From contig CAIJOY010000021.1 in the NCBI GenBank assembly GCA_903822425.1, positions 1-55,257 of the forward strand: a stretch of 55,257 bases of DNA, read 5' to 3'. Under the pieces are notes generated by a model, which was not told the origin of the DNA, searched no databases, and was given only the letters and a program-made list of their open reading frames with translations. Below are positions 1 to 55,257 of the stretch, in pieces (positions within the stretch are counted from its first letter, which is position 1; every line of letters begins with the position of its first letter). The translations under genes were made by a program, and so were the position numbers. Source of the stretch: an uncultured Actinomycetes bacterium. GTDB lineage: Bacteria > Actinomycetota > Actinomycetes > Nanopelagicales > Nanopelagicaceae.

Positions 1-50
1 CTAACCCCCGCCTTGCAAAGGCGGTGCTCTACCAATTGAGCTAAGTCCCC
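1..50 (-). tRNA. tRNA-Ala (anticodon TGC), 3' part cut by window edge
   Basis: Read on the minus strand this begins with acceptor arm GGGGACT, then TA, a D-arm GCTC...GAGC and an anticodon arm CCGCC-TTTGCAA-GGCGG with anticodon TGC. The variable loop, T-arm and 3' acceptor strand lie beyond position 1. It follows tRNA-Ile by 14 bases on the same strand, so the two are probably co-transcribed. The gyrA-tRNA-Ile-tRNA-Ala order is common in Actinobacteria. Confidence 0.9.
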
Positions 51-64
51 GTGGTTAACGGGAG

Positions 65-139
65 TGGGCCTTGGAGGACTTGAACCTCCGACCTCTTCCT
101 TATCAGGGAAGCGCTCTAACCAGGCTGAGCTAAAGGCCC
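65..139 (-). tRNA. tRNA-Ile (anticodon GAT)
   Basis: The minus strand gives a complete 75-nt cloverleaf. Acceptor GGGCCTT pairs with AAGGCCC, the discriminator base is A, the D-arm is GCTC...GAGC, the anticodon loop CTGATAA carries GAT, and the T-arm GGAGG-TTCAAGT-CCTCC is perfect. No 3' CCA is encoded, so CCA must be added after transcription, which fits the CCA-adding enzyme gene in this window. It lies just downstream of gyrA. Confidence 0.96.
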
Positions 140-199
140 CGTGGAAAACCTGCGTAAGGCTACACGCAATACGAGATAGACCCAAAACGAGAAATTAAT

Positions 200-2671
200 T
201 TACGCCTGTTCGGCCTCCGCACTCTTGGTCACTGAAACCAAAACAACTCCCTCTGAGAGGTTCACTAAGCGAACCCCCATGGAATCGCGCCCTGTCTGAC
301 GCACTTCTGCAGCAGGGGTGCGCATTACCGTTCCGGCCGAGGTAATTGCTAAGACCTCATCGTCGTCACTGAGAACTAAAGCACTCACAAGAGAACCTCT
401 GGAATCCTCATCTATTTTGGCGGCTTTAATACCGATTCCACCTCGGCCTTGTAATCGGTATTCAACAAGAGGCGTCTTTTTGCCATAACCGCCGTCGGTT
501 GCAGTGAACACAAAATGGTTACTGTCTTCTGAATTGATGCGAGCCATTGTAAGTAACTCATCATCTTTGCGGAACTTCATCCCGATAACCCCGCTAGTTG
601 ATCGACCCATTGGTCGTAATGATTCATCATCTGCGCTAAAACGCATCGACATTCCTTTTTTAGAAACTAATAAAAGTTCATCTTTGCCATCAACTAACGA
701 AGCACTGACAACTTCGTTTCCATTTTTTAAAGTGATTGCGATCAAACCACCAGCACGAGGTGAATCGAAATCGCTCAAAGGTGTTTTCTTGATAAGCCCG
801 CTCTTGGTAGCTAAAACTAAATACGGCGCAACTGTGTAATCTTTGATCGAGAGAACTTGTGCAATTTGTTCGTTAGTTTTAAACGCCATTAAATTCGCAA
901 CATGTTGACCTCTAGCGTCCCTTCCCGCATCTGGAAGCTCGTGGACTTTTGCTCGGTACACCCGCCCTTGGTTGGTGAAAAATAACAACCAGTCATGGGT
1001 AGATGCCACAAAGAAGTGATCTACAACGTCATCTTGTTTCAGTGCTGCACCTTTAACGCCTTTGCCACCTCGTTTTTGTGAGCGGTAAAGGTCGGCTTTG
1101 GTGCGCTTGGCATATCCACTATGTGTGATTGTCACGACTGCGTCTTGATCTGGAATGAGATCCTCGGCGGAAAAATCTCCTTCGCTTGCAACTATTTGTG
1201 TGCGGCGGTCATCGCCATATTTAGTCACTACATCTGCAAGCTCTGACTTGATTATTTCGCGCTGTTTTTCAGTGCTACCTAGAATTGCTGTTAGTTCAAC
1301 AATGTCTGCCATTAAACCTGTGTACTCATCGTTGATCTTTTGACGTTCCAAAGCTGCAATACGACGAAGTTGCATATCCAAAATTGCGTTTGCTTGGATT
1401 TCATCTACATCAAGTAGTTTCATCAATCCAGTGCGTGCTTCTTCTGGTGTGGTACTGGCACGGATTAAGGCAATGACTGCATCAAGTGCATCTAAGGCCT
1501 TCAAATAACCTAGAAGTATGTGAGCTCTTCGCTCTTTTTCGGCTAAGCGGTACTTGGTACGCCGAACAATTACTTCCACTTGATGCTCGATGTAGTAGCG
1601 AACGAATTCGTCTAAACGAAGAGTGCGTGGAACGCCATCAACTAGCGCCAACATGTTTGCGCCAAATGTGTCTTGGAGTTGAGTTTGTTTGTATAGGTTA
1701 TTAAGGACAACTTTAGGAATTGCATCATTGCGAAGTACTATGACTAAGCGTTGACCAAGACGTTCGTTTCCTTCATCACGAACATCAGCAATTCCTTTTA
1801 TTTTTCCTTCTTTTACAAGTTCAGCAATTTTTAAAGCTAGGTTGTCGGGGTTGACTTGATATGGGAGCTCCGTAATTACTAAGCATGTGCGTTTATTGAT
1901 TTCCTCAATTAATACAACCGCGCGCATTGTGATTGAACCGCGACCTGTTCGGTATGCGCTTTCAATTCCGGTACGTCCCACTATGAGGGCTTTGGTTGGG
2001 AAATCTGGACCTTTAACAATTTTAAGTAATTCGTTTAACAATTCCTCAGGTGTTGCACTCGGGTGGGTAAGTGACCATGTAACACCTTCGGCGATCTCGC
2101 GTAAATTGTGTGGGGGGATATTTGTGGCCATACCCACTGCGATGCCAGCGCTGCCGTTAACTAATAAATTTGGGAAACGGCTTGGTAGAACAGTTGGCTC
2201 TTCGGAGCGTCCGTCGTAGTTTGGTGAGAAATTAACAGTGTCTTCATCAATATCTCGCATCATCTCCATAGCCATGGGAGACAAACGAGCTTCTGTGTAA
2301 CGCATGGCCGCAGCTGGATCATTTCCAGGAGAGCCGAAGTTTCCATTGCCATCAACTAATGGGTAACGAAGTGACCAGGTTTGAGCTAAACGAACAACAG
2401 TGTCATAAATCGCGCCATCACCGTGTGGGTGGTACTTACCCATTACGTCACCGACAATGCGAGATGACTTGTAGTAACCCTTATCTGGGCGATAACCGCC
2501 GTCATACATCGCGTATAGAACACGGCGGTGCACGGGCTTTAAGCCATCTCGAACATCTGGAAGTGCGCGACCGACAATAACGCTCATTGCATAGTCCAGA
2601 TACGAACGTGCCATCTCCACTTGGAGATCGACTACTTCGATCCGGTCAAAATCTTTACTGAGCTCGTCCAT
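200..2671 (-). CDS. gyrA: DNA gyrase subunit A
   Basis: This is the 823-residue breakage-reunion subunit of DNA gyrase, which introduces negative supercoils as an A2B2 complex with GyrB. The catalytic tyrosine is Y125 in the AMRYTEARL motif. The winged-helix region with HPHGD (81-85) and the quinolone-determining stretch follow family layout. The C-terminal DNA-wrapping beta-pinwheel contains a GyrA box, KRGGKG, around residue 535-545. The length is typical. The ATG start lies 22 bases after the gyrB stop, so the two form an operon. At the position of E. coli Ser83 (M. tuberculosis Ala90) the residue is Gly86, and the Asp87 equivalent (D90) is kept. tRNA-Ile and tRNA-Ala follow downstream. 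Confidence 0.98.
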
Positions 2672-2693
2672 TGCCTACCTTTTTGTTGAGGAA

Positions 2694-4721
<2,028 letters not shown>

Positions 4722-4723
4722 CT

Positions 4724-4729
4724 ATCCTA
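4724..4729 (-). promoter_or_regulatory. candidate -10 element for gyrB
   Basis: TAGGAT on the minus strand, a common actinobacterial -10 variant, sits about 69 bases before the gyrB GTG in the dciA-gyrB gap. No convincing -35 is visible at 16-18 bases. The implied leader is about 60 nt and contains a small palindrome, GGGAT-AAC-ATCCC, at 4696-4708. Nothing else was recognised in the 4656-4822 gap. Confidence 0.35.
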
Positions 4730-4822
4730 CCTGTAAAAGAGGAACTGTGTAGCGCACATAAGCCTTGCAAGTGGGTATAGGAGCGAGAACTCGCCCTTTG
4801 TGAGGGTGCCTATTACGCGATA

Positions 4823-5278
4823 TCACCCATACGTGTCTCTAGGGCCTTTAGAGCCTCGGATTGTGCGGATGCCTTTTTTCCATGAGGGGGTTTGGGGGCC
4901 AATAATGGTGAGGGATTCTACAAGTGCGCCTGGCGCACTTGATTGAATGGTTGCTAAAACATCTGGTGCGAGCAAACGTAATTGTGTTGCCCACGCCGTT
5001 GAAGAAGTTTGAACAGTGAGCACTCCCTCTAATAGTGAGAGTGGTGTTGCGTGTTCTGCAATTTCTGCTCCGACAATTTTAGGCCACGTCGAGAATAAAG
5101 TTCCTTCAGCGATTCCACTCTTCCACTCTCGTTCTTGTACTAGATCTGACAATAAATCCGATAGCAGTTGTGGGTCTGTGGCACGATTACCTTGTTGTTT
5201 AATCTCAATTTTTTTACGGGTTCGTTTTCCGGTTTGAAACGATCGGAAAAGTTCAACAGCAAGATCTTTTTTTGTCAT
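4823..5278 (-). CDS. dciA: DciA-family protein (DUF721), probable replicative helicase loader/recruiter
   Basis: This 151-residue protein has the DUF721/DciA domain at about 45-135: LLSDLVQEREWKSG, WPKIVGAEIAEHATP, and a LTVQTSSTAWATQLRLL strand-helix. DciA proteins interact with replicative helicase DnaB in bacteria that lack DnaC or DnaI; this is family knowledge. The basic N-terminus (KRTRKKIEIK) looks disordered. Its ATG overlaps the recF stop by 4 bases, so it is translationally coupled in a dnaN-recF-dciA run, the standard actinobacterial position (M. tuberculosis Rv0004). DnaB is encoded elsewhere in this window. The biochemical role is inferred from family. Confidence 0.88.
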   Translation of the reverse strand: MTKKDLAVELFRSFQTGKRTRKKIEIKQQGNRATDPQLLSDLLSDLVQEREWKSGIAEGTLFSTWPKIVGAEIAEHATPLSLLEGVLTVQTSSTAWATQLRLLAPDVLATIQSSAPGALVESLTIIGPQTPSWKKGIRTIRGSKGPRDTYG

Positions 5279-6372
5279 GAGTTTGCTTTTTCTTGTACAA
5301 GTCCAGGATAAACATATAAACGCTGTGTGATTAAACCATCGGGTAAATCACTTTCTACTGCCGCTGTAATAATAGTCTGTTCGGCTACTTGTGTTGCTTT
5401 CATTAATTGTATACGTCGGGAGTTATCTAGTTCTGCAAAAACATCATCGAGAATCAATATTGGTTCTGATCCTTCATTACGTAAAAGGTTAAAAGAACCA
5501 ATTTTTAAAGCGATCGCCATCGACCAAGATTCACCGTGACTGGCGTACCCTTTTGCTGGAAATTCACCAATCTCTAAGAGTAAGTCATCTCGATGTGGGC
5601 CGATTAAAGTTACACCTCTTTCTATTTCTTGATATTGGAACTCTAATAAACTTTCAGAGTAGATTTTTCTATTATTGTCAGCGTTGTTTGTTAAGTTTTT
5701 TGTTGAAGACTTATAAGAAATTTTTGCTGGTTTAACTTCATTTAAGTTTGCATAACTTTCAACTACCCAAGGGTTCAAAGCCTCACATAGGGCAATCCTT
5801 TCGGCTGTAAGTTCTGCCCCAAGTTTTGTGAGTTGTTCATTCCATGGCACTAGTGCACTTTGTGGTGCTCGAGTTTTAAGCAAGGCGTTACGTTGTTTAA
5901 CAACTCTTTCGTAGTCACTAATCACACCAGCTGTGCGGGGGGTCCGGGTTATAAGTAAGCGATCTAAGAAATCACGCCGGGTGCCAGGATCTCCTCGTAC
6001 TAAATCTAAATCTTCGGGGGAAAAATAAATGACTTGGCATGCTCCAAGGATTTCTTTCTGGCTACGGACTGGATTTTGGTTGATTTGTGCTCGGTTTGCC
6101 TTTTGTGCGTTGATTTCTAAATCCACTTGGAGTGTTCTGTCCTCTTTTTGGATCTCCGCTCGGATAACCGCTTGTTCTTTTCCTAGAGTAATAAGTGGTT
6201 GGTTTTGTGAAACTCGGTGGGATGAAAGGAAAGCTAAATAAATAATGGCTTCAATAATATTTGTTTTACCGGAGCCGTTATCACCGATAAGGGTTGTTGT
6301 TTTGTCGGTCAACTTCAAATCTAGGTTTATGTACGACCTAAAATTTTGGAGTGTGAGACGTTTGACGTGCAT
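5275..6372 (-). CDS. recF: DNA replication and repair protein RecF
   Basis: This 365-residue SMC-like ATPase of the RecFOR pathway loads RecA at gaps in single-stranded DNA. The Walker A motif GDNGSGKTN is near residues 32-40, the ABC-type signature region is around YASHGESWSMAIALK (about 275-290), and Walker B is PILILDDVFAELD (about 303-315). The N-terminus MHVKRLTLQNFRSY is the canonical RecF start. It lies 4 bases after dnaN and overlaps dciA, so it is in an operon with both. Length is normal. Confidence 0.97.
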   Translation of the reverse strand: MHVKRLTLQNFRSYINLDLKLTDKTTTLIGDNGSGKTNIIEAIIYLAFLSSHRVSQNQPLITLGKEQAVIRAEIQKEDRTLQVDLEINAQKANRAQINQNPVRSQKEILGACQVIYFSPEDLDLVRGDPGTRRDFLDRLLITRTPRTAGVISDYERVVKQRNALLKTRAPQSALVPWNEQLTKLGAELTAERIALCEALNPWVVESYANLNEVKPAKISYKSSTKNLTNNADNNRKIYSESLLEFQYQEIERGVTLIGPHRDDLLLEIGEFPAKGYASHGESWSMAIALKIGSFNLLRNEGSEPILILDDVFAELDNSRRIQLMKATQVAEQTIITAAVESDLPDGLITQRLYVYPGLVQEKANS

Positions 6373-6376
6373 TCAT

Positions 6377-7507
6377 TTAAGATGCGTAGCGCATTGGCAT
6401 AAGTAGGTATCGATAATTTTCTATAGGTGCGCCATCTTTTTCGTTTTGTCCAGAAAGGATCGCTGGTTTATTAGATCCAGTGAAAGATATATGGACATAA
6501 GGTGTACCGACGGCTTGTAAACCATCCGCTAAAAATGTTGGGTTGAAAGCAATTGTTATTGGTTCACCTTGCAGAACGATTTGTAATCCTTCAGTCGCTT
6601 GAGCTTCTTCCCCGGCGCCCGCTTCGAGTTCTACGGATGATTGTGTGAATGTAAGACGTAGTGGAACGGTTTTGTCAGTAACTAGAGCTACTCGTCGCAC
6701 AGAGTCTAGAAATGGAGCAACTTCAACGATCGCTGTTGTTGTGACTTCTTGTGGTAGCAAGTGGCGGTATGGAGGGAAAGTGCCATCTAACATTCTAGAA
6801 GTCATAGATTTACCGTCGGTGGAAAAACCAGCTAAACGGTCATGTTGTGTTGTTGAAGCAAGTGAAATAGAAACTGCTTTTGTTCCAGTTAAAGATTTGG
6901 CTGCGTCGGCTAAAGTTCTAGCGCGCAATAAAGCAGTAACTTCTAAATTTGGTTGAGATGCTTGCCATTGGATTTCGCGAACTGCTAATCGGTAACGATC
7001 TGTTGCGGCTAGCGTGACAGTGTCTTGGTTAATTTCTACATGGATACCAGTAAGAGTGGGTAGCGAGTCATCACGGCCGGCTGCAACTGCCACTTGGCTG
7101 ACAGCTTGCGCGAAAATATCACTAGCGATAATTCCTGTCGTTTCTGGTAATTCCGGAAGGGTTGGATAATCGTTAAGTAATAACGTTGGTAAAGTGAATT
7201 TGGCACTTCCTGAAGTGACAAGGACGCGCGTGCCGTCTAATTGCACCGTCACTGGTTTGTTGGGGAGAGAACGCGAAATTTCAGCAAGTAGTCGTCCTGG
7301 TACTAACACTTTGCCAGTTTGCGAAATTTCGGCCGTGAAATGGGATTTACTAGATGTCTCTAAATCAGAGCCTGATAGAAAAACTTGGCCGTTGTCGGCT
7401 TCGATAACAATCCCAAGCAAAGCGGCCATAATTGGGCGAGTAGATAAACTTCTAGAAACCCAATTAACACCTTCAGCTAATGCGTTTTGATCGACGGTGA
7501 ATTTCAC
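6377..7507 (-). CDS. dnaN: DNA polymerase III beta subunit (sliding clamp)
   Basis: This 376-residue protein forms the dimeric ring clamp that tethers Pol III and other clamp-binding proteins to DNA. Three tandem clamp folds are recognisable, ending in the YRYLLMPMR motif that forms part of the client-binding pocket. The GTG start is preceded by GAGAGGTG at good spacing on the minus strand. It lies on the far side of oriC from dnaA and begins the dnaN-recF-dciA run, the classical bacterial origin arrangement. Confidence 0.98.
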   Translation of the reverse strand: MKFTVDQNALAEGVNWVSRSLSTRPIMAALLGIVIEADNGQVFLSGSDLETSSKSHFTAEISQTGKVLVPGRLLAEISRSLPNKPVTVQLDGTRVLVTSGSAKFTLPTLLLNDYPTLPELPETTGIIASDIFAQAVSQVAVAAGRDDSLPTLTGIHVEINQDTVTLAATDRYRLAVREIQWQASQPNLEVTALLRARTLADAAKSLTGTKAVSISLASTTQHDRLAGFSTDGKSMTSRMLDGTFPPYRHLLPQEVTTTAIVEVAPFLDSVRRVALVTDKTVPLRLTFTQSSVELEAGAGEEAQATEGLQIVLQGEPITIAFNPTFLADGLQAVGTPYVHISFTGSNKPAILSGQNEKDGAPIENYRYLLMPMRYAS

Positions 7508-7885
7508 GCCGCACCTCTCGTAACCTTTAGTCGGTCACTAACCCCAAAAACGGACGTTAGTGTTTTAAAGTCTGTCACACGTTCGCAATACCTCAAATAA
7601 GTAGATATATATAAATAGTCGTAGTAACCAGAGGGTTTACCTGTGGGTAAAACAAGAAAAGGCTGGTGAAGACGGAGATTCCACCTTTTTAAGTTGTGGG
7701 TAAAATAGGTAAAAGTGTGGGCAACTTTAAAAATACCGAAACCAGCAAAACCAGTTCTTTGACCACGCATCGTTAATTTTCGACAAACACGACTTTTACC
7801 CACATAACACAGCAGATTATCCACAGTTATCCACACCTTCTCCACAATCTGGGGGTAAACGCCCCTAAAACGGACATTTGCCATT
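7508..7885. other. probable chromosomal replication origin (oriC), dnaA-dnaN gap
   Basis: This 378-base gap between dnaN and dnaA holds no credible gene. It contains two perfect DnaA boxes TTATCCACA (7817-7825 and 7827-7835), TTCTCCACA (7838-7846) and TTACCCACA (7796-7804) in one orientation. TGTGGGTAA (7642-7650, 7695-7703) and TGTGGGCAA (7716-7724) lie in the other orientation. An AT-rich tract of TA repeats at about 7595-7620 is a candidate unwinding element. Box density, position and flanking genes all fit oriC. Other weak boxes may have been missed. Confidence 0.9.
7817..7846 (+). promoter_or_regulatory. phased DnaA-box triplet in oriC
   Basis: TTATCCACA, TTATCCACA and TTCTCCACA start at 7817, 7827 and 7838, so they are spaced 10 and 11 bases, about one helical turn. 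The first two match the consensus exactly and the third has one mismatch. This is the densest box cluster in the origin and the likely nucleation point for a DnaA oligomer. Confidence 0.85.
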
Positions 7886-9292
7886 TTAGGTGTTTTTCGC
7901 CTGTTGTTTTATCCGGTTAGTCAACTCTGTAACTTGGTTGTAAATAGAACGACGCTCAGCCATCAATTGGCGGATTTTACGATCAGCGTGCATCACTGTT
8001 GTGTGATCGCGACCCCCGAAAGTTTGCCCGATTTTAGGCAAAGAAAGCTCGGTGAGTTCCCGGCATAAGTACATAGCAATTTGGCGAGCGTTCACCAAAA
8101 CCCGAGAGCGAGAAGTTCCACAAAGGTCATCAAGGGTCAAACTAAAATAAGAGGCTGTTTGAGCCATGATCGTGGCGCTTGTAATTGCTGGAGTTTGGTC
8201 ATCAGGGATGAGATCTTTAAGAACAATTTCAGCCAAACTTAAATCCACACCTTGACGCTGCAAACTCGCGAAAGCTGTTACACGGATAAGAGCACCTTCA
8301 AGCTCGCGGATGTTAGTAGAAATTTTACTAGCGATGTATTCAAGAACATCATCTGGCGCATTCAATTTATCTTGCGCAGCTTTTTTACGAAGAATTGCAA
8401 TACGAGTTTCAAGTTCAGGAGGTTGAATATCTGTTATTAAACCCCACTCAAAACGGCTACGAAGACGATCTTCCAAAGTGGTCAACTGCTTTGGTGGACG
8501 ATCACTAGAAATAACAATTTGTTTATTTGCGTTATATAAAGTATTAAAAGTATGGAAAAATTCTTCTTGTGTGCGTTCTTTGTTTTCCAAAAATTGAATG
8601 TCATCCACAAGTAAGATATCTAAATCTCGATAACGACGCTGAAAAACAGAAGCTTTATCGTCGCGAATAGAGTTAATAAAGTCGTTGGTAAACTCTTCAC
8701 TCGATACATAACGAACACGAACGCCGCTATATAATTCTTTAGCGTATGCACCAATAGCGTGCAATAAGTGGGTTTTCCCAAGCCCTGACTCACCATAAAT
8801 AAACAACGGGTTATAAGCTTTTGCTGGCGCCTCCGCGACAGCTACGGCAGCAGCTTGGGCAAATCTGTTTGACGCGCCAGTTACAAATGTGTCAAAAATA
8901 TATCGAGGGTTTAATTGTGAAACCTCAGCTGTTTTTCCAGCAACACTGTCATCGCGCCCAACATTTGTCCGAGGTGGTAGGAAATCAATTTCGACTACCG
9001 GTTCTGGGGGGCTAGGTAGATCTAAACTCTCATCAACAGTCACTGCGATATTTGTTTTCTCCCCTAATTCACGAGAAAGAACATCGCTAACAACCCCACG
9101 TAAACGAGTTTCTAAAACATCTTTAGCAAAAGCATTAGGAGCGCTCACGAGAAAATTTGTAGACCCGTTTGATTTCAACAACCCCAACGGTTTTGTTAAA
9201 GATAGAAATGCTCGGTGCTGCGGAGAGTCCACTGATTCATCAGTGATTACACGAACCCAGAGATTGGCGAGGTCGGTCTCTACAACGCTCAC
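7886..9292 (-). CDS. dnaA: chromosomal replication initiator protein DnaA
   Basis: This 468-residue AAA+ initiator binds DnaA boxes and melts oriC. It has an N-terminal helicase-interaction domain (about 1-90), a short linker, and an AAA+ domain with Walker [11 protein letters not shown] (about 165-175) and Walker [11 protein letters not shown] (about 227-236). The C-terminal DNA-binding domain IV carries the DnaA signature [15 protein letters not shown] (about 425-440). The linker is short compared with the long domain II of Streptomyces. The GTG start has AAGGG on the minus strand about 8 bases upstream. DnaA boxes in its upstream region suggest autoregulation. Confidence 0.98.
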
Positions 9293-9307
9293 AAAACATC
9301 CCTTCAG

Positions 9308-9495
9308 TTGTCCACAGGTTTATCCACAGGCTGTGGTCTAAACCCCTACTTGAGCCTCTTGACCCTGTGGAGGAGTCGCAAAGTAGAGCGGATTGGGAGA
9401 AATAGCAAGTAGTTATCCACACCGTGATTTTTTGCCAAGCGTGCCCCAAGGGAATCAGCCGGCTATAGATTGTGAGTTTGACCCAGTTATCCCCA
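9308..9495 (+). promoter_or_regulatory. DnaA boxes in the dnaA/rpmH divergent region
   Basis: Four box-like sites lie in the 265-base gap: TTGTCCACA (9308-9316), TTATCCACA (9320-9328), TTATCCACA (9413-9421) and TTATCCCCA (9487-9495). Two are exact matches. They bracket the dnaA promoter, and the last lies inside the rpmH promoter spacer. This suggests DnaA feeds back on both directions of transcription. Confidence 0.75.
9380..9408 (-). promoter_or_regulatory. candidate dnaA promoter
   Basis: On the minus strand, TTGCTA (9403-9408) and TACTTT (9380-9385) are separated by exactly 17 bases. The implied leader to the dnaA GTG at 9292 is about 80 nt and covers the boxes at 9308-9328. The box at 9413-9421 lies just upstream of the -35. 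Confidence 0.45.
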
Positions 9496-9507
9496 GACCT
9501 CTACCGT
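9478..9507 (+). promoter_or_regulatory. candidate rpmH-rnpA promoter
   Basis: TTGACC (9478-9483) and TACCGT (9502-9507) are separated by 18 bases. The TTATCCCCA DnaA-like box lies in the spacer. The implied leader to rpmH is about 44 nt and ends with an AGGAG ribosome-binding site. Confidence 0.45.
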
Positions 9508-9557
9508 TACCTCCTCATTCCTCATATTCGATTCTTTGATCTTTCCTAGGAGTTCTC

Positions 9558-9695
9558 ATGACTAAGCGCACCTTCCAGCCAAATGTTCGCCGCCGCGCGA
9601 AGAAGCATGGCTTCCGTGCACGTATGGCAACTCGCGCAGGCCGAGCTGTTCTCTCTGCGCGCCGCGCAAAAGGTCGCCTCCGAATCTCTGCGTAG
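9558..9695 (+). CDS. rpmH: 50S ribosomal protein bL34
   Basis: This 45-residue, very basic protein begins [20 protein letters not shown] and ends GRLRISA, an unmistakable bL34. CCTAGGAG sits 6-7 bases before the ATG. It is the first gene of the rpmH-rnpA-yidD-yidC-khpB-rsmG-parA-parB run and lies divergent from dnaA, as in most bacteria. Confidence 0.97.
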
Positions 9696-9704
9696 TTTGC
9701 ACTA

Positions 9705-10052
9705 GTGCTACCTCGCAGCGCACGATTAACTTCACCTGAAGATTTTGCGCGGACCACTAAAAGTGGGGTTCGCACAACTAGTAAATCCCTAGTTGGTTAT
9801 CTCTATCTAACCAATCAGGAAACAGCCGCTGCGAAATGCGGATTAATTATTAGTAAGAGTGTTGGGGGCTCAGTGCAACGTCATCGTATCGCCCGCCAAC
9901 TTCGCCACGGTTTACAGCCAGAGATTTCATCCCTACCTACCGGTGCACTCCTTGTGATTCGCGCATTACCCACAATAAAAAGTGCCAATATTAATTCTGA
10001 GTTAAAGTCTGTAATTTCAAAACTCATTCTTAAATCTACGGTGCAAAAATGA
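9705..10052 (+). CDS. rnpA: ribonuclease P protein component
   Basis: This 115-residue basic protein cofactor works with RNase P RNA to mature tRNA 5' ends. It shows [19 protein letters not shown] at the N-terminus and the RNR-type motif region [18 protein letters not shown] (about 50-67), in which the usual second R-N-R is Q-R-H-R. It starts with GTG 9 bases after rpmH and its stop overlaps the yidD start by 4 bases. The family assignment is secure from the context and the motif. Confidence 0.95.
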
Positions 10053-10291
10053 GAATATTTTTTGTGGTTTTATTAAAAACTTACCAAAAATGGATTTCCC
10101 CTATGTCGCCGCCAAAATGCAAGTACTACCCATCCTGTTCTTCATATGCCATAACAGCCATTTCATCTTATGGAATTAAAGGTTTATTAATGTCAATGTG
10201 GCGAGTAATACGTTGCAACCCTTGGTCCCATGGTGGTGTGGATTACCCAATTGTAAAACAAACCAAAACGAATGAGGTTGCCCTGGTATGA
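10049..10291 (+). CDS. yidD: membrane protein insertion efficiency factor YidD
   Basis: This 80-residue protein has the conserved YidD core: [24 protein letters not shown] with the paired cysteines, and [14 protein letters not shown]. YidD is a small inner-face membrane-associated protein thought to assist YidC-dependent insertion. It overlaps rnpA and yidC by 4 bases each, giving a translationally coupled trio. Family length is 70-100 residues. Confidence 0.95.
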
Positions 10292-11205
10292 ATAGCATCT
10301 TAAAACCCCTATATATTGCTGTTTCTTGGGTCATTGTTACTATCCACGACTTACTCTCCCCTATTTTTTCAGCCAACAGTGGAGTCTCTTGGAGTCTTTC
10401 AATCATTGGGCTTGTAATACTTATCCGCGTTCTTCTAATCCCGCTTTTCGTCAAACAAATCAAGAGCCAGAGAGCCTTAACTGCATTACAACCGCTTATG
10501 AAAGAGATTCAAAAAAAGCATAAAGATGATCGTCAAAAACAATCCGAAGAAATGATGAAACTTTATAAAGAACATAAAACAAATCCATTAGCATCATGTT
10601 TTCCAATTCTCGCTCAAGCCCCCATATTTTTCGCGCTTTTCACAGTCTTAAACGGAATTGGAAAAGTTCCACCAGTCGCACATGGTGTATTAAGTCAAGA
10701 TGATGTAATCAGTGCAGCTCAAGCGCGGTTTTTCGGGGCACCAATCTCAGCAACTTTCTTAGGGTCCACCAACACAACAGTCAAAATAGTCACTGTCATT
10801 TTAATTGCCTTTATGTCACTCACCACCTTTACAACACAAAGACAATTAATGCTTAAAGGTATGCCGAAGATGGACTCCAGCAACAACATGATGTTGCAAC
10901 AACAAAAAATTATGTTGTATGCATTCCCGGTTATTTTTGCTATCTCAGGAGTTAATTTTCCAATCGGAGTATTAATTTATTGGTCAACCACAAACTTGTG
11001 GACATGGGGTCAACAGTTCTACGTTATTAAACGAAACCCAACCCCCGGCTCTCCAGCTTTTATGGAACTCCAAGCAAAAAAGGCCCGAAAAGAGGGAAGC
11101 ACAACTCAACTTTCCGTGGAAGATGAAACGACCACAGAATCTGGAAACGGTGAAGTCAAAGGCCAACGCCAACAACCCAACCGAAAAAAGAAGAAAAAGA
11201 AGTAA
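10288..11205 (+). CDS. yidC: membrane protein insertase YidC (Oxa1 family)
   Basis: This 305-residue insertase helps fold and insert inner-membrane proteins alone or with SecYEG. It has about five membrane segments, at roughly 10-35, 38-60, 105-125, 168-190 and 215-245. The groove arginine candidate is in [11 protein letters not shown]. There is no large periplasmic domain, as is usual outside proteobacteria. The C-terminus is a disordered lysine-rich tail that could contact ribosomes. It is coupled to yidD by a 4-base overlap. Confidence 0.95.
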
Positions 11206-11257
11206 CAAACACCACAAATAGGATTAAAACGGGTAAACCCGACAATAAGGAGCTAAA

Positions 11258-11818
11258 ATGGTAAAAAAGAGTGAGATCGTGGCAGAAGTTGTGGAAGAAG
11301 TTGTAGACCCGGTTACCGCGAAGGTTTCCGAAAAAGGCGAGGGCAAAAGTGAAGGATCACTTATCGCTAAACTCGAAGAAGAAGGCGATATTGCCGCTGA
11401 CTACCTTGAGGGCCTTTTAGATATTACCGACCTTGATGGAGATATTGATATCGATGTCGAAAATGATCGGGCAGCACTAGCAATTGTGGGTGGAAAATTA
11501 GGTCATCTCGTCGGTCAAAACGGCGAAGTCCTTGACGCCCTACAAGAACTCACACGATTAGCTGTTCAAACCTCAACAGGGGACCGTAGCCGCCTCATGC
11601 TAGATATTGATGGTTTTAGAGCCGGCCGTAAAGAAGAGCTACGTACATTGGCCCAAGAAAGTGCCGACACCGTGACCTCCTCCAACAACTCTCTCAAGTT
11701 GGCCCCTATGAATGCCTTTGAGCGCAAAATCATCCACGACACAATTCAGACCCTAGGTCTTACTAGTGAATCTGAAGGCGAAGATCCAGATCGCTGCGTC
11801 GTCATCTTCCCAGCCTAA
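11258..11818 (+). CDS. khpB: KhpB/Jag-type RNA-binding protein (KH-R3H)
   Basis: This 186-residue protein has an acidic, low-complexity N-terminus (about 1-40). A KH-like domain follows with LGHLVGQNGEVLDALQELTRLAV (about 78-100), then an R3H domain ending FERKIIHDTIQTLGL...EGEDPDRCVVIFPA. KhpB binds RNA with KhpA in other bacteria and affects cell division and elongation in streptococci; its role here is inferred from family. The N-terminal Jag_N domain is absent, as in actinobacterial versions. A strong ribosome-binding site, AAGGAG, precedes the ATG. Confidence 0.9.
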   Translation: MVKKSEIVAEVVEEVVDPVTAKVSEKGEGKSEGSLIAKLEEEGDIAADYLEGLLDITDLDGDIDIDVENDRAALAIVGGKLGHLVGQNGEVLDALQELTRLAVQTSTGDRSRLMLDIDGFRAGRKEELRTLAQESADTVTSSNNSLKLAPMNAFERKIIHDTIQTLGLTSESEGEDPDRCVVIFPA

Positions 11819-11829
11819 AAGGTAGATGA

Positions 11830-12408
11830 ATGGTTTCACGTGAAACCCTGATCACCACCTACTTCCCGCAAAAACAGGAAGAGATCCTGGCTTACGCTCA
11901 ACTTCTATCAACCTCAGGAATTGAAAGAGGGCTCATTGGTCCCCGCGAAGGGGAGATCATCTGGGAGCGCCATATTTTCAACTCACTATCGGTCATCTCT
12001 CTTATCCCAGAGGGGGCATCAGTCATTGATGTCGGCTCAGGAGCTGGTCTACCTGGAATTCCCCTAGCTCTAGCTCGCCCAGATATCACAATGACTCTCA
12101 TTGAGCCCCTTCAACGAAGGGTTGATTTTCTCCTAGAAGCGGTAGCGGGCACAACAATCACTGTTTTTCGAGGAAGGGCCCAAGATTACAAAAAGCAAGG
12201 CGATATCGTGACTGCCAGAGCAGTTGCCTCAATGGAAAAACTTAAAGGGATGAGCTGGCACCTTGTAAAAAAAGGTGGCTATTTATTAGCCATTAAAGGG
12301 GAGAGTGCTGCCGCCGAGCTCAATTCACTCCCTGGATCTGAGCTCCATGAAATTCAATTGCCAGACCTACCCCTTGGGCGGGTTATTCGCGTTCAAAAGC
12401 GTGCTTAA
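11830..12408 (+). CDS. rsmG: 16S rRNA (guanine-527-N7)-methyltransferase RsmG
   Basis: This 192-residue methyltransferase modifies G527 in the 530 loop of 16S rRNA; in other bacteria its loss gives low-level streptomycin resistance. The SAM-binding motif is VIDVGSGAGLPGIPLALA (about 65-82), followed by TLIEPLQRRVDFL and a VTARAVASMEKL segment. The first codons after ATG-GTT spell TCA-CGT-GAA-ACC (SRET), which is a parS site. It lies 11 bases after khpB. Confidence 0.95.
   Translation: MVSRETLITTYFPQKQEEILAYAQLLSTSGIERGLIGPREGEIIWERHIFNSLSVISLIPEGASVIDVGSGAGLPGIPLALARPDITMTLIEPLQRRVDFLLEAVAGTTITVFRGRAQDYKKQGDIVTARAVASMEKLKGMSWHLVKKGGYLLAIKGESAAAELNSLPGSELHEIQLPDLPLGRVIRVQKRA
11832..11847. promoter_or_regulatory. 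parS site in the start of rsmG
   Basis: GGTTTCACGTGAAACC is a perfect 16-base palindrome containing the 14-base ParB target GTTTCACGTGAAAC (11833-11846) without mismatch. It lies inside codons 1-6 of rsmG, about 1.5 kb before parB, as expected for origin-proximal parS. Confidence 0.93.
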
Positions 12409-12416
12409 CTACCCGC

Positions 12417-13343
12417 GTGGATGATTCACGTGAAACACAAGAGCCTGGGACTGGGCGCAAAGTCATTGGCACCCGGCGACTCAAAGAGGCGATGGCAAAA
12501 CCAGAAAACCTGCGAATTTTCACTGTTTCCAACCAAAAGGGTGGGGTAGGTAAAACCACCACCACTGTAAATATTGCTGCTGCCTTAGCTATGGGCGGGC
12601 TACGTACTCTCGTGATCGATTTAGATCCTCAAGGCAATGCAAGTACAGCTTTAGGAGTGGAACACCAAAACAACGAGGGCATTTATGAAGTACTTATGGG
12701 CACAACCCCCATTCACTCAGTTGTACAAAAAGTTGCTGGCTTTCCCCACCTAGATTGCATTTCATCTAACACCGCATTAGCACAAGCGGAAATTAACTTA
12801 GTGTCCATGGTTGCACGCGAATTGCGACTCAAAGAAGCAATTGAAGAATTAGTTATTGCTCGAGAAAAAGATGGCAACCCATATGACTACATCTTTATTG
12901 ATTGCCCACCAAGTTTAGGACTTCTCACCGTGAACGCTTTAGCGGCCGCGAAAGAAATGTTGATTCCAATTCAATGTGAGTACTACGCACTCGAAGGACT
13001 TACTCAACTTTTAGAAACTTATTCTGTTGTGAAAAAACGCCTCAACGCAGATCTTAAACTATCAACAATTCTCTTGACAATGTTTGATGGGCGCACACGT
13101 TTAGCAAACGATGTAGCGGCAAGTGTGCGCTCGCATTTCCCGAAGGAATTAATTGATATTCCAATACCACGAGCTGTTCGCATATCCGAAGCACCTTCAT
13201 ACGGACAAACTGTTATGACATACGACCCAATGTCTCCAGGGGCGATTGCGTACTTACAAGTTGCTCGCGAAATTGCAGAACGAGGTAAAGCATTCGATTC
13301 AAATGTTGTCAGTATTAATTACAGAAAAGGCGAGATCGCATGA
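12417..13343 (+). CDS. parA: chromosome partitioning ATPase ParA (Soj)
   Basis: This 308-residue deviant-Walker ATPase positions ParB-parS complexes during segregation. The Walker A motif KGGVGKTTT lies at about 43-51 with the signature lysine in KGG, switch I is [13 protein letters not shown], and Walker B is [11 protein letters not shown]. The assigned GTG start has no clear ribosome-binding site. It gives the N-terminus [10 protein letters not shown], in which SRET comes from an embedded parS. An alternative ATG at 12492 ([10 protein letters not shown]) would exclude it. It is coupled to parB by a 4-base overlap. Confidence 0.95.
12422..12437. promoter_or_regulatory. parS-like site in the start of parA
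   Basis: TGATTCACGTGAAACA differs from the consensus TGTTTCACGTGAAACA at one base (A for T at position 3). It lies at codons 2-7 of parA, 590 bases from the rsmG parS and in the same reading frame relative to the SRET codons. Confidence 0.85.
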
Positions 13344-14200
13344 GTGTAAAACGTGGTGGTTTAGGAACCAACTTAGATGCACTCATACCAACATCGCTTT
13401 CGGTTTCTGGAAATCAAGTCGCTCAACAAAACGAAGTACCCATCGGTTCTATTTCACCAAACCCTAAACAACCACGAACTGTTTTTGACGAAGAAGCACT
13501 CAATGAACTAACTGCATCCATTAAAGAAGTTGGTGTTTTGCAACCACCCGTCGTTCGTGAAGTGTCACCAGGCCGCTATGAATTAATTATGGGAGAGCGA
13601 CGACTCCGCGCATCCAAACTTGCTGGTTTAAAGACAATCCCTGTAATTATCCGTCAAACAAATGACAACGATCTTCTGCGCGATGCCCTCATTGAAAATA
13701 TCCACCGGAGTCAACTTAACGCTTTAGAAGAAGCTGCCGCATACACTCAATTGCTAGAAGATTTTGGGTGCACTCACGAAGTTCTTGCAACACGTCTAGG
13801 AAAATCACGCCCTCACATTTCCAACACAATACGCCTATTAAATTTGCCTGCCGGAGTGCAAAGACGGGTAGCGGTAGGAATTCTTTCAGCCGGCCACGCC
13901 AGAGCTCTTTTAGGATTAACAAACGAAAATGAAATAGAAAAACTTGCAGCCCGTATTGTTTCTGAAGGTTTAAGCGTGCGAGCGACAGAGGAATTAGTCG
14001 CAGTATCGACTCCTTCAACTACAACAAAAACTAGAAGTAAATCAGTGGCCACCCCACACCTACTTGAGGTTGCTGAGCGCCTCTCAGATCTTTATGACAC
14101 GCGTGTGAGTGTGCAATCTGGAAAAAGTAAAGGTAAAATCACAATTGAATTTTCAGGACTTGCCGACCTACAAAGAATCCTAGATTTAATCGAGGAATAA
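13340..14200 (+). CDS. parB: chromosome partitioning protein ParB (Spo0J, CTP-dependent clamp)
   Basis: This 286-residue protein binds parS and spreads as a CTP-dependent clamp. The N-terminus [14 protein letters not shown] is the ParA-contacting type. The ParB/Srx CTPase domain shows the [19 protein letters not shown] motif (about 90-108) and [18 protein letters not shown]. The helix-turn-helix lies at about 145-170 ([21 protein letters not shown]). A C-terminal dimerisation segment ends the protein. The stop is 5 bases from the stop of the convergent aminotransferase gene. Confidence 0.97.
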
Positions 14201-14205
14201 GAGAG

Positions 14206-15471
14206 TTACTTAAGTTCGTAACCGCTTCCACGACGAGCGATTTCTTCATTAACAACATGACCTAAAGCTTTAACACCTTCGCGAATTCGCTCAGGGGTGG
14301 GATGGCAAAAAGATAGACGCATTGCCCAACTTCCGAAACCATCAGCATAAAATGCAGTTCCAGGAACATATGCCACCTTGGCCGCAATGGCTTTTGGCAT
14401 CATTAACTTGGTATCCACCTCTGGAGGCAAATTCACCCACACATAAAACCCACCGCCAGGTTTAGTCCAAGTAGCAGATGCGGGAAAAGATTCCTCAAGA
14501 GCTTCAAGCATCGCATCTCTGCGAATTTTGTACACCTTACAAAAAGAGGCAATCTGGTCGCGCCAAGGTTGATTAGCCAAATAACTTGAAATTGTCATTT
14601 GCGTAAAGTTTGATGGACAAAGAATTGATGATTCACTTGCGATAACTAGTTTTTCTTTGAGAGATTGCGGCACTAATGCCCAACCCACTCGCAAACCAGA
14701 AGCAATGGTTTTAGAAAACGAGCCAAGATAAATAACATTTTCACTATCTTCAGCCCGCATCGCATTTGGCGAAGGGCGATCAAATCCAAGCAACCCATAA
14801 GGATTATCTTCTACAACAAAAATTTGCTCTTCGCGACAAATATCCAAAATTTCAGATCGCCGATCAGCAGAGAGTAGAACTCCGGTGGGATTTTGATAAT
14901 TAGGAATTAAATACAAAAACTTAATTTTTCGGCCGCTTGCACGCACTGCTGAAATAGCTTGGCGAAGGGCCTCAGGGATCAACCCTTTGTCATCGAGTGA
15001 CACATGAACCACCTGCGCTTCATATTGGCGAAAAGTCCCGAGGGCTCCCACATAGGAGGGTGCTTCCACAAGAACAACATCTCCCGGATCGATAAAAATA
15101 CGAGAAATTAAATCCAAAGCCTGCTGAGAACCGGTGGTAACGATCACATCATCTGGGTTTGCGCGAATTCCTTCTAAGGCCATAACTTCACAAATTTGTT
15201 CGCGCAACTTTGGATGGCCCTGACCGCTGCCGTATTGCAAAGCCTCAGCACCATTTGTTGCAATTAACTCATGTACAACTGATGCCATCATCTCCATAGG
15301 AAGAGCTGAAAGGTTGGGCATGCCGCCAGCAAGTGAAACAATTTCAGGACGTGATGCAACAGCAAAAAGTGAACGAATCTCACTAGCCTGCATTCCCGCG
15401 GCGCGCGCTGCAAATCGCTCTTCTAGATTTTGAGGCAATCCAGTTTGATGGCGATTGGTCAGTTCTGACAT
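14206..15471 (-). CDS. PLP-dependent aminotransferase, class I/II (MocR/LysN-like)
   Basis: This 421-residue fold-type I aminotransferase begins near MSELTNRHQTGLPQ. The cofactor lysine is in LGSFSKTIASGLRVGW, the PLP-stacking region is TGSQQALDLISR, and YLIPNYQNPTGVLLS carries the conserved Asn-Pro. The C-terminal RLSFCHPTPERI holds the substrate-carboxylate arginine. Relatives include 2-aminoadipate and aromatic aminotransferases, and the substrate cannot be told from sequence. A longer frame from a TTG at 15513 exists, but the ATG at 15471 is preferred. No ribosome-binding site is obvious for either. Aminotransferases of this type sit beside parB in several Actinobacteria. Confidence 0.85.
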   Translation of the reverse strand: MSELTNRHQTGLPQNLEERFAARAAGMQASEIRSLFAVASRPEIVSLAGGMPNLSALPMEMMASVVHELIATNGAEALQYGSGQGHPKLREQICEVMALEGIRANPDDVIVTTGSQQALDLISRIFIDPGDVVLVEAPSYVGALGTFRQYEAQVVHVSLDDKGLIPEALRQAISAVRASGRKIKFLYLIPNYQNPTGVLLSADRRSEILDICREEQIFVVEDNPYGLLGFDRPSPNAMRAEDSENVIYLGSFSKTIASGLRVGWALVPQSLKEKLVIASESSILCPSNFTQMTISSYLANQPWRDQIASFCKVYKIRRDAMLEALEESFPASATWTKPGGGFYVWVNLPPEVDTKLMMPKAIAAKVAYVPGTAFYADGFGSWAMRLSFCHPTPERIREGVKALGHVVNEEIARRGSGYELK

Positions 15472-15539
15472 TGGGGAAGTCTGCCATACCTTCAGACATT
15501 GGTGGCTTATCAATTCAATTGCTAGATACCTATCTTGCT

Positions 15540-16670
15540 TTAACGATGAATCCCAGCTTTTCGTAGATCTGAGATACGCAACGTTCCAGTTTTGGCGTCA
15601 TCTTCAGAGGCTAAATACAGACGTTGAATCGCAATTACCAGTGATTCAGCAATAACGTCGCGAAAATCCGGTCTACCTAAGCGTTGAGCATCACCAGGGT
15701 TTGTTAGATAGCCAAGATCAATCCGAACCGTGGGGGCTACTGTTAAACGTAACAAGTCCCAAGTTTTTGCGTGAGTCCGCAAATTCAGCAGATCGGTTCG
15801 AGCACAAATTTCACGTTGAACTAATGAAGCAAATCGCTCACCGACTACCGAATGAACTCCATGAGCTTGGCTTCCATAAAAATATGTTGCTACTCCATGA
15901 GCACTTTCATTGGGATAACGGTCAGCATGAAAAGAAAGCATAAGATCTGCCCCAGTTTCATTTGAAAAAACAATTCTTTCACTTTCTGTAGGGCGATTAC
16001 CCACACCTCTGGTTAGAAACACACTGACACCTAAAGCCAATAGGCGGCCTTCAAGCCTTTGTGCAACATCGTAAACAATTTCTGATTCCTGAACACCGTT
16101 GGAGTTAATGCCAGAATTTGCACCACCGCTAGGATCTAAAACTATAACTTTATTAGCAAGTGCAGGACCGCGATTTTTACGCGCAGCACTTTCTCGAAGA
16201 ATCGATGGTGCACCACCAGAGATTGTGTGTGTTAAGCGAATCAGGGCAGTAATTGTCGCTGGTCCACACCTACCATCAACTGCTACACCCGCAGATTTTT
16301 GAAATTCTCGAACACAACTTTCTGTCCGAGGTCCAAAGACACCATCAACACGGCCACAATCAAAGCCCATATCAATAAAACGCGACTGCAACATCGCTAC
16401 ATCATCCCCCCGCATTAAAGGAGCTGCTTGAAGGTAAAGAGAACGATCTCCTAATTTCCACCGCGATTCTTCTAAGGCACGATAGGTCACAGAATTAACT
16501 ATTCCATTTACGGTGAGCCCTCTAGATTGTTGAAACGCACGGATGGCATCCACAACCTCAGCAGTAATTTCTAACGGTTGAGAATTTAATAACCCTAACC
16601 GGTTGAGAATATTTATGACATGCGTTACAACATCTCCGCTAGAGCCTTTACTTAAAGAAAGATCTTCCAT
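15540..16670 (-). CDS. cwlM: CwlM-like N-acetylmuramoyl-L-alanine amidase homologue, probably inactive regulator
   Basis: This 376-residue protein has two peptidoglycan-binding-1 domains (about 7-70 and 85-143) and an Amidase_3 domain (about 174-352). It has no signal peptide or membrane segment, so it should be cytoplasmic. The zinc site is degenerate. DPGHGG of active amidases reads DPSGG (179-183) with the zinc His replaced by Gly182, while Glu195 and His248 remain. The catalytic Glu of the ELGFLTN motif is Asp318 (RIDLGYLTN). Gene order matches M. tuberculosis trxC-cwlM. CwlM there is a cytoplasmic, phosphorylation-controlled activator of MurA that also contacts MurJ. The C-terminal tail (354-376) carries T361 and T363 as possible kinase targets. 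The regulatory role is inferred. Confidence 0.85.
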   Translation of the reverse strand: MEDLSLSKGSSGDVVTHVINILNRLGLLNSQPLEITAEVVDAIRAFQQSRGLTVNGIVNSVTYRALEESRWKLGDRSLYLQAAPLMRGDDVAMLQSRFIDMGFDCGRVDGVFGPRTESCVREFQKSAGVAVDGRCGPATITALIRLTHTISGGAPSILRESAARKNRGPALANKVIVLDPSGGANSGINSNGVQESEIVYDVAQRLEGRLLALGVSVFLTRGVGNRPTESERIVFSNETGADLMLSFHADRYPNESAHGVATYFYGSQAHGVHSVVGERFASLVQREICARTDLLNLRTHAKTWDLLRLTVAPTVRIDLGYLTNPGDAQRLGRPDFRDVIAESLVIAIQRLYLASEDDAKTGTLRISDLRKAGIHR

Positions 16671-16691
16671 GCGGATCTACATTCATCTTGT

Positions 16692-17015
16692 TTAGATGAA
16701 TGAATCCAACTCTTTTAGCAAGGCAGGTTTCGGCTTAGCTCCGATAATTGTTTTAACTACTTGGCCATTAACAAAGACATTAAGTGTTGGAATCGATGTG
16801 ATCCCGTACTTAATTGCAATGGCAGACTCTTCATCGGTGTTAAGTTTCACAATTTTCAACTTATCGCCATGTTCTTTTGCGATCTCATCCAAAATTGGAG
16901 CAACAGCACGGCAAGGTCCACACCATTCAGCCCAAAAATCTACCAAAACCGGAATACTGCTTTTTAAAACCATTTCATCAAAAGTTGATGTCGTTACAGG
17001 CTGTGGTGCGCTCAT
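16692..17015 (-). CDS. trxA: thioredoxin
   Basis: This 107-residue protein is a classical thioredoxin with the active-site motif W-C-G-P-C (C32, C35), the cis-proline segment ITSIPTLNVF and the buried Asp in VDFWAEWC. It reduces protein disulfides using electrons from TrxB. AAGGAAG is placed well before the ATG. It lies 44 bases after trxB in the same direction, giving a trxB-trxA-cwlM order shared with mycobacteria. Confidence 0.97.
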   Translation of the reverse strand: MSAPQPVTTSTFDEMVLKSSIPVLVDFWAEWCGPCRAVAPILDEIAKEHGDKLKIVKLNTDEESAIAIKYGITSIPTLNVFVNGQVVKTIIGAKPKPALLKELDSFI

Positions 17016-17059
17016 CTCATACTTCCTTTTCTTAGACTTCGTAGGTTACTCGTGAATTT

Positions 17060-17989
17060 CTAGTGATGCGATAGGAAACGCTCGGCATCTAAGGCGGCTT
17101 GGCACCCAGAGCCTGCGGCAGTTATTGCTTGGCGGTAGCTATGGTCAACCAAGTCACCACAAGCAAAAACACCTATGAGATTAGTGTTGGTAGTTCGACC
17201 GATAACTTCAACATAACCTTCACCATCCAAAGTTATTTGCCCTTTAATTAATTCACTACGGGGATTGTGGCCGATTGCAACGAATAACCCAGTGAAGTCC
17301 TTCGTCAAAACTTCACTAGTGATTGTATTTCGAAGCTGCAAACCCACAACTTTCTCTTCACCTAAAACATCTATAACTTCATGATTCCATAAAAACTCAA
17401 TTTTCGGATTAGCAAAAGCTCGTTCAGCCATAATTTTTGAAGCACGTAATGAATCACGGCGATGAATTAAAACCACTTTACTTGCAAAACGAGTAAGGAA
17501 TGTTGCCTCTTCAATTGCCGAGTCTCCACCACCAACGACAGCAATGACCTGGTCTCTGAAGAAAAATCCGTCACATGTTGCACACCAAGAAACTCCACGT
17601 CCAGATAGTCGTTTCTCGTTGACCAGCCCAATCTCTTTAAAAGCAGAACCCATAGCCAAAATTACTGACTTGGCATGCACGGTATTACCCGATCCATCTT
17701 TTAATACCTTCACATCACCTGATAAGTCCATCTCCACAATGTCATCTGTAATGAGATTTGTGCCGAAACGCTCTGCTTGCTTGCGCATTGAATCCATCAA
17801 ATCTGGACCCATTACTCCATCTGTAAAACCAGGAAAGTTTTCAACCTCAGTGGTATTCATAAGAGCCCCACCAGCAGTGACTGATCCTTCATAAAGAATT
17901 GGTGAAAGCTGGGCACGAGCGGCATAAATAGCAGCGGTATATCCAGCAGGTCCTGAACCTACAATTACAACATCGTTTACTTTTGTCAT
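17060..17989 (-). CDS. trxB: thioredoxin-disulfide reductase
   Basis: This 309-residue FAD/NADPH flavoprotein reduces thioredoxin. It shows the FAD-binding [10 protein letters not shown] (11-20), the redox-active C-A-T-C (C136, C139), the NADPH-binding [10 protein letters not shown] (153-162) with HRRDSLRAS downstream, and the C-terminal FAD motif [23 protein letters not shown]. Length is typical of the low-molecular-weight type. It lies 20 bases after murJ. TATGGT six bases before the ATG may be a -10 of its own, but it overlaps a weak ribosome-binding site. Confidence 0.97.
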
Positions 17990-18009
17990 GACTTCACCAT
18001 AACCCCATC

Positions 18010-19671
18010 CTAAAGGCCTTTATTCCTGCGCGCTCTGACTGCAGCTGTGATTCGGGTTAACTGATTCCTCACTAACCTATCTGTGATGGCAATCTCTTCC
18101 ACGGCCATATACCGGGCAATTAAGAAATAAAGAATCGGACTCAACACCATCACCAACATTAACTCGCCTAAACGCGTAACTGTAGGCGAGGTTTTAGTTA
18201 CCCAAGAGAAGTATGACGAAAGTGCATACAGCGGCAACATCGCCACAAGGGAGGCGAGGATTAACCGAAGGTGTTGACCCATAAAATCTCGCAAATGGAT
18301 AGGTCCGGTATGACGAGAAAGTAAATGTAATGTAAAAACCAACCCAAGAATATAACTCACAGAAAAAGCAACACCCAACCCAATTGTTATCCAGTGAGTT
18401 TTTAAACTAAACAAAAACAAATAAGAAAGACCAACAGAAATTACATTTATTAATAGGATGGAAAGTACTTGAGTCCTAGTATCTTCAAAAGCATTAAACC
18501 CGCGAATGAGAATCAAATTAATACTGAATGCGACTAACCCAATTCCTAACGCTGATAAAACATACCCAAGATATGTTGCGTCTTCTTGAGGAATTCCAAG
18601 ATAGAGAACATTTGTTATCAAAGGTCCAAAAAGCAGGAATCCCACTCCGCTAGGAATCGTGATAACACCAACCATTTTGATCGCTTTAATTAATTGCTCT
18701 CTAACATCCTTAACTTTATTCTCGAGCGCCAACTTGGAAAGTTGAGGAAGCAGTGCAGTCACTATAGAGATAGTTACAATGGAATAAGGCAACATCATGA
18801 TTAGGTAAGCATTACTAAATGGCGTGTAACCCACGCCAGTAACAACACCTTCCTTAGCGCTACGAACAGCCGCAGTCGTTGAAACATTAACTGTGACCAA
18901 ATACCCCAGTTGCGAAATGAGTACATACACTAAGGTCCAGGCAGCTAAAGAAAATGATTTGCCAAGCCCTTTTAAGCCAAGTCGTACTCGTAGATGTATA
19001 CCTGTCCTTTTTACAACAGGGATCAAAATAAGTGACTGAATAACGACGCCAATGGTGGTTCCGATACCGAGAATCTGCACTTGTTGGCTAGTTATTGTCA
19101 TTAAAGATAGCGTTGGAGATGAAATTAAAAGCACAGAAAAAAGAGCGATGATAAAGATGTTATTGATAATAGGGGCCCACATTAAAGGCGCAAACGAGCC
19201 GCGGGCGTTTGCAACTTGTCCTAACATCATAAAAAGCCCAAAGAAGAATACTTGAGGTAGACAATACCGAGTAAAAGCAACAGCCAAATTGAGTTCGGTT
19301 TCAAAGCCTGGGCTACCAAACTCCGGTGCGTAAATTTTTAGGAGTGCTGGAGCAAAAATAATGCCTAAAACTACGATTACTAGAAGTAACAGACTGATTG
19401 TTGTTACTAAGCGAGATACAAAACCTTCACCACCATCTTCTTCGGTAGACGAGCGAATTATCTGCGGAACAAAAATTGCAGTTAAAGCGCCCCCAATAAG
19501 CAAGTTGTAAATAATGTTAGGCATAGTGTTTGCGACGTTAAAAGTGTCCGCCAAAAGTGCGGTTCCAAGAAGAGCGACGGTAAGCACCATCCGGACAAAG
19601 CCTGTTAACCGAGAAAGTATCGTGCCAACTGCCATAACACTAGATGCGTGGAAAAGATCAGCTGGCTTCAT
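18010..19671 (-). CDS. murJ: lipid II flippase MurJ (MviN)
   Basis: This 553-residue polytopic protein has about 14 membrane segments and the MviN/MurJ family start [21 protein letters not shown]. MurJ moves lipid II across the inner membrane for wall synthesis. The M. tuberculosis orthologue in the same position (Rv3910) has an extra cytoplasmic pseudokinase and an outer carbohydrate-binding domain. This protein ends after the membrane core, with only a short basic tail. It overlaps the DUF6049 gene by 4 bases. Its proximity to the cwlM-like gene is the conserved mycobacterial arrangement. Confidence 0.93.
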
Positions 19672-20738
19672 TTACGTGACCGCCTCACTCTTCGCACGCT
19701 CTGAGTTAGCGCTGCCAAGAATAGAAGTATTGCTGCCCCACTTGTAAACCATGCCACGACAGGGCTGATAACTGAAACATTAAGTTTGAAAATTACCGAA
19801 GAATTAATTGCATCCCCTTGGGGATTTACCATCTGAGCCAATATGGAAGTCACACCGGGCGCGATTATTGTGACAGGTATGGTTATCTGCGTCTTTGAGT
19901 TTGGGGCAAGAGTAATACTTTCAACACTGCCGACTCGAATTCTTGAATTCAAAGCCAAAAGATTAAGTTGAATTTTCACCGGAAGGGCAAAGTCATTGAC
20001 TAAGGTAATCGGCACATTTTCCTTTTGGGAGGTTAAGCGATACTTGCCTGGCACAATCCTTAGTCGATTTTCTTCATAAGTTAATTGCATATTCGCGCTA
20101 TTGAGAATTTGCGACAGGTCCCGTGTTGTTGCTGGAGCCAATAATTTCGCTAATGAGGCGCGCCAAGGGTCTAATTCAGAGGCTGGAATAACTGAACTCA
20201 TCAAGGCAACTGCACGACGATTGAGGTTATAGAGGTCAACAACCTCAGAAGCTACGTCGCTGTTGTCCCAAAGAATAGATTGGTTGATGTCAACCTTCCT
20301 ACCCAGGATTTTTTCTAGACGTGCGGTGCTAGCGCTGTAATAATAATTTAATTCGCTAGGTGCCAAAGTTTTCAAGATGGAATTATTAGGGTGTCCGTAA
20401 GCGATTGCCATAACTTCATCTTGTGAGGTCACTGCTCGTAGCTGACTTAACCAATTCTTTGCAACAAGACTTTCTTTCGGCATAGCTTGTACGTCATCAA
20501 TGAGAGCAGCGTCAATAATCCAAATCCGAGGTTTAGACACTGGAGAAAAAACTAATTTACCCAACCTTCCATTTCGTGATAAAACTGTTGAAAGATCTTC
20601 ATTAAGAAATTTCCCAGCAATATCGCGATGTGTAGATTCAATCAAACGAATTTCATTGTTAGCAGCATTTGCTTGCTGAGGAAAAAATAAAAACAATAAA
20701 AAGAGTGCAGATGTAAGGAGTACCCGAACAATCTTCAT
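19668..20738 (-). CDS. DUF6049-like secreted, membrane-anchored protein, short form
   Basis: This 356-residue protein has a signal peptide (about 1-25, ending A-N-A), an extracytoplasmic region, and one C-terminal membrane helix (about 328-347) followed by RRVRRSRK. The part before the helix (about 225-320) looks like a beta-sandwich, with phrases such as VPITLVNDFALPVKIQLNL. Position between NUDIX and murJ equals M. tuberculosis Rv3909. That protein is about 800 residues, so this one is less than half length and lacks much of the N-terminal region. Function is unknown; a wall-related role is suggested only by its coupling to murJ (4-base overlap). Confidence 0.72.
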   Translation of the reverse strand: MKIVRVLLTSALFLLFLFFPQQANAANNEIRLIESTHRDIAGKFLNEDLSTVLSRNGRLGKLVFSPVSKPRIWIIDAALIDDVQAMPKESLVAKNWLSQLRAVTSQDEVMAIAYGHPNNSILKTLAPSELNYYYSASTARLEKILGRKVDINQSILWDNSDVASEVVDLYNLNRRAVALMSSVIPASELDPWRASLAKLLAPATTRDLSQILNSANMQLTYEENRLRIVPGKYRLTSQKENVPITLVNDFALPVKIQLNLLALNSRIRVGSVESITLAPNSKTQITIPVTIIAPGVTSILAQMVNPQGDAINSSVIFKLNVSVISPVVAWFTSGAAILLFLAALTQSVRRVRRSRK

Positions 20739-21316
20739 ACTTTTAAATCGCCACTTCGCGCAATCAATTTCTTTTCGTCAGGGTAAGCCAATTTTTCAAT
20801 AATCTCACCGAGCGGAAACCAAGCAACTTCATCAACTTCACTTACTTGTGGTGCCAGCAAGCCACCAGTTTCTCGGAAGAGATAGTGGTGTACGGTTTTG
20901 TGAATGCGCTTACCGCCTGCCATAAACCAGAAATCAATCACACCTAAAGACCGAGCGATTTCACTTTCGATACCGGTTTCTTCAGCAACTTCCCGCAGGG
21001 CAGCTTGTTCTGGGGACTCACCCTCTTCAATGTGACCTTTAGGAAGTGACCACAAAAGCCGTTCGCGTGACGCGTCCTTTAAATCAATTCGACCGATTAA
21101 TAAGCCTTTGGTGCCCGAGGAATCAATCACCAGTCCGCCAGCGCTGACTTCATCCACTCTTTTGGCGTAAGGACGCTTTTCTACACGCTCATTTTTCGGC
21201 ACAACTTTTTCACTTGGGGCGTTCGGATCAACGTGCTGTGGGGCGCGATTGGCGGGGCGTCTGCGCCGCTTCTTTTTCTTCGTACCTTCGCTGCCCGCAC
21301 TAGGTGCCGGGGTCAT
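20735..21316 (-). CDS. NUDIX hydrolase (MutT4-like)
   Basis: This 193-residue protein has a lysine/arginine-rich N-terminus (about 10-50) and a NUDIX domain. Its Nudix box GHIEEGESPEQ...LREVAEETGIE (about 94-117) has all the metal-binding glutamates. It hydrolyses a nucleoside diphosphate linked to some moiety, and the substrate cannot be told. Position matches M. tuberculosis Rv3908 (mutT4), adjacent to and divergent from pcnA. Its ATG is only 33 bases from the preferred pcnA start. TACCCT ends six bases before the ATG, consistent with a leaderless transcript. Confidence 0.9.
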   Translation of the reverse strand: MTPAPSAGSEGTKKKKRRRRPANRAPQHVDPNAPSEKVVPKNERVEKRPYAKRVDEVSAGGLVIDSSGTKGLLIGRIDLKDASRERLLWSLPKGHIEEGESPEQAALREVAEETGIESEIARSLGVIDFWFMAGGKRIHKTVHHYLFRETGGLLAPQVSEVDEVAWFPLGEIIEKLAYPDEKKLIARSGDLKV

Positions 21317-21322
21317 GGAGCA

Positions 21323-21328
21323 AGGGTA
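21323..21328 (-). promoter_or_regulatory. candidate -10 for leaderless NUDIX operon transcript
   Basis: TACCCT on the minus strand is followed by six bases and then the ATG at 21316. No ribosome-binding site is present. Transcription would begin at or next to the start codon. It lies within the 33-base gap shared with pcnA. Confidence 0.45.
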
Positions 21329-21334
21329 CTGCTC

Positions 21335-21340
21335 TAGCCT
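21335..21340 (+). promoter_or_regulatory. candidate -10 for leaderless pcnA transcript
   Basis: TAGCCT is followed by eight bases and then the GTG at 21349. No ribosome-binding site is visible for this start. Confidence 0.35.
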
Positions 21341-21348
21341 TGCCTATT

Positions 21349-22788
21349 GTGAAGAGTCCATTAGGAGCCGCCGAAGAACTTGCTATTCGTTCCCTCGTTG
21401 AGCGCGCGCCACAAGCAAGTTCTTTAGCTGACGCATTTAAGAGTGAGGGTTTTCGCTTGGCACTTGTGGGAGGCCCCGTCCGCGACGCCATCCTTGGAAG
21501 ATTAGGAAACGATTTAGATTTCACAACAGATGCGCGCCCAGAGCAAACAAAAAAGATTCTGCACGCGTGGGCAGAAAATGTTTGGGAGACTGGCATCGCT
21601 TTCGGAACTGTTGCAGGAAAACGTGGAGATACAACTGTTGAAGTAACAACATATCGAAGCGACACATACGACCCAGAAAGTCGTAAACCGGAAGTTGAAT
21701 ACGGAAACTCCATCGAAGGTGATTTATCTCGTCGAGACTTCACTGTGAATGCAATGGCACTTGAACTCACGCAAGGAGCACCTGTTTTTATTGATCCATT
21801 TAATGGGCTTACAGATATTGCGAATCGAATTTTGCGCACTCCAGGAAAAGCAGAAGATTCATTCTCCGATGATCCTTTAAGAATGTTACGAGCTGCACGA
21901 TTTGCAAGCCAGTTGAATTTCACGGTTGAGGAATCAGTACTTGCTGCGATGAAAAGTATGTGTGGCCGCATCTCCATTATTTCTGCCGAAAGAGTAAGAG
22001 ATGAACTGATCAAACTCATCATGTCCAATAACCCACGAACTGGCATAACAATGCTTGTTGACACCGGCCTTGCAGAAATCATCTTGCCAGAGATTCCTAA
22101 ATTACGATTAGAAATAGATGAACACCACCACCATAAGGATGTGTATGAACACTCCTTGACCGTATTAGAGCAAGCGATCTCTCAAGAAGACCGACTTGGT
22201 GGTCCAAACCTAGTAATACGTCTAGCTGCACTCCTTCATGACATCGGTAAACCAAAAACTCGCACACTTATTGCGGGAGGTGGGGTTTCATTCCATCACC
22301 ACGAAGTAGTAGGCGGACGTTTAACAAAGGAACGCATGAAAGCTTTACGTTTTAACGGAGAAACCGTTGAAGCCGTCTCCTCACTCGTCACCTTGCATTT
22401 ACGCTTTCATGGATATGGGGATGGGGAATGGACAGACTCGGCAGTGCGACGCTATGTCCGCGATGCTGGAGAACTACTCATGCACTTACATGTGCTTACT
22501 AGGGCTGATTGCACTACGCGCAATAAAAGAAAAGCAGATTCCTTGGCTGCGACCTATCAAAAATTAGAAGACCGAATTGCAATACTTATGCAAGAAGAAG
22601 AGTTATCAAAAATCCGTCCAGACTTAGATGGTGGCGAGGTGATGCGATTACTCAATATCAAACCATCGGCAGCAGTAGGGGATGCCTTAGATTTTCTTTT
22701 AGAGTTACGTCTTGAAAACGGTCCACTTGGACAAGAACGCGCACAGGAAGAACTGATGAAATGGTGGGCTACAAGAAAGAAGAGCTAG
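21349..22788 (+). CDS. pcnA: CCA tRNA nucleotidyltransferase (class II, HD domain)
   Basis: This protein has 479 residues from the GTG chosen here. The nucleotidyltransferase head shows LVGGPVRDAILGRLGNDLDFTTDA with the metal-binding D-x-D. The RRDFTVNAMAL motif and the RNA-binding DPLRMLRAARFASQL follow. The HD domain shows HHHHKDVYEHSLTVLEQ and LLHDIGKPKTR. It adds or repairs CCA at tRNA 3' ends, and the complete tRNA genes in this window lack encoded CCA. A longer frame begins at a GTG at 21304 but would overlap the divergent NUDIX start. Its stop overlaps the convergent MFS gene by 4 bases. Position matches M. tuberculosis Rv3907. Confidence 0.93.
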   Translation: MKSPLGAAEELAIRSLVERAPQASSLADAFKSEGFRLALVGGPVRDAILGRLGNDLDFTTDARPEQTKKILHAWAENVWETGIAFGTVAGKRGDTTVEVTTYRSDTYDPESRKPEVEYGNSIEGDLSRRDFTVNAMALELTQGAPVFIDPFNGLTDIANRILRTPGKAEDSFSDDPLRMLRAARFASQLNFTVEESVLAAMKSMCGRISIISAERVRDELIKLIMSNNPRTGITMLVDTGLAEIILPEIPKLRLEIDEHHHHKDVYEHSLTVLEQAISQEDRLGGPNLVIRLAALLHDIGKPKTRTLIAGGGVSFHHHEVVGGRLTKERMKALRFNGETVEAVSSLVTLHLRFHGYGDGEWTDSAVRRYVRDAGELLMHLHVLTRADCTTRNKRKADSLAATYQKLEDRIAILMQEEELSKIRPDLDGGEVMRLLNIKPSAAVGDALDFLLELRLENGPLGQERAQEELMKWWATRKKS

Positions 22789-24065
22789 AAAGTAAAGTTG
22801 AATTTCTTCTGGCGCAAGAGGCGGCCGGCACTAAGAAAATATACGCAAGAGATTAAAATAGGCACCATCACAGATACACCACTCGCAGGAAGTATTAATG
22901 CTGCTAATACAGCACCTGAAACCATAGCCGTGTTAACTGCCACGTCATATACAGCAAAAACCCGACCTCTGAAGTAGTCATCAATTTTAGATTGAACAAG
23001 GGCATCATTGGTTACTTTAAGACTTTGCCCAAACAAACTAATAAGGAATGCGGTAATTAAAAGAAGCACTTGAGTTTGCGCGAAAACAAGAAGTAAAGGT
23101 GCTGTACCTGCAGCAAATAACATGTACCGAATCCACCTATGGCGGCCTAAACGCGCAACACCGAATGGGGCAATGAGAGCTCCACACGTGATGCCAACAC
23201 CACTTATTGTCAGCGCAACAGCGACTCCTGCCAAGCCTGCATCTGGATTCGCGGGAGAATGAAAAGTATTTCTTTCAAGAAGCAGTGCTACCAGGATGAG
23301 CGCAGTTAAGCCGCCTCGTTGAATAGCAGTAGCAGCGATACCCCTGGCAGCGTCTGAACGCTTGCGCAAGAAAGCGAAACCTTCACGCATTTCAATAAAG
23401 CCTTGAGCAATTCCACCCGTGGGCCTTTCGTGTTCCATCGGACCAATTTCATTCTTTTTTAGGCGAAGCAGTAATAAAGATGTAATTAGGTATCCAGCCG
23501 AAGCAACAAGAAGCAGCACTGCATCAGAATGATTCGCGTTGTCCAGGAACGTAAAGATCTTGCGCAAACCCATTCCAACACCACCACCTACAACAACTAA
23601 CACAGAGCCACCAGTAACAGCCATGGCATTAGCTGTGATGAGTGATTCACTTCCAACCAACAAAGGTAAGCCGGCAGAGAGCCCGGCAAGAATTAAACGA
23701 TTTACTCCAAATGCAAAAAGTACAAAAATAGTTAATTCAATCCCAGTTTTTCCTAGTGAAATCAGTAGCGCAACAATCACAAGGTCAAAAGCTCGCAGGA
23801 AGTTGCAAATAAAAAGTGCGCGTTGCCGAGATACCCGATCAAGTATCGTTCCTACGAATGGACCTATAAAAGAGTACGGTAAAAGCACAACTGCAAAACC
23901 AAGTGCGGCATTGAGTGCATTAGCTTGACGTTCGGGTGAAAATAAAAGAAATGATGCAAGAGCGCTTTGAAACAATCCATCTACGCCTTGCCCCATCCAT
24001 CGAGCCGCGAAGAGACGAGAGAGCCGGGGATGTCGAAGTAACCCCATAAACCCCAAACTCTGCAT
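22785..24065 (-). CDS. MFS transporter
   Basis: This is a 426-residue membrane protein with about 12 segments and MFS features: GPFVGTILDRVSRQRALFICN between helices 2 and 3, and a central cytoplasmic loop around 200-230. It resembles efflux-type MFS proteins, and the substrate is unknown. Two starts are possible. A TTG at 24092 has no good ribosome-binding site. The ATG at 24065 has TATTCT ending seven bases earlier, suggesting a leaderless transcript, and I prefer it. The 3' end overlaps pcnA by 4 bases in convergent orientation. Confidence 0.82.
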   Translation of the reverse strand: MQSLGFMGLLRHPRLSRLFAARWMGQGVDGLFQSALASFLLFSPERQANALNAALGFAVVLLPYSFIGPFVGTILDRVSRQRALFICNFLRAFDLVIVALLISLGKTGIELTIFVLFAFGVNRLILAGLSAGLPLLVGSESLITANAMAVTGGSVLVVVGGGVGMGLRKIFTFLDNANHSDAVLLLVASAGYLITSLLLLRLKKNEIGPMEHERPTGGIAQGFIEMREGFAFLRKRSDAARGIAATAIQRGGLTALILVALLLERNTFHSPANPDAGLAGVAVALTISGVGITCGALIAPFGVARLGRHRWIRYMLFAAGTAPLLLVFAQTQVLLLITAFLISLFGQSLKVTNDALVQSKIDDYFRGRVFAVYDVAVNTAMVSGAVLAALILPASGVSVMVPILISCVYFLSAGRLLRQKKFNFTF

Positions 24066-24072
24066 GGGTGAA

Positions 24073-24078
24073 AGAATA
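24073..24078 (-). promoter_or_regulatory. candidate -10 for leaderless MFS transcript
   Basis: TATTCT on the minus strand is followed by seven bases and the ATG at 24065. It supports the shorter start over the TTG at 24092, which would place this element inside the coding sequence. Confidence 0.4.
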
Positions 24079-24103
24079 GTTTCTTTCGTCAATTAATTCC
24101 CGT

Positions 24104-24109
24104 TATTGT
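24104..24109 (+). promoter_or_regulatory. candidate -10 for leaderless DUF5318 transcript
   Basis: TATTGT is followed by seven bases and the GTG at 24117. There is no ribosome-binding site in between. It faces away from the MFS promoter 26 bases earlier. Confidence 0.4.
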
Positions 24110-24116
24110 TCTCTTT

Positions 24117-24530
24117 GTGAATTCACAGCGCGCCTATGTTGATTACACCCTAGATAAAAGGGCAACACTGATGGCTCTATTCCGTGGGGTTGTAAATGCC
24201 TGTGATGCAGATCCATACCTTCTTCGCGCTGCAAAATTTCATGGCCTTAAGGTTGAACGACCTTGCCCAGTGTGTAAGAAGAAATCACTGGTTGAGCTTC
24301 GATACACATTTGGTGACCAACTTGGACAATTTTCTGGTCGGATTAAGACAAATGATGAGTTGCTCGAGATGGAGACCGAGTTCGGTGAATTTCGCGTCTA
24401 TGTGGTGGAAGTATGCAGAGAATGTTCTTGGAACCACCTCAGCGCATCCTTCGTATTAGGTGATGGAGTTGAGCGAAAAGCGCCTCGTCGGGTGAGGACC
24501 TTAGAAGATGATGATTGGGTTAAGCGGTAA
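24117..24530 (+). CDS. DUF5318 family protein, probable zinc-ribbon
   Basis: This 137-residue protein matches the actinobacterial DUF5318 family. It shows the N-terminal VDYTLDKRATLMALFRG helix and two Cys pairs, C-P-V-C (about 50-53) and C-R-E-C (about 100-103), that could bind one zinc. It ends with a basic then acidic segment. The M. tuberculosis orthologue (Rv0049) also sits directly before a class A PBP gene (ponA1, Rv0050). Function is unknown. Conserved linkage suggests a connection to wall synthesis or division, but this is inference only. Confidence 0.85.
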   Translation: MNSQRAYVDYTLDKRATLMALFRGVVNACDADPYLLRAAKFHGLKVERPCPVCKKKSLVELRYTFGDQLGQFSGRIKTNDELLEMETEFGEFRVYVVEVCRECSWNHLSASFVLGDGVERKAPRRVRTLEDDDWVKR

Positions 24531-24533
24531 CCT
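24528..24533 (+). promoter_or_regulatory. candidate -10 for leaderless PBP transcript
   Basis: TAACCT begins at the stop codon of the DUF5318 gene and is followed by six bases and the GTG at 24540. It may give the PBP gene its own leaderless message in addition to read-through. Confidence 0.35.
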
Positions 24534-24539
24534 TCCCTT

Positions 24540-26468
24540 GTGATTCGGAAAATATTCATCCGCAGTGTTATCTATATCGGCGGTCTTTCATTCGTTGCCG
24601 GAGTGTGCCTTTTTGCTTACGCGTATTTCACGGTCAACATTCCAAACGCCAACGATTTTGTAAACAGCCAAGCAACAATCATTCAATATTCAAACGGTGC
24701 TGAAATCGGGCGACTCGGCGCGCAAAACCGAACGGTTGTCCCACTTGCAAAAATTCCACTCAATGTGCGACATGCAGTTTTAGCCGCTGAAGACAGAAGT
24801 TTTTACACTAACCGTGCATTTAGTATCACTGGAATTTTGCGCGCGGTTGTAAACAATTTACGCGGAGGAGCGCTACAAGGTGGATCTACAATTACACAAC
24901 AATATGCAAAGACAGCTTTCCTTACACCGGAAAGAAGTATTCAGCGTAAAATCAAAGAACTTGTTATTGCAATCAAGCTTGAAAACCAAATGTCTAAAGA
25001 TCAAATACTTGAAAACTACCTGAATACGATTTATTTTGGACGGGGTTCATACGGCGTTGAAACCGCTGCACAGCAATATTTCAGCCGTGATGTGAATAAA
25101 TTGACCTTAGGGCAAGCCGCCGTCCTAGCAAGTATTTTGCGCTCACCTGGGTATTACGACCCTCAATATTCCAAAGAAAATGCAGCACGATTAAATGCTC
25201 GATTTGCTTATGTCATGAAAGGAATGGTTGATGCCAAGTGGATTACGCAAGCCGATGCTGACACAACAAAATTCCCACTCATCAGCGAGGCAATCACATC
25301 TGGCTCCCTTTCAGGTCCTAAAGGTCACGTCATGGCATTGGCGCAGAAAGAATTAAATGCGTTGGGATTTAGTGATGACCAGTTAATGGTGGGCGGCTTG
25401 ATTGTGAAAACCACTTTGGATCAAAAAGCCCAAACCGCTGCAGTGGATGCAGTTAATAAACAAACTCCAAAGAAAGCTCCAGAAGATCTGCATATTGGGT
25501 TAGTGGCAATTAGACCGGGTACTGGTGAAATTATCGCCCTATACGGCGGCAAGGATTACCTGGTCAGGCAACTCAGTGATGCCACACAATCTATTGCACT
25601 CGCAGGTTCAACATTTAAACCATTTGCATTAATAGCAGCACTAGAGAAAGGCATTCCTTTAACATCTATTTGGAACGGCGACTCACCTCAGATTTTTGAT
25701 GATTTAGGAAAGCCTTACCCTGTTTCAAATTATGGTGATGAAACTTGGGGGCAAATCGATTTACTTAAAGCCACTGCCCATTCAGTTAATACTGTTTATG
25801 TCCCACTAGGAATTGCTGTTGGCCCAGATAAAGTTGTAGATGTCGCAAGACGAGCAGGAATTCCAGATAGCGTTGAATTAATGCCAACACCATCGGTGGT
25901 TCTAGGACCAGCCAGCCCGCACGTTATCGATATCGCAGCGGCATATGCCACTTTTGCTGCGCAAGGTATTTATGCAAAACCATTCCTGATCAGCCAAGTA
26001 GAAGGCTCGAATAAAGGCCTTCTCTATCAAGCAAAAATTCAGAGCCAAGAGGTTTTCGCCAAAGATGTCATGGCTGATTTAACTTTTGCACTGCGCGAAG
26101 TTGTTAGGAGCGGTACTGCAACGTATGGAACTGCAGGATTAGGACGACCAGCGGCTGGTAAAACTGGAACAAGTGAACAAAACGCGTCTGCTTGGTTTAG
26201 CGGTTACACCCCACAACTAGCTGCCTCTGTTGCTTTCTTCCGAGATAACGCATCACAAACACTCAATGGCATTGGCGGTTTGAATTCAGTAACTGGCGGA
26301 ACTTTTCCAGCAAAAGTGTGGACTGCATTTATGAAAGCAGCACTTGCTGGAGAACCAAAGTTGAGTTTTCCAAAACCTGCACATATTGGTGGCACCGATC
26401 CGATTGTGATGGCTCAACCAACATCACCGCTAGAAACACCGACTCCCTCACCTTCGCCATCGAATTAG
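24540..26468 (+). CDS. class A penicillin-binding protein (bifunctional transglycosylase/transpeptidase)
   Basis: This 642-residue protein has one N-terminal membrane anchor (about 8-30). The GT51 glycosyltransferase domain has catalytic Glu84 in AAEDRSFYTN and GGSTITQQYAK (114-124). The transpeptidase domain carries S357-T-F-K360, S415-V-N417 and K541-T-G543. It polymerises glycan strands from lipid II and cross-links stem peptides outside the membrane. The C-terminus is a Pro/Ser/Thr tail without PASTA domains. Its equivalent position is M. tuberculosis ponA1. It starts with GTG 9 bases after the DUF5318 stop, and is followed 4 bases later by the GT87 gene. Confidence 0.95.
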   Translation: MIRKIFIRSVIYIGGLSFVAGVCLFAYAYFTVNIPNANDFVNSQATIIQYSNGAEIGRLGAQNRTVVPLAKIPLNVRHAVLAAEDRSFYTNRAFSITGILRAVVNNLRGGALQGGSTITQQYAKTAFLTPERSIQRKIKELVIAIKLENQMSKDQILENYLNTIYFGRGSYGVETAAQQYFSRDVNKLTLGQAAVLASILRSPGYYDPQYSKENAARLNARFAYVMKGMVDAKWITQADADTTKFPLISEAITSGSLSGPKGHVMALAQKELNALGFSDDQLMVGGLIVKTTLDQKAQTAAVDAVNKQTPKKAPEDLHIGLVAIRPGTGEIIALYGGKDYLVRQLSDATQSIALAGSTFKPFALIAALEKGIPLTSIWNGDSPQIFDDLGKPYPVSNYGDETWGQIDLLKATAHSVNTVYVPLGIAVGPDKVVDVARRAGIPDSVELMPTPSVVLGPASPHVIDIAAAYATFAAQGIYAKPFLISQVEGSNKGLLYQAKIQSQEVFAKDVMADLTFALREVVRSGTATYGTAGLGRPAAGKTGTSEQNASAWFSGYTPQLAASVAFFRDNASQTLNGIGGLNSVTGGTFPAKVWTAFMKAALAGEPKLSFPKPAHIGGTDPIVMAQPTSPLETPTPSPSPSN

Positions 26469-26472
26469 CTCC

Positions 26473-27711
26473 ATGAGGGCTCTCAAGCAGTGGAGTACCC
26501 TGACAAAGATTTTGATTTCATTAGCAGTGCTTGCATCCCTTCTTTCATTTGCAAAGTTTGATCATTGCAGAAATGCCAATTGGGTCACACCGGATGTAGA
26601 TATCCATGCATGTTATTCGGATATCCCAGCGCTCTTTTCTGGCCGCGCTTTAGATCAACATCAATGGGCATATTCATCCAATACGAACGCAGTTGAGTAT
26701 CCAGTTTTAACGGGTGCGGTGATGTGGGCGATTGCCCAAGTAACGCCTAGTGGAACAGATGCAACCCGTAACTACTTTGATATCAATGCGATTCTCATCG
26801 CACTTCTCTTGATTGGAACAACACTCATTCTAGGAAGAATAAAACCTGAGTTTGCATACCTGCTTCCTTTATCCCCAGCAGTAGTAGCTTCCCTTTATAT
26901 AAATTGGGATCTTTGGGGAATTATTACGATGGTGCTGGCTATTTACCTTTTCGATAAGAAAAAATTTGAATTAAGTGCGATAGCTCTCGCGGTATCAATT
27001 GCCACCAAATTCTTTCCAGTCCTACTTCTTTTACCAATTGCTTTCATTCTGTGGCGAAGTAATAAAGTGAAAGTCTTAGCTAAATATTTATTAGTCTCTA
27101 GTGGTGTTTGGTTAGCAATAAATTTGCCAGTAATTCTCACGACCCCAAAAGGGTGGTGGCGTTTCTACCAACTTAATCTAGATCGTCCTTCAGATTGGGG
27201 TTCGATTTGGTATTCACTTTCAATTTTAAACATTGATATTCGAAGTTTAAATTATGTAACACTTCTTTCCCTTCTAGCGGTAGTTACAGCAATGGCCATT
27301 TACCTCCTTGAATTACACCAAACACCAACCCTTGCCTCTGTTAGCTTCATTCTTTTAGCAGGCGTGCTGTGTGTAGGAAAGGTGTACTCACCTCAATACA
27401 TTCTCTGGTTGACACCTCTTGCTCTTATTGCACTTAAAAATAAAAAAGAATTATTCGCATTTTGGATCTGGCAGGCAGGTGAAGGCATTTATCACATTGC
27501 TATTTGGCAACATCTAGCCTTGCTTTCAGGTGCCCAATTTGGGTTGCCAGGGGTGGGCTATGCCTTAGTAAGCATCCTGCGCATCGCGACATGTGCCTAT
27601 TTCATGACTGTATTGATCCGCTCAAGCCTGAAGGATCCTCCTCCACAGGCTCAAAGCGCGCATAGCAGGCTAGGGGATTTTCTTTTTGAAGCCGGTGCAA
27701 GTTACCCTTAG
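26473..27711 (+). CDS. GT87-like polyprenol-phosphate-dependent mannosyltransferase-type membrane protein
   Basis: This 412-residue protein has about 10-11 membrane segments and the layout of GT-C glycosyltransferases of the GT87 type: a first extracytoplasmic loop with PDVDIHACYSDIPALF, then ATNYFDINAIL-like and NWDLWGI segments. It occupies the position of M. tuberculosis Rv0051 between ponA1 and rpsF. GT87 members use polyprenyl-phosphate mannose to extend lipoglycans outside the membrane. The actual donor and acceptor are not known here. ATG lies 4 bases after the PBP stop with no strong ribosome-binding site, suggesting coupling. Confidence 0.8.
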   Translation: MRALKQWSTLTKILISLAVLASLLSFAKFDHCRNANWVTPDVDIHACYSDIPALFSGRALDQHQWAYSSNTNAVEYPVLTGAVMWAIAQVTPSGTDATRNYFDINAILIALLLIGTTLILGRIKPEFAYLLPLSPAVVASLYINWDLWGIITMVLAIYLFDKKKFELSAIALAVSIATKFFPVLLLLPIAFILWRSNKVKVLAKYLLVSSGVWLAINLPVILTTPKGWWRFYQLNLDRPSDWGSIWYSLSILNIDIRSLNYVTLLSLLAVVTAMAIYLLELHQTPTLASVSFILLAGVLCVGKVYSPQYILWLTPLALIALKNKKELFAFWIWQAGEGIYHIAIWQHLALLSGAQFGLPGVGYALVSILRIATCAYFMTVLIRSSLKDPPPQAQSAHSRLGDFLFEAGASYP

Positions 27712-27719
27712 GCCCCTTG

Positions 27720-27742
27720 CTTAGGTCACCTTGTGACTTAAG
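27720..27742 (+). other. stem-loop upstream of rpsF
   Basis: CTTAGGTCAC, a 3-base loop CTT, then GTGACTTAAG forms a 10-bp stem with one G-U pair. A second short hairpin, CACGG-AAATA-CCGTG, lies at 27764-27778. There is no U-tract, so it is not a standard terminator. It could be an operator palindrome or part of an autoregulatory ribosomal-protein leader. I cannot match it to a known S6:S18 leader with confidence. Confidence 0.4.
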
Positions 27743-27811
27743 TCAGAGCAATAACTCTCCTGTCACGGAAATACCGTGGCCGCTTTAGTCCAGAGGAGGT
27801 CGGGTTAACGC

Positions 27812-28096
27812 ATGCGTCACTATGAATTAATGGTCATTCTTGATCCAGAACTAGAAGAACGTACAGTCACACCAAGCCTTGAGACTTATCTCAAGATCAT
27901 CAAAGAAAGCGGCGGCCGCGTCGACAAGCTCGATGTTTGGGGCAAGCGCCGGATGTCATTTGAGATCCAGAAGAAGTCTGAAGGAATTTACGCAGTGGTT
28001 GATATGCACTGCGAGCCAGCTGCAATCAAAGAGTTGGACCGTCAACTTAATTTGAACGAAGCAGTTCTGCGCACCAAAGTAATGCGTCCAGAATAA
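27812..28096 (+). CDS. rpsF: 30S ribosomal protein bS6
   Basis: This 94-residue protein begins [17 protein letters not shown] and contains [18 protein letters not shown], typical of bS6. It pairs with bS18 in the platform of the 30S subunit. A strong ribosome-binding site, GAGGAGG, lies 13 bases before the ATG. It leads the rpsF-ssb-rpsR-rplI cluster conserved in most bacteria. Confidence 0.97.
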
Positions 28097-28150
28097 ATCT
28101 GAGACCACATACTTTTAACGTAAGAAAAATCAAGCGAAGGCGAGAAGAAG

Positions 28151-28654
28151 ATGGCAGCAGGAGATACAACAATCACCATGATCGGCAACCTTGTCGATGA
28201 TCCAGAGCTTCGCTTCACCCCATCGGGTGCGGCAGTAGCAAAATTCAAAGTTGCTTCCACTCCTCGTTATCTCGATAAGACAACGAATGAATGGAAAGAC
28301 GGAGACACTCTCTTTTTGCAGTGCAACATTTGGCGTCAAGCAGCAGAAAATGTTGCCGAGTCACTCACCAAAGGTATGCGCGTCATTCTTTCTGGTCGCT
28401 TGAAACAACGTTCTTACGAAACCAAAGAAGGCGAAAAGCGCACAGTCTTTGAGGTAGAAGTTGATGAAGTTGGTCCGTCACTACGCAACGCCACCGCGAA
28501 GGTCACGAAGACCACTCGCCAAGGCGGAGCAACTGGCGGATTCTCTGCTCCAGCAACTGAAAGCTTCAACGATGATCCATGGGCTGCGGCCTCATCACCT
28601 TCAACCGGTGGCGGATGGGCAACTCCCGCCAACGATGATCAACCTCCGTTTTAA
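28151..28654 (+). CDS. ssb: single-stranded DNA-binding protein
   Basis: This 167-residue SSB has an OB-fold (about 5-110) with [20 protein letters not shown] and [20 protein letters not shown] Gly/Ala/Thr-rich linker follows. The C-terminal tip ends D-D-Q-P-P-F, the acidic tail that recruits partner proteins. It coats single-stranded DNA as a tetramer in replication and repair. Its location between rpsF and rpsR marks it as the main replicative SSB. Confidence 0.97.
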
Positions 28655-28671
28655 TCCACTAACCATCCATT

Positions 28672-28693
28672 CCTGCTTAAGTAATTAAGCAGG
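28672..28693 (+). other. intergenic stem-loop between ssb and rpsR
   Basis: CCTGCTTAA and TTAAGCAGG form a perfect 9-bp stem closed by a GTAA (GNRA) tetraloop. No U-tract follows. It sits in the 61-base ssb-rpsR gap, before the AAGGAG ribosome-binding site of rpsR. Processing or a stability boundary within the operon is plausible. Confidence 0.5.
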
Positions 28694-28715
28694 GCACCCG
28701 AAAAGGAGCACCACA

Positions 28716-29003
28716 ATGGGAGCACGTAATAACAGAGCGCTCAAAGAGCCAAAGAATAAATCAGCGAAAGCTGCCGCACTAAATAAAAAGTTTAAGAAGA
28801 AGCCATGCAGCTTCTGCCGCGACAAAGTTAGCTATATCGATTACAAAGATATTGCCACTTTGCGTAAGTACATCTCCGATCGCGGCAAGATCCGCGCTCG
28901 CCGTGTCACAGGCGCCTGCACACAACACCAACGCTCGGTTGCAACTGCTGTGAAGAACAGCCGTGAAGTTGCACTCTTGCCCTACACATCAACAGCTCGA
29001 TAA
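28716..29003 (+). CDS. rpsR: 30S ribosomal protein bS18, zinc-binding form
   Basis: This 95-residue protein has the bS18 core [35 protein letters not shown] (about 32-35) and C-T-Q-H (about 68-71) supply four zinc ligands, so it is the C+ form. Many Actinobacteria also keep a zinc-independent C- paralogue under Zur control; none is seen here. A ribosome-binding site AAGGAG precedes the ATG. Confidence 0.96.
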
Positions 29004-29017
29004 GGGGAGATTGAACT

Positions 29018-29467
29018 ATGAAACTCATCCTGACTCGTGAAGTATCTGGTTTAGGCCGCGCTGGTGATGTCGTAACCGTTAAAGACGGTTTCGCTCGCAA
29101 CTTTCTACTCCCACGTGGCAATGCAATTGCATGGTCACTCGGCGGAGAAAAGCAGATTGACGGAATTCGCCGCGCTCGCGCATCACGCGAAATCCGCGAT
29201 ATCGATCATGCTAAAGAGGTTAAAGCAACTCTTGAGGCCGCAACAGTTACCGTTTCGGTAAAAGTTGGAGCCGCAGGACGCCTCTTTGGTTCTGTCACAG
29301 ATAAAGATATTGCAGCATCAATCAAAGCCTCAGTTGGCTTGGATATTGATCGTCACGCGATCAAGACTGCCGGCCATATTAAGAGCGTAGGCAGCCACGC
29401 AGTGAAGGTTTCACTCCCTCACCACGTTGTTGCATCAGTCAATGTCACTGTGGTGGCAAAGGCGTAA
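29018..29467 (+). CDS. rplI: 50S ribosomal protein bL9
   Basis: This 149-residue protein begins MKLILTREVSGLGRAGDVVTVKDGFARNFL, the standard bL9 N-terminal RNA-binding domain. A connecting helix (about 42-75) and a C-terminal domain with GAAGRLFGSVTDKDIA follow. It ends the rpsF-ssb-rpsR-rplI cluster and is followed by a strong terminator. Confidence 0.97.
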   Translation: MKLILTREVSGLGRAGDVVTVKDGFARNFLLPRGNAIAWSLGGEKQIDGIRRARASREIRDIDHAKEVKATLEAATVTVSVKVGAAGRLFGSVTDKDIAASIKASVGLDIDRHAIKTAGHIKSVGSHAVKVSLPHHVVASVNVTVVAKA

Positions 29468-29483
29468 CGCACACCTCACTCTT

Positions 29484-29520
29484 AACGGGCTCGCTGATTA
29501 CAGCGGGCCCGTTTTGTTTT
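29484..29520 (+). terminator. rho-independent terminator after rplI
   Basis: AACGGGCTCGCTG pairs with CAGCGGGCCCGTT through a 13-bp stem containing one G-U pair and an ATTA loop, followed by TTTTGTTTT. It separates the ribosomal protein cluster from dnaB. It is the clearest intrinsic terminator in the window. Confidence 0.9.
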
Positions 29521-29818
29521 CTCAGTTGCTGAGATATAAAAATAAAACTTTCTCCACATGCCACGAAAGAGAAAAGATGGCTCTGACCTGCGGTGATGAA
29601 GAGCCAGCACTCACCCCAAGAAAGTTACACACAAGCAATGCACAGGGCTTTACACAGGAAATGGCCACTTTATCCCCACTTCTCCACAGCTTTACCCACA
29701 AGCTCTGGAACCTTTTCTCGCATCTTCACGCTCATCTTCATACCTTTGCCTCGTGGTTATCTCCTAGCCACGCAGCACTATTCATTAATTGTCAGTGCTC
29801 TTTGAGAGGGTGGTAAGC
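29521..29818. other. non-coding gap before dnaB
   Basis: About 300 bases without a credible gene; the small frames here lack starts, codon pattern and family resemblance. It holds a DnaA-box-like triplet (29670-29700), an additional weak TTACACACA at 29625-29633 and presumably the dnaB promoter, which I could not place. Confidence 0.6.
29670..29700 (+). promoter_or_regulatory. DnaA-box-like triplet upstream of dnaB
   Basis: TTATCCCCA (29670-29678), TTCTCCACA (29680-29688) and TTACCCACA (29692-29700) each differ from TTATCCACA by one base. All point the same way and start 10 and 12 bases apart. The same variant boxes and the same spacing occur in oriC (7817-7846). The triplet ends 118 bases before the dnaB start. 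DnaA binding is inferred. Confidence 0.55.
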
Positions 29819-31216
29819 GTGAGTATCGCAGAACTACCCAATCGCGGCGGGCGCAGTGAACCCGAGTTTGAAAGAACACCACCGCAAGATTTAGTTGCCG
29901 AACAAAGTGTTCTGGGCGGAATGTTGTTAAGCAAAGATGCAATCGCAGATGTTCTAGAAGTTCTACGCGAACGCGATTTCTATCGACCTGCTCACGAAAT
30001 TATTTATGACACCATTCTTGATTTGTATGGACGCGGCGAACCTGCAGATGCAGTAACTGTTTCTGCAGAACTGACTAAACGTGGTGACATTGCACGAGCA
30101 GGCGGCGCGCCATATTTACACACACTCATCTCATCTGTACCAACTGCCGCCAATGCCGGCTATTACGCAAAAATTGTTCGCGAACGCGCAATCATGCGTC
30201 GCTTGGTTGAAGCTGGCACCAAGATTGTTCAGTTGGGTTATACATCAGAAGGTGATGTAGATGATTCTGTTGATCAAGCACAAGCTGAGGTATATGCAGT
30301 TACTGAACGTCGCGCCAGTGAAGATTATGTTCAACTAGCAACTTTGCTACCACAAGCTTTGGATGAGATTGAAGCGATTTCTAAAGGCGAAGGAACTCCC
30401 GGAATCAAAACTGGGTTTAAAGATCTCGACTCACTTACTAACGGATTACACCCAGGCAACATGATTGTGTTGGCTGCACGACCTGCTGTTGGAAAATCAA
30501 CACTCGGTCTTGATATTGCTCGGTATGCGGCAATTCATGGTGGCAATACCGCTGTCATCTTCTCCCTTGAAATGAGTCGATCTGAAATCACAATGCGTAT
30601 GTTGTCTGCAGAGGCGCGCGTAGGCCTTAACAATATTCGTGCAGGAAATCTTAATGACGATGAATGGAGCAAGTTAGCCCGACGTATGGGTGAAATTTCT
30701 GCAGCCCCGCTATTTATTGATGATTCACCTAACCTTTCACTGATGGAAATTCGCGCTAAAGCTCGCCGCCTCAAGCAACGTCACAATCTAAAACTCATTG
30801 TGATCGATTATCTGCAGTTGATGAGTAGCGGCAAACGAGTGGAAAGCCGCCAACAGGAAGTTTCTGAATTCTCTCGCCAACTCAAACTCTTGGCTAAAGA
30901 GCTAGAAGTTCCGGTGATTGCTATCTCACAGCTCAACCGTTCACCTGAACAGCGCTCAGATAAGAAGCCAATGCTTTCAGACCTTCGTGAATCCGGTTCG
31001 ATCGAGCAGGATGCTGACTTAGTGATCTTGCTTCACCGTGATGATATGTATGACAATCAAAACCGTTCTGGAGAAGCAGATCTCATAATCGCTAAGCACC
31101 GTAACGGACCAACGCGCACCATAGTTGTTTCAGCACAATTACACTTTGCGCGCTTTGTTGATATGCCACAAAACGCAGCGCCACAGGATTACACGCAACA
31201 ACGCGGAGATGAATAA
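29819..31216 (+). CDS. dnaB: replicative DNA helicase DnaB
   Basis: This 465-residue hexameric helicase has an N-terminal domain with PPQDLVAEQSVLGGMLLSKDAI (about 20-41) and a RecA-like C-terminal domain. That domain shows Walker A ARPAVGKSTLG (about 220), IFSLEMSRSEITMRMLSAEA, Walker B LIVIDYLQLM and the arginine-finger region HRNGPT. No intein is present, unlike the M. tuberculosis gene. I chose the GTG at 29819, preceded by GAGAGGG; a TTG at 29789 in frame is less likely. The stop is 9 bases from the stop of the convergent EamA gene. Confidence 0.96.
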   Translation: MSIAELPNRGGRSEPEFERTPPQDLVAEQSVLGGMLLSKDAIADVLEVLRERDFYRPAHEIIYDTILDLYGRGEPADAVTVSAELTKRGDIARAGGAPYLHTLISSVPTAANAGYYAKIVRERAIMRRLVEAGTKIVQLGYTSEGDVDDSVDQAQAEVYAVTERRASEDYVQLATLLPQALDEIEAISKGEGTPGIKTGFKDLDSLTNGLHPGNMIVLAARPAVGKSTLGLDIARYAAIHGGNTAVIFSLEMSRSEITMRMLSAEARVGLNNIRAGNLNDDEWSKLARRMGEISAAPLFIDDSPNLSLMEIRAKARRLKQRHNLKLIVIDYLQLMSSGKRVESRQQEVSEFSRQLKLLAKELEVPVIAISQLNRSPEQRSDKKPMLSDLRESGSIEQDADLVILLHRDDMYDNQNRSGEADLIIAKHRNGPTRTIVVSAQLHFARFVDMPQNAAPQDYTQQRGDE

Positions 31217-31225
31217 CTTCTTAGT

Positions 31226-32149
31226 TTAATGAACGCCCATGCGAGTGCGGTCAGCCAGAATAATTCCAATAATTACCACAACACCACCGATAAGTTGGAT
31301 AGGTGTTAATACTTCATCTAGCCACCACCACGCGATTCCACCTGCAATAACAGGCTCAAGCATTCCAATAACACTGCTGGTGGATGCTGACAGATGACGC
31401 AAGCCATGAAGAATCGCCATGTAAGGAATGATTGTCCCCATCACAATAATCCAGAGAATGAGCACCCAACCTGGAAGCGAATACGCCTTGTATGTGCCGA
31501 GAAGATTAATTTTTTCTGCAAAAACAAAAGTCGGAAAACTCCAAATAGGAGTAACGACAGCCCAAGCAATGGCGGCAAAACCCAATCCCCACACAGTTAA
31601 AGTATCTGTGCTTCGCCGCACAACAAGCTTTTCACCCATCATGAAATATGAAGCAAGAGCGAAGGCATCAAGAAAAGCGGCAATCACACCAAGTCCGTCC
31701 AATGTAAGACCTCGCCACACTTGACCAACTAAGAGCAACCCCGAAAAAGCTAATAAAACTGCGACCCACATCATCTGAGGCACTATGCGCTTTCGCACGT
31801 AACGGATATATAAAACAATCCAAATCGGGGCGGTAAATTCAATAATCAGAGCGATGCTTACAGGCATTCGCTTAATCGCGATGAAATAGCCCACTTGCAC
31901 TGCAGCAAAACCAATAACACCGTATGCGGCTAGCCAAGGGAACTCTTTTTTAGTGGTCCGCATAGTTGATCCGCGTCCACGCAAAACTACGAAAAGAAAA
32001 AGAATTAGGAATGCACCAGTGCAACGTACTTGTGTTAAACGCCAAGCCGACATTCCGCTAGATAAAACGACTTTTGCCACGATGCCGTTAAATGCAAAAG
32101 CAAAGGCCCCGAATACAATGAAAGCTTCAGCGCGTACCGACTTGAGCAT
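31226..32149 (-). CDS. EamA/DMT-family transporter
   Basis: This 307-residue protein has ten predicted membrane helices arranged as two EamA repeats (about 5-140 and 150-300). Features include FAFAFNGIVAKVVL, PVSIALIIEFTAPIWIVLYIRYV at the end of the first repeat and SSVIGMLEPVIAGGIAWWWLDE at the end of the second. This pattern matches RhtA-like amino acid or metabolite exporters, but the substrate is unknown. TAGACT ends six bases before the ATG, consistent with a leaderless message. It is convergent with dnaB. Confidence 0.87.
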   Translation of the reverse strand: MLKSVRAEAFIVFGAFAFAFNGIVAKVVLSSGMSAWRLTQVRCTGAFLILFLFVVLRGRGSTMRTTKKEFPWLAAYGVIGFAAVQVGYFIAIKRMPVSIALIIEFTAPIWIVLYIRYVRKRIVPQMMWVAVLLAFSGLLLVGQVWRGLTLDGLGVIAAFLDAFALASYFMMGEKLVVRRSTDTLTVWGLGFAAIAWAVVTPIWSFPTFVFAEKINLLGTYKAYSLPGWVLILWIIVMGTIIPYMAILHGLRHLSASTSSVIGMLEPVIAGGIAWWWLDEVLTPIQLIGGVVVIIGIILADRTRMGVH

Positions 32150-32155
32150 TTCGCC

Positions 32156-32161
32156 AGTCTA
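32156..32161 (-). promoter_or_regulatory. candidate -10 for leaderless EamA transcript
   Basis: TAGACT on the minus strand is followed by six bases and the ATG at 32149, with no ribosome-binding site. It overlaps the gap right after the upstream acyl-CoA dehydrogenase stop. Confidence 0.4.
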
Positions 32162-32163
32162 CT

Positions 32164-33990
32164 TTAAAAAGCTTGGTCAGATATCTCCATTATTGAGTTA
32201 TCGGTAGCTTCAACGATTTTGCGATCAGCGCTGATATGTGGCAAAAAGTTAGTCACAAAGAAGTTGGCAGAGGCAATTTTTCCTTCATAGAAATGGAGAT
32301 CTTTCCCAGCAATAGGCAGTTTTGCCGTAGCGATATCTGCTTGGCGCAATAACAGCCATGCCGTGATGATGTCGCCAACAGCCATCAAGCAGCGAGAGGT
32401 GTTTAGACCTACTTTGTAAATTTCATCATTTTTCTCTTGAGATGCCATGGCGTGGCCTACAAGAACGCCCACAATGGCATTGAGATCCCCGAGGGAATTC
32501 AAAAGTGCTGCTTTCTCATCTGCATTGACACCGCCAGCTTGAGCGTAGGTAGTAATTTCTTTTCCAAGTAAACCAAGTGCGCGACCACCATCTTTAACTA
32601 TTTTACGAAAGAAGAAATCCAAACCTTGAATTGCAGTTGTACCTTCATACAAAGTATCGATCTTGGCATCACGCACATATTGTTCTAGTGGCCAATCTTG
32701 CGTAAAACCAGAGCCGCCAAAAGTTTGCAGCGATTCAGTGCCAAGAAGCGTCCAAGATTTCTCACTCCCATAACCTTTAACAACCGGCAACAAAAGATCA
32801 TTCAGGGCGACTAAATCCTCTAACTTCTCGCTATCTTCATTTTCAGCGCGAGCGATAGCAATCGCATCTTGAATGGAAGCGGTATAGAGAACAAGGGCAC
32901 GCATGCCTTCGGAGTAGGACTTTTGGACCATTAATGAGCGGCGTACATCAGGATGGCGAATAATTTCCACACGAGGGCTTGCCTTATCGTTCATTACTTT
33001 CATGTCCCCGCCTTGAACACGAGTTTTTGCATAAGCCAATGCTTGTTGATACCCAGCAGACAAAGTTGCAATGGCTTTAGTTCCCACCATCATTCGAGCA
33101 AATTCGATCACTTTAAACATCTGAGCGATACCTTGGTGGACATCTCCTAGCAAATAACCTACTGCTGGCTCTTTTTCTCCCAAATTCATTTCACATGTAG
33201 AAGAAACATTAAGCCCCATCTTATGTTCTACTTTTGTAACGTAGACACCATTTCTCTTTCCAAGGGCTCCGGTTTCGAAATCAAACATAAATTTTGGAAT
33301 GAGGAAAAGGCTCAAGCCTTTAGTTCCAGGTCCTCCACCTTCACGACGAGCAAGTACGTAGTGAATGATGTTCGGATTTAAATCACTATCTCCTGATGTA
33401 ATAAATCTTTTTGTTCCACTGATGTGCCAAGTTCCATCTGCTTGCTCCACCGCTTTACTGCGGCCTGCCCCAACATCGCTGCCAGCATCTGGTTCAGTCA
33501 ACATCATCGTTGCCCCCCAGTCGTTATCTACCATCAACTGTGCAAGTTTTTTTTGTTGAGCATTTCCGAGTGCGTAAGCAACATGTGCAAAAGAAGTTCC
33601 GGATGCGTAAATGTGAACAGAAGGATTGGAACCTAAAACCATTTCTGCAATCGCCCAGCGAACAGATGCCGGAATTATTGTTCCGCCGATCTCAACGGGT
33701 GCATCAATGCGCCACCACTCATTATCCATATAAGCGCGATAAGACTTAATAAAAGAAGGCGGCAGTTTGGCATCTCCAGTTGCTGGATTGAAATCAACTC
33801 CTAAACGATCTCCTTCGACAAATGATGCAGCGAGATCGTTTTCAGATAAACGTTTCATTTCCTCGAGCATGCCCATGACAGTTTCGCGATCGAGCTCGCC
33901 ATAAATAGATCTTCCTAAGACAGAGCCTCGATCGAGAAGATCAAAGAGGCAAAATTCAATGTCGCGGAGGTTGGCGGTGTAGTGGCTCAT
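32164..33990 (-). CDS. acyl-CoA dehydrogenase, large FadE5-like type
   Basis: This is a 608-residue flavoprotein, about 200 residues longer than classical acyl-CoA dehydrogenases. The dehydrogenase N-terminal and middle domains show MMLTEPDAGSDVGAGRSKA and WHISGTKRFITSGD. The C-terminal helical domain carries LQTFGGSGFTQDWPLEQYVRDAKIDTLYEGTTAIQ, in which the YEGTTAIQ glutamate is the expected catalytic base. A further C-terminal extension (about 460-608) matches the FadE5-like group, which oxidises acyl-CoAs of broad chain length in mycobacteria. Substrate range here is inferred. TAGCAT lies 9 bases before the ATG. Confidence 0.9.
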   Translation of the reverse strand: MSHYTANLRDIEFCLFDLLDRGSVLGRSIYGELDRETVMGMLEEMKRLSENDLAASFVEGDRLGVDFNPATGDAKLPPSFIKSYRAYMDNEWWRIDAPVEIGGTIIPASVRWAIAEMVLGSNPSVHIYASGTSFAHVAYALGNAQQKKLAQLMVDNDWGATMMLTEPDAGSDVGAGRSKAVEQADGTWHISGTKRFITSGDSDLNPNIIHYVLARREGGGPGTKGLSLFLIPKFMFDFETGALGKRNGVYVTKVEHKMGLNVSSTCEMNLGEKEPAVGYLLGDVHQGIAQMFKVIEFARMMVGTKAIATLSAGYQQALAYAKTRVQGGDMKVMNDKASPRVEIIRHPDVRRSLMVQKSYSEGMRALVLYTASIQDAIAIARAENEDSEKLEDLVALNDLLLPVVKGYGSEKSWTLLGTESLQTFGGSGFTQDWPLEQYVRDAKIDTLYEGTTAIQGLDFFFRKIVKDGGRALGLLGKEITTYAQAGGVNADEKAALLNSLGDLNAIVGVLVGHAMASQEKNDEIYKVGLNTSRCLMAVGDIITAWLLLRQADIATAKLPIAGKDLHFYEGKIASANFFVTNFLPHISADRKIVEATDNSIMEISDQAF

Positions 33991-34045
33991 AAACCTAGGA
34001 TGCTACTAGCCAGTAACATATGCAAGCCTGCGACACGCCTTTTTG

Positions 34046-34116
34046 AGCGGGCGACGGGAATCGAACCCGCGCTGTCAGCTTGGGAAGCTGACGTGATGCC
34101 ACTTCACTACGCCCGC
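34046..34116 (-). tRNA. tRNA-Gly (anticodon CCC)
   Basis: The minus strand gives a 71-nt cloverleaf. Acceptor GCGGGCG pairs with CGCCCGC, with discriminator T as usual for glycine. The anticodon arm is TCAGC-TTCCCAA-GCTGA with anticodon CCC, and the T-arm GCGGG-TTCGATT-CCCGT is intact. No CCA is encoded. It is divergent from dcd, 41 bases away. Confidence 0.95.
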
Positions 34117-34126
34117 GAATGGTCTA

Positions 34127-34155
34127 AGCATAGGCACGGGCGGTAAAGTCGCCAA
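34127..34155 (-). promoter_or_regulatory. candidate tRNA-Gly promoter
   Basis: On the minus strand, TTGGCG (34150-34155) and TATGCT (34127-34132) are separated by 17 bases. The predicted start point lies about 4 bases before the mature tRNA 5' end. The -35 nearly touches the dcd start codon. Confidence 0.6.
34144..34149 (+). promoter_or_regulatory. candidate -10 for leaderless dcd transcript
   Basis: TAAAGT is followed by eight bases and the ATG at 34158, with no ribosome-binding site. It lies inside the spacer of the opposing tRNA-Gly promoter, so the two promoters overlap head to head. Confidence 0.4.
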
Positions 34156-34157
34156 CC

Positions 34158-34736
34158 ATGTTACTTAGCGATCGCGATCTCCATGCAGAAATAAATGCCG
34201 GTCGAGTAAAAGTAGAACCTTTCGACACGGGCATGATTCAACCTTCCAGTGTTGATGTGCGCCTTGACCGATTTTTTCGCGTTTTTGAAAACCACAAGTA
34301 TTCAGTCATTGATCCATCAGTTGAACAAGGCGAGCTCACACGCGAAGTGGAAGTTGCACCAAATGAATTTTTTATCCTTCATCCAGGTGAATTTGTTTTA
34401 GCAAGCACCTATGAAGTGATTACATTGCCAGATGACATCGCGGGCCGACTGGAAGGCAAGTCATCTCTTGGTCGACTTGGCTTACTCACACACTCAACTG
34501 CTGGCTTTATCGACCCAGGCTTTTCTGGACACATCACTCTAGAACTTTCCAACGTCGCTAATTTGCCTGTAAAGCTCTTTCCCGGAATGAAGATTGGTCA
34601 GCTCTGCTTAATCAAACTGACTTCGCCAGCCGAACACCCTTATGGTTCTGCGCTCTATGGTTCACGCTACCAAGGTCAGCGTGGTCCTACCCCGAGCCGT
34701 TCATGGATGAATTTTCACCAAAGCGATATCAAATAA
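34158..34736 (+). CDS. dcd: dCTP deaminase, probably bifunctional dCTP deaminase/dUTPase
   Basis: This 192-residue protein of the dUTPase superfamily shows [45 protein letters not shown] with the catalytic Glu, and a C-terminal [13 protein letters not shown]. It makes the dUMP/dUTP needed for thymidylate. The central motif and C-terminus closely follow M. tuberculosis Dcd (Rv0321), shown to perform both deamination and dUTP hydrolysis, so bifunctionality is likely but inferred. The ATG lacks a ribosome-binding site. tRNA-Gly lies divergently upstream. Confidence 0.95.
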
Positions 34737-34778
34737 AACTTTCTGCCGATTTTAAGCAAAGAGGAGTAAGTTAAAGCC

Positions 34779-35333
34779 ATGTCAAATCCAGTAATCATAG
34801 TTGCAGTCATTGCAGTACTCGCATTATTTATTGTCACTCTCTATAACCGCTTAGTCAGACTCAATGTTGCAGTCGATGAAGCATTCGCTCAAATTGAAGT
34901 ACAACTCAAGCGCCGATCTGACTTGATTCCAAATTTAGTTGAAAGCGTTAAAGGATATGCAGCGCACGAAAGTTCGACTTTCGAAAAAGTTGTCAACGCC
35001 CGAGCCAAAGCAACAACTGCTACTACAGTTGCCGATGTTGCAGCAGCTGACGGAGCCGTAACACAGGCCCTGCGTGGACTCCTGGCTGTTGCAGAAGGCT
35101 ACCCAGATCTAAAAGCCTCTTCTAACTTCCTAGCTTTGCAAGAAGAGCTGTCAACAACTGAGAATAAGGTCGCATTTGCCCGTCAGTTTTATAATGACAA
35201 TGTGCGCGCTTTAAATACGGCAGTAAAGACGATCCCCACATCATTTTTTGCCGGATTAGCAAAAGTGAGCTCGCGTGAATTTTATGAAGTAGAGGACCCA
35301 CAATCACGCCAAGCGCCAACAGTTAAGTTTTAG
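34779..35333 (+). CDS. lemA: LemA family protein
   Basis: This 184-residue protein has one N-terminal membrane helix (about 4-22) followed by a helical bundle with the LemA core: YNRLVRLNVAVDEAFAQIEVQLKRRSDLIPNLVESVKGYAAHE and ARQFYNDNVRALNTAVKTIP. The bundle's side of the membrane and molecular function are not established for the family. It is followed 5 bases later by an M48 protease gene, a widely conserved LemA-HtpX pairing that suggests joint action in envelope quality control. A strong GAGGAG precedes the ATG. Confidence 0.92.
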   Translation: MSNPVIIVAVIAVLALFIVTLYNRLVRLNVAVDEAFAQIEVQLKRRSDLIPNLVESVKGYAAHESSTFEKVVNARAKATTATTVADVAAADGAVTQALRGLLAVAEGYPDLKASSNFLALQEELSTTENKVAFARQFYNDNVRALNTAVKTIPTSFFAGLAKVSSREFYEVEDPQSRQAPTVKF

Positions 35334-35338
35334 TTTCT

Positions 35339-36256
35339 ATGGCGCAGGTTTCATTTCGTGGGGCGCAATCATCTAACAAACGAAAAACATATCTATTGCT
35401 TGCCAGTATGGGTGCACTAGTTTGGCTTGTAGTTTTTGCAGCCCTCACATATTTCGGAAGTAGCACGGTAGGGATCGTTCCGATTGCCGTTGGTATTGCT
35501 CTCATTTCCGTATGGGGCTCTTATTACGCTTCTGATTCAATTGTGTTAAAAATGACAGGTGCTCGCGAAATTCAAGAAGGCGATAACCCTAAATTATTCA
35601 ATCTGATTAATGAAGTGGTTATTGCTAGCGGATTGCCTATGCCTAAGGTGGCAGTGGTGATAGATACCGCTCCAAATGCTTTTGCAACTGGCAGAAATCC
35701 AGAACACGCAGTCATTGCATTCACAACTGGAATCCTGGATGTCATGGATCGGGATCAACTCCAAGGTGTCATTGCACATGAGATGTCTCATGTGGCTAAC
35801 CGCGACACCTTAGTTTCAGCAGTTGCAGCAACGACTGCAGGTGCCATCGCATTGCTCAGTGACATGCTCACTCGCATGATGTGGTTTGGTGGTGGACGCC
35901 GCGATAGCCGCGATAACAATTCAAATCCAATTGCTTTAGTAATTTCTCTCGTGGTGCTCATTCTGGCTCCGATTGCAGCCATGCTTTTGAAATCTTCTAT
36001 CTCACGCCGACGAGAGGCTTTAGCTGATGCGACAGCAGTCTCTTTCACGCGAAATCCTGCTGGACTGCGTTCAGCACTTGAAGTTTTAGCAGCCGATTCA
36101 ACCGTTGTGCATCAACGCTCAACAGCAGTTGCGCATATTTGGATTGAATCACCATTAGATGGCAAATCAGTTTCACGTTTATTTGCAACACATCCACCCA
36201 TAGAAGAACGAATTGCTGCACTACGAGCTATGGAAAGTTTGGGACCAATCGCCTAA
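35339..36256 (+). CDS. htpX: M48 family zinc metalloprotease (HtpX-like)
   Basis: This 305-residue membrane protease has two N-terminal membrane helices (about 20-65) and the zinc motif H147-E-M-S-H151 (AHEMSHVANRD). Two more hydrophobic segments follow at about 160-180 and 200-222. The third-ligand Glu is in RREALADATAVSF. The C-terminus THPPIEERIAALR is typical. HtpX proteases degrade damaged membrane proteins. It follows lemA by 5 bases. Its stop codon touches the stop of the convergent histidine kinase gene with no base between them. Confidence 0.93.
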   Translation: MAQVSFRGAQSSNKRKTYLLLASMGALVWLVVFAALTYFGSSTVGIVPIAVGIALISVWGSYYASDSIVLKMTGAREIQEGDNPKLFNLINEVVIASGLPMPKVAVVIDTAPNAFATGRNPEHAVIAFTTGILDVMDRDQLQGVIAHEMSHVANRDTLVSAVAATTAGAIALLSDMLTRMMWFGGGRRDSRDNNSNPIALVISLVVLILAPIAAMLLKSSISRRREALADATAVSFTRNPAGLRSALEVLAADSTVVHQRSTAVAHIWIESPLDGKSVSRLFATHPPIEERIAALRAMESLGPIA

Positions 36257-37783
36257 TTAAGCAACGACTGGGAAAAAGAGCGTGAATGTCGCTCCCTGTC
36301 CTGGTTGAGAAGTAACACTTACTCGACCCCCGTGAGCTCGCATAACAGCATCAACAATAGATAAACCAAGACCACTACCTTCATCACTATTGCGAGTGCG
36401 AGAAGGATCTGCGCGATAAAAGCGCTCGAAAATTCTCTCTTGGTCGACTGCACTTAAACCCGGTCCTTGATCAGAGACTGCAACCGTAGTTCCAGAATCA
36501 GATTGTGAAGCTGAAACTGTGATGTGCGTGCCTGCTGGTGTATGTGTTCGCGCATTTGCTAAAAGATTTGCAATCACTTGGTGGATTCGATTTTTATCGC
36601 CAAGAACATAGATGTCATCATTGATCGCAGAAATCGTAATTGGATACGTGGGGCCAGCGGCTCGTGCAGATTCCACTACTTCAGAGATCGTAGTGCTCAG
36701 ATTCACTGGCATCTTTTCGATATCCCGTGCTTGATCTAAGCGAGCAAGAAGCAAAAGATCTTCAACCAAAGAACCCATGCGGATAGATTCTTTTTCAATC
36801 CGCCCAATCAGTTCAGATGTTTGCTCAGCTCCAGCGACAGCACCTTGGCGATGAAGTTCTGCAAAACCACGAATTGCAGTTAGTGGTGTGCGCAGTTCAT
36901 GGCTGGCATCCGCAACGAATCTGCGTAGACGCTCCTCACTAGCTGCGCGTGCGGCAAAAGATTCTTCAATCCGAGAAAGCATTTGATTGAGCGAGGCAAC
37001 AAGCCGACCAACTTCAGTATCTGGTTTAGCCTCTGGCAAACGTGCCGAAAGATCACCAGCAGCAATTGACTCTGCCGTTTCTTCCACCGCAACTAAAGGT
37101 CTTAATCCGATATCGATAACCTTGCGTGAAGCAAGAGCAATAAGCAAAAGGGCAATAAATCCAATAAAGATAAAGAGAAGTTGGAGTTGGTGAACAGTTT
37201 TACTGACATTGTCTAATGATTGTGCAACAACAACACTTCCCAATGCAGAGGGCAATACTCGCGCAAGCACTCGAAAATCTACTCCTGGAACATCAAGGGT
37301 AAAAGGACGACCTTGATGGGCAAGAACTTGTTCTGGTGTAATGCCTTGAATAAAACTACTGATTGCTTGGCTATTAAGGTCTCCTCCAATCACACCCACG
37401 ATATTTCCGGTCGGGTCAAGAAGTGCAACCGAAATTGAGGTAGGAACTTGCCTTAATGGCCGAAGTGTTGGAGTCGGTGCCACAGCTTGTTTTTTTGGCT
37501 GTGCTGTACCTTCTTCGGTTTCTGCATCGGCTTCAGTGCCAACAGGAACATTTGTTTCATCCGGTGCAATTCCAGCACGATCCAAACGCAGAGCTGTGCC
37601 ACCGGCGACGCTTTGAAGTTGATCATCCACTTGGTTAACAAGATAGGACTTTAACGCACTTCCTGCAGCGAGATCGGCTGATATAAAACCAAGGGCAGAA
37701 AGTGCGACAACTCCAACAACTAGACGGTTACGTAAACTCCAAAGACTTAATGGATTGGAAACTCTACGCAGCCGGGATTCCAT
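36257..37783 (-). CDS. sensor histidine kinase
   Basis: This 508-residue kinase has a membrane helix at about 19-45, an extracytoplasmic sensor region (about 46-198) with an acidic, low-complexity insert near 80-110, and a second helix (about 200-218). A HAMP domain (about 219-272) follows. The HisKA domain has phospho-accepting H295 in FVADASHELRTPL. The ATPase domain shows N, G1 (SDQGPGL) and G2 (SDEGSGLGLSI) boxes. The stimulus is unknown. It lies 24 bases after the response regulator gene. TACGAT ends eight bases before the ATG, so it may also have its own leaderless transcript. Confidence 0.95.
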   Translation of the reverse strand: MESRLRRVSNPLSLWSLRNRLVVGVVALSALGFISADLAAGSALKSYLVNQVDDQLQSVAGGTALRLDRAGIAPDETNVPVGTEADAETEEGTAQPKKQAVAPTPTLRPLRQVPTSISVALLDPTGNIVGVIGGDLNSQAISSFIQGITPEQVLAHQGRPFTLDVPGVDFRVLARVLPSALGSVVVAQSLDNVSKTVHQLQLLFIFIGFIALLLIALASRKVIDIGLRPLVAVEETAESIAAGDLSARLPEAKPDTEVGRLVASLNQMLSRIEESFAARAASEERLRRFVADASHELRTPLTAIRGFAELHRQGAVAGAEQTSELIGRIEKESIRMGSLVEDLLLLARLDQARDIEKMPVNLSTTISEVVESARAAGPTYPITISAINDDIYVLGDKNRIHQVIANLLANARTHTPAGTHITVSASQSDSGTTVAVSDQGPGLSAVDQERIFERFYRADPSRTRNSDEGSGLGLSIVDAVMRAHGGRVSVTSQPGQGATFTLFFPVVA

Positions 37784-37791
37784 AATAAGTG

Positions 37792-37797
37792 ATCGTA
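37792..37797 (-). promoter_or_regulatory. candidate -10 for leaderless histidine kinase transcript
   Basis: TACGAT on the minus strand is followed by eight bases and the ATG at 37783. It overlaps one arm of the hairpin at the response regulator stop. Confidence 0.3.
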
Positions 37798-37811
37798 GTG
37801 CAAAGCACTAC
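37795..37811 (-). other. hairpin spanning the response regulator stop codon
   Basis: GTAGTGC-TTT-GCACTAC is a perfect 7-bp stem with a 3-base loop. The TAG stop of the response regulator lies within the first arm. No U-tract follows. It could set the ratio of regulator to kinase by processing or attenuation. Confidence 0.45.
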
Positions 37812-38551
37812 CGCTTAGGTGGCATCCTGAGTCGGTAACCTACTCCGCGCACTGTGTGAATTAGTGGCGGATCAAATGTATCGATTTTTTTACGTAGGTA
37901 GGAGATATACGTTTCAACGATTCCAGCATCTCCACGGAAATCGTATTGCCATACATGGTCTAAAATTTGCGCTTTTGAAACAACACGATCAGCGTTGATA
38001 AGCAAATAGCGAAGTAGTAAGAATTCTGTAGGCGAGAGTTCGATCAATTGCCCAGCGCGATAAACTTCGTGAGTTGCTTCATCGAGTTCCAAATCCGCAA
38101 AACGAATTTTCTCTTCATCAGGCAAAATTTCAACAGCACCGGTGCGGCGCAATAATGCGCGAATACGCGCGACGAGTTCTTCTAAGCTAAATGGCTTGGT
38201 CATGTAATCATCGCCACCAATTGTTAAGCCGGCGACTTTATCTTCCATGCCATCTTTAGCTGTAAGGAAGAGAACGCCAACGTTGTGACCATCGAGGCGA
38301 AGTTGGCGACACACTTCAAAGCCATCAAGGTCTGGCAACATGACATCGAGGACCATTGCATGGGGATGAAACTCTTCTGCTATCTGTAGGGCTTGTGCCC
38401 CGTTGGCAGCAGTTCTGACATCAAAGCCAACAAAGCGAAGGCTTGTGGCAATCAGATCTGAGATGCTCGATTCATCATCGACCACCAAAATCCTGTGGGT
38501 AGTGGTTTCCTTCACTTCACTGTTTCCTGCGCGCTCTTTGAGAGTCGTCAT
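37808..38551 (-). CDS. OmpR/PhoB-family response regulator
   Basis: This protein has 247 residues from the ATG at 38551. The receiver domain holds the acidic pair D25-D26 and the phospho-acceptor D69 in AMVLDVMLPDLDG, plus the switch lysine in MTKPFSLEELVARI. A winged-helix DNA-binding domain follows (about 145-245) with LSPTEFLLLRYLL and the recognition region TYISYLRKKID...HTVRGVGYRL. The longer frame from a GTG at 38560 is unlikely, because that GTG is part of the GAGGTG ribosome-binding site. It pairs with the kinase gene downstream. Targets are unknown. Confidence 0.95.
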   Translation of the reverse strand: MTTLKERAGNSEVKETTTHRILVVDDESSISDLIATSLRFVGFDVRTAANGAQALQIAEEFHPHAMVLDVMLPDLDGFEVCRQLRLDGHNVGVLFLTAKDGMEDKVAGLTIGGDDYMTKPFSLEELVARIRALLRRTGAVEILPDEEKIRFADLELDEATHEVYRAGQLIELSPTEFLLLRYLLINADRVVSKAQILDHVWQYDFRGDAGIVETYISYLRKKIDTFDPPLIHTVRGVGYRLRMPPKR

Positions 38552-38626
38552 TGTTATCACCTCGAGTGCAGAATGCCCCCCGTTGCTGGGGATTGTCTGA
38601 GAATACTCCGTAAACCCGCTACGTAT

Positions 38627-40687
38627 CTACTTCACCGAGCGAAGTAGCGCTTGAGCCACATCAAGAACTTCAACAGAGGATTCACGCGCACTGACTCCAT
38701 CACTGACCATTACGCGGCAGAACGGACAGGCCACCGCCACCTCTTGAGCCCCCGTTGCGATGGCTTCATCAACACGGTTGAGGTTGATGCGCGTGCCAAT
38801 TGTTTCCTCCATCCACATTCGACCGCCACCTGCGCCACAACAAAATGAGCGCTCTTGGTTTCGCGGCATTTCTTTAATTTCAACACCGGTTGCCTCGAGC
38901 AATTCGCGAGGGGCTTCATATATCTGATTGTGTCTGCCTAAGTAACAAGGGTCGTGATAAGTCAATGTTTTCTCACTCTTATTGATGGGAACTAATTTTC
39001 CATCACGCACAAGTTGGTTGAGCAGTTGCGTGTGATGAACCATCTCAAGTTCGAATCCACTTTGCGCATAATCGCGTCCAATAGTTGTAAAGCAATGAGG
39101 GCAGGTAACGACAACTTTCTTCGTACCCTTGTCGGTGCGTCCGGCAAATACTTCCTCAAAAGTTTCAATGTTTTCACGCGAAAGTATTTGATAGAGGAAT
39201 TCATTTCCTGCACGACGCGCTGGATCCCCAGTGCATGTCTCTTTCTTGCCAAGAACAGCAAAGGAAACCCCAGACATATAGAGAAGTTCGGCAACCGCTT
39301 TTGTTGTTTTCTTTGCGCGCTCTTCATATGCGCCAGCACAACCCACCCAAAAAAGATAATCCACATCATCGGGAAGTTGGCCTTCAACAACGCGAATAGG
39401 AAAATCACATTCAGCAATCCATGCATCACGATCAGCGCGATTTGCTCCCCATGGATTTCCGGCCTTTTCTAAATTGCGAAATGTCCCGCCAAGTTCGGAT
39501 GGAAATTCTGATTCGACCAAAACTTGAAAGCGACGCATATTTACAATGTGGTCGATGTGTTCAATATCCACTGGGCATTCATTCACGCAAGCACCGCACG
39601 TTGTGCACGACCATAAAACTTCCAACGAAATAGGACTAGATGGGCCCACCAAACTCTCATTTTCAACCACTTTAGCCATAGCGTGATCGCGCATGGCCAT
39701 AATCAATAACTTGGGCGAAAGAGGCTTATCTGTATGCCAGGCAGGACATTGCGATTGACAGCGGCCGCACTCAGTGCAGCTTGTCATATCCAATAGACCC
39801 TTCCAAGAAATGTCAGAGCGCGTACCTAAGCCAAAGACATCATCTTCTGCTGGATCTTCAAAATTAATTGGTCGCCCATGAGAGAGCATCTCTGGAAGTT
39901 CACCTAAAGAGTTGCTGCCATCACTATGTCGTTTGTAGTAGATATTAAAGAAAGCCAAGAAGCGATGCCATGCCACACCCATGGTTAAATTCAGCGCGAT
40001 GATGACAAACCAGAGCATTGAAACAATGATTTTAATTGCGGCAACTATCTGCACGCCTTGTGTGAGGGCCGATAAAGATAAATTCTTAAATTGCGCTGCG
40101 ATAAACCATGTCAGAATGTAATGTTGGTTCCACGCCGTGTATTCCGATAGCGCACCTTCAAATCCGCGTAAAGCTATGACACAGAAAACAATGATCAAGA
40201 TTGTGGCTTCAACAAAATATGCTTTCAGCGAGCCGGAACCATAAAATCTTGAGTCGCGTCCTTTTCTAAAAATGCGCGTGAATTGACGAATGCCGATCAA
40301 GGTAACAATGCCAATACCGGTAGCCCACGCAATTATCTCGCTGGCATATTCATACAGGTAGAGGTGACCGATCAAAGGCAGGGCGTAATAAGGATTAAGT
40401 ACTTGACCATAGGCAGTTACTAAAGTTCCAAAAAGTGAAACAAAACCAATCATGACAAACCAGTGAGCGATTCCTGTCCCGCTGAAATTAAACATTTTGG
40501 TGTGGCCTAAAACTTCACGCAACATGTGCCAGAAACGCGCACCGCGAAAGTTCCCGCGAGTGGGGTCTGGTTGGCCCGCACGGTAGATACCAACAAGCAC
40601 TCGACCTTTGATTGCCAGGAGAGTGAGGGCAAAGACAGTGAGCGCGTAGGGGATAAAGATGAGCGCCAAGTGCAGCCAATAGTTCAT
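38627..40687 (-). CDS. membrane-bound Fe-S oxidoreductase (heterodisulfide reductase-like, CCG domains)
   Basis: This protein has 686 residues from the ATG at 40687. About five to six membrane helices (residues 1-260) are of the type that carries haem b in nitrate/heterodisulfide reductase gamma subunits. Two 4Fe-4S motifs follow: C-T-E-C-G-R-C-Q-S-Q-C-P and C-T-T-C-G-A-C-V-N-E-C-P. Two cysteine-rich CCG domains (HDPCYLGR, SFCCGAGGG) end the protein. It resembles M. tuberculosis Rv0338c. It probably passes electrons between the quinone pool and a cytoplasmic partner, but donor and acceptor are unknown. A longer frame from 40771 would run over the HAIR element and is rejected. It is divergent from dnaK. 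Confidence 0.88.
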   Translation of the reverse strand: MNYWLHLALIFIPYALTVFALTLLAIKGRVLVGIYRAGQPDPTRGNFRGARFWHMLREVLGHTKMFNFSGTGIAHWFVMIGFVSLFGTLVTAYGQVLNPYYALPLIGHLYLYEYASEIIAWATGIGIVTLIGIRQFTRIFRKGRDSRFYGSGSLKAYFVEATILIIVFCVIALRGFEGALSEYTAWNQHYILTWFIAAQFKNLSLSALTQGVQIVAAIKIIVSMLWFVIIALNLTMGVAWHRFLAFFNIYYKRHSDGSNSLGELPEMLSHGRPINFEDPAEDDVFGLGTRSDISWKGLLDMTSCTECGRCQSQCPAWHTDKPLSPKLLIMAMRDHAMAKVVENESLVGPSSPISLEVLWSCTTCGACVNECPVDIEHIDHIVNMRRFQVLVESEFPSELGGTFRNLEKAGNPWGANRADRDAWIAECDFPIRVVEGQLPDDVDYLFWVGCAGAYEERAKKTTKAVAELLYMSGVSFAVLGKKETCTGDPARRAGNEFLYQILSRENIETFEEVFAGRTDKGTKKVVVTCPHCFTTIGRDYAQSGFELEMVHHTQLLNQLVRDGKLVPINKSEKTLTYHDPCYLGRHNQIYEAPRELLEATGVEIKEMPRNQERSFCCGAGGGRMWMEETIGTRINLNRVDEAIATGAQEVAVACPFCRVMVSDGVSARESSVEVLDVAQALLRSVK

Positions 40688-40751
40688 GGTCAAAAGGGTA
40701 TAGGGGCTCGGGAATAAAGGACCCTCTTGGCCTGTTCCATCCCATGACAAC

Positions 40752-40772
40752 CTTGAGCCGGACCGACTCAAT
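40752..40772. promoter_or_regulatory. HAIR element (HspR operator) upstream of dnaK
   Basis: CTTGAGC, seven bases, then ACTCAAT matches the HAIR consensus CTTGAGT-N7-ACTCAAG at 12 of 14 defined positions. It lies just upstream of a TTGACA -35 and 84-104 bases before dnaK. The repressor gene hspR is the fourth gene of the operon, so feedback control is expected. Confidence 0.85.
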
Positions 40773-40775
40773 CTT

Positions 40776-40804
40776 TTGACAAAGTACGGCGCAAGGTTGA
40801 AAAT
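40776..40804 (+). promoter_or_regulatory. candidate dnaK operon promoter
   Basis: TTGACA (40776-40781) and GAAAAT (40799-40804) are separated by 17 bases. The HAIR element ends three bases before the -35, so bound HspR would block polymerase. The leader to dnaK is about 45 nt with an AAGGAG ribosome-binding site. Confidence 0.5.
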
Positions 40805-40855
40805 AGGAGCAGTGGCCCCAGTAAGGCCAGTCAGTAACGAAAAGGAGCAATAAAG

Positions 40856-42676
40856 ATGGCTAGAGCAGTTGGAATCGACCTCGGAACCACCAATAGCTGC
40901 GTGTCAGTCCTTGAAGGTGGCGAGCCTACGGTTATCGCCAACGCAGAAGGTGCCCGCACGACCCCCTCGATCGTGGCCTTTGCCAAAAATGGTGAAGTCC
41001 TTGTGGGCGAGGTGGCCAAGCGCCAATCCGTCACAAACGTCGAGCGCACTATTCGCTCGGTCAAGCGACACATGGGTACTTCCTGGAACATCGATATCGA
41101 TGGCAAGAAGTACACACCACAAGAAATTAGCGCACGCGTTTTGCAAAAACTCAAGCGTGATGCAGAGGCATACCTTGGCGAAACAGTCACAGATGCAGTG
41201 ATCACTGTGCCTGCATATTTCAACGATGCACAACGTCAAGCAACAAAAGAAGCTGGCGAAATTGCTGGCCTCAACGTTCTTCGCATCATTAACGAACCAA
41301 CTGCAGCAGCGCTCGCATACGGATTAGATAAAGGCGATAAAGAACAAACAATTCTCGTCTTTGACTTAGGCGGTGGAACATTTGACGTTTCACTTCTTGA
41401 AATCGGCGATGGCGTTGTTGAAGTTAAAGCAACCAACGGTGACAACAATCTTGGTGGCGATGATTGGGATCAATCTTTAGTCGATCACTTAGTAAAGACA
41501 TTTGGTTCCAAGAACGGAATCGACCTGACAAAAGACAAGATGGCGATGCAGCGTATTCGCGAAGCAGCAGAGAAGGCGAAGATCGAACTCTCTTCTTCCC
41601 AACAAGCATCCATCAACTTGCCTTACATCACTGTAGATTCTGAAAAGAATCCACTTTTCCTTGATGAAACAATTACACGCGCACAGTTCCAAACAATGAC
41701 CGCTGATCTATTAGAGCGTTGCAAGAAGCCATTCCAGGCAGTTCTTAAAGATGCAGGAATTCCTATTGCAAACATTCATAGCGTTGTCCTTGTCGGTGGC
41801 TCAACTCGCATGCCTGCAGTTGTTGATCTAGTTCGCGATCTCACGGGCGGCAAAGAGCCAAACAAGGGTGTAAACCCTGACGAAGTTGTTGCTGTCGGAG
41901 CATCTTTGCAAGCTGGAGTTCTCAAAGGTGAAGTAAAAGATGTTCTACTTCTTGATGTGACACCACTTTCTCTTGGTATTGAAACTAAGGGTGGCGTGAT
42001 GACGCGTCTTATTGAGAGAAATACAACCATTCCTACAAAGCGCAGCGAAATCTTCACAACAGCTGATGACAATCAGCCAGCCGTGCAGATTCAGGCCTAC
42101 CAAGGCGAGCGTGAAATGGCTGCCTACAACAAGAAATTGGGCATGTTCGAACTCACCGGTCTGCCACCTGCACCACGTGGAATTCCACAAATCGAAGTAA
42201 CTTTCGATATCGATGCAAACGGCATCGTGCATGTATCAGCGAAGGATCTTGGCACTGGCAAAGAGCAGAGCATGACCATCACTGGTGGTTCTGCGCTATC
42301 CAAAGATGAGATCACTCGCATGATGGAAGATGCCGAAGCCCATGCGGAAGAAGATCGTCAACGCAAGGAAGAAGCAGAGATTCGCAATACAGGTGATTCC
42401 CTTGTCTACCAGACCGAAAAGTTCTTGGCAGAAAATGGGGAAAAACTCAACGAAGGCGAAGCTGCTACAAAGAAGACCGAAACCGAGGAAGCGTTGGTTG
42501 AACTTAAGACAGCCCTTGGCGGAGCGAACTTTGAGATGATCAAAAGCGCAACAGAGAAAGTTTCAACTCTGAGCCAAGCACTTGGTGCCGCACTCTATGC
42601 TTCAGCAGCACAACCTGCTGGTGAAAGCGCACAAGAAGATGGCGTCGAAGATGCAGAGATTGTCGAAGAGCAGTAA
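40856..42676 (+). CDS. dnaK: molecular chaperone DnaK (Hsp70)
   Basis: This 606-residue chaperone has an ATPase domain (about 1-360) with [25 protein letters not shown] and [13 protein letters not shown]. The linker [13 protein letters not shown] is conserved, followed by the substrate-binding domain (about 370-500), a helical lid and an acidic tail ending E-I-V-E-E-Q. It lacks the DnaK signature insert differences of mitochondria but matches actinobacterial length. It is the first gene of dnaK-grpE-dnaJ-hspR behind a HAIR operator. Its TAA shares a base with the grpE ATG. Confidence 0.98.
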
Positions 42677-43152
42677 TGAGTGATTCAACTGAATCTGTTG
42701 TAGATGAAGTTGTAGAAGATGTGCAGGTAGAGGCGGCCCCGGATCCCGTGGCCGTCCTCACTGCAGATCTACAACGACTCCAAGCCGAGTTTGCTAATTA
42801 CAAAAAGCGTGTTGATCGCGACCGCGCGCTTGCCCATGAACTTGCTATCGGCGCAGTGCTCAGCGAACTACTTCCCATTCTGGATGATCTTGATCGTGCA
42901 CAAGAACACGGCGAACTCGAAGGTGGATTTAAAGCTGTCGCTGATCGCTTGGTCAATGTGACAGCAAAGATTGGTTTAGAAAAATTTGGTGTAGCCGGCA
43001 GTGCTTTTGACCCACAAATTCACGAAGCACTTTTGCATGCAACTTCCCCCGATGTCACCACACCAACGGCCTCAGAGATTTTGCAACCCGGATATACCTA
43101 TAAAGATCGCATTTTGCGCCCTGCCCGTGTTTCGGTAACGGACCCAGAGTAA
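42676..43152 (+). CDS. grpE: nucleotide exchange factor GrpE
   Basis: This 158-residue protein has an acidic N-terminus, a coiled-coil helix (about 25-70, LQRLQAEFANYKKRVDRDR) and a C-terminal beta domain with GVAGSAFDPQIHEALLHAT...ILQPGYTYKDRILRPARVSV. It releases ADP from DnaK. The start codon overlaps the dnaK stop (TAATG), giving translational coupling. Confidence 0.97.
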   Translation: MSDSTESVVDEVVEDVQVEAAPDPVAVLTADLQRLQAEFANYKKRVDRDRALAHELAIGAVLSELLPILDDLDRAQEHGELEGGFKAVADRLVNVTAKIGLEKFGVAGSAFDPQIHEALLHATSPDVTTPTASEILQPGYTYKDRILRPARVSVTDPE

Positions 43153-43155
43153 GAA

Positions 43156-44088
43156 ATGGCTGCCAAAGATCTCTATGAAAAAGATTTCTACAAGATCTTA
43201 GGCGTGCCAAAAAACGCAACCAGCACTGATATTAAGAAGAAATATCGCACCCTGGCGCGTGAATTACACCCCGATAAGAACAAAGGGGATAAGAAGTTAG
43301 AAGAACAATTCAAAGCAGTCTCTGAAGCAAATGACATCTTGTCAGATGAAAAAAAGCGCGCAGAATACGATGAAGCGCGCTCCCTTTTTGAACGTGGAGG
43401 ATTTCGCGCCCCACAAGGTGGACACCCGGGGCAAGGTGGCCAGAATTTCAATGGAGATTTCAACGACATTTTTGGCGGAGGTTCCTCCCAAGATATCTTC
43501 GCAAATTTATTTGGTGGTCGGCGCGGACCGCGCAAAGGACAAGATTTGCAAACCGAATCCACAATCTCATTTCGGGAATCCATCTTTGGTACGACTTTAG
43601 ACTTGCGTCTATCTACCGATGGTGGCGCAGCGCAGAACATTACGGCGCGTGTACCTGCAGGAGTAAATGATGGTGCAAAAATTCGTTTGAAAGGTAAAGG
43701 TGCACCAGGGGAGGCCGGACCTGGAGATCTCTTCATTCAACTGCATGTAAAGCCACATCCAATTTTCACTCGCAAAGGCGAGCACTTAGCAATCACCCTT
43801 CCTGTAACTTTTGTTGAAGCCGCATTAGGGGCAGATATTAAAATCCCTACTTTGTCTGATGAAGAAGTGACTGTTCGACTTTCACCAGGAACCTCCAATG
43901 GACGAGTGCTACGAGTTAAAGGACGCGGCGTCAAGAAGCCCACAACAACAGGTGATCTCTTAGTAACCGTTGAAGTGCAAGTCCCACGCCATGTTGAGGG
44001 AAGTGCAAAACGAGCCCTTGAAGAATTTGCCGTAGCCACGTCGCATGAAGATGTTCGATCAGAATTCAACTCGAAAGCAAGTTCATGA
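43156..44088 (+). CDS. dnaJ: DnaJ-type co-chaperone lacking the zinc-binding domain
   Basis: This 310-residue protein has a J domain (about 10-75) with the HPD motif (ELHPDKNKGD), a Gly/Phe-rich linker (about 90-125), and the two C-terminal substrate-binding domains. Those show RVPAGVNDGAKIRLKGKGAPGEAGPGDLFIQLHV and LSPGTSNGRVLRVKGRGV. None of the four C-x-x-C-x-G-x-G zinc repeats of canonical DnaJ is present, so it has type B (CbpA-like) layout. It stimulates DnaK ATPase. It lies 3 bases after grpE and overlaps hspR by 4 bases. M. tuberculosis DnaJ1 in the same operon has the zinc domain. Confidence 0.93.
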   Translation: MAAKDLYEKDFYKILGVPKNATSTDIKKKYRTLARELHPDKNKGDKKLEEQFKAVSEANDILSDEKKRAEYDEARSLFERGGFRAPQGGHPGQGGQNFNGDFNDIFGGGSSQDIFANLFGGRRGPRKGQDLQTESTISFRESIFGTTLDLRLSTDGGAAQNITARVPAGVNDGAKIRLKGKGAPGEAGPGDLFIQLHVKPHPIFTRKGEHLAITLPVTFVEAALGADIKIPTLSDEEVTVRLSPGTSNGRVLRVKGRGVKKPTTTGDLLVTVEVQVPRHVEGSAKRALEEFAVATSHEDVRSEFNSKASS

Positions 44089-44480
44089 GCGATAAAGAGA
44101 TTTCAGCAAATTCAGAACATGATGACGACGTAGCGGTATATGTCATCTCTATTGCAGCACAGCTTTCGGGGCTACACCCACAGACGCTGCGTCAATATGA
44201 TCGTTTAGGTTTAGTTTCACCTGGTCGTGCAAGTGGGCGAGGCCGTCGTTACTCCTTGCGCGATATTGCCCTGCTGCGCAATGTTCAACGCCTTGTCGGT
44301 GAAGGCATCAATCATGTGGGCATTAAGCGCATCATCGACCTGGAATCTGCCATGGCAAATATGGCCTTAGAAGTAGCGAAATTACGCATCGAAGTAGATG
44401 CTCTCATAGAGGCAAACCCTCCTAAAGCAATAGCTCATCGGAAGAAGACGCAGATTATCGTTTACAAAGATGGCGAATAA
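44085..44480 (+). CDS. hspR: heat-shock repressor HspR (MerR family)
   Basis: This 131-residue protein has a MerR-type winged helix: YVISIAAQLSGLHPQTLRQYDRLGLVSPGRASGRGRRYS, then a dimerisation helix and a basic C-terminus. HspR binds HAIR sequences and represses dnaK and clpB operons in Actinobacteria, with DnaK as co-repressor in Streptomyces. A HAIR site lies upstream of this operon. Fourth in dnaK-grpE-dnaJ-hspR, it starts 4 bases inside dnaJ. Confidence 0.95.
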   Translation: MSDKEISANSEHDDDVAVYVISIAAQLSGLHPQTLRQYDRLGLVSPGRASGRGRRYSLRDIALLRNVQRLVGEGINHVGIKRIIDLESAMANMALEVAKLRIEVDALIEANPPKAIAHRKKTQIIVYKDGE

Positions 44481-44487
44481 ATAAAGG

Positions 44488-44493
44488 TATGCT
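44488..44493 (+). promoter_or_regulatory. candidate -10 for leaderless pyrE transcript
   Basis: TATGCT is followed by six bases and the ATG at 44500, with no ribosome-binding site. It would separate pyrE expression from the heat-shock operon that ends 19 bases before pyrE. Confidence 0.45.
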
Positions 44494-44499
44494 CGCCCA

Positions 44500-45033
44500 A
44501 TGAGTGCACGTGAGAAGTTAAAAGATCAAATCATTGAAAAAGCCGTAGTTCACGGAAAAGTTATTCTTTCCTCGGGTAAAGAAGCAGAGTATTACGTAGA
44601 TCTTCGCCGCGTCACTCTTGATGCCATTGCAGCGCCGTTAGTGGGTGAAGTAATGCTCGATTTATTGAAAGATTGGGAGTATGACGCAGTTGGCGGATTA
44701 ACTTTAGGTGCTGATCCTGTTGCAACAGCAATGATGCATGTAGCCGCTAAAAATGGAAAAGTTCTTGATTCATTCGTTGTACGCAAAGCGGAGAAAGCTC
44801 ATGGATTGCAACGTCGCATTGAAGGACCAGATGTCAAAGGTCGCCGCGTTGTTGCAGTAGAGGACACTTCTACAACAGGTGGATCAGTGTTAATGGCAGT
44901 TGAAGCACTGCGCGAAGCCGGAGCGATTGTTGTTGGAGTGGCAGTTATTGTTGAACGTGGCGCAAAGCAAGCAATTGCTGACGCTGGGTTGGAATACCGA
45001 ACCGCTTATTCCTTGAGTGATTTAGGTTTATAA
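44500..45033 (+). CDS. pyrE: orotate phosphoribosyltransferase
   Basis: This 177-residue enzyme joins orotate to PRPP, forming OMP in pyrimidine synthesis. It shows the N-terminal LSSGKEAEYYVDLRRVTLD, the GGLTLGADPVATAMMH segment, the flexible catalytic loop VRKAEKAHGLQRRIEG, and the PRPP-binding motif VVAVEDTSTTGGSVL. Length is typical of the actinobacterial type. Its stop is 2 bases from the stop of the convergent DedA-family gene. Confidence 0.95.
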   Translation: MSAREKLKDQIIEKAVVHGKVILSSGKEAEYYVDLRRVTLDAIAAPLVGEVMLDLLKDWEYDAVGGLTLGADPVATAMMHVAAKNGKVLDSFVVRKAEKAHGLQRRIEGPDVKGRRVVAVEDTSTTGGSVLMAVEALREAGAIVVGVAVIVERGAKQAIADAGLEYRTAYSLSDLGL

Positions 45034-45035
45034 AT

Positions 45036-45683
45036 TTAACTTAAGTGTCGCTTGGTTCGAAGCTCTTTTAATATCTCAATTCCCAGTGGGATCAGACTGA
45101 GAACGATAATGACTGCAACGATTGGCAAGATGTATGTATCGATTGATCCTTTAAGTTTTTCACCTAACAAATATCCCAACAACAAGACGCCATCTGTCCA
45201 TAAAATTGCGCCTAATACGTTCCAGAGCAAGAATTTACTCGCAGGCACTTTCGCAATTCCGCACATGGGATTTATCAGAGTGCGCACAAAAGGAATGAAA
45301 CGTGCCAAAATGATTGCTCGCCCAGTCCCGTATTTCTTCAACCACTTCTCAGTAGCTTGAACGCGCTTTTGGTTAAAGTAACGGCTATCAGGCCGATCAA
45401 AGAGTTTGCCTCCATATGTAGCCCCCAACCAATGCCCTAGCTGGGAACCAGCGATTGCTGCGATAGGGGCGAAGAGGAAAAGGCTTGCGACAGGCAAATG
45501 AGCACCGTTAAGTAGGGCGGCAGCCGAACCCGATGAGGCTACTCCCGCGATAAAAAGTAAGGAATCACCAGGAAAGGCCAAGCCAATTAAGAGCCCGGTT
45601 TCAGCGAAGATGATGGCCAGAACGCCGATCAGCCCTAGGTCGGCAACGACGGAATGGGCATCAAATAAAGAGGCGATATTCAT
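45036..45683 (-). CDS. DedA-family membrane protein
   Basis: This 215-residue protein has the VTT/SNARE-associated (DedA) domain: FAETGLLIGLAFPGDSLLFIAG, the AGSQLGHWLGATYGGKLFDRPDSRYF stretch, and the conserved ARFIPFVRTLINPMCGIAKVP re-entrant region. Some DedA relatives flip undecaprenyl phosphate or phospholipids, and others are uncharacterised. Which applies here is unknown. TAGGGT lies nine bases before the ATG. It is divergent from hppA. Confidence 0.9.
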   Translation of the reverse strand: MNIASLFDAHSVVADLGLIGVLAIIFAETGLLIGLAFPGDSLLFIAGVASSGSAAALLNGAHLPVASLFLFAPIAAIAGSQLGHWLGATYGGKLFDRPDSRYFNQKRVQATEKWLKKYGTGRAIILARFIPFVRTLINPMCGIAKVPASKFLLWNVLGAILWTDGVLLLGYLLGEKLKGSIDTYILPIVAVIIVLSLIPLGIEILKELRTKRHLS

Positions 45684-45814
45684 AGAGGACTGACCCTATA
45701 GGTCGCTAATAGATAGGTACAACAGGCGAGGATTTGGGGGTCAGGGTGCCTGTGTGCGTACACTCTCGCTCATCTGTGCCCCGTTCCGCGGGCCTAATCT
45801 CCAATGGAGGAGAA

Positions 45815-48091
45815 ATGCCAACAGCCGCTTCACTCGTGCAAGTCACGGGAACCAACCTTTCCATCGTTTACATCGTCCTGGCGATTTCCCTGGGCGCCCT
45901 TGCAATCGCCTGGGCACTTCGCGCACAGGTACTTGCAGCCGATGAAGGAACAGAAGGCATGCGCGAAATCGCCGCTGCTGTGCAAGAAGGCGCCGCTGCA
46001 TATTTAGCGCGTCAGTTCCGCACACTGTCCTATTTTGTTGTGATCGTCTTTCTTCTTCTCTTCGCACTTCCTGGCGCAACCGATATCCGTATTGGTCGCT
46101 CAGTCTTCTTCCTCGTTGGCGCACTATTTAGCGCACTCGTCGGATACAACGGTATGTGGCTTGCAGTTCGTGCAAATGTTCGTGTAGCTGAAGCGGCTCG
46201 CCAGAACTCTGCACAAAAAGCTGTACAGATCGCATTTCGTACCGGTGGCGTTGTTGGTATGACAACAGTGGGCCTTGGCCTTGTTGGTGCATCACTGGTT
46301 GTCATCATCTATCGCGAAAATGCACCATCAGTTCTTGAAGGATTTGGTTTTGGTGCAGCAATGCTTGCAATGTTCATGCGCGTTGGTGGAGGTATCTTCA
46401 CAAAGGCTGCAGACGTCGGAGCAGACTTAGTCGGTAAAGTTGAAAAGGGTATTCCAGAAGATGACCCACGTAACGCAGCAACGATTGCAGATAACGTCGG
46501 GGATAACGTCGGTGACTGCGCTGGTATGGCTGCGGATCTCTTTGAATCTTATGCAGTAACACTTGTTGCAGCTTTGATTCTTGGTAAGGCAGGATTCGGC
46601 GATGCCGGTCTGATTTTCCCATTGATTATTCCTGCAATCGGAACTGTTACAGCAGTCATTGGTATCTTCTTAACGAAGATGCGCCCAAGTGATGCAAGTG
46701 CAATGAACTCAATCAACCGTTCATTCTTTATGTCAGCAGTTATCAGCGCGATTCTTTCGGGCCTTGCAACATTTGTGTATCTCAAAGGCAATTTCTCTGA
46801 GTTCACTGGCCTAACACCTGAGCAAGTGACTGCAGCTGGAAATACAAACCCACGCGTTCTTGCATTCGGTGCAGTGCTCATCGGGATCGTTCTTGCAGCA
46901 GCAATTCAAGTACTTACTGGTTTCTTTACTGCAACTGGTAAGCGTCCAGTAAATGATGTTGCCGCTTCATCACAAACAGGTGCAGCAACCGTTCTTCTTT
47001 CTGGTATCTCAATCGGATTTGAATCAGCTGTCTATTCAGCAATCTTGATCGCATCAGCAGTGTTTGGTGCCTTCCTACTAGGTGGCGGAAGCATCGTTCT
47101 TTCACTCCTTGCAATCTCATTGGCTGGTACTGGTTTGCTAACCACTGTCGGTGTCATTGTGGCAATGGATACATTTGGCCCAATTTCCGATAACGCACAA
47201 GGCATTGCTGAAATGTCTGGCGATGTCCACGGTGAAGGCTCAAAGATTCTTACTTCACTTGATGCTGTTGGTAACACAACAAAAGCAATTACAAAGGGAA
47301 TCGCAATCGCAACAGCAGTACTTGCAGCTACTGCTCTCTTTGGAGCATTTACTGATGCAATCAAGAAAGCTGTTGAGGATGCCCATAAAGTTGCAGGCGA
47401 TCTTGCTTCGCAATACCAGGGAATTCTGGATGTTGCCAACCCTCGTAACTTGGTTGGTTTAATTATCGGTGCAGCTGTTGTGTTCTTGTTCTCAGGTCTT
47501 GCTATCAACGCAGTATCTCGCGCAGCTGGCGCAGTTGTTGTTGAAGTGCGCAAGCAGTTCATCGAACACCCTGGCATTATGGCTGGAACTGAAAAGCCAG
47601 AGTACGGCCGCGTAGTTGATATCTGTACTCGCGATTCACTTCGCGAACTTGCAACACCTGGTCTTCTTGCAGTGATGGCACCAATCGCAGTTGGCTTCGG
47701 TCTCGGAGTTGGTGCACTCGGTGCATACCTTGCTGGTGCAATCGGTACGGGTACTTTGATGGCCGTATTCCTTGCTAACTCCGGTGGTGCATGGGATAAC
47801 GCAAAGAAGATGGTTGAAGATGGTCATTACGGGGGAAAAGGCTCTGATGCTCACGCTGCAACGATTATTGGCGACACTGTGGGAGATCCATTTAAAGACA
47901 CTGCTGGTCCTGCCATCAACCCACTGATCAAGGTAATGAACTTGGTTGGTCTTTTGATTACACCAGCAATTGTAAGTATGGCTCTGGGTGGTCACACAAC
48001 ACCAAGCATTGCTATTGGTGTAGTTGCACTCCTTGTCATCATCGGCGCGTTAATTCATAACCGTCGCAAGTCCACTGCTATCGAGTACTAA
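45815..48091 (+). CDS. hppA: membrane-bound proton-translocating pyrophosphatase, K+-independent type
   Basis: This protein has 758 residues from the ATG at 45815, which has GGAGG at ideal spacing. A longer frame from 45734 is not supported. About 16 membrane helices are present. The catalytic motifs include DVGADLVGKVEKGIPEDDPRN and ATIADNVGDNVGDCAGMAADLFESY, then GDTVGDPFKDTAGPA. It hydrolyses pyrophosphate and pumps H+. In the GNTT-K-A-I-T motif, K490 and T493 are the residues that mark the potassium-independent class; K+-dependent enzymes have Ala at the lysine position. The gene lets the cell save energy from pyrophosphate made by biosynthesis. Confidence 0.95.
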   Translation: MPTAASLVQVTGTNLSIVYIVLAISLGALAIAWALRAQVLAADEGTEGMREIAAAVQEGAAAYLARQFRTLSYFVVIVFLLLFALPGATDIRIGRSVFFLVGALFSALVGYNGMWLAVRANVRVAEAARQNSAQKAVQIAFRTGGVVGMTTVGLGLVGASLVVIIYRENAPSVLEGFGFGAAMLAMFMRVGGGIFTKAADVGADLVGKVEKGIPEDDPRNAATIADNVGDNVGDCAGMAADLFESYAVTLVAALILGKAGFGDAGLIFPLIIPAIGTVTAVIGIFLTKMRPSDASAMNSINRSFFMSAVISAILSGLATFVYLKGNFSEFTGLTPEQVTAAGNTNPRVLAFGAVLIGIVLAAAIQVLTGFFTATGKRPVNDVAASSQTGAATVLLSGISIGFESAVYSAILIASAVFGAFLLGGGSIVLSLLAISLAGTGLLTTVGVIVAMDTFGPISDNAQGIAEMSGDVHGEGSKILTSLDAVGNTTKAITKGIAIATAVLAATALFGAFTDAIKKAVEDAHKVAGDLASQYQGILDVANPRNLVGLIIGAAVVFLFSGLAINAVSRAAGAVVVEVRKQFIEHPGIMAGTEKPEYGRVVDICTRDSLRELATPGLLAVMAPIAVGFGLGVGALGAYLAGAIGTGTLMAVFLANSGGAWDNAKKMVEDGHYGGKGSDAHAATIIGDTVGDPFKDTAGPAINPLIKVMNLVGLLITPAIVSMALGGHTTPSIAIGVVALLVIIGALIHNRRKSTAIEY

Positions 48092-48117
48092 GCGATAGCT
48101 AATTCCTAAAGGCGGAC

Positions 48118-50874
48118 ATGGCTAAAGAGTTCAAGAAGCTGGTGATTGTCGAATCACCTGCGAAAGCTCGAAAGATTGGCGACTACCTCGGCGATGGTTA
48201 CATCGTCGAGGCTAGCGTCGGTCATATCCGCGATCTGCCACAACGTGCTGCTGATATTCCTAAGGAGTACAAAGGCATTGCTTGGGCTAAAGAAGGCGTC
48301 AACATCGAGGAAGATTTCGCGCCTTTATATGTGATCAACCCTGACAAGAAAGCGAAAGTTGCCGAACTCAAGGCGTTGATGAAAGAGGCAGACGAACTCA
48401 TTCTGGCAACTGACGAAGACCGCGAGGGCGAAGCAATTGCTTGGCACTTAGTAGAAGTTCTTGAACCAAAGATTCCTATCAAGCGCATGGTTTTCAACGA
48501 AATCACCAAAGAAGCAATTCAAAAGGCCGTTAACGAAACGCGCGATCTGGATTACCACTTGATTGATGCTCAAGAAACCCGTCGCGTTCTGGATCGTCTC
48601 TTTGGTTACCGACTCTCCCCAGTGCTCTGGAAGAAAGTCATGCCGCGCATTTCTGCAGGTCGCGTGCAATCAGTTGCCACACGTTTGATTGTTGAAAAAG
48701 AGCGCGAACGCATGGCTTTTATTTCATCTTCTTGGTGGGACCTCAACGCCAAGTGCGATCTTGGTTTCACTGCTCGATTAATCAGCGTTGAAGGCAAAAA
48801 AGTTGCTGCTACCAGTGATTTTGGTGCCGATGGCGCAGTCAAAGAAAAATCACTGGCAAATATTCTCCTTTTAGATGAGACAGGTGCAAACGCACTTGTT
48901 GATTCTCTTAAAGCATCATCACTCACAGTGAAATCAATCGAGGATTCTCCACGCACCGAGCGACCAAAACCGCCATTTACAACTTCTACCTTGCAACAAG
49001 ATGCCGGTGGACGTTTAGGGTGGGGCGCACAAATCACGATGCGTATCGCACAACGTTTATACGAAAATGGTTACATCACTTACATGCGTACCGATTCGGT
49101 CAACCTCTCGGCTCAAGCAATCTCTGCAGCCCGAGCAAGTGCCAAAGCTCTGTATGGCGCAGACCATGTTTCTGATGCACCGCGAGTGTATGCAAGCAAA
49201 ACCAAGAACGCCCAAGAAGCTCACGAAGCAATTCGCCCAGCCGGTGATGCGTTTCGCACACCTGGTGAATTAGCTCCAGAACTTTCTCGCGATGAGTTTG
49301 CACTCTATGACTTAATCTGGAAGCGCACAGTTGCATCACAGATGGCGGATGCCAAGAAAATGCAGATGCGTGTTGATTTTGATGCAACCACAAATGATTC
49401 TAAAGCCGTGATCTTCCGTGCCAATGGTTCTGTACTTACATTCCCAGGATTTCTTGCCGCGTATGAAGAAGTTGCCGATGAAAAAAGTGATGAAGAGAGC
49501 GAAGATCGTCGCTTGCCTGCAATGAGCATTGGACAATCGGTAAAAGTCAGCGAATATAGCTGCGAGGGCCACGACACCAAACCACCTGCTCGTTATACAG
49601 AACCGACTCTTGTAAAGAAGTTAGAAGAACTAGGTATCGGACGCCCATCTACTTTCGCATCAATTATCCAAACAATTCAGGATCGTGGATATGTTTATAA
49701 GCGCGGACGAGCACTTGTCCCAGCATTCCTCGCATTCTCTGTCACTGGCCTCCTAGAACAACACTTTGCCAAGTTGGTTGATTATGAATTCACTGCCAGC
49801 ATGGAAGAAGACCTCGATAAAATTGCAGCAGGTGAAGCTAAACGCGTTGATTGGTTACGTGATTTCTTCTATGGCCATGATGGACAACCAGGGCTTAATG
49901 AACTCTCTGCAGACCTCGGCGCAATCGATGCGCGTGAAGTTAACACGATGCGCATAGGCGAAGACATTCAAATCCGTGTTGGGCGCTACGGCGCTTACTT
50001 ACAACAAGGTGAAGGCGATACTCGAAAGCTTGCAAACATTCCAGAGACGATGGCACCTGATGAGCTCACACTTGCAGTTGCGATAGAGATTTTGGCTCAA
50101 CCATCTGGTGAGCGCGAACTCGGAATCGATCCTGTAACAAACTTACCGATCATTGCAAAATCTGGTCGCTTCGGCCCATATGTGACTGAAGTATTTCCAG
50201 TTGTTGTTTTAGCAGAAGGCGAAAAGAAAAAGCGCAAGAAAGCAGATGCGCCAAAGCCGAAAACTGCTTCACTACTTTCTACAATGACCTTAGATACGAT
50301 TACATGGGAAGATGCATTGCGTTTACTCTCACTGCCTCGGGTGCTTGGAACAAACTCTGCTGGCGAAGATATAACTGTGCAGAATGGTCGCTATGGTCCC
50401 TACCTCAAAGCGGGTGTAGATTCGCGCACACTTACAAGTGAAGATCAACTCTTTTCATTAACTCTTGATGAAGCACTCGAAATTTATAGCAAGCCAAAGG
50501 AACGTCGTCGTGGTGTTGCAAAGCCACCGTTAAAAGAACTTGGCGTTGATCCAACTACTCAAAAACCTTTGGTTGTAAAAGATGGCAGATTTGGAATGTA
50601 TGTCTCCGATGGTGAAACAAATGCAACACTGCGCCGCGGCGATACCGTTGAAGGATTAACTCTTGAGCGCGGTCTAGAACTTCTAGCCGGTCGTCGTGCG
50701 TGGGAGGCCGAAAATGGGGGAGCCAGTCGAGTCAAAAAGAAGAGCACCCGTAAATCTGCCGCCAAGAAAAGCGCCCCTACTTTGACCAAGAACACGGTGA
50801 AGAAGGCTGCTGCCAAACGCGTGGCCAAAAAAGCTGCAACAGGCAAAGCAAAAGCGCCTTCGGCAGCGAAATAG
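48118..50874 (+). CDS. topA: DNA topoisomerase I
   Basis: This 918-residue type IA topoisomerase relaxes negative supercoils. The Toprim domain starts VIVESPAKARKIGDYLG and has DEDREGEAIAWHL. The active-site tyrosine is Y322 in GYITYMRTDS. Instead of zinc ribbons, the C-terminal half has repeated topo-C domains marked by GRYGAYLQ, GRFGPYV, GRYGPYLK and GRFGMYV, then a Lys/Ala-rich tail (about 865-918). This matches actinobacterial TopA. An AAAGGCGG ribosome-binding site precedes the ATG. It is followed by the MFS-tmk fusion. Confidence 0.97.
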   Translation: MAKEFKKLVIVESPAKARKIGDYLGDGYIVEASVGHIRDLPQRAADIPKEYKGIAWAKEGVNIEEDFAPLYVINPDKKAKVAELKALMKEADELILATDEDREGEAIAWHLVEVLEPKIPIKRMVFNEITKEAIQKAVNETRDLDYHLIDAQETRRVLDRLFGYRLSPVLWKKVMPRISAGRVQSVATRLIVEKERERMAFISSSWWDLNAKCDLGFTARLISVEGKKVAATSDFGADGAVKEKSLANILLLDETGANALVDSLKASSLTVKSIEDSPRTERPKPPFTTSTLQQDAGGRLGWGAQITMRIAQRLYENGYITYMRTDSVNLSAQAISAARASAKALYGADHVSDAPRVYASKTKNAQEAHEAIRPAGDAFRTPGELAPELSRDEFALYDLIWKRTVASQMADAKKMQMRVDFDATTNDSKAVIFRANGSVLTFPGFLAAYEEVADEKSDEESEDRRLPAMSIGQSVKVSEYSCEGHDTKPPARYTEPTLVKKLEELGIGRPSTFASIIQTIQDRGYVYKRGRALVPAFLAFSVTGLLEQHFAKLVDYEFTASMEEDLDKIAAGEAKRVDWLRDFFYGHDGQPGLNELSADLGAIDAREVNTMRIGEDIQIRVGRYGAYLQQGEGDTRKLANIPETMAPDELTLAVAIEILAQPSGERELGIDPVTNLPIIAKSGRFGPYVTEVFPVVVLAEGEKKKRKKADAPKPKTASLLSTMTLDTITWEDALRLLSLPRVLGTNSAGEDITVQNGRYGPYLKAGVDSRTLTSEDQLFSLTLDEALEIYSKPKERRRGVAKPPLKELGVDPTTQKPLVVKDGRFGMYVSDGETNATLRRGDTVEGLTLERGLELLAGRRAWEAENGGASRVKKKSTRKSAAKKSAPTLTKNTVKKAAAKRVAKKAATGKAKAPSAAK

Positions 50875-50883
50875 CGCTGCGAC

Positions 50884-50889
50884 TACCCT
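50884..50889 (+). promoter_or_regulatory. candidate -10 for leaderless MFS-tmk transcript
   Basis: TACCCT is followed by six bases and the GTG at 50896. No ribosome-binding site is present in the 21-base gap after topA. Confidence 0.4.
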
Positions 50890-50895
50890 TATCTC

Positions 50896-53007
50896 GTGGC
50901 ACGCACTCTTCCGACCCCAGCAGCTCCAGCGCAGGATCAAACGCGCGGAGTTATGGCCATACCTGCTTTTCGCAAACTCTGGCGCTCAATGGCATTTTCT
51001 TCTCTCGGAGATTGGCTTGGCTTACTCGCAACAACTGCAATGGCTCAACAACTTTCTTCGGGAAACTATGCCAAAGCCAACTTTGCAATCGCAGGAGTTT
51101 TTATCGCGCGCCTTTTACCATCAGTTTTTCTAGGTCCACTTGCAGGTGTTATCGCAGATCGTTTTGATCGCCGCCGCTTGATGGTGGTGACAGACATTCT
51201 TCGTTCAGCTTTTTATATTTCTATCCCAATCGTTGGTAATTATTTCTGGCTCTATGCCGCAACCATTGGAGTGGAGTGTCTTACCCTTTTCTGGTCACCA
51301 GCAAAAGAGGCGAGTGTTCCAAACTTAGTTCCAAAAGATAAATTAGAAAGTGCTAATCAAGTTTCTTTACTAGCTGCCTATGGCACAGCACCTATTGCAG
51401 CAGCACTCTTCTCGCTTTTAGCTTTGATCTCAGGATCACTTGCAGGACTCGTTCCCTTCTTTGCTACCAACTCTGTTGATCTTGCCCTTTATATCAACGC
51501 AGCAAGTTTTGCCTACGGTGCTTGGACGGTATGGGGACTTCACGAAATTCCTAAAGGGTCAGCATCTAAGTCACAAGGTGATGTTGGTGTTGCAAAATCA
51601 CTGCTTGAAGGATGGCGCTTTGTCAGCACCTCTAAAATTGTTCGTGGCCTGATTGTCGGAATGGTCGGAGCATTTATTGCAGCAGGTGCCGTCATCGGAT
51701 TGGCTAGAACATTTGTTGGAGATCTTGGAGCCGGAGATGCCGCTTATGGTGTGCTCTTTGGCTCTGTGTTCACTGGCCTTGCAGCTGGTATTGCATTCGG
51801 CCCCAAGATTTTTTCTCAGTTCTCACGCAGGCGTTTATTTGGCGCATCCCTCACTATTGCTGGGCTTTTCCTCGTCATTCTTGCCGCGATCCCAAACTTA
51901 GTAATTGCTGTCTTCACAACAGTATTACTCGGTGGGTTCTCTGGTACTTGTTGGGTAACGGGCTTCACGATGTTAGGCATGGAAGTACAAGATGAGGTGC
52001 GCGGTCGAACCTTTGCATTTATGCAATCTCTTATACGCGTTACCTTGGTAGCCGTTTTAGCTATCTCACCGCTGATTGCAGCAGCAGTAGGTCAGCACAC
52101 CTTTAAATTCCAGAACTCGCAAGTGAGTTATAACGGCGCATCAATCACGATTTTAATTGCAGGAATCATTGCCGCCATCATCGGTAGCGTTTCCTACCAC
52201 CAGATGAAAGATCGCCCAAATGTTTCTCTATGGAGTGATGTTGCCAATGCCCTCAAAGGTGAACTTGGATCAATCACTGGTGCAACCACTAAAGGTTTAT
52301 TCATTGCATTTGAAGGTGGCGAAGGATCTGGTAAATCAACACAAACTAAGTTATTAAAAAAATGGCTTGAAGATCAAGAACATGGTGTTGTATTAAGTCG
52401 AGAACCTGGTGGAACACCTCTTGGTAATGACTTACGCGATATTTTGTTATCGCATCGCACTGGTGCAATTTCTCCACGAGCTGAGGCGCTGCTCTATGCA
52501 GCAGATCGTGCCCATCATGTTTTTTCTGTAATTCGACCTGCACTTGATGCAGGTGACATTGTTATTACCGATCGCTATTTTGATTCATCGATTGCTTATC
52601 AAGGTGCAGGTCGCGTTTTGGAGCCAGGAGAAGTTGCACGTATTTCCCGTTGGGCAACCGAATCACTCTTTCCAACTTTGACGATCATTCTCGATCTTCC
52701 TGCTGATATCGGGTTAAGTAGATTGAAGAAATTTGATCGCCTTGAATCTGAACCACTGGCCTTTCATGAACGAATCCGCCAAGAGTATTTGCAGATAGCC
52801 CTGCTTGATCCAGAGCGCTATTTAGTGGTCGATGGACAAATGAGCGTTGAAGATATCCACGCATCAATTATTTCTCGCGTAGCCGATCTGCCAGCGCTGA
52901 GCAAAGTTCCCAAGAAAGAGAAAGTGAAACGTCGCCCACACCCACTGCAGGCGATCGCGAAATCAAAGGCGAGAGTTCAATCTGTTACACGAGTCAAAAA
53001 GAAGTAA
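50896..53007 (+). CDS. tmk: MFS transporter-thymidylate kinase fusion
   Basis: This 703-residue protein has an N-terminal MFS-type membrane domain (about 20-440, with GPLAGVIADRFDRRRLMVVTD). A C-terminal dTMP kinase (about 465-675) follows. The kinase shows the P-loop FEGGEGSGKSTQ around residues 472-482, REPGGTPLGNDLRDILL, the DRYFDSSIAYQG motif and a lid region. A basic tail ends it. The kinase makes dTDP for DNA synthesis; the membrane domain's substrate is unknown. The same fusion is known in other Actinobacteria such as Streptomyces. No frameshift or internal stop is seen at the junction, so it is one reading frame. It lies between topA and holB. Confidence 0.93.
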   Translation: MARTLPTPAAPAQDQTRGVMAIPAFRKLWRSMAFSSLGDWLGLLATTAMAQQLSSGNYAKANFAIAGVFIARLLPSVFLGPLAGVIADRFDRRRLMVVTDILRSAFYISIPIVGNYFWLYAATIGVECLTLFWSPAKEASVPNLVPKDKLESANQVSLLAAYGTAPIAAALFSLLALISGSLAGLVPFFATNSVDLALYINAASFAYGAWTVWGLHEIPKGSASKSQGDVGVAKSLLEGWRFVSTSKIVRGLIVGMVGAFIAAGAVIGLARTFVGDLGAGDAAYGVLFGSVFTGLAAGIAFGPKIFSQFSRRRLFGASLTIAGLFLVILAAIPNLVIAVFTTVLLGGFSGTCWVTGFTMLGMEVQDEVRGRTFAFMQSLIRVTLVAVLAISPLIAAAVGQHTFKFQNSQVSYNGASITILIAGIIAAIIGSVSYHQMKDRPNVSLWSDVANALKGELGSITGATTKGLFIAFEGGEGSGKSTQTKLLKKWLEDQEHGVVLSREPGGTPLGNDLRDILLSHRTGAISPRAEALLYAADRAHHVFSVIRPALDAGDIVITDRYFDSSIAYQGAGRVLEPGEVARISRWATESLFPTLTIILDLPADIGLSRLKKFDRLESEPLAFHERIRQEYLQIALLDPERYLVVDGQMSVEDIHASIISRVADLPALSKVPKKEKVKRRPHPLQAIAKSKARVQSVTRVKKK

Positions 53008-53013
53008 TCACCT

Positions 53014-54195
53014 ATGAGTGTTTTTGATGAACTAGTAGGGCAACAACACATCGTCTCTATTCTCAAAGGCGCGGTGACATCAGCTCGAAGCGGTGAAGAA
53101 ACTCAAGAGATGACACACGCGTGGGTTTTTACAGGCCCTCCCGGTAGCGGTCGTTCAAGTGCTGCAATCGCTTTTGCAGCAGCTCTTATCTGCCCCAATG
53201 ATGGCTGTGGCACATGTGTTGATTGCCGTACAGCACGAGCTGGCGGACATGCTGATGTTGAAATCATTTCTACCGAAGGTTTATCCATCAAGATTGATGA
53301 AATCCGCGAACTTTTACAACGTGTTTCATGGGCTCCCAGTGTTGGTGCATGGCGGGTAGTTGTGATGGAGGATGCTGATCGCCTAACCGAATCAGCCGCA
53401 AATGCATTATTAAAAGCAATTGAAGAACCTGGTGCCCGCACTGTGTGGTTGCTCTGCGCTCCTACATTGCACGATGTCTTGCCTACAATTCGTTCGCGAT
53501 GCCGCCATCTGCAATTGCGCACACCCAGCACAAGTGATGTTGCAGAAGTATTGACTCGTCGGGATGGAGTTTCACAAGGCCTTGCAGAATTTGCAGCACG
53601 TGCCAGCCAAGGTCACATTGGTAGAGCGCGTCATTTAGCGATGGATGAAGTGATTCGAGATCGTCGCAACACGATCATGCATTTACCGTTAACGCTGGTA
53701 GATATTGCGTCAGCATTTAAAGCAGCAGCTACCTTGGTAGATCTTGCAACCGAGGAAGCAAAGGCCCAAGCCGAGATAAAAGATGAGAAAGAGAGCACCG
53801 AACTTGCTCAAGCATGGGGGCAAGGTGCCACAGGTCGGGGGATGGCAACGGGTGGCTCTAAAGCACTTAAAGAATTAGAGAAAGAGCAGAAATCGCGGAC
53901 AACACGTATGGTGCGTGATTCACTTGATGGTGCTTTATTGGATCTAGCCACTTTGTATCGTGATGTCATGATGGTGCAATCAGGAATTACTGACACTTTA
54001 ATCAATCAGGACTTAGAAAGAGAAATAACCGCACTGGCGCATAAAAGTGGACCCAATATTACGGTGGAGAAGATCAACGCCATTATGAGAGCAAGGACTA
54101 ACTTGAGTTATAACGCAGCACCACTTTTAACCATCGAGGCGTTGATGTGCACACTTGCGCAATCTGCTCCATCATCAGCGGCTTCAGCGCAATAA
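53014..54195 (+). CDS. holB: DNA polymerase III delta' subunit
   Basis: This 393-residue clamp-loader AAA+ protein begins MSVFDELVGQQHIVSILKGAV. It has a Walker A-like GPPGSGRSSAA with Arg in place of the usual Lys, a four-cysteine zinc module (C-P-N-D-G-C-G-T-C-V-D-C), the sensor/Walker B area VVVMEDADRLTESAANALLKAIEEP and SRCRHLQLRTPS. The altered Walker A is compatible with delta' not hydrolysing ATP. It follows the tmk fusion by 6 bases, as in many bacteria where tmk and holB are linked. Confidence 0.94.
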   Translation: MSVFDELVGQQHIVSILKGAVTSARSGEETQEMTHAWVFTGPPGSGRSSAAIAFAAALICPNDGCGTCVDCRTARAGGHADVEIISTEGLSIKIDEIRELLQRVSWAPSVGAWRVVVMEDADRLTESAANALLKAIEEPGARTVWLLCAPTLHDVLPTIRSRCRHLQLRTPSTSDVAEVLTRRDGVSQGLAEFAARASQGHIGRARHLAMDEVIRDRRNTIMHLPLTLVDIASAFKAAATLVDLATEEAKAQAEIKDEKESTELAQAWGQGATGRGMATGGSKALKELEKEQKSRTTRMVRDSLDGALLDLATLYRDVMMVQSGITDTLINQDLEREITALAHKSGPNITVEKINAIMRARTNLSYNAAPLLTIEALMCTLAQSAPSSAASAQ

Positions 54196-54198
54196 CAT
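54193..54198 (+). promoter_or_regulatory. candidate -10 for leaderless S33 peptidase transcript
   Basis: TAACAT begins at the holB stop codon and is followed by seven bases and the ATG at 54206, without a ribosome-binding site. Confidence 0.4.
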
Positions 54199-54205
54199 CC
54201 ACACT

Positions 54206-55257
54206 ATGACAACTCCTCCTCGCAAATTTAGTAAGTATTCTGCTACAAAAAAAACTGTGGCACTGCTCGCTGTTTTTGCACTTTTCTTTGCCGGGACATA
54301 TTTCTTGCGGCAAAAAGACGCCCCAGCTTTTTCAACGCTGCAAGACTACAAAAGCCAAGAATTGTCCTGGAGCACTTGCTATGACACTTTTGATTGTTCT
54401 ACCCTTTCTGTGCCTATTGATTATTCAGACTTATCCATTGGTTCATTTGATATCGGAATTTTGCGACATAGTGCAACAGATCAAGCCAACCGCATTGGCT
54501 CATTAGTAGTAAACCCTGGTGGTCCTGGAGCATCAGGTATGGAGTATGCCTATAACGCTGAATACATTGTGAGTTCCGGGATTTTGGCTAAGTATGACAT
54601 CGTCGGCTTTGACCCACGCGGAGTAGGCGATAGCACGCCAATTCATTGTTTGACCGATAAAGAGACCGATGCAAACTATGCCGCAGATAGTAAGCCTGAT
54701 AGCCCTGCAGAATTTGACGCACAGATAAAACAAGCCCAGCAATACATCGCCGAATGTGAAGCGAAAACTCCGAACTTAACTCACTACGGCACAGTAAATG
54801 CTGCTCGCGACATGGATTTACTACGCATTGCACTGGGTGATAGCACACTTAATTTTCTCGGTAAAAGCTACGGCACATACCTCGGCACTCTCTATGCTCA
54901 ATTGTTCCCTGACAAAGTTGGCCGAATGATTTTAGATGGTGCAATCGATCCAAATATCACCGCCGTGCAGCAAAGCATCGCACAAGCAGTTGGTTTTGAT
55001 CGTGCACTGAATGCATTCATTACCGATTGCTATAAACGAAAGAATTGTTCATTACAAAAACCAGCCAAAGCAGCAGTTAAACAATTTATTCAGTTATTTA
55101 CTACCGCGGCAAAGAAACCGCTCACTGGTACGCCAGAGCGCCCCGTTACTGAATCATTGGTAGTCCTTGGAACTGCATCGGCACTTTATGACAATACTTC
55201 TGGTTGGCCGCAGTTGCGAAGTGCTTTAAAGGAGTCACTCAAAGGAAACGGTTCCAC
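54206..55257 (+). CDS. alpha/beta-hydrolase, S33 tripeptidyl-aminopeptidase-like, 3' end outside window
   Basis: The first 350 codons are present and the frame is open to the window edge. The protein has an N-terminal signal/anchor helix (about 17-34), then a secreted alpha/beta-hydrolase domain. That domain shows PIDYSDLSIGSFDIGILRH, the oxyanion-hole region VVNPGGPGASG, YDIVGFDPRGVGDS and the nucleophile elbow G-K-S-Y-G. Cysteines after the elbow and a missing C-terminal TAP-like domain are expected from the family. It resembles the SlpD/SlpE-type exported peptidases of Streptomyces. Peptide uptake or turnover is likely; the substrate is unknown. It lies 10 bases after holB. Confidence 0.88.
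   Translation, partial: MTTPPRKFSKYSATKKTVALLAVFALFFAGTYFLRQKDAPAFSTLQDYKSQELSWSTCYDTFDCSTLSVPIDYSDLSIGSFDIGILRHSATDQANRIGSLVVNPGGPGASGMEYAYNAEYIVSSGILAKYDIVGFDPRGVGDSTPIHCLTDKETDANYAADSKPDSPAEFDAQIKQAQQYIAECEAKTPNLTHYGTVNAARDMDLLRIALGDSTLNFLGKSYGTYLGTLYAQLFPDKVGRMILDGAIDPNITAVQQSIAQAVGFDRALNAFITDCYKRKNCSLQKPAKAAVKQFIQLFTTAAKKPLTGTPERPVTESLVVLGTASALYDNTSGWPQLRSALKESLKGNGS

Follow-up and report, generated by a model that had tools for sequence, protein, structure and literature searches.

A CwlM orthologue of Nanopelagicaceae with a decayed amidase site, a constrained phospho-tail and altered predicted contacts to MurA

The CwlM orthologue encoded at 15540..16670 (minus strand, ATG start, 376 aa) of the window, by which we mean the whole analyzed stretch of 55,257 nucleotides, is best read as a non-catalytic cytosolic regulator that would be phosphorylated by PknB and whose docking on MurA has been lost or remade (probability about 0.6). 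As far as aligned sequences can tell, its family no longer has the published contacts with MurA, MurJ and FhaA, yet the C-terminal tail has been frozen, and this combination is new. The loss of zinc ligands together with a kept phospho-tail is the known part; Boutte and colleagues already reported that leaders are absent from actinobacterial CwlM proteins and that conservation of the tail motif does not depend on the zinc ligands (PMC4946905). A literature search on wall regulation in Nanopelagicales or on a CwlM 'pseudoenzyme' found nothing direct.

The sequence features identify the gene as a cwlM orthologue from an acI-type actinobacterium of the Nanopelagicaceae. The first-pass annotation had delimited it at the same coordinates, and we place it on the minus strand, as with all features below. 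Its product shows the domain order of CwlM, namely two PG_binding_1 stretches, of which the first is a PG_binding_1-like domain with an approximate boundary (residues about 5–70, 16461..16658; Pfam) and the second spans residues 87–143 (16242..16412; Pfam), followed by a degenerate Amidase_3 domain (residues 176–349, 15624..16145; Pfam and predicted structure). The gene tree placed the protein within CwlM, in a clade with the sister genus g107 (support 97). For the locus comparison, the mycobacterial cwlM gene order was used. Upstream of cwlM on the same strand lie trxA (16692..17015), trxB (17060..17989) and murJ (18010..19671), and on the other side an aminotransferase gene is followed by parB, parA and gid, as recognised from their sequences; the gene thus adjoins both trxA-trxB-murJ and parAB-gid. 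The annotation had put murJ two genes away, which holds in the sense that two genes, trxA and trxB, intervene. A sigM/anti-sigma pair stands between murJ and trxB in mycobacteria and is absent from this position in the window. In domain order, cytosolic character and neighbourhood, the protein resembles mycobacterial CwlM (Rv3915 / MSMEG_6935). No hydrophobic segment was found in the first 60 residues (maximum Kyte-Doolittle mean of 0.82 over 19 residues), and the open frame of 378 codons extends only two beyond the gene, leaving no room for an upstream leader, in agreement with the annotated lack of a signal peptide. The genome is indeed reduced (1.43 Mb, 98% complete), cwlM is its sole Amidase_3 gene, and cwlM was found in 100 of 101 genomes of the order, including all 89 of the 89 high-quality ones.

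To describe the zinc site, we used an alignment of 159 usable CwlM proteins, in which the family counts (n = 111) leave out genus g107. The former first zinc ligand site, DPGHGG, is represented by DPSGG (residues 179–183, 16122..16136), so that the window protein reads VIVLDPS-GG against VVIDPGHGG in zinc-intact proteins; its nearest relative (83%) has DPSCGG. The first zinc His had been described as replaced by Gly182; its absence stands, whereas the alignment shows that one residue is deleted (DPS-GG), in place of the described substitution. Glu195 (16086..16088) and His248 (15927..15929), the second and third zinc ligands according to the alignment, are retained, a point on which the annotation was silent. 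The alignment also agrees that Asp318 (15717..15719) occupies the position of the catalytic Glu, although this is weak evidence of inactivity alone. Asp occurs there in 17 of 46 actinobacterial CwlM proteins from other families, 10 of which have all three zinc ligands; the change from Glu to Asp was therefore rejected as proof of inactivity. Set against the three zinc ligands and catalytic Glu of an active Amidase_3, the window protein accordingly has its first ligand deleted and Asp in place of Glu.

Within the family, the first His is missing in 111 of 111 proteins, the second ligand in 48 and the third in 29, and in Planktophila-like relatives the loop from the first to the second ligand is deleted. 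All three ligands (HEH) and the Glu are intact in the sister genus g107 (L182, L183), and the zinc site is intact in 37 of 46 proteins of other families. A tree built without the zinc-site columns shows at least four changes of state for the first His (in the window family, the mycobacterial family f4 and others), and its loss, as read from the sequences, is repeated across the tree. If the intact state is ancestral, as its frequency in the class suggests, the loss in this family appears to postdate the split from g107. The within-genus pN/pS of the zinc loop was 0.31. Judged from these sequences, the zinc site has been lost across the family and very probably the amidase activity with it. Each of 61 genomes of the order carries exactly one Amidase_3 gene, and outside g107, where the CwlM site is intact, this lineage seems to retain no canonical Amidase_3 enzyme. 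The implied contrast between this protein and mycobacterial CwlM was wrong, since mycobacterial CwlM lacks zinc residues too (PMC4946905); the best-studied member of the family is already known to be inactive, and this state is no speciality of reduced genomes. Both proteins lack the first zinc His, have Asp for the catalytic Glu and carry a TGT tail aligned at T382/T374, whereas at the third ligand position mycobacteria have Arg and the window protein has His, and the zinc-site losses are independent on the tree.

The fold was described as intact, and the predicted structures bear this out, also for a protein whose zinc loop is deleted. The window protein (pLDDT 73) and a loop-deleted relative (L051; pLDDT 72) were modelled with AlphaFold2; both models, of modest confidence and with tails below 50, match Rv3717, 4rn7 and CwlV at a Foldseek TM score of about 0.8, the range to active Amidase_3 structures being about 0.73–0.86 (all by target length). 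The amidase body is under purifying selection (within-genus pN/pS 0.18), and the models indicate that it has been kept while the active site decayed. The active Amidase_3 enzymes Rv3717/Ami1 and CwlV share this fold and differ in being exported, in having the zinc site and in having no PG_binding pair plus phospho-tail. In genus g2 (Planktophila-like; L100–L114 and other loci), CwlM is about 330–343 aa long, approximately the first 40 residues, much of the first PG_binding domain, being gone in addition to the zinc loop. In residues 287–310 (15741–15812), E287, R291, T292, H300, W304, L307, R308 and T310 are conserved in all families, in zinc-intact and zinc-lost proteins alike; from its conservation, this signature may mark a protein-binding surface.

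The C-terminal phospho-tail, DAKTGTLRISDLRKAG (residues 358–373, 15552..15599), contains both threonines to which attention had been drawn: T361 aligns with T374 of M. smegmatis and T382 of M. tuberculosis, and T363 with T384, while the position of T386 is R365. Loss of the T382/T374 site cripples the growth of M. smegmatis (PMC4946905). The PTG/TGT motif of CwlM is present as T361-G362-T363, with T361 found in 111 of 111 relatives and TGT in 110. D358, A359, T361, G362, D368, L369 and G373 are invariant in the 111 family sequences and variable or gapped in other families; the mean column entropy of the tail is 0.30 bits in the family versus 2.28 in other families, and its within-genus pN/pS (0.14) is the lowest in the protein. 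A constraint at the DNA or RNA level was rejected because the invariant residues are written with many synonymous codons, including all four Thr and all four Gly codons. These sequence patterns indicate that the tail is under strong constraint at the protein level.

We also examined the partners of CwlM in the genome. A PknB-like kinase and a MurA partner are both there: the genome encodes two PASTA kinases, a PP2C phosphatase and one MurA. The kinase on contig 38 has M. tuberculosis PknB (1mru) as its best PDB match (E = 1e-95) and contains VAVK, HRD and DFG motifs, and the PknB-like kinase gene directly follows that of the phosphatase (L203:2258-4587). In mycobacteria, rodA, pbpA and pknA stand between the PP2C and pknB genes, and they are absent here. 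PASTA domains were found in 61 of 61 genomes of the order. The MurA is the only one above the cut-off in the genome and has the Asp of LPGGD, as in mycobacterial sequences.

The same cannot be said of the MurJ and FhaA partners. The window MurJ (553 aa) ends 25 residues past the flippase domain, so that both the pseudokinase and the linker to which unphosphorylated CwlM binds in M. tuberculosis are missing. FhaA, which reads phospho-CwlM in mycobacteria, seems to be absent among 91 genomes of the order, since 89 have exactly one FHA match of approximately GarA size; of the other two genomes, one has no match and one has two, both on short contigs. The only FHA protein of the window genome matches GarA best (L204:6979-7584), with an N-terminal switch DLTATVHLG (DLTTTLHLG in a same-genus relative, L271); these switch segments resemble TGTLRI of the CwlM tail.

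A 2025 study described salt bridges between CwlM E178/E179 and MurA R346/R355 that were predicted by AlphaFold and tested with mutants; in mycobacteria, charge removal abolished the stimulation in vitro and had mild effects in vivo (PMC12723410). The equivalent of REEEL in the window protein is RESAA (residues 159–163, 16182..16196), in which S161 and A162 take the positions of M. tuberculosis E178 and E179, and the genome's own MurA has N346 and R355; the acidic helix facing R346 and R355 of a MurA-activating CwlM was thus not found. We compared paired CwlM and MurA proteins from 63 genomes. MurA position 346 is basic in 4 of 35 family members versus 26 of 27 outside the family, position 355 in 8 of 35 versus 27 of 27, and CwlM 161 or 162 is acidic in 5 of 35 versus 21 of 27; position 162 is acidic in none of the 111 family members. 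Genus g107 keeps K346 and R355 in MurA together with D162 in CwlM. Six of 214 MurA columns that are conserved outside the family are lost inside it, including R346, R355 and V353 between them, and the chance of both named residues falling among 6 of 214 is 0.0007. A general relaxation of MurA was rejected as the cause, given that 208 of the 214 columns are kept and 14 of 16 basic ones are retained at 94–100%. Position 355 is Ser or Asn in three distinct non-actinobacterial MurA structures (3r38, 6q0a and 3sg1), so this arginine is not a general requirement of MurA. No charge swap was seen by eye in the MurA segment. These comparisons indicate that the charged contact is lost on both sides in the family, which is the new part of the interface result; the loss is suggestive rather than conclusive because it is one event on one branch and not many independent tests. 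Compared with mycobacterial CwlM, the window protein therefore differs in having RESAA for REEEL and in being without a T386 equivalent, FhaA and the MurJ linker. Zinc-intact CwlM proteins (most of the class and g107) are orthologous, mostly have a TG tail and share the H300/W304 signature; they differ in their intact DPGHGG, Glu and His, in a commonly acidic position 162 and in a MurA that keeps R346 and R355.

The strongest competitor of a non-catalytic regulator with altered docking is that CwlM works exactly as in mycobacteria, where docking of the phosphorylated protein on MurA raises the activity of MurA about 30-fold, and that the missing charges do no more than shift the affinity. Conservation extends to CwlM, PknB, PP2C and an Asp-type MurA as well as to MurA D348 (35/35) and H350 (34/35), which the published model places in contact with the backbone of CwlM (PMC12723410). 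However, the loss of acid at CwlM 162 in every family member and of basic residues at MurA 346 and 355 in most, together with the abolished in vitro stimulation of the charge mutants, makes this reading possible but doubtful.

The other two alternatives fare worse. A zinc amidase that remains active, with E195, H248 and a replacement ligand, could draw on the persistence of these two residues in the window protein, which leaves weak metal binding possible, on Cys at the lost His position in 13 of 19 same-genus proteins and on an activity claimed for M. tuberculosis CwlM despite its missing ligands (as cited in PMC4946905). The candidate Cys, frequent in the genus, was nevertheless rejected as a general ligand, the position being empty in the window and elsewhere taken by Trp, Gly, Leu or Arg or removed by a gap or deletion of the whole loop, and the protein is without a leader to reach its substrate, so that we consider activity highly improbable. 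Slightly less remote, yet still improbable, is a protein outside kinase control that has been retained, on account of its PG_binding domains and pseudo-active groove, as a structural element or a sensor of peptidoglycan precursors. The kept PG_binding_1 domains and the constrained amidase body would fit such a role, but no segment is more constrained than the tail, in which T361 and G362 are invariant, and PASTA kinases occur throughout the order.

As a phosphorylated non-catalytic regulator, CwlM would keep the Amidase_3 fold, bind no catalytic zinc and cut no peptidoglycan. A PknB-like kinase would phosphorylate T361 and perhaps also T363, and the state of the tail would switch CwlM between partners and so tune precursor synthesis. 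Given the paired disappearance of acids in CwlM and arginines in MurA, the apparent absence of FhaA and the missing MurJ linker, this switch would no longer work via the contacts known from mycobacteria, and the proposal of a regulatory role retained by way of MurA and MurJ finds no support in the form given. Either the contacts that remain, with D348 and H350 conserved, would still hold MurA, or a different partner would read the tail. That the switch has moved off MurA to a new tail-reading partner, with GarA as one candidate, is an unlikely variant; if true, it would couple wall synthesis directly with the metabolism of 2-oxoglutarate and glutamate. EnvC of E. coli has a LytM fold, is periplasmic and activates hydrolases rather than precursor synthesis. 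It is alike in being a peptidoglycan hydrolase homologue without catalytic residues that has become a regulator, of AmiA/AmiB (as cited in PMC4946905).

The family may thus present a regulator caught in steps, from the intact site in g107 through the single-ligand loss in the window to the whole-loop deletion in Planktophila-like relatives, while the tail stays frozen at every step. That acids in CwlM and arginines in MurA disappeared jointly offers an independent evolutionary hint in favour of a real interface in mycobacteria. It also leads one to expect that the MurA of these abundant freshwater bacteria would be either unregulated by CwlM or regulated via another contact.
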